Source: Bacilli bacterium
GTDB lineage: Bacteria; Bacillota_I; Bacilli_A; ML615J-28; CAG-698
Assembly: GCA_028693885.1 (NCBI GenBank)
Contig: JAQUUM010000016.1
Coordinates: 1-13,626, forward strand
Reading direction: 5' to 3'
Length of the DNA stretch: 13,626 nt
In this document: positions 1 through 13,626 of the stretch, piece after piece
How the letters are laid out: each line of letters begins with the position of its first letter
How positions within the stretch are numbered: the first letter of the stretch is position 1
Translations under genes and position numbers: made by a program
Notes under the pieces: model-generated
Databases searched by the model: none
Seen by the model: only the letters and a program-made list of their open reading frames with translations
Told to the model about the DNA's origin: nothing

Positions 1-34
1 ACATAAAAGTTAGAAAAAGAATTAGTTTTTTCAT
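1..34 (-). CDS. Start of a truncated gene with a signal-peptide-like N-terminus
   Basis: An ATG at 34-32 on the minus strand opens a frame reading MKKLILFLTFM before it leaves the window. Two lysines followed by a hydrophobic stretch are the usual opening of a lipoprotein or secreted protein. A purine-rich GAGGGCAGG ribosome binding site lies directly upstream (36-45). Only 11 codons are visible, so the product cannot be named. It reads in the same direction as the permease behind it, but a terminator at 79-110 separates the two. Confidence 0.45.
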   Translation of the reverse strand, partial: MKKLILFLTFM

Positions 35-52
35 ACCTGCCCTCGCTTTTAT

Positions 53-61
53 ATTTTAACA
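53..61 (-). promoter_or_regulatory. Candidate extended -10 promoter for the truncated gene at the left edge
   Basis: On the minus strand the sequence reads TGTTAAAAT, an extended -10 element (TGn plus TAAAAT), about 20 bases upstream of the ATG at 34. No convincing -35 box is visible at the usual distance, so this is a weak call based on position and the TGn motif. Confidence 0.3.
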
Positions 62-78
62 TATTTTATATATTTATA

Positions 79-110
79 AAAGAAAAGAAAAGTCAAAAAA
101 GACTTTTCTT
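79..110 (-). terminator. Rho-independent terminator after the permease gene
   Basis: A perfect 10-bp inverted repeat (arms 85-94 and 101-110, AAGAAAAGTC and GACTTTTCTT) encloses a 6-base loop. Read on the minus strand, the stem runs into a T-rich tail (TTCTTTT). It lies 24 bases past the permease stop codon. The stem is AT-rich, so strength is uncertain. Confidence 0.7.
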
Positions 111-133
111 AAACTTCATTTAAACTATTTTTT

Positions 134-1153
134 TTAAACAAAAAGATATCCAAATATATTAAACAAATATCCCATAACTATAATACCTATAGTTACTATA
201 CCAACAAAAGTTAAAAGCAATTTTGTTTTTACAACTTTTTTTATCATTATAATCGAAGGCAAAGAAAGTGCAGTTACAGCCATCATAAACGAAAGCACAG
301 TTCCAATTCCCACGCCTTTTAATACTAATGCTTCTGCAATTGGTAATGTACCAAATATATCAGCATACATCGGAATTCCAATAATCGTGGCAATTATAAC
401 AGAGAATGGATTTTTACTACCTAAAACTGTTTCAATAAATGATTGTGGGATAAAGCCATGAATTATTGCACCAATTCCCACTCCAATTAAAATATAAATC
501 CAAACTCTTTTAATAATCTCTTTAACTTGATCAAAAGAATATTTAAGTCTATCTTTACGAGTCATTTTAACTTCTTCTATCTCAGTAACACTAGCACTAT
601 CAATTTTCGCCGTAACGAACTCTTCAACATATTTATCCATCTTAAAAAAGCCAATTAAACTTCCGCCAATTACAGCTATAACAAGCCCCACTACAACATA
701 AGCAATTGCAATTTGCCAGTTAAAAATACTAGCAAGTAAAATAACTGAAGCCAAATCAACTAAAGGAGATGATATTAAAAACGAAAAAGTAACTCCAACA
801 GGAAGACCTGCTCTTGTAAAACCTATAAAAATTGGAATAGATGAACAAGAACAAAAAGGTGTTATAGTTCCAAGCAAAGCTCCAATTATATTAGCCCATA
901 TACCTTTAAATCTACCTAATATTTTTTTAGTTCTTTCAGGACTAAAATAAGATTGCACATAAGATGCAATAAATATCAAAACTGATAATAAAATAAAAAT
1001 CTTTATAACATCATAAAAGAAAAAAGTAATTCCTTTATATAATAGTGAATCAACATTAATTTTTAGAACACTTCCAAAAAACCAATTGACTATATCTTGA
1101 AGCCACTGCATTTTTAGTAATTGATTATTCATCCATTCAAAAACAATTTTCAT
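134..1153 (-). CDS. COG0701/DUF318 permease (ArsP-like family)
   Basis: This 339-residue integral membrane protein has about eight hydrophobic segments in two blocks. They are split by a charged cytoplasmic loop near residues 171-212. The family signature TPFCSCSSIP is at residues 98-107, with the paired cysteines C101 and C103, and a second conserved stretch PMYADIFGTLPIAEAL follows at 261-276. Characterised ArsP members export trivalent organoarsenicals through such cysteines, but many homologues are uncharacterised, so the substrate here is not known. The ATG at 1153 is supported by an AAAGGCGG ribosome binding site 6 bases upstream. The gene is monocistronic: it has its own promoter with a palindrome touching the -10 box, which suggests control by an unseen repressor, possibly thiol- or metalloid-sensing. 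The family call is firm and the substrate is open. Confidence 0.88.
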   Translation of the reverse strand: MKIVFEWMNNQLLKMQWLQDIVNWFFGSVLKINVDSLLYKGITFFFYDVIKIFILLSVLIFIASYVQSYFSPERTKKILGRFKGIWANIIGALLGTITPFCSCSSIPIFIGFTRAGLPVGVTFSFLISSPLVDLASVILLASIFNWQIAIAYVVVGLVIAVIGGSLIGFFKMDKYVEEFVTAKIDSASVTEIEEVKMTRKDRLKYSFDQVKEIIKRVWIYILIGVGIGAIIHGFIPQSFIETVLGSKNPFSVIIATIIGIPMYADIFGTLPIAEALVLKGVGIGTVLSFMMAVTALSLPSIIMIKKVVKTKLLLTFVGIVTIGIIVMGYLFNIFGYLFV

Positions 1154-1174
1154 AAAATACCGCCTTTAAATACT

Positions 1175-1194
1175 ATATAGATAACTATCTATAT
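1175..1194. promoter_or_regulatory. Palindromic operator candidate at the permease promoter
   Basis: A perfect palindrome, ATATAGATA-AC-TATCTATAT, has 9-bp arms and a 2-base centre. It overlaps the downstream end of the -10 box and covers the expected transcription start. A dimeric repressor bound here would block RNA polymerase. The AT-rich twofold form resembles ArsR/SmtB-type operators, which often control this permease family, but no regulator gene lies in the window, so the assignment is inference. Confidence 0.6.
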
Positions 1195-1220
1195 TATACA
1201 TATTTTGTTTAGATTGTCAA
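1193..1220 (-). promoter_or_regulatory. Sigma-A promoter of the permease gene
   Basis: The minus strand carries a perfect TTGACA (-35, 1215-1220) and a perfect TATAAT (-10, 1193-1198) separated by 16 bases. Transcription should begin near 1186, giving a leader of about 30 bases before the ATG at 1153. It is the best promoter match in the window. Confidence 0.85.
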
Positions 1221-1240
1221 AAGAATATACTTATTAATTT

Positions 1241-1272
1241 AAAATAAGGAAAAGCTTCAAAGCTTTCCCTTA
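1241..1272 (-). terminator. Terminator of the B12 uptake operon
   Basis: Arms 1245-1257 and 1260-1272 form a 13-bp stem with one A/C mismatch. On the minus strand the stem is followed by TTATTTTAAATT, a modest T-rich tail. The hairpin begins at the stop codon of the S component gene, which is typical for compact genomes. Because the nominal loop is only two bases, the top pairs will open in practice. Confidence 0.65.
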
Positions 1273-1788
1273 TAAATCAATCGAACTATATTTTTCATTA
1301 AATCTATTTATTGCTTCTTTTAAAGGATTATATACCCAAATAATACTCACAAAACTACTAACTGCAAGAATTGCTGTAAATGGTAAATCAGCTATTAAAT
1401 AAGCATATAAGTCTATTTTTAAAATCAAAACATTTACAACTAAAAAAGGTAGCACATAAATAAAAGCATATATTATACTAAGCAAACCCAAAAGATAAAC
1501 ATTCTCTACTTTTTTAAATATAGAATTAATTGTTAAAGGAATGATACTCCACCCAATAATCATACTTATAAAAAAAAGAATATTAAACCCAAAAACTAAA
1601 TTATCAAGCAAGACATGCACAAAAATAATGATCAAAGTCTTTTTTGTTTTCAAGACTCTTGAATATAGCATTATTAATAAAATAGTTAATTGAATATTTG
1701 GCAAAAAAGATAATACTAATTCCTGAACAAATAAAATTGCAGTTAATACTGCAAGCAAAGTAATTTCTCTAGTATTTATATTTTTCAT
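1270..1788 (-). CDS. ECF transporter S component, probably cobalamin-specific
   Basis: This 172-residue protein has about five to six hydrophobic helices and almost no soluble domain, the size and shape of an ECF-transporter substrate-binding (S) subunit. The first helix (residues about 9-29) carries A13-VLT-A17, the AxxxA motif by which S components dock on the EcfT scaffold. The stretch LSFLPNIQLTILLIMLYSR (26-44) followed by HVLLDNLVFGF (58-68) resembles Firmicute S components. S subunits bind vitamins and need the EcfA, EcfA' and EcfT proteins, which are not in this window and must be shared from elsewhere. Cobalamin specificity is inferred from the upstream cobalamin riboswitch and the two partner genes; CbrT is the known B12 S component. 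Its ATG overlaps the previous stop (ATGA), with a GGTGAT ribosome binding site. Confidence 0.8.
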   Translation of the reverse strand: MKNINTREITLLAVLTAILFVQELVLSFLPNIQLTILLIMLYSRVLKTKKTLIIIFVHVLLDNLVFGFNILFFISMIIGWSIIPLTINSIFKKVENVYLLGLLSIIYAFIYVLPFLVVNVLILKIDLYAYLIADLPFTAILAVSSFVSIIWVYNPLKEAINRFNEKYSSIDL

Positions 1789-2183
1789 GAGAAATCACCA
1801 ACGCTTGTATAAACAAATTTTATTATATCTTTATCTTTAAAATCTAGAGTTTTAATTCCTTTGGTTGCTAAAGCATCGTTTTTTAGAATCTTAATGAAAT
1901 CATTAACTCCATCAGTTTTAACACTTTCAAATTCTTTTAAAAATCCGCTACTATCTACTAAAATATCATAGCGCTCATTTAACAAAATATACAGCGTTGT
2001 TTTTTCACCATTTGTATATTCATTAAATTCCACTACTTCATTTATTGTTTCAACACCTGCTTCATCAATTAAAATAATAGTTATACTTCCATTACTAATA
2101 TTAGGCATACTAATAAAATAGATAAAGATGATTAAGCCTATGCCTAAAATAGATAACCCAATCTTAATAATTATATTTTTCAT
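1785..2183 (-). CDS. Membrane-anchored DUF4430 protein (transcobalamin beta-domain-like)
   Basis: Residues 4-25 form one N-terminal membrane anchor without a lipobox cysteine, and the rest (about 33-127) is extracellular. The soluble part follows the DUF4430 pattern: an opening strand (SITIILIDEAG, 33-43), a stretch where the ligand-domain leucine is expected (TTLYILLNE, 62-70), a central FLKEFESVKT (81-90), DFIKILKN (95-102) where other members have a Trp and an asparagine before a turn, and the closing DKDIIKFVYT (117-126). DUF4430 is the fold of the C-terminal B12-capping domain of intrinsic factor and transcobalamin. The start codon directly abuts the stop of the upstream gene (TAA-ATG), and I see no Shine-Dalgarno sequence, so translation probably depends on coupling. 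The family call rests on pattern recognition; the B12 role comes from the operon. Confidence 0.7.
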   Translation of the reverse strand: MKNIIIKIGLSILGIGLIIFIYFISMPNISNGSITIILIDEAGVETINEVVEFNEYTNGEKTTLYILLNERYDILVDSSGFLKEFESVKTDGVNDFIKILKNDALATKGIKTLDFKDKDIIKFVYTSVGDFS

Positions 2184-3035
2184 TTAAGAAAAAACATTAA
2201 TTCTTTCATCTAATTTTTTAAATTCTTGATAAAGTAAAAACGCTGAAAAAGCTTGCGGTGTTGAAAAACTAAGGTCAGCCTCACTATCTTCTTTTAACCA
2301 TTTAAAAGCATTATCTAATTTATAATCAAAAAGAATACTAATTAAATCTATACCATTAATATCTCTAGGATTTTCATTAAGCGCTAAAAATGCCATTGCT
2401 GCTATTGCAGTACTCGCAGAGTTGTTATTCCCCCAAGAGTTAATCCCTTCTGTACTTAGTGATTCAATGATTAAGTTTCTATGAGATGTTAAATCATAAT
2501 CTTTATTTGCTAAAGCTATAATTACTTGACTTGCATAATCACTATCACTATATGAATTATTTTCTAAATCTAATACATATTCTTCAAAAGTATTTTTTAA
2601 TTCATTCTCAATTTCTAAAACATTTAATGCATAAATAATATTAAGCATATCATAAACACTAGTAATACTTTCTGCTTCAATTAAATTCAACTCATTAATC
2701 ACATTTGTTTGATCAAGCCCGAAAAAATCATTACTTATTACGATTTTAAATAAATTAAGAGGCGTTTTTTCTAAACTATTTAGATAAATACCTAATTCAT
2801 TTTCATCTAAATCAATTCTAGATTTATCAAAATCTTCTAACTTTTTTAAAGCTCCCATAACATAAAAATTAACAACATACTCGTTTTCTTCAAACACTAC
2901 ATAATCCATTACCATAGTTTCAATAAAACTATCAACATATGAATCGACATTTTGATCAACTACATCTTTTTGTTCATTGTTTGAGCACCCAGCAAACACC
3001 AACAAAAAAATCAACATTAAAAACAATTTTTTCAT
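2184..3035 (-). CDS. Lipoprotein with transcobalamin/prenyltransferase-type alpha/alpha barrel
   Basis: A lipoprotein signal peptide (residues 1-16) ends in VFAG-C17, so the mature 267-residue protein is lipid-anchored outside the membrane. The remainder is almost wholly helical. The repeat signature is clear in the second half: SDSDYASQVIIAL (163-175), NSASTAIAAMAFLAL (205-219) and FSTPQAFSAFLLYQEF (257-272). These match the 'D/N-S-T-A...ALAAL' and 'TPQA...AL' rhythm of prenyltransferase/squalene-cyclase-like toroids and of the alpha-domain of intrinsic factor. No cyclase acid motif (DxDD) is seen, so a binding role is more likely than catalysis. It is the first gene behind the cobalamin riboswitch, with GAGGAG 6 bases before the ATG, and is followed without a gap by the DUF4430 gene. 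I infer that the two proteins form the two halves of a B12 binder. Confidence 0.72.
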   Translation of the reverse strand: MKKLFLMLIFLLVFAGCSNNEQKDVVDQNVDSYVDSFIETMVMDYVVFEENEYVVNFYVMGALKKLEDFDKSRIDLDENELGIYLNSLEKTPLNLFKIVISNDFFGLDQTNVINELNLIEAESITSVYDMLNIIYALNVLEIENELKNTFEEYVLDLENNSYSDSDYASQVIIALANKDYDLTSHRNLIIESLSTEGINSWGNNNSASTAIAAMAFLALNENPRDINGIDLISILFDYKLDNAFKWLKEDSEADLSFSTPQAFSAFLLYQEFKKLDERINVFS

Positions 3036-3060
3036 TTTTTCTCCTCATTTTATATTTTTA

Positions 3061-3216
3061 AAAACAGGTAAGTCTCCCGGCTCAACTTCACTTTACTCTG
3101 AACCTTCCCAAAAATTTTTATTTCCAGTGGTTATTTCATTTCATCAGTTTTACGGTTGCTGGGGCAGCTTGAGCTTTTAACTCAATTCCTTATTAAGTTT
3201 ATTAAACACCTATTAT
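3061..3216 (-). promoter_or_regulatory. Cobalamin (B12) riboswitch
   Basis: The minus strand carries the conserved cobalamin aptamer blocks in the right order. They are AATAGGT, the 5' side of P1 (3208-3214), AATAAGGAATT (3184-3194), a TTGAG/CTCAA stem (3169-3185), GCTGCCCCAGCAACCGTAA (3150-3168), GATGA (3141-3145), the B12-box core CCACTGG (3124-3130), GGAAGG (3103-3108) and GAGCCGGGAGACTTACCTG (3065-3083). The 3' strand ACCTGTT (3063-3069) closes P1 with one G-U pair. It lies 25 bases upstream of the lipoprotein ATG. No terminator hairpin follows, so control is probably at translation, although I cannot see which strand masks the GAGGAG site. Confidence 0.93.
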
Positions 3217-3226
3217 TAAATTCAAT

Positions 3227-3502
3227 TTAAATATTTGCAGCAATAAATCCTATTATATAAAACAGTACTCCAATGCCACTAAACAACAAATAATTTTTTG
3301 CTTGTATAGGATTTTCTTGAACATATAGTCCCCATAAAGCAAAACCAAGTGGTGGAAAAAATATTCCAATTAAAACATGTTTAGCAGTAATTGCATTTGG
3401 TTTTTTGATTTTTTGACTTTTTTCTTTTTTTATAGGCGTACCACACTTCCTACAAAAAACATCATTTTCTAAAACTTCTGTTTTACATTTTTCACAAATC
3501 AT
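3227..3502 (-). CDS. Small zinc-ribbon membrane protein
   Basis: In this 91-residue protein the N-terminal MICEKC...CRKCG has cysteines at 3, 6, 17 and 20, a four-cysteine zinc ribbon. A basic linker (25-35) leads to two hydrophobic segments (about 43-60 and 71-89). Zinc-ribbon plus short membrane domain proteins are common in Firmicutes, and the function of most is unknown. It is the last gene of the polA-dnaI operon, 9 bases after dnaI, with an AGGT ribosome binding site. Its 3' end lies against the B12 riboswitch and may contain that transcript's promoter. No link to replication or to B12 can be shown from the sequence. Confidence 0.75.
   Translation of the reverse strand: MICEKCKTEVLENDVFCRKCGTPIKKEKSQKIKKPNAITAKHVLIGIFFPPLGFALWGLYVQENPIQAKNYLLFSGIGVLFYIIGFIAANI
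3252..3257 (-). promoter_or_regulatory. Candidate -10 box for the B12 riboswitch transcript
   Basis: A perfect TATAAT lies on the minus strand inside the 3' end of the zinc-ribbon gene. It would start RNA near 3245, leaving about 30 bases before P1 of the riboswitch. The -35 region (AGTGGC at 3275-3280) is poor. A second possibility, TTGCTG-17-TTTAAT at 3215-3243, would start transcription inside P1 and so looks unusable. Read-through from the replication operon is the alternative source of this RNA. Confidence 0.35.
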
Positions 3503-3511
3503 ACTTATTAC

Positions 3512-4363
3512 CTATTTTATACGATGGTTTTCATCTGTCAAACTTACTACTTCCATCATATACCTAATCCTTTCAATTATTCGATCGCTTTTTATTGTAT
3601 TAACTTCACTTGAAGTTTCATTCAAATGTTGTCTTAATAAATTTAGATCATAATTGCTAGTCATAAAGACTGGCAAATTAGCATTAAGTCTATAGTTTAA
3701 TACTGGTCCTAATATATCATCTCTAATAAAATTAGTATTGTTTTCAGCTCCAATATCATCTAACATTAAAATGTCAACTGATTTCAATTTATCAACAATT
3801 CCTTCTAAAGCACCACTTGCAACAGCACTTCTTAAATTCCTTACTAAATCAGGATAATAAACAAATAAAACAGTTTTATTCATTTTAGTAAGTTGTTTCG
3901 CCAACTTTAATAAAATAAAAGTTTTTCCACTTCCAAAAGAACCATGAATATAAATTCCTTTAGTAAAAATATTATCATAATAGTTTTTATTAAATGTTTC
4001 AATCGCTTTAAAAATATTAGCTCGTTTATTATTATAAATCAATTCTTGATCTTCAACATCAACTTCTGGAAAATAAAGCATTTCTAATAAATAATCTTTA
4101 TTAACTCTAAAGGGACATTCTTTATAAGCTAAAATAACCTTACCATTTTCCATACTTAGTTTAGCTTGCATGTAATCCTCAAAAACACATTTCTTTTTCC
4201 CCATGCATTTACCACATTCGCCTAAATAATTAGCATAAGTTAGAAAACTTCCAAAGTTATCTATTATATCTTTTTCAGTTAATTTATGCTCTTTAATAAA
4301 CTCAAGAATTTCTTTTTTTGAAGTTATTTTCTTTTTTATATCATCGTATTTAGTATTCATCAT
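3512..4363 (-). CDS. dnaI: Primosomal helicase loader DnaI
   Basis: DnaI is an AAA+ ATPase of the DnaC/DnaI family that loads the replicative helicase on DNA with DnaB and DnaD. The 283-residue protein has an N-terminal helicase-binding region with four cysteines (C50, C53, C59, C83), consistent with the zinc-binding domain of Bacillus DnaI. The ATPase follows: Walker A GSFGSGKT (141-148), Walker B LMLDD (199-203), sensor-1 TSN (235-237) and arginines in SDRIIERIR (259-267), where the arginine finger and sensor 2 are expected. Its ATG overlaps the dnaB stop by four bases (ATGA), the same gene order as in Bacillus subtilis. Length and motifs are complete, so it should be functional. Confidence 0.93.
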   Translation of the reverse strand: MMNTKYDDIKKKITSKKEILEFIKEHKLTEKDIIDNFGSFLTYANYLGECGKCMGKKKCVFEDYMQAKLSMENGKVILAYKECPFRVNKDYLLEMLYFPEVDVEDQELIYNNKRANIFKAIETFNKNYYDNIFTKGIYIHGSFGSGKTFILLKLAKQLTKMNKTVLFVYYPDLVRNLRSAVASGALEGIVDKLKSVDILMLDDIGAENNTNFIRDDILGPVLNYRLNANLPVFMTSNYDLNLLRQHLNETSSEVNTIKSDRIIERIRYMMEVVSLTDENHRIK

Positions 4364-5646
4364 TTCCCCTCAAGTATGCTCTTAGCTCTTTCAAAAACTT
4401 TATCTATATTTCCATCATCTTCACTACTATCTATTTTTTTATTTTCAAGGCCTTTTTGGTAATCATCATACCATTCTGGCTTTAATGTTTTATCTTTTTT
4501 ATAGCTTGTTTTTGTTTTAGAATTGCTAGGCACTGTCTTAGTTTTATTTTTCATATAAGTTAAAGCATCTAATGCTGTCTTGATATTAGCCCTAGCCCAA
4601 GTATTAGCAATTTTTTCAAAATAATTATAACTCGGTAATTCACCATTTTTTTCTTTTAAAACCATTAATATCATAACATTAATTACAGCTGGTGAAAAGT
4701 GAGTTTTTTCAAGCAATGCATCTATCATTGCAATTTCTGAAACACTTGGCGAAATCCCTGATGTTGATCTTAGAACATCAGAAGGTGATGAATTCTCTAA
4801 ATAATTTAATAATTCTTTTGTTTCATCATCAACAACACTATTAATAAAAGCATCTTTTTCATTATTAACTAATTTAGGGGTTTTATCATTATTTTTCTTT
4901 TGGAATAATTTTTTAGCATTAGCTGTAATATCTGACAATTTTAAATCTTTATCAATCGTAATAGTTTTAATAATTACTTCATGCATTTCTTCTTCATTTA
5001 ATTTAAATAAATAACTAACTCTGTAAATTGTATCTTTAAATTCTTTAGTTTCTAAAACATTATTATTGATGAATTTCGTATCAAAAAAACTTTTAAAGAA
5101 ACTATAATCAAAGTCTTCATTGTTAATAGTTATATTATTAGAGGTTTTTGCATTTATCATTTTATCAAAAATATCAAGATTAGTTTTTGTTGAAGTGGTA
5201 AAAACTTCATTAAATGTTTTTGTTGTTTCTTGATAGTTTTTTGATGAAGTTTTCTTTTTAGAAAACTTAGCAACTTCACTTTCTCCAATCTCACTTTCTA
5301 ATAAAGCTTTAAGTGTCGCATCGTTTAAAAACAAACTATCACTTAAAGGAGAAACTAATTCATATAAAAAACTCATTTGTTTATTAACATAAACTTTTAA
5401 TAAACCAAAAGCTTGAAGTTTATTAAAGGCATTTTCTAACATCTTAGCACTTGTAAAATGCAAATTATCAAGCAATCTTTTATGATCAAAGCTATCTTCT
5501 GACTCTAAAAAAGAAAGCATCATATAAAGAGAATAACTATCAATTCCTATTAACGGCAAATATAGGAGACTCAGTGTTTTGTAGTCTCCTCCAGTTAAGG
5601 CTATTTGATTGTTTATTTTAAAACTACTATGAATGTCTAAAGCCAT
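4360..5646 (-). CDS. dnaB: Replication initiation and membrane attachment protein DnaB (Firmicute type)
   Basis: This is the Firmicute DnaB/DnaD-superfamily primosome protein, not the helicase called DnaB in E. coli. It remodels origin or restart DNA and recruits the helicase with DnaI. Residues about 1-105 form the winged-helix N-domain (LSLLYLPLIGIDSYSLYMML). A variable lysine/threonine-rich linker follows (about 125-200). A helical region spans 200-250, and the C-terminal DnaB_2/DnaD-like domain (about 265-370) ends in the signature SYNYFEKIANTWARANIKT (339-357). The tail 368-428 is charged. The ATG at 5646 has GAGG seven bases upstream. It is 428 residues against about 470 in Bacillus. 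The context immediately before dnaI confirms the call. Confidence 0.9.
   Translation of the reverse strand: MALDIHSSFKINNQIALTGGDYKTLSLLYLPLIGIDSYSLYMMLSFLESEDSFDHKRLLDNLHFTSAKMLENAFNKLQAFGLLKVYVNKQMSFLYELVSPLSDSLFLNDATLKALLESEIGESEVAKFSKKKTSSKNYQETTKTFNEVFTTSTKTNLDIFDKMINAKTSNNITINNEDFDYSFFKSFFDTKFINNNVLETKEFKDTIYRVSYLFKLNEEEMHEVIIKTITIDKDLKLSDITANAKKLFQKKNNDKTPKLVNNEKDAFINSVVDDETKELLNYLENSSPSDVLRSTSGISPSVSEIAMIDALLEKTHFSPAVINVMILMVLKEKNGELPSYNYFEKIANTWARANIKTALDALTYMKNKTKTVPSNSKTKTSYKKDKTLKPEWYDDYQKGLENKKIDSSEDDGNIDKVFERAKSILEGK
5564..5590. repeat. Intragenic inverted repeat near the dnaB 5' end
   Basis: Perfect 8-bp arms AGGAGACT (5564-5571) and AGTCTCCT (5583-5590) flank an 11-base loop, spanning codons 19-28 of dnaB. 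These are among the more GC-rich bases nearby. In the mRNA this hairpin would lie about 55 bases after the start codon. It has no T-run, so it is not a terminator. It may be chance or may tune translation. Confidence 0.5.
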
Positions 5647-5658
5647 AATAAAACCTCA

Positions 5659-6027
5659 TTATTTATATAAACTCGTACCTTTATATGGTAATACTTTATC
5701 TAATTCTTGATATATTTTTTCAATTATTTTTTTACCTGGTCCCATAAGACCAAACATTCTAAAAGTCGTAACTTTTATATCTATCGCTGTTTCATTAATC
5801 CTAGGACTAATATAAATTATAACTGCGCTATATTTAGGTGTTTCAAAAAATATTTCATGATAGTTTGCACTCTCACTTTTTATTCTACCTTTTTCTAAAG
5901 CAATTACTTGTTTAATTTTTTCATAAGCTTCTTCATTTCTTGCTCGATAATACCTAGTTTTTAAACTAGGTATATAATGATCTTCTGTTGTTTCAAAATC
6001 ATTACTAAAATAATCTAAAATTTTCAT
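5659..6027 (-). CDS. Uncharacterised 122-residue protein in the replication operon
   Basis: I do not recognise this family. The protein is soluble, with no signal peptide, membrane segment or cysteine. From the sequence I expect an N-terminal acidic stretch (1-18), a basic YYRAR patch (26-30), a helix rich in E and K (32-50), then alternating strands (HEIFFET, 57-63; YSAVIIYISP, 66-75; TAIDIKVTTF, 80-89). A glycine loop FGLMGPGKK (92-100) and a C-terminal helix (101-113) end it. The loop GPGKK is not a full Walker A. Its ATG overlaps the coaE stop (ATGA) and it lies 12 bases before dnaB, so it is surely co-expressed with both. An 11-bp hairpin covers codons 19-26. It is a real gene by frame, spacing and coupling; its function is unknown. 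Confidence 0.7.
   Translation of the reverse strand: MKILDYFSNDFETTEDHYIPSLKTRYYRARNEEAYEKIKQVIALEKGRIKSESANYHEIFFETPKYSAVIIYISPRINETAIDIKVTTFRMFGLMGPGKKIIEKIYQELDKVLPYKGTSLYK
5950..5973. repeat. Perfect 11-bp inverted repeat inside the unknown gene
   Basis: Arms 5950-5960 (ATACCTAGTTT) and 5963-5973 (AAACTAGGTAT) are perfect complements with a 2-base centre. In RNA this would form about nine pairs with a six-base loop, across codons 19-26 of the 122-residue gene. No T-run follows on either strand. It could be an RNA-processing or translation-control hairpin between coaE and dnaB, or a protein-binding palindrome (the core is CCTAG...CTAGG). Confidence 0.6.
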
Positions 6028-6587
6028 TTTAATTTCTCCAATACTTCATCGACTTGTTTAAAAGTAATCTCTTGTTCTTCGTTATTATCAATAACAAAAT
6101 CAGCTAAACGCTTTTTTTCTTCCATTGAAAGTTGAGAGGCAATTTTTTTTAATGCATATTCTTTATCTATATTATCTCGTTTCATCAAGCGTTCTATTTG
6201 TTTTTCTTTTGAAACATAAACTACTATAATTTTATCAAAAATCTTTTTATATGATGTCTCATATAAAAGTGGTACATCAACAAATAATAATAAATCTTTA
6301 TTTTTTTTAATTTCCATCTTTATTTTTTTCAAAACTTCAGGATGAATAATATTTTCTAGTTTTTCTTTTAAAATATTAGAATTAAATATTTCTAAAGCAA
6401 TTTGCTTCTTGTCTATTTTACCACCAACAAAAGCATTAGGGAATAACTTTTTTATTCTTTTAATGTTTTTATCAAAAACTTCTTTTGAAATCAAATCTGC
6501 ATCAAGTACTTTATAGCCTTTTTTTATTAAGTAGTTTGAGACAAGAGATTTACCACTACCAATAGAACCAGTTATTCCAATAACCAT
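6024..6587 (-). CDS. coaE: Dephospho-CoA kinase
   Basis: CoaE catalyses the last step of coenzyme A synthesis, phosphorylating the 3'-hydroxyl of dephospho-CoA with ATP in the cytoplasm. The P-loop GSIGSGKS (7-14) follows the start. LDADLIS (28-34) carries the acidic residues near the active site. HPEV (82-85) and DVPLLYE (104-110) are family signatures, and RLMKRD (133-138) belongs to the lid. At 187 residues it is slightly shorter than the usual 195-205. It lies 4 bases after mutM and overlaps the next gene by four bases. The mutM-coaE pairing is the same as in Bacillus, where only one gene intervenes. All key residues are present. Confidence 0.93.
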   Translation of the reverse strand: MVIGITGSIGSGKSLVSNYLIKKGYKVLDADLISKEVFDKNIKRIKKLFPNAFVGGKIDKKQIALEIFNSNILKEKLENIIHPEVLKKIKMEIKKNKDLLLFVDVPLLYETSYKKIFDKIIVVYVSKEKQIERLMKRDNIDKEYALKKIASQLSMEEKKRLADFVIDNNEEQEITFKQVDEVLEKLK

Positions 6588-6591
6588 TTAT

Positions 6592-7413
6592 TTACTCCTT
6601 TATTTTCTGACAATCACTACAGTAATAACTACTCCTTGTATTAATAAAATCTTTTTTTATTAAACTATTACATCTAGGACAATTTTTTTTCATATGAACA
6701 TTTAAACTATTTTGAAAACGCCCATTAATATCATGAACTTTAAAAGTCCTTATAGTCGTACCACCTAATAAAATTGCTTTATCTAAAATCTCTTTTGAAT
6801 ATTTAATAATTTTTTCAATTTCAATATCATCTAAAAGATTAGCTTTTGTATAAGGGTTAATAGATGACAAAAATAACACTTCATTAGCATAAATATTCCC
6901 AAGCCCACTTATTATACTTTGATCAAGCAAAACAGTTTTAATTGGTTTAGTACTTCTTTTAAATTTAGTTTTTAAATATTCTATACTTAATTCACTATTA
7001 TTAGCTTCTAATCCTAAAAGACTCAAAGGCTTAACTTTATAAATATCAATATCTTTTTCAAATAAATATATTTTACCAAATTTTCTAACATCATTATATA
7101 TTAATATTTTTTTACTTTCAAGGTAAAATACTACATGGTCATGTTTTCCTAGAAAATCATCTTCTTTTAAAATGTATTTTCCTTCCATTCTTAAATGTGA
7201 CAACAAATAAAAATCACTTAATTCAAAAATCAAAAACTTAGCTTTTCTTTTAATTTCAATTATTTTTTGATTTTTAATCTTTGTTTCAAAATCTTGATAA
7301 TTAATATTAGCAATAATGTTAGGCCACATTACCTTTACTTTTGAAATTACTTCGTTTTTAACTAAACTATTTAAATGATTTTTGACGGTTTCTACTTCTG
7401 GTAATTCAGGCAT
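6592..7413 (-). CDS. mutM: Formamidopyrimidine-DNA glycosylase
   Basis: MutM (Fpg) removes 8-oxoguanine and formamidopyrimidines from DNA and cuts the abasic site by beta/delta elimination. After removal of Met, the N-terminal proline nucleophile and Glu of MPELPEVETVK are exposed. The conserved lysine lies in RKAKFL (K59). SHLRMEG (72-78) and NDVRKFG (107-113) hold the residues that fill the gap left by the flipped base, and SGLGNIYANEV is the helix-two-turn-helix. The C-terminal zinc finger has C245, C248, C265 and C268 with the DNA-contacting R260. The 273 residues match the family length, and all catalytic residues are present. It is 2 bases after the nitroreductase and 4 before coaE. Confidence 0.95.
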   Translation of the reverse strand: MPELPEVETVKNHLNSLVKNEVISKVKVMWPNIIANINYQDFETKIKNQKIIEIKRKAKFLIFELSDFYLLSHLRMEGKYILKEDDFLGKHDHVVFYLESKKILIYNDVRKFGKIYLFEKDIDIYKVKPLSLLGLEANNSELSIEYLKTKFKRSTKPIKTVLLDQSIISGLGNIYANEVLFLSSINPYTKANLLDDIEIEKIIKYSKEILDKAILLGGTTIRTFKVHDINGRFQNSLNVHMKKNCPRCNSLIKKDFINTRSSYYCSDCQKIKE

Positions 7414-7415
7414 AT

Positions 7416-7931
7416 CTAAAACCTATCATAATGAATTCTACTAGGATCATATTTATCTATAAATTTAAAGTCACTTTCATCTTTTGGATAACCCAAAGCT
7501 ACCATTGAAAAATATTCAAAATTATCAGGAAGTGAAATAATACTTTCAACTTTAGCCATTCTTTCTTTATTAGGAAAAGTACCAAGCCAGACACTACCAA
7601 TATTTAATGCAGTAGCTGCTAACATCAAATTTTGAGTAGAGGCTGCCATGTCTTGAGGATATAAATCAGGTGATGTTACAGAAGCTTTATCAGTTACTAG
7701 TATTATACAAAGAGCAGCCTCAGCTAACATTCTACCATTTGATAAAGCATATGATAATTCCTTTAGAACTACTTTATCACTTATGACAATAAAATGCCAC
7801 GGTTTTTCTCCACGTGCAGTCGGAGCTTGCATTGCCATTCTAAGCATAACATCAATTTCTTGTTTTGAGATTTCTTTGTTAGAAAACTTTCTAATACTTC
7901 TTCTTTTCTTTATAGCTTCAAAAATATCCAT
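7416..7931 (-). CDS. Nitroreductase-family FMN oxidoreductase
   Basis: A 171-residue protein of the nitroreductase superfamily, homodimeric FMN enzymes that pass electrons from NAD(P)H to nitro, quinone or related acceptors. The FMN-binding motifs are AIKKRRSIRKF (6-16, RRSIR contacts the phosphate), APTARGEKPWHFIVI (36-50) and IGSVWLG (111-117). It belongs to the short subgroup common in anaerobic Firmicutes, whose natural substrates are mostly unknown. It is set between polA (10 bases) and mutM (2 bases), a place where Bacillus has no such gene, so a link to oxidative damage repair is possible but unproved. The specific reaction cannot be read from the sequence. Confidence 0.88.
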   Translation of the reverse strand: MDIFEAIKKRRSIRKFSNKEISKQEIDVMLRMAMQAPTARGEKPWHFIVISDKVVLKELSYALSNGRMLAEAALCIILVTDKASVTSPDLYPQDMAASTQNLMLAATALNIGSVWLGTFPNKERMAKVESIISLPDNFEYFSMVALGYPKDESDFKFIDKYDPSRIHYDRF

Positions 7932-7941
7932 TTTAACCCCC

Positions 7942-10563
7942 TTATTTGGCCGCTAGCCACGTTTTCCCGCTACTTACCTCTACAGTTAAAGGTACACTTA
8001 AACTAACAGCATTCTCCATTATTTTTTTTACTAAAACTTTAACTTCTTCAACTTCATCACTTGGTGCATCTAGTAATAACTCATCATGGACTTGAGCGAT
8101 CAAAATTGTATTAAGTCCTTTTTTCTTTAATTCGCTATGGACTAAATTCATCGCAATTTTAATAATATCCGCTGCAGTCCCTTGGACTGGAGCATTCATA
8201 GCAGTTCGTTCTGATGCTTCTTTCAACATTTTATTAGAACTATTTATTTCACTAATATAACGTCTTCTATTAAATAGCGTTTTTGTATAACCATTTGTTT
8301 TAGCATCAAGCACCACTTTATCTAAAAATTCTTTTACTTTAGGAAAATTAGCAAAATACTTTTTAATATAAATATCAGCATCTTTAGGAGAGATATTAAT
8401 ATTACCACTCAATCCCCAAGCACTAATACCATAGATGATTCCAAAATTAATGGCTTTGGCGGTTCTTCTCATAGAAGAATCTACCGCATCAAGAGCGACT
8501 TCAAAAATTTGACTAGCTGTAATTGTATGAATATCTTTTCCATCTTTAAACATCTTTATCATATTTTCATCACTAGATAAATGAGCTACTATCCTTAATT
8601 CAATTTGAGAATAATCAGCACTAATAATACTTCCATTAACAAACCTAGAAACAAAAGCTTCTCTTATCACTTGACCGGTTTCAGTTCTAATAGGCATATT
8701 TTGAATGTTAGGATCAAAAGAAGATAGTCTTCCTGTTGTTGTTAGAGCTTGTTTATACAACGGATGAATATAACTATCTTGATCTATTAAATCTAGCAAC
8801 CCTAAAACGTAAGTACTATTAATCTTCATAAGTGTTCTATATTCTAAGATATCACTAGCAATACTATGGCCTTCTAAACTTAATTGTTCTAAAACTTTTG
8901 AATCAGTTGAGAATCCAGTTTTAATTTTCTTTCCAGTCGGAAGCCTCATATCTTCAAACAAAGCTTTGGCAAGTTGCTTTGGTGATGATATATTAAATTC
9001 ATACCCAACCTTTTTATATATTTCTTTTGAAATTATTTCAGCTCTTTTTTCTAAATCTTCCCCAATTAAAACTAATTTCTTTTTATTTAATAAAAGCCCT
9101 GATATTTCCATATCACCTAAGACTTTTGATAAATAATATTCAATATCCCTAAGCAAATCAAGACTTACTTTACTTAAATCATTTTTTATTTCTTTTTCTA
9201 ATGATTTAATAATTATACATTTTCTTAAAGCATATTTACTATAAATATTAACCAAAGGAATTAAAGCCTTTTTGCCAGCCCCATAGATTTCATCAGTATA
9301 ACAATCGCAAGCAAGATTATATTTATCAGCGATATTTTTTATATCATCTGAGGCGTTATCTGGATTTAATAAATATGTGTCTAATAATAAATCAAAATCT
9401 AAACCATTAAGTTCAATTCCAAATCTTTTTAATACAACATAAGTCTTTTTAAAATTAAAGGTTTTCTTTTTATACTTTTCATTTTCTAAATAAGTTTTTA
9501 ATGATTTAGAATTAACAACTACTTCTTTTTCAATAAACATTGATTTAGAACCACTTATAAGACCTAAACCTAAAAAATGAGCAGTATAATAATTGTTTCC
9601 GAAAACTTCAGTTTCAATTATTCCATCTTGATTTAAAAAGCTAAAATCATAATCTATTTTAGATATTATCTCATACTCAATTTCAGCTTCTTTTACAAGT
9701 GGCATATCTAGTTTTTTAAGAAAAGAATTAAATTCTAAATTTCTGAAAAATTTATTTAATTTTTCAAAATCAGGAATTTGTTTCTCAATCTCTTTTAAAG
9801 AAAGAATATTTTTATTGTCAGTAATTAAAGTAGCTAGACTCTTGCATTCAAAACTTATTTCTTTATTATCTAAAAACAATTGTTTGTTTTTATCTGATAA
9901 TTTATCTAAATTATTATAAATATTTTCTAAACTACCAAATTCAGTTAAAAGCTTTATTGCAGTCTTTTCGCCAATTCCTTTAATGCCCGGTAGGTTATCA
10001 GATGTATCTCCTACTAAACCTTTATAATCTGTTACTTGATTAGGATTTAAACCACTTAATTCATAAAAATTGTTTGAATCATAGGTAAGTAATTCAGTAA
10101 TTCCTTTTTTAGTTAAACTTACTTTTATTTTTCCATTAACTAATTGAAGCAAATCTCTATCAGCCGTTAAAATTTCAATTTCATCAACACTATCATAAAT
10201 ATTTTTACTAGCAATAGCCAGTAAATCATCCGCTTCATATTCTTTCATTTCAAGACGTTTAATATTTAAAATATCTAGATATTCTTTTATATAGTCTATT
10301 TGCATAGCTAATTCTTCGGGCATCTTTTTTCTATTAGCTTTATAACTGTCTAAACGTTGATGACGAAAAGTTTCTTTCCCCGCATCAAAGGCAACAAATA
10401 TATAATCAAATTCACTTTCTAAGATTTTATTCATCATATTAATAAAACCATAAATCGCATTAGTATAAAGTCCGCTAGAAGTTTTCATAACATTACCATA
10501 GAATGTTGCATAAAAAGCTCTAAACATCAAACTATTACCATCAATTAAAACTGCTTTTTTCAT
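7942..10563 (-). CDS. polA: DNA polymerase I with 5' nuclease and degenerate proofreading domain
   Basis: I chose the ATG at 10563 (873 residues): GAGGTG lies 4 bases upstream, and a longer frame would need a TTG at 10575 overlapping this site. The 5' nuclease domain (1-290) has IDGNS, FDAG, YEADD, TADRD, GDTSDN and the H3TH region GIKGIGEKTA, so the metal-binding acids are present. The middle domain (about 300-470) has lost the proofreading acids: IIETEV replaces the D-x-E motif, FNFKKT has no Asp, and YALRK replaces the Y-x-x-x-D motif. This matches Bacillus and Thermus Pol I. The polymerase motifs are intact: A (DYSQIELRI, from D650), B (RRTAKAINFGIIYG, Phe707) and C (VHDE, about 825-828). 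It heads the repair and replication operon and fills gaps and removes RNA primers. Confidence 0.96.
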   Translation of the reverse strand: MKKAVLIDGNSLMFRAFYATFYGNVMKTSSGLYTNAIYGFINMMNKILESEFDYIFVAFDAGKETFRHQRLDSYKANRKKMPEELAMQIDYIKEYLDILNIKRLEMKEYEADDLLAIASKNIYDSVDEIEILTADRDLLQLVNGKIKVSLTKKGITELLTYDSNNFYELSGLNPNQVTDYKGLVGDTSDNLPGIKGIGEKTAIKLLTEFGSLENIYNNLDKLSDKNKQLFLDNKEISFECKSLATLITDNKNILSLKEIEKQIPDFEKLNKFFRNLEFNSFLKKLDMPLVKEAEIEYEIISKIDYDFSFLNQDGIIETEVFGNNYYTAHFLGLGLISGSKSMFIEKEVVVNSKSLKTYLENEKYKKKTFNFKKTYVVLKRFGIELNGLDFDLLLDTYLLNPDNASDDIKNIADKYNLACDCYTDEIYGAGKKALIPLVNIYSKYALRKCIIIKSLEKEIKNDLSKVSLDLLRDIEYYLSKVLGDMEISGLLLNKKKLVLIGEDLEKRAEIISKEIYKKVGYEFNISSPKQLAKALFEDMRLPTGKKIKTGFSTDSKVLEQLSLEGHSIASDILEYRTLMKINSTYVLGLLDLIDQDSYIHPLYKQALTTTGRLSSFDPNIQNMPIRTETGQVIREAFVSRFVNGSIISADYSQIELRIVAHLSSDENMIKMFKDGKDIHTITASQIFEVALDAVDSSMRRTAKAINFGIIYGISAWGLSGNINISPKDADIYIKKYFANFPKVKEFLDKVVLDAKTNGYTKTLFNRRRYISEINSSNKMLKEASERTAMNAPVQGTAADIIKIAMNLVHSELKKKGLNTILIAQVHDELLLDAPSDEVEEVKVLVKKIMENAVSLSVPLTVEVSSGKTWLAAK

Positions 10564-10597
10564 AATACACCTCAATACATTTATCTTATTCTATCAT

Positions 10598-10606
10598 AAA
10601 AGACTA
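10598..10606 (-). promoter_or_regulatory. Extended -10 promoter of the polA operon
   Basis: The minus strand reads TGATAGAAT, an extended -10 (TGn plus TAGAAT), which predicts a start near 10591 and a leader of about 28 bases before the polA ATG at 10563. The -35 region (GTGATT or TGATTT) is poor, which fits an extended -10 promoter. As the following genes are nearly gapless, it may drive the whole run to 3227. Confidence 0.55.
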
Positions 10607-10665
10607 GAAAAATCACTAGTATTACTAATATAAAAATTATTCTTTTTTTTTAATCTTATTTAAAG

Positions 10666-10671
10666 TATAAT
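10666..10671 (+). promoter_or_regulatory. -10 box of the DUF362 gene
   Basis: A perfect TATAAT lies 16 bases before the ATG at 10688, so the mRNA leader would be only about 10 bases and just hold the GGTGAT ribosome binding site. The -35 position is inside a T-run (10641-10650) and matches poorly. Confidence 0.5.
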
Positions 10672-10687
10672 TGATTTGGTGATATAT

Positions 10688-11848
10688 ATGAGCAAAGTAG
10701 TTGTAAAAATATGTGAAGAATATAATTTAGAAATTATCAAAACAAAGCTTTTAGAAAGTTTTGATTTATTAGGTGGAATTAATAATATAATCAAACCTAA
10801 TCAATCAGTTTTTTTAAAAGTTAATTGTTTAGGAGCTTTTGATGAAACAAAAGCAATTACTACTAATCCTGTTTTTCTTAAAGCAATAATCCAAATAGTA
10901 AAAGAAATAACACCCAATATTATAGTTGGAGATAACCCAGCTACTAAAGAAATGATTCATGCATTAAAGAAAAACGGAATGTATAAAGTGATTGAAGAAG
11001 AAAACATAACTTTATTTAATCCAAAAGATTTTATCCAAATTGAAAACTCTAGTTATAAAATTTATAACTCTTTCGAAGTTTCAAAATCAATGGTTGAATC
11101 TGATGTTTTAATTAACATACCAAAATTAAAAACACACGCTCTTGCTTATATGACCGTAGCCGAAAAAAATCTTTTTGGTTTGATCTATGGTTTAAGTAAG
11201 GCTGCTTGGCATGTAAAGGCTGCTGATCCGCTACAGTTTGGTGAAATGATTAACGATTTATATGGTGCCTTACTTGAAGCCAGAAAAGGTAAACCGATTT
11301 TGAATATTTGTGACGGAATTATTGGTCTTGAAGGTGAAGGTCCTTCAACTGGTGGGACCCCTATTAATTCAAAACTTATTTTAACATCTCTTGATGCAGT
11401 TAGTCTAGACACAGTAGCCGTTAATTCTGTAGGACTTGATTATGATAAAATGTTTATAACAAAAATAGCTGGAAAAAGAAATTACGGAAAAAACGATTTA
11501 AAAGATATTACTATTCTAGGTGATGATTATAAAAAACTAAATCTAGAATTTATAGCACCTAAAGACTCAATGAGCATTTGGGGGCTTAAATTAATTAGAC
11601 ATAAGTTTGTAAGAAATCTATTTTTAGAACATCCTGTAATAAATACTGAACTTTGTATAAAATGTGGCGAATGTGCGAAAATTTGTCCTCCAAAAGCTAT
11701 GACTATAAACTCAAAAGAATTCCCGAAAGTACAGACCAACCAATGCATTAGATGTTGGTGTTGCGCTGAGGTCTGTCCACAAAATGCTATTATTAAAAGT
11801 AAACGTCCTTTACTGGGAAAAATATTTCTTAAGAATAGAGATAAATAA
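10688..11848 (+). CDS. DUF362 protein with C-terminal 2x[4Fe-4S] ferredoxin domain
   Basis: The ATG at 10688 (386 residues) is preferred over a TTG at 10676 because GGTGAT lies six bases upstream of it. The first 300 residues are the DUF362 domain, with KVNC near the start, GDNPAT, IPKLKTHALAYMTVAEKNLFG, and a NICDGIIGLEGEGPSTGGTP loop. The C-terminus has two clusters: C323, C326, C329, C333 (CIKCGECAKICP) and C353, C356, C359, C363, with an extra Cys at 358 (CIRCWCCAEVCP). DUF362-ferredoxin proteins occur in anaerobes; their reaction is unknown, though the clusters imply electron transfer. It is single, divergent from polA, and ended by a strong hairpin. The family call is firm and the function is open. 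Confidence 0.9.
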   Translation: MSKVVVKICEEYNLEIIKTKLLESFDLLGGINNIIKPNQSVFLKVNCLGAFDETKAITTNPVFLKAIIQIVKEITPNIIVGDNPATKEMIHALKKNGMYKVIEEENITLFNPKDFIQIENSSYKIYNSFEVSKSMVESDVLINIPKLKTHALAYMTVAEKNLFGLIYGLSKAAWHVKAADPLQFGEMINDLYGALLEARKGKPILNICDGIIGLEGEGPSTGGTPINSKLILTSLDAVSLDTVAVNSVGLDYDKMFITKIAGKRNYGKNDLKDITILGDDYKKLNLEFIAPKDSMSIWGLKLIRHKFVRNLFLEHPVINTELCIKCGECAKICPPKAMTINSKEFPKVQTNQCIRCWCCAEVCPQNAIIKSKRPLLGKIFLKNRDK

Positions 11849-11851
11849 ATA

Positions 11852-11884
11852 AAAGAAACTCATTTTTTAAAATGAGTTTTTTTT
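11852..11884. terminator. Bidirectional terminator between the DUF362 and LRR genes
   Basis: Perfect 11-bp arms AAACTCATTTT (11856-11866) and AAAATGAGTTT (11869-11879) run into an unbroken T-run to 11884 on the plus strand, 8 bases after the DUF362 stop. On the minus strand the tail is TCTTTTATTTATTT, so it can also end the LRR operon that converges from the right. Confidence 0.88.
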
Positions 11885-11932
11885 ATTTGATCTATAAAGA
11901 TAGCAAAAATTTTAAGTTCTATCCTATAAGTT

Positions 11933-13006
11933 TCATTCTCCTATATATCCCCATATTACTGGCGGACCATTATCATTCCATTTTTCGTGCCAACCAGCCG
12001 GTTTACTTTCAGCAAAACAATAAATAAATGTGTCACTATAATAATCAAAAGCACTTTCTCCTATTATTGCTACATTGGATGGAATAATTATATTCTTTAA
12101 ACAAAGACATTGAGCAAAAGCATTTTCACCAATTTCTACAACTTCATCACCTATTACAAAGTTTTCTAATTCATTACAGTAATAAAAGGCATTTTCTTCT
12201 ATTTTAGTAATATTATTTTCACCAGAAAAACTTACAGTTTTTAAATTATCTAAATGTTCAAAAACACTTTTTTCTAATACTGTAATAGTTTCTGGTAAAG
12301 TTATCTCTTGTACATATTCTATATAGTTAAAATGTGATGCAAATCCCATTGCACGAAATGTAGTATTTGCTAGCCTTGTTACTGGAATGCCGTCGATTGT
12401 TTCAGGGATTATTATGTGTGCATATTCCTCTTCTGCTCTAGCGTACGTTATAACAATTTCATCGCTTTTTAATACAACATAATCAAACATATCGTTTGAT
12501 CTTTTTTCTAGATAATTAAAAATAGTAGGTGATTCCCCAAAGCCCCAATGGGCCCAATCATCACTCCATCCAACGGGTTTACTTTCAGCAAAACAATAAA
12601 AATAATTATAACAACATCTATAAAAAGCATTTTCTTCTATCACTTCAACATTTTCTTTAATTTCAATGTTTCCTACAGGTAAACTATTAAAGGCATTTTC
12701 TTCTATTTTTGTTATATTTTCGCCAATATATAAATTAGGGTACCATCCATCCGTAAAGTAAACATTGTTCATAAATGCACTAGCGCCGATTGTAGTTACT
12801 TTTTTATCTTTATATGTTAATGGGATAATAATATCACTAACCAGATTTTCAGAATATCTATCAGCAGTTGCTTTTACAATTTTATATGTATCATCTTCTT
12901 GAAGTTCATATTCATAAGTCCAAACTTCAGTTTCTTCTTTCTTGCAGCCTGCTAAAAATGCAAAAATAACTATCGTTAGAATTAAATAAAAAGTTTTATT
13001 TTTCAC
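11933..13006 (-). CDS. BspA-like leucine-rich-repeat surface lipoprotein
   Basis: The signal peptide ends in FLAG-C21, so this 357-residue protein is lipid-anchored at the surface. It has two similar modules (about 30-165 and 172-355). Each starts with a 'DY/TY...IIIP...V(T)...IG/LA...AF' strand block, continues with LRR_5/TpLRR repeats of the form I-x-E-N-A-F (IEENAF at 101 and 123, IEENAFYYC at 269, IGENAF at 292, IGESAF at 315) and ends with the cap CFAESKPxGWxxxW (138-151 and 330-343). BspA-type repeats serve in adhesion or host contact in other bacteria; the role here is unknown. The start is GTG at 13006, with AAGGAG eight bases upstream and the gene 12 bases after the BIG2 gene, so the pair is co-transcribed. 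Confidence 0.88.
   Translation of the reverse strand: MKNKTFYLILTIVIFAFLAGCKKEETEVWTYEYELQEDDTYKIVKATADRYSENLVSDIIIPLTYKDKKVTTIGASAFMNNVYFTDGWYPNLYIGENITKIEENAFNSLPVGNIEIKENVEVIEENAFYRCCYNYFYCFAESKPVGWSDDWAHWGFGESPTIFNYLEKRSNDMFDYVVLKSDEIVITYARAEEEYAHIIIPETIDGIPVTRLANTTFRAMGFASHFNYIEYVQEITLPETITVLEKSVFEHLDNLKTVSFSGENNITKIEENAFYYCNELENFVIGDEVVEIGENAFAQCLCLKNIIIPSNVAIIGESAFDYYSDTFIYCFAESKPAGWHEKWNDNGPPVIWGYIGE
12000..12600. repeat. Internal 25-base direct repeat of the LRR gene
   Basis: The same 25 bases (12000-12024 and 12576-12600) encode the FxYCFAESKP segments of the two caps. Identity at DNA level is higher here than in the rest of the modules, so the duplication is either recent or kept even by recombination. 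The repeat would allow deletion of one module of 576 bases, which is in frame. Confidence 0.8.
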
Positions 13007-13018
13007 TATATTTCTCCT

Positions 13019-13606
13019 TTAACTAACTATAATTGTCATTTCTACATTACCATAAAACTTGTCATTAAAATTATATGTACCTGTAATAGTAGTTGTCCCT
13101 ACGCTGTTTCCTCTAATATATCCTAGACCATCAACACTCGCAATCACAGGATTACTACTTGACCATGTAAAATGTTGAATAATACTTGATGGTGAAATAT
13201 CTTCTCCCATAGCGTTTTGCATAACTATGCAAATCGCCCTTGTATATCCAACATAAACCACATTTTCTAAGACCCCACTAAATTGTACCATAGTTCCATT
13301 ATAAAATGAATCATATCTTTGATCTGTAGTTAATGCTAACTCATAAGGAGTTGATGAAGAATCAGGCCATACAGTAATTAAAATATCTTTAACATAACTC
13401 ATTTCGGCTTTTAAAACAGCTCTAATTATACTCGTCCCTTCTGAAATTGCTGTAATTGTACCATAATCTGATACTATCGCTACCGCTTCGTTTGTTGAAT
13501 ATAAATAATAATCTAATCTTGATATTTTAGTACCGTCACTTGCATCAAAGTAAACAAGTCTTGTATAACCTTCAGTTATATAAGTCCCACTAGCACCACC
13601 ATTACA
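13019..13606 (-). pseudogene. BIG2 (Ig-like) surface protein, 5'-truncated or frameshifted
   Basis: The open frame reads from 13606 to the TAA at 13019, 195 codons. It holds two tandem BIG2 domains: GYTRLVYFDAS...LYSTNEAVAIVSDYGTITAISEGTSIIRAVL and GYTRAICIVMQ...WSSSNPVIASVDGLGYIRGNSVGTTTITGTY. The only in-frame ATG (13402) falls in the last strand of the first domain and has no ribosome binding site (GCCGAA precedes it), so the short 127-residue version is not a credible start. At 13607-13609 the frame meets TAA, and a second TAA follows at 13622-13624. A neighbouring frame is open from there to the edge, so a frameshift, a decayed gene or a sequence-end error would all explain it. Such domains form surface stalks. 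It reads straight into the LRR gene, 12 bases downstream. Confidence 0.65.
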
Positions 13607-13626
13607 TTAGAAAATTAAGATTTAGT

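Follow-up and report, generated by a model that had tools for sequence, protein, structure and literature searches.

The operon described here, located on the minus strand of a window of 13,626 nucleotides from a Bacilli bacterium, very likely serves the uptake of a corrinoid, either vitamin B12 or a close vitamer. It encodes a lipoprotein (alpha), an anchored DUF4430 protein (beta) and an ECF S component (S). As a whole explanation, we moderately favour a riboswitch-controlled importer with beta and S as its core and alpha closing a putative composite site. A cobalamin riboswitch aptamer (RF00174) at 3050..3228 was matched by cmscan over the entire model (1–189 of 189) with 89.8 bits and an E-value of 1.5e-21, the gathering score being 31.5 bits. 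It was the sole RF00174 match found in the own genome of the organism (1.34 Mb, 86.5% complete). The leader's minimum energy fold had no more stability than those of its shuffles (z –0.42). The alpha gene (2184..3035) encodes a 283-aa lipoprotein with a predicted alpha/alpha toroid resembling the alpha domain of transcobalamin and intrinsic factor. It is followed by the beta gene (1785..2183), which encodes a 132-aa N-terminally anchored DUF4430 protein with a putative transcobalamin-like beta-grasp, and by the S gene (1270..1788), which encodes a 172-aa CbrT-like ECF S component. The alpha and beta genes abut, and the beta and S genes share a 4-base overlap. An intrinsic terminator-like hairpin at 1244..1273, composed of 13 pairs and then a T-rich tail (–15.5 kcal/mol, z –3.69), was found at the operon end. 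The initial annotation had described a cobalamin riboswitch followed by three coupled genes, and the full-length aptamer, the tight minus-strand genes and the terminator-like hairpin confirmed that this arrangement is real. A plasmid DNA search with window positions 1200–3300 gave no match.

The S protein contains several hydrophobic stretches and carries AVLTA at residues 13–17. AxxxA is the docking motif in the first helix of S components, and both of its A positions were occupied by small residues (A, S, G, T or C) in 37 of the 43 rows of the S family profile A1. The window S protein matched no family in Pfam, and PF12822 was matched by two of the 43 family members. The single sequence gave an E-value of 0.92 against 6fnp_A. 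When the family profile (43 rows) was compared with the PDB, 6fnp_A was the only significant match (E 1.5e-4, positions 3–167); the chain is labelled just 'Membrane protein' in the match list. The entry 6FNP is ECF-CbrT of Lactobacillus delbrueckii, a demonstrated cobalamin importer (PMC5997447). The S component with an AxxxA motif that had been noted earlier is borne out by both the motif and the CbrT-like family profile, and both features are also points of likeness to ECF-CbrT. A further one is that in L. delbrueckii one ECF module is common to several S components (PMC5997447), and that here, in a search for the EcfT family (PF02361), an EcfT gene was found away from the operon (G000:C170, E 1.1e-39). 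By analogy with these known relatives, vitamin B12 as the ligand and an import step through S and an ECF module are probable.

The S family was found in 45 of the 120 genomes searched, with 48 matches. All 32 best S homologues (32 genomes), ranked by their score against a profile containing the window S protein, had a same-strand DUF4430 gene no more than 300 bases upstream. Over all 48 S matches, the same was true for 35, and within 4 kb for 39. As a control, PF12822 S components of the same 120-genome set were examined, and an upstream same-strand DUF4430 gene appeared at 0 of 150 among the matches listed. This control excluded a chance adjacency of DUF4430 and S. Control S genes in G016 and G024 had a DUF4430 gene nearby on the opposite strand (L126 and L127). 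The cobalamin riboswitch was detected at 25 of the 32 best S loci, the window included, in a survey in which many genomes were drafts and the length of the scanned flank varied by locus. At two of the seven loci lacking it, G050 and G095, the contig ends upstream; at the other five (G028, G035, G036, G075 and G086) it was absent though the upstream flank was present. The flanks of G029, G031, G035, G036 and G040 were taken from the public record with an identical S protein. Conservation of the set with cobalamin riboswitches in other genomes, as the initial annotation had expected, was thus observed. Twenty further loci with DUF4430 not counted as adjacent to S were scanned; RF00174 was present in 14 of them, and DUF4430 was the first gene downstream of it in 12. 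The scan of control loci (15 of 30 fetched) yielded ten FMN riboswitches and no cobalamin riboswitch, the control loci being shorter than most of the test loci.

According to the initial annotation, its proposal would be refuted if homologues of the trio commonly stood under a thiamine, FMN or preQ1 riboswitch. In the scanned loci, no alpha, DUF4430 and S set was preceded by a TPP, FMN or preQ1 riboswitch, and control of the set by a riboswitch for another ligand was rejected for this reason. In L083, a THF riboswitch lies some 3.6 kb ahead of DUF4430, and in L135 an AdoCbl riboswitch (RF01482) lies beyond the S gene; neither leads the set.

The B12 context was examined in the own genome and in picked neighbours of single relatives rather than at every locus. 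A MetH-type protein is present in the own genome, and its ORF starts inside the first domain. Both this protein and that of L033 have the MetH set of Pfam domains and score below the NCBIfam metH cut-off; therefore, they are called MetH-type here. A search for the precorrin isomerase CbiC gave a match in one of the 120 genomes and none in the own genome, which fits B12 auxotrophy; the organism does not appear able to produce its own vitamin B12. The only FecCD match in the own genome scored 25.8 bits, below the cut-off of 26.5, so that this permease is not clearly present. Directly after S, adenosyltransferases are encoded in L026 (PduO-type) and L037 (CobO-type), a MetH activation domain gene and the MetH-type protein in L033, the S subunit of methylaspartate (glutamate) mutase in L007, and MTHFR in L032. 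In L031, an adenosyltransferase-family gene precedes the beta-S pair. The earlier proposal of B12 or corrinoid uptake agrees well with these neighbours, with the riboswitch here and at most of the relatives' loci, and with the CbrT-like S.

Two other functions were weighed against this evidence. A non-transport role, as a surface B12 sensor, or the import of an unrelated compound under an incidental cobalamin riboswitch, is very improbable. The five loci without a cobalamin riboswitch despite an available flank would fit it, and so would the closest solved DUF4430 structure, 3u7z, which is labelled a putative metal-binding protein. However, the S family matches ECF-CbrT, the riboswitch is present at the large majority of the best loci, B12 genes are neighbours in several relatives, and no riboswitch for another vitamin heads such sets in the scanned loci. 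It is rather unlikely, although far less so, that the set handles another corrinoid such as cobinamide or pseudo-cobalamin, or several of them; the MetH-type protein of the own genome speaks against this, because it requires a complete cobamide. The adenosyltransferases encoded close to S in relatives would suit B12 and other corrinoids alike. In favour of another corrinoid, the riboswitch reports corrinoid status and not the transported vitamer, the gene check in the own genome covered CbiC and not the late salvage genes, and import of cobinamide as well as B12 has been reported for the two known families of B12 transporters (PMC6593275). This possibility is compatible with the presence as well as with the absence of a clamp formed by alpha and beta.

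The beta protein has one N-terminal hydrophobic stretch (residues 1–30). Against PF14478, the window protein reached an E-value of 0.0069 and 17.3 bits, below the Pfam cut-off of 23.8, and a PF14478 match (E ≤ 0.01) was obtained for 23 of 25 beta family members. Therefore, the DUF4430 protein with a membrane anchor named in the initial annotation holds for the anchor and for the family, but the window protein itself does not reach the cut-off. The best PDB match of the beta family profile A3 was 3u7z (E 3.1e-14). It was followed by transcobalamin-2 (5no0, E 0.067) and transcobalamin-1 (E 0.11), neither of which is significant. A match of beta to the phosphatase 3pct (E 6e-4) was set aside, as it was missing from the family profile up to E 10. 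A model of a relative in which beta is fused to alpha, P0008, was built from 7 sequences and had a pLDDT of 75.9. In the beta part of this relative's model, the predicted order is strand, strand, a helix at 62–67 and strands at 72–77 and 80–86. The best Foldseek match of P0008 was the isolated human transcobalamin beta domain, 5no0, with an E-value of 1.1e-4 and a TM score of 0.74 normalised by the 105-residue target. In VIA-align, no transcobalamin or intrinsic factor appeared among the 50 rows listed for P0008, and these rows cover the alpha part.

The N-terminus of alpha is hydrophobic and carries an FAGC lipobox. Its predicted structure is an alpha/alpha toroid with a pLDDT of 88. Ranks 1–6 of the Foldseek search with this model were transcobalamin or intrinsic factor, one row having an E-value below 0.001. 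In VIA-align, squalene-hopene cyclase and epimerases ranked above intrinsic factor; many proteins have an alpha/alpha toroid, and other toroids reach higher scores in that comparison. In the Pfam search of alpha up to E 0.5, PF00432, PF13243 and PF01122 were absent and one chance-level DUF5347 row was obtained. PF01122 was also absent from the families listed for 19 alpha family members (E ≤ 0.01), and a sequence profile of the alpha part gave no match to the solved carriers. The alpha/alpha repeats attributed to the lipoprotein are therefore upheld by the predicted structure, but not by any of the three Pfam domains. The proposed likeness of both soluble parts to transcobalamin and intrinsic factor is supported by the Foldseek ranks of alpha and by the match of the fused relative's beta part to 5no0.

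Among the 32 best loci, beta and S with no adjacent alpha match was the commonest arrangement (16 loci). In 15 of these 16 genomes, no alpha match was present elsewhere among the matches listed (best ≤15 candidates per genome); the other, G091, has one alpha match elsewhere, inside a second ECF operon. Therefore, DUF4430 must act with S without alpha at such loci, and beta and S appear to be the core to which alpha is optional, a core that does not require the clamp. L044 and L049 each encode beta and S as one chain, with beta first, which argues that the two act together. It is quite probable that beta works directly with S. A fused beta-alpha protein accompanied by beta and S was found at ten loci. 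At five loci, those of the window genome (G000), G010, G012, G029 and G050, an alpha protein without a DUF4430 match is followed by beta and S; the alpha ORF of G050 has 557 aa, with an extra N-terminal part. At the locus of G095, alpha is truncated by the contig end. The anchored protein was the sole DUF4430 match in the window genome, G010, G012 and G050, and thus an alpha needing a beta has just that partner there. In G029, the DUF4430 search gave one match, and the search with the alpha profile revealed another DUF4430 protein, a fused one. Most likely, alpha is an added module that brings its own beta in ten loci and finds its natural partner in the anchored beta in the five without. In the alpha tree (17 rows), which has few well supported forks and the window protein on a long branch, the alpha-only proteins need two changes. 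In the S tree (30 rows), the alpha-only loci are ungrouped, with five changes for six rows.

These arrangements bear on whether alpha and beta form one site. A B12 importer without a composite clamp, in which S has beta as its dedicated lid or receptor and alpha acts independently, as a scavenger or scaffold that holds corrinoid (or another surface partner) alone, is somewhat doubtful, although a substantial chance is left to it. The prevalence of beta and S without an alpha match and the two beta-S fusions would be expected from it. It accounts less well for the ten fusions of alpha to a beta domain of its own, which recall the joined domains of the animal carriers, and for the genomes in which the anchored protein is the sole DUF4430 match and so the only partner for an alpha that needs a beta. 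The two soluble proteins had been proposed to be halves of one binder; the likeness of both parts stands in favour, while the loci with DUF4430 and S and no alpha match stand against. For the window organism, the chances that alpha and beta share one ligand seem to be evenly balanced.

For the favoured explanation, an importer with a beta-S core and alpha closing a composite site, the following mechanism is proposed. At low B12, the leader would permit expression of the operon. The anchored beta would hold corrinoid at the outer face and pass it to S, and S would dock on a shared ECF module encoded elsewhere, by which the corrinoid would be carried in. The alpha toroid, tethered to the same face, may represent the second half of a transcobalamin-like site. 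Closing over the beta-bound corrinoid, it would form a ligand-dependent complex and so keep the ligand tightly captured until it is released to S. Such a two-chain clamp of alpha and beta, with a hand-over from beta to S, is plausible. A split transcobalamin in the full sense, in which two tethered surface proteins close ligand-dependently round one corrinoid and release it straight into S, is put forward tentatively, at slightly less than an even chance. Human TC-beta alone binds cyanocobalamin, and separately made TC-alpha and TC-beta co-elute only with cyanocobalamin (PMC5599065). The behaviour of the human domains is a good biochemical precedent for the two-chain clamp.

Human transcobalamin and intrinsic factor resemble the present system in combining an alpha/alpha toroid with a beta-grasp domain, and the folds of both parts are similar. 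In contrast, each human carrier is one secreted chain in the order alpha-beta, whereas two tethered chains are encoded here and the fused relatives are in the order beta-alpha; PF01122, the transcobalamin/intrinsic factor family, has no sequence match here. The binder and permease folds of BtuF-BtuCD differ from those of the alpha/beta/S system. ECF transporters are generally regarded as binding their substrate through S alone, and to our knowledge no capture-and-release step ahead of S is found in the described ones. The likeness to BtuF-BtuCD is that B12 is captured at the surface and then imported through the membrane (PMC5997447). For ECF-CbrT, no accessory surface protein is mentioned in the passages on it in PMC5997447, whereas at every one of the 32 best S loci here the gene directly before S codes for an anchored DUF4430 protein. 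If an outer-face protein truly serves an ECF S component, an extra capture step would be added to this transporter class.

A capture route that had not been anticipated, as the initial annotation suggested, is too strong a claim, as bacterial B12 scavengers composed of SLBB and toroid domains were proposed in 2007 (PMC1796856). Burroughs et al. defined a transcobalamin-like SLBB clade of secreted or anchored domains in low-GC Gram-positives, with toroid partners fused on either side and with paired SLBB genes in an operon beside ECF-type CbiO/CbiQ. They proposed B12 scavenging and an acquisition of the animal carriers from low-GC Gram-positives (PMC1796856). The present proteins are similar in being exported (lipobox and anchor) and in having an ECF-type context, with S in the operon and EcfT elsewhere. 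They differ in that the toroid and SLBB are separate proteins here, with a solitary CbrT-like S and no CbiO/CbiQ in the operon. A cobalamin riboswitch heads the operon here, and the word 'riboswitch' is absent from the main text of PMC1796856. Since such scavengers had already been proposed, the finding is an extension of the 2007 proposal; new are the riboswitch evidence from many loci, the CbrT-like S partner, the fusion of beta to S and the version in which alpha and beta are split. No report of an experimentally tested bacterial DUF4430 or transcobalamin-like B12 binder was found in the titles and abstract starts of the open-licence literature. The operon offers a small and concrete system in which the idea put forward in 2007, that the animal carriers came from bacteria, can be tested. 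A split transcobalamin, if true, would preserve in a living organism the components that may once have been combined into the animal B12 carriers.

Known B12 transporters were reported in only about half of the B12-auxotroph human gut genome variants, the rest being an open problem (PMC6593275). The DUF4430 and S pair can be used as a simple, testable marker for missing B12 importers. It was seen in same-class relatives as well as in records that carry the labels Erysipelotrichaceae, Acholeplasmataceae and Bacilli.

The DUF4430 protein and the S component were found as a single-chain fusion at two of the loci fetched from relatives (L044:992-2110 and L049:5401-6528). A second, fused beta-alpha protein was also observed in one survey genome (G029:C50:4308-5396), where it lies apart from the alpha-beta-S operon of the same genome.

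Two loci, L042 (genome G036) and L043 (genome G035), carry the DUF4430-S pair and lack the cobalamin riboswitch. Possibly, the substrate or the control of this pair has changed. By eye, apparent ABC permease and lipoprotein genes adjoin it at both loci. At L036, an S component belonging to the family of the window's own S (1473-2063) has no DUF4430 match upstream.

DUF4430 is the first gene after the cobalamin riboswitch at L118-L127, L130 and L131, and no match to the S-family was obtained in the fetched stretches of these loci. These DUF4430 genes may work with an S component encoded elsewhere. At L126 and L127 (about 3.4-4.2 kb), an S component of the general family PF12822 and the DUF4430 gene are divergently oriented, and the riboswitch is on the same strand as the latter. 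Several of the DUF4430 proteins of the group are about 130 aa long and, judged by eye, have a lipobox, and the domain is repeated in that of L130.

Another type of ECF operon was found in L077-L080 and L134-L136. It is composed of an EcfT-like gene, a double ATPase and an S component of ~230 aa, of which the EcfT and the ATPase were verified by family search in L077 only. A cobalamin riboswitch heads the operon in L077-L079 and L136. Four of these loci (L080 and L134-L136) have a DUF4430 match before the EcfT-like gene; at L134, a protein matching the alpha type comes before the DUF4430 match.

Elsewhere in the window, an ArsP_1-type permease gene (134-1153, minus strand; PF03773, E 1.7e-69) has a sigma-70-like promoter match at 1220-1193 on the same strand (12/12). 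A BspA-type leucine-rich-repeat protein gene (11933-13006), with a small Big_2-domain gene before it (13019-13402), is also on the minus strand. The sole large plus-strand ORF (10676-11848) encodes a DUF362 protein with 4Fe-4S motifs.
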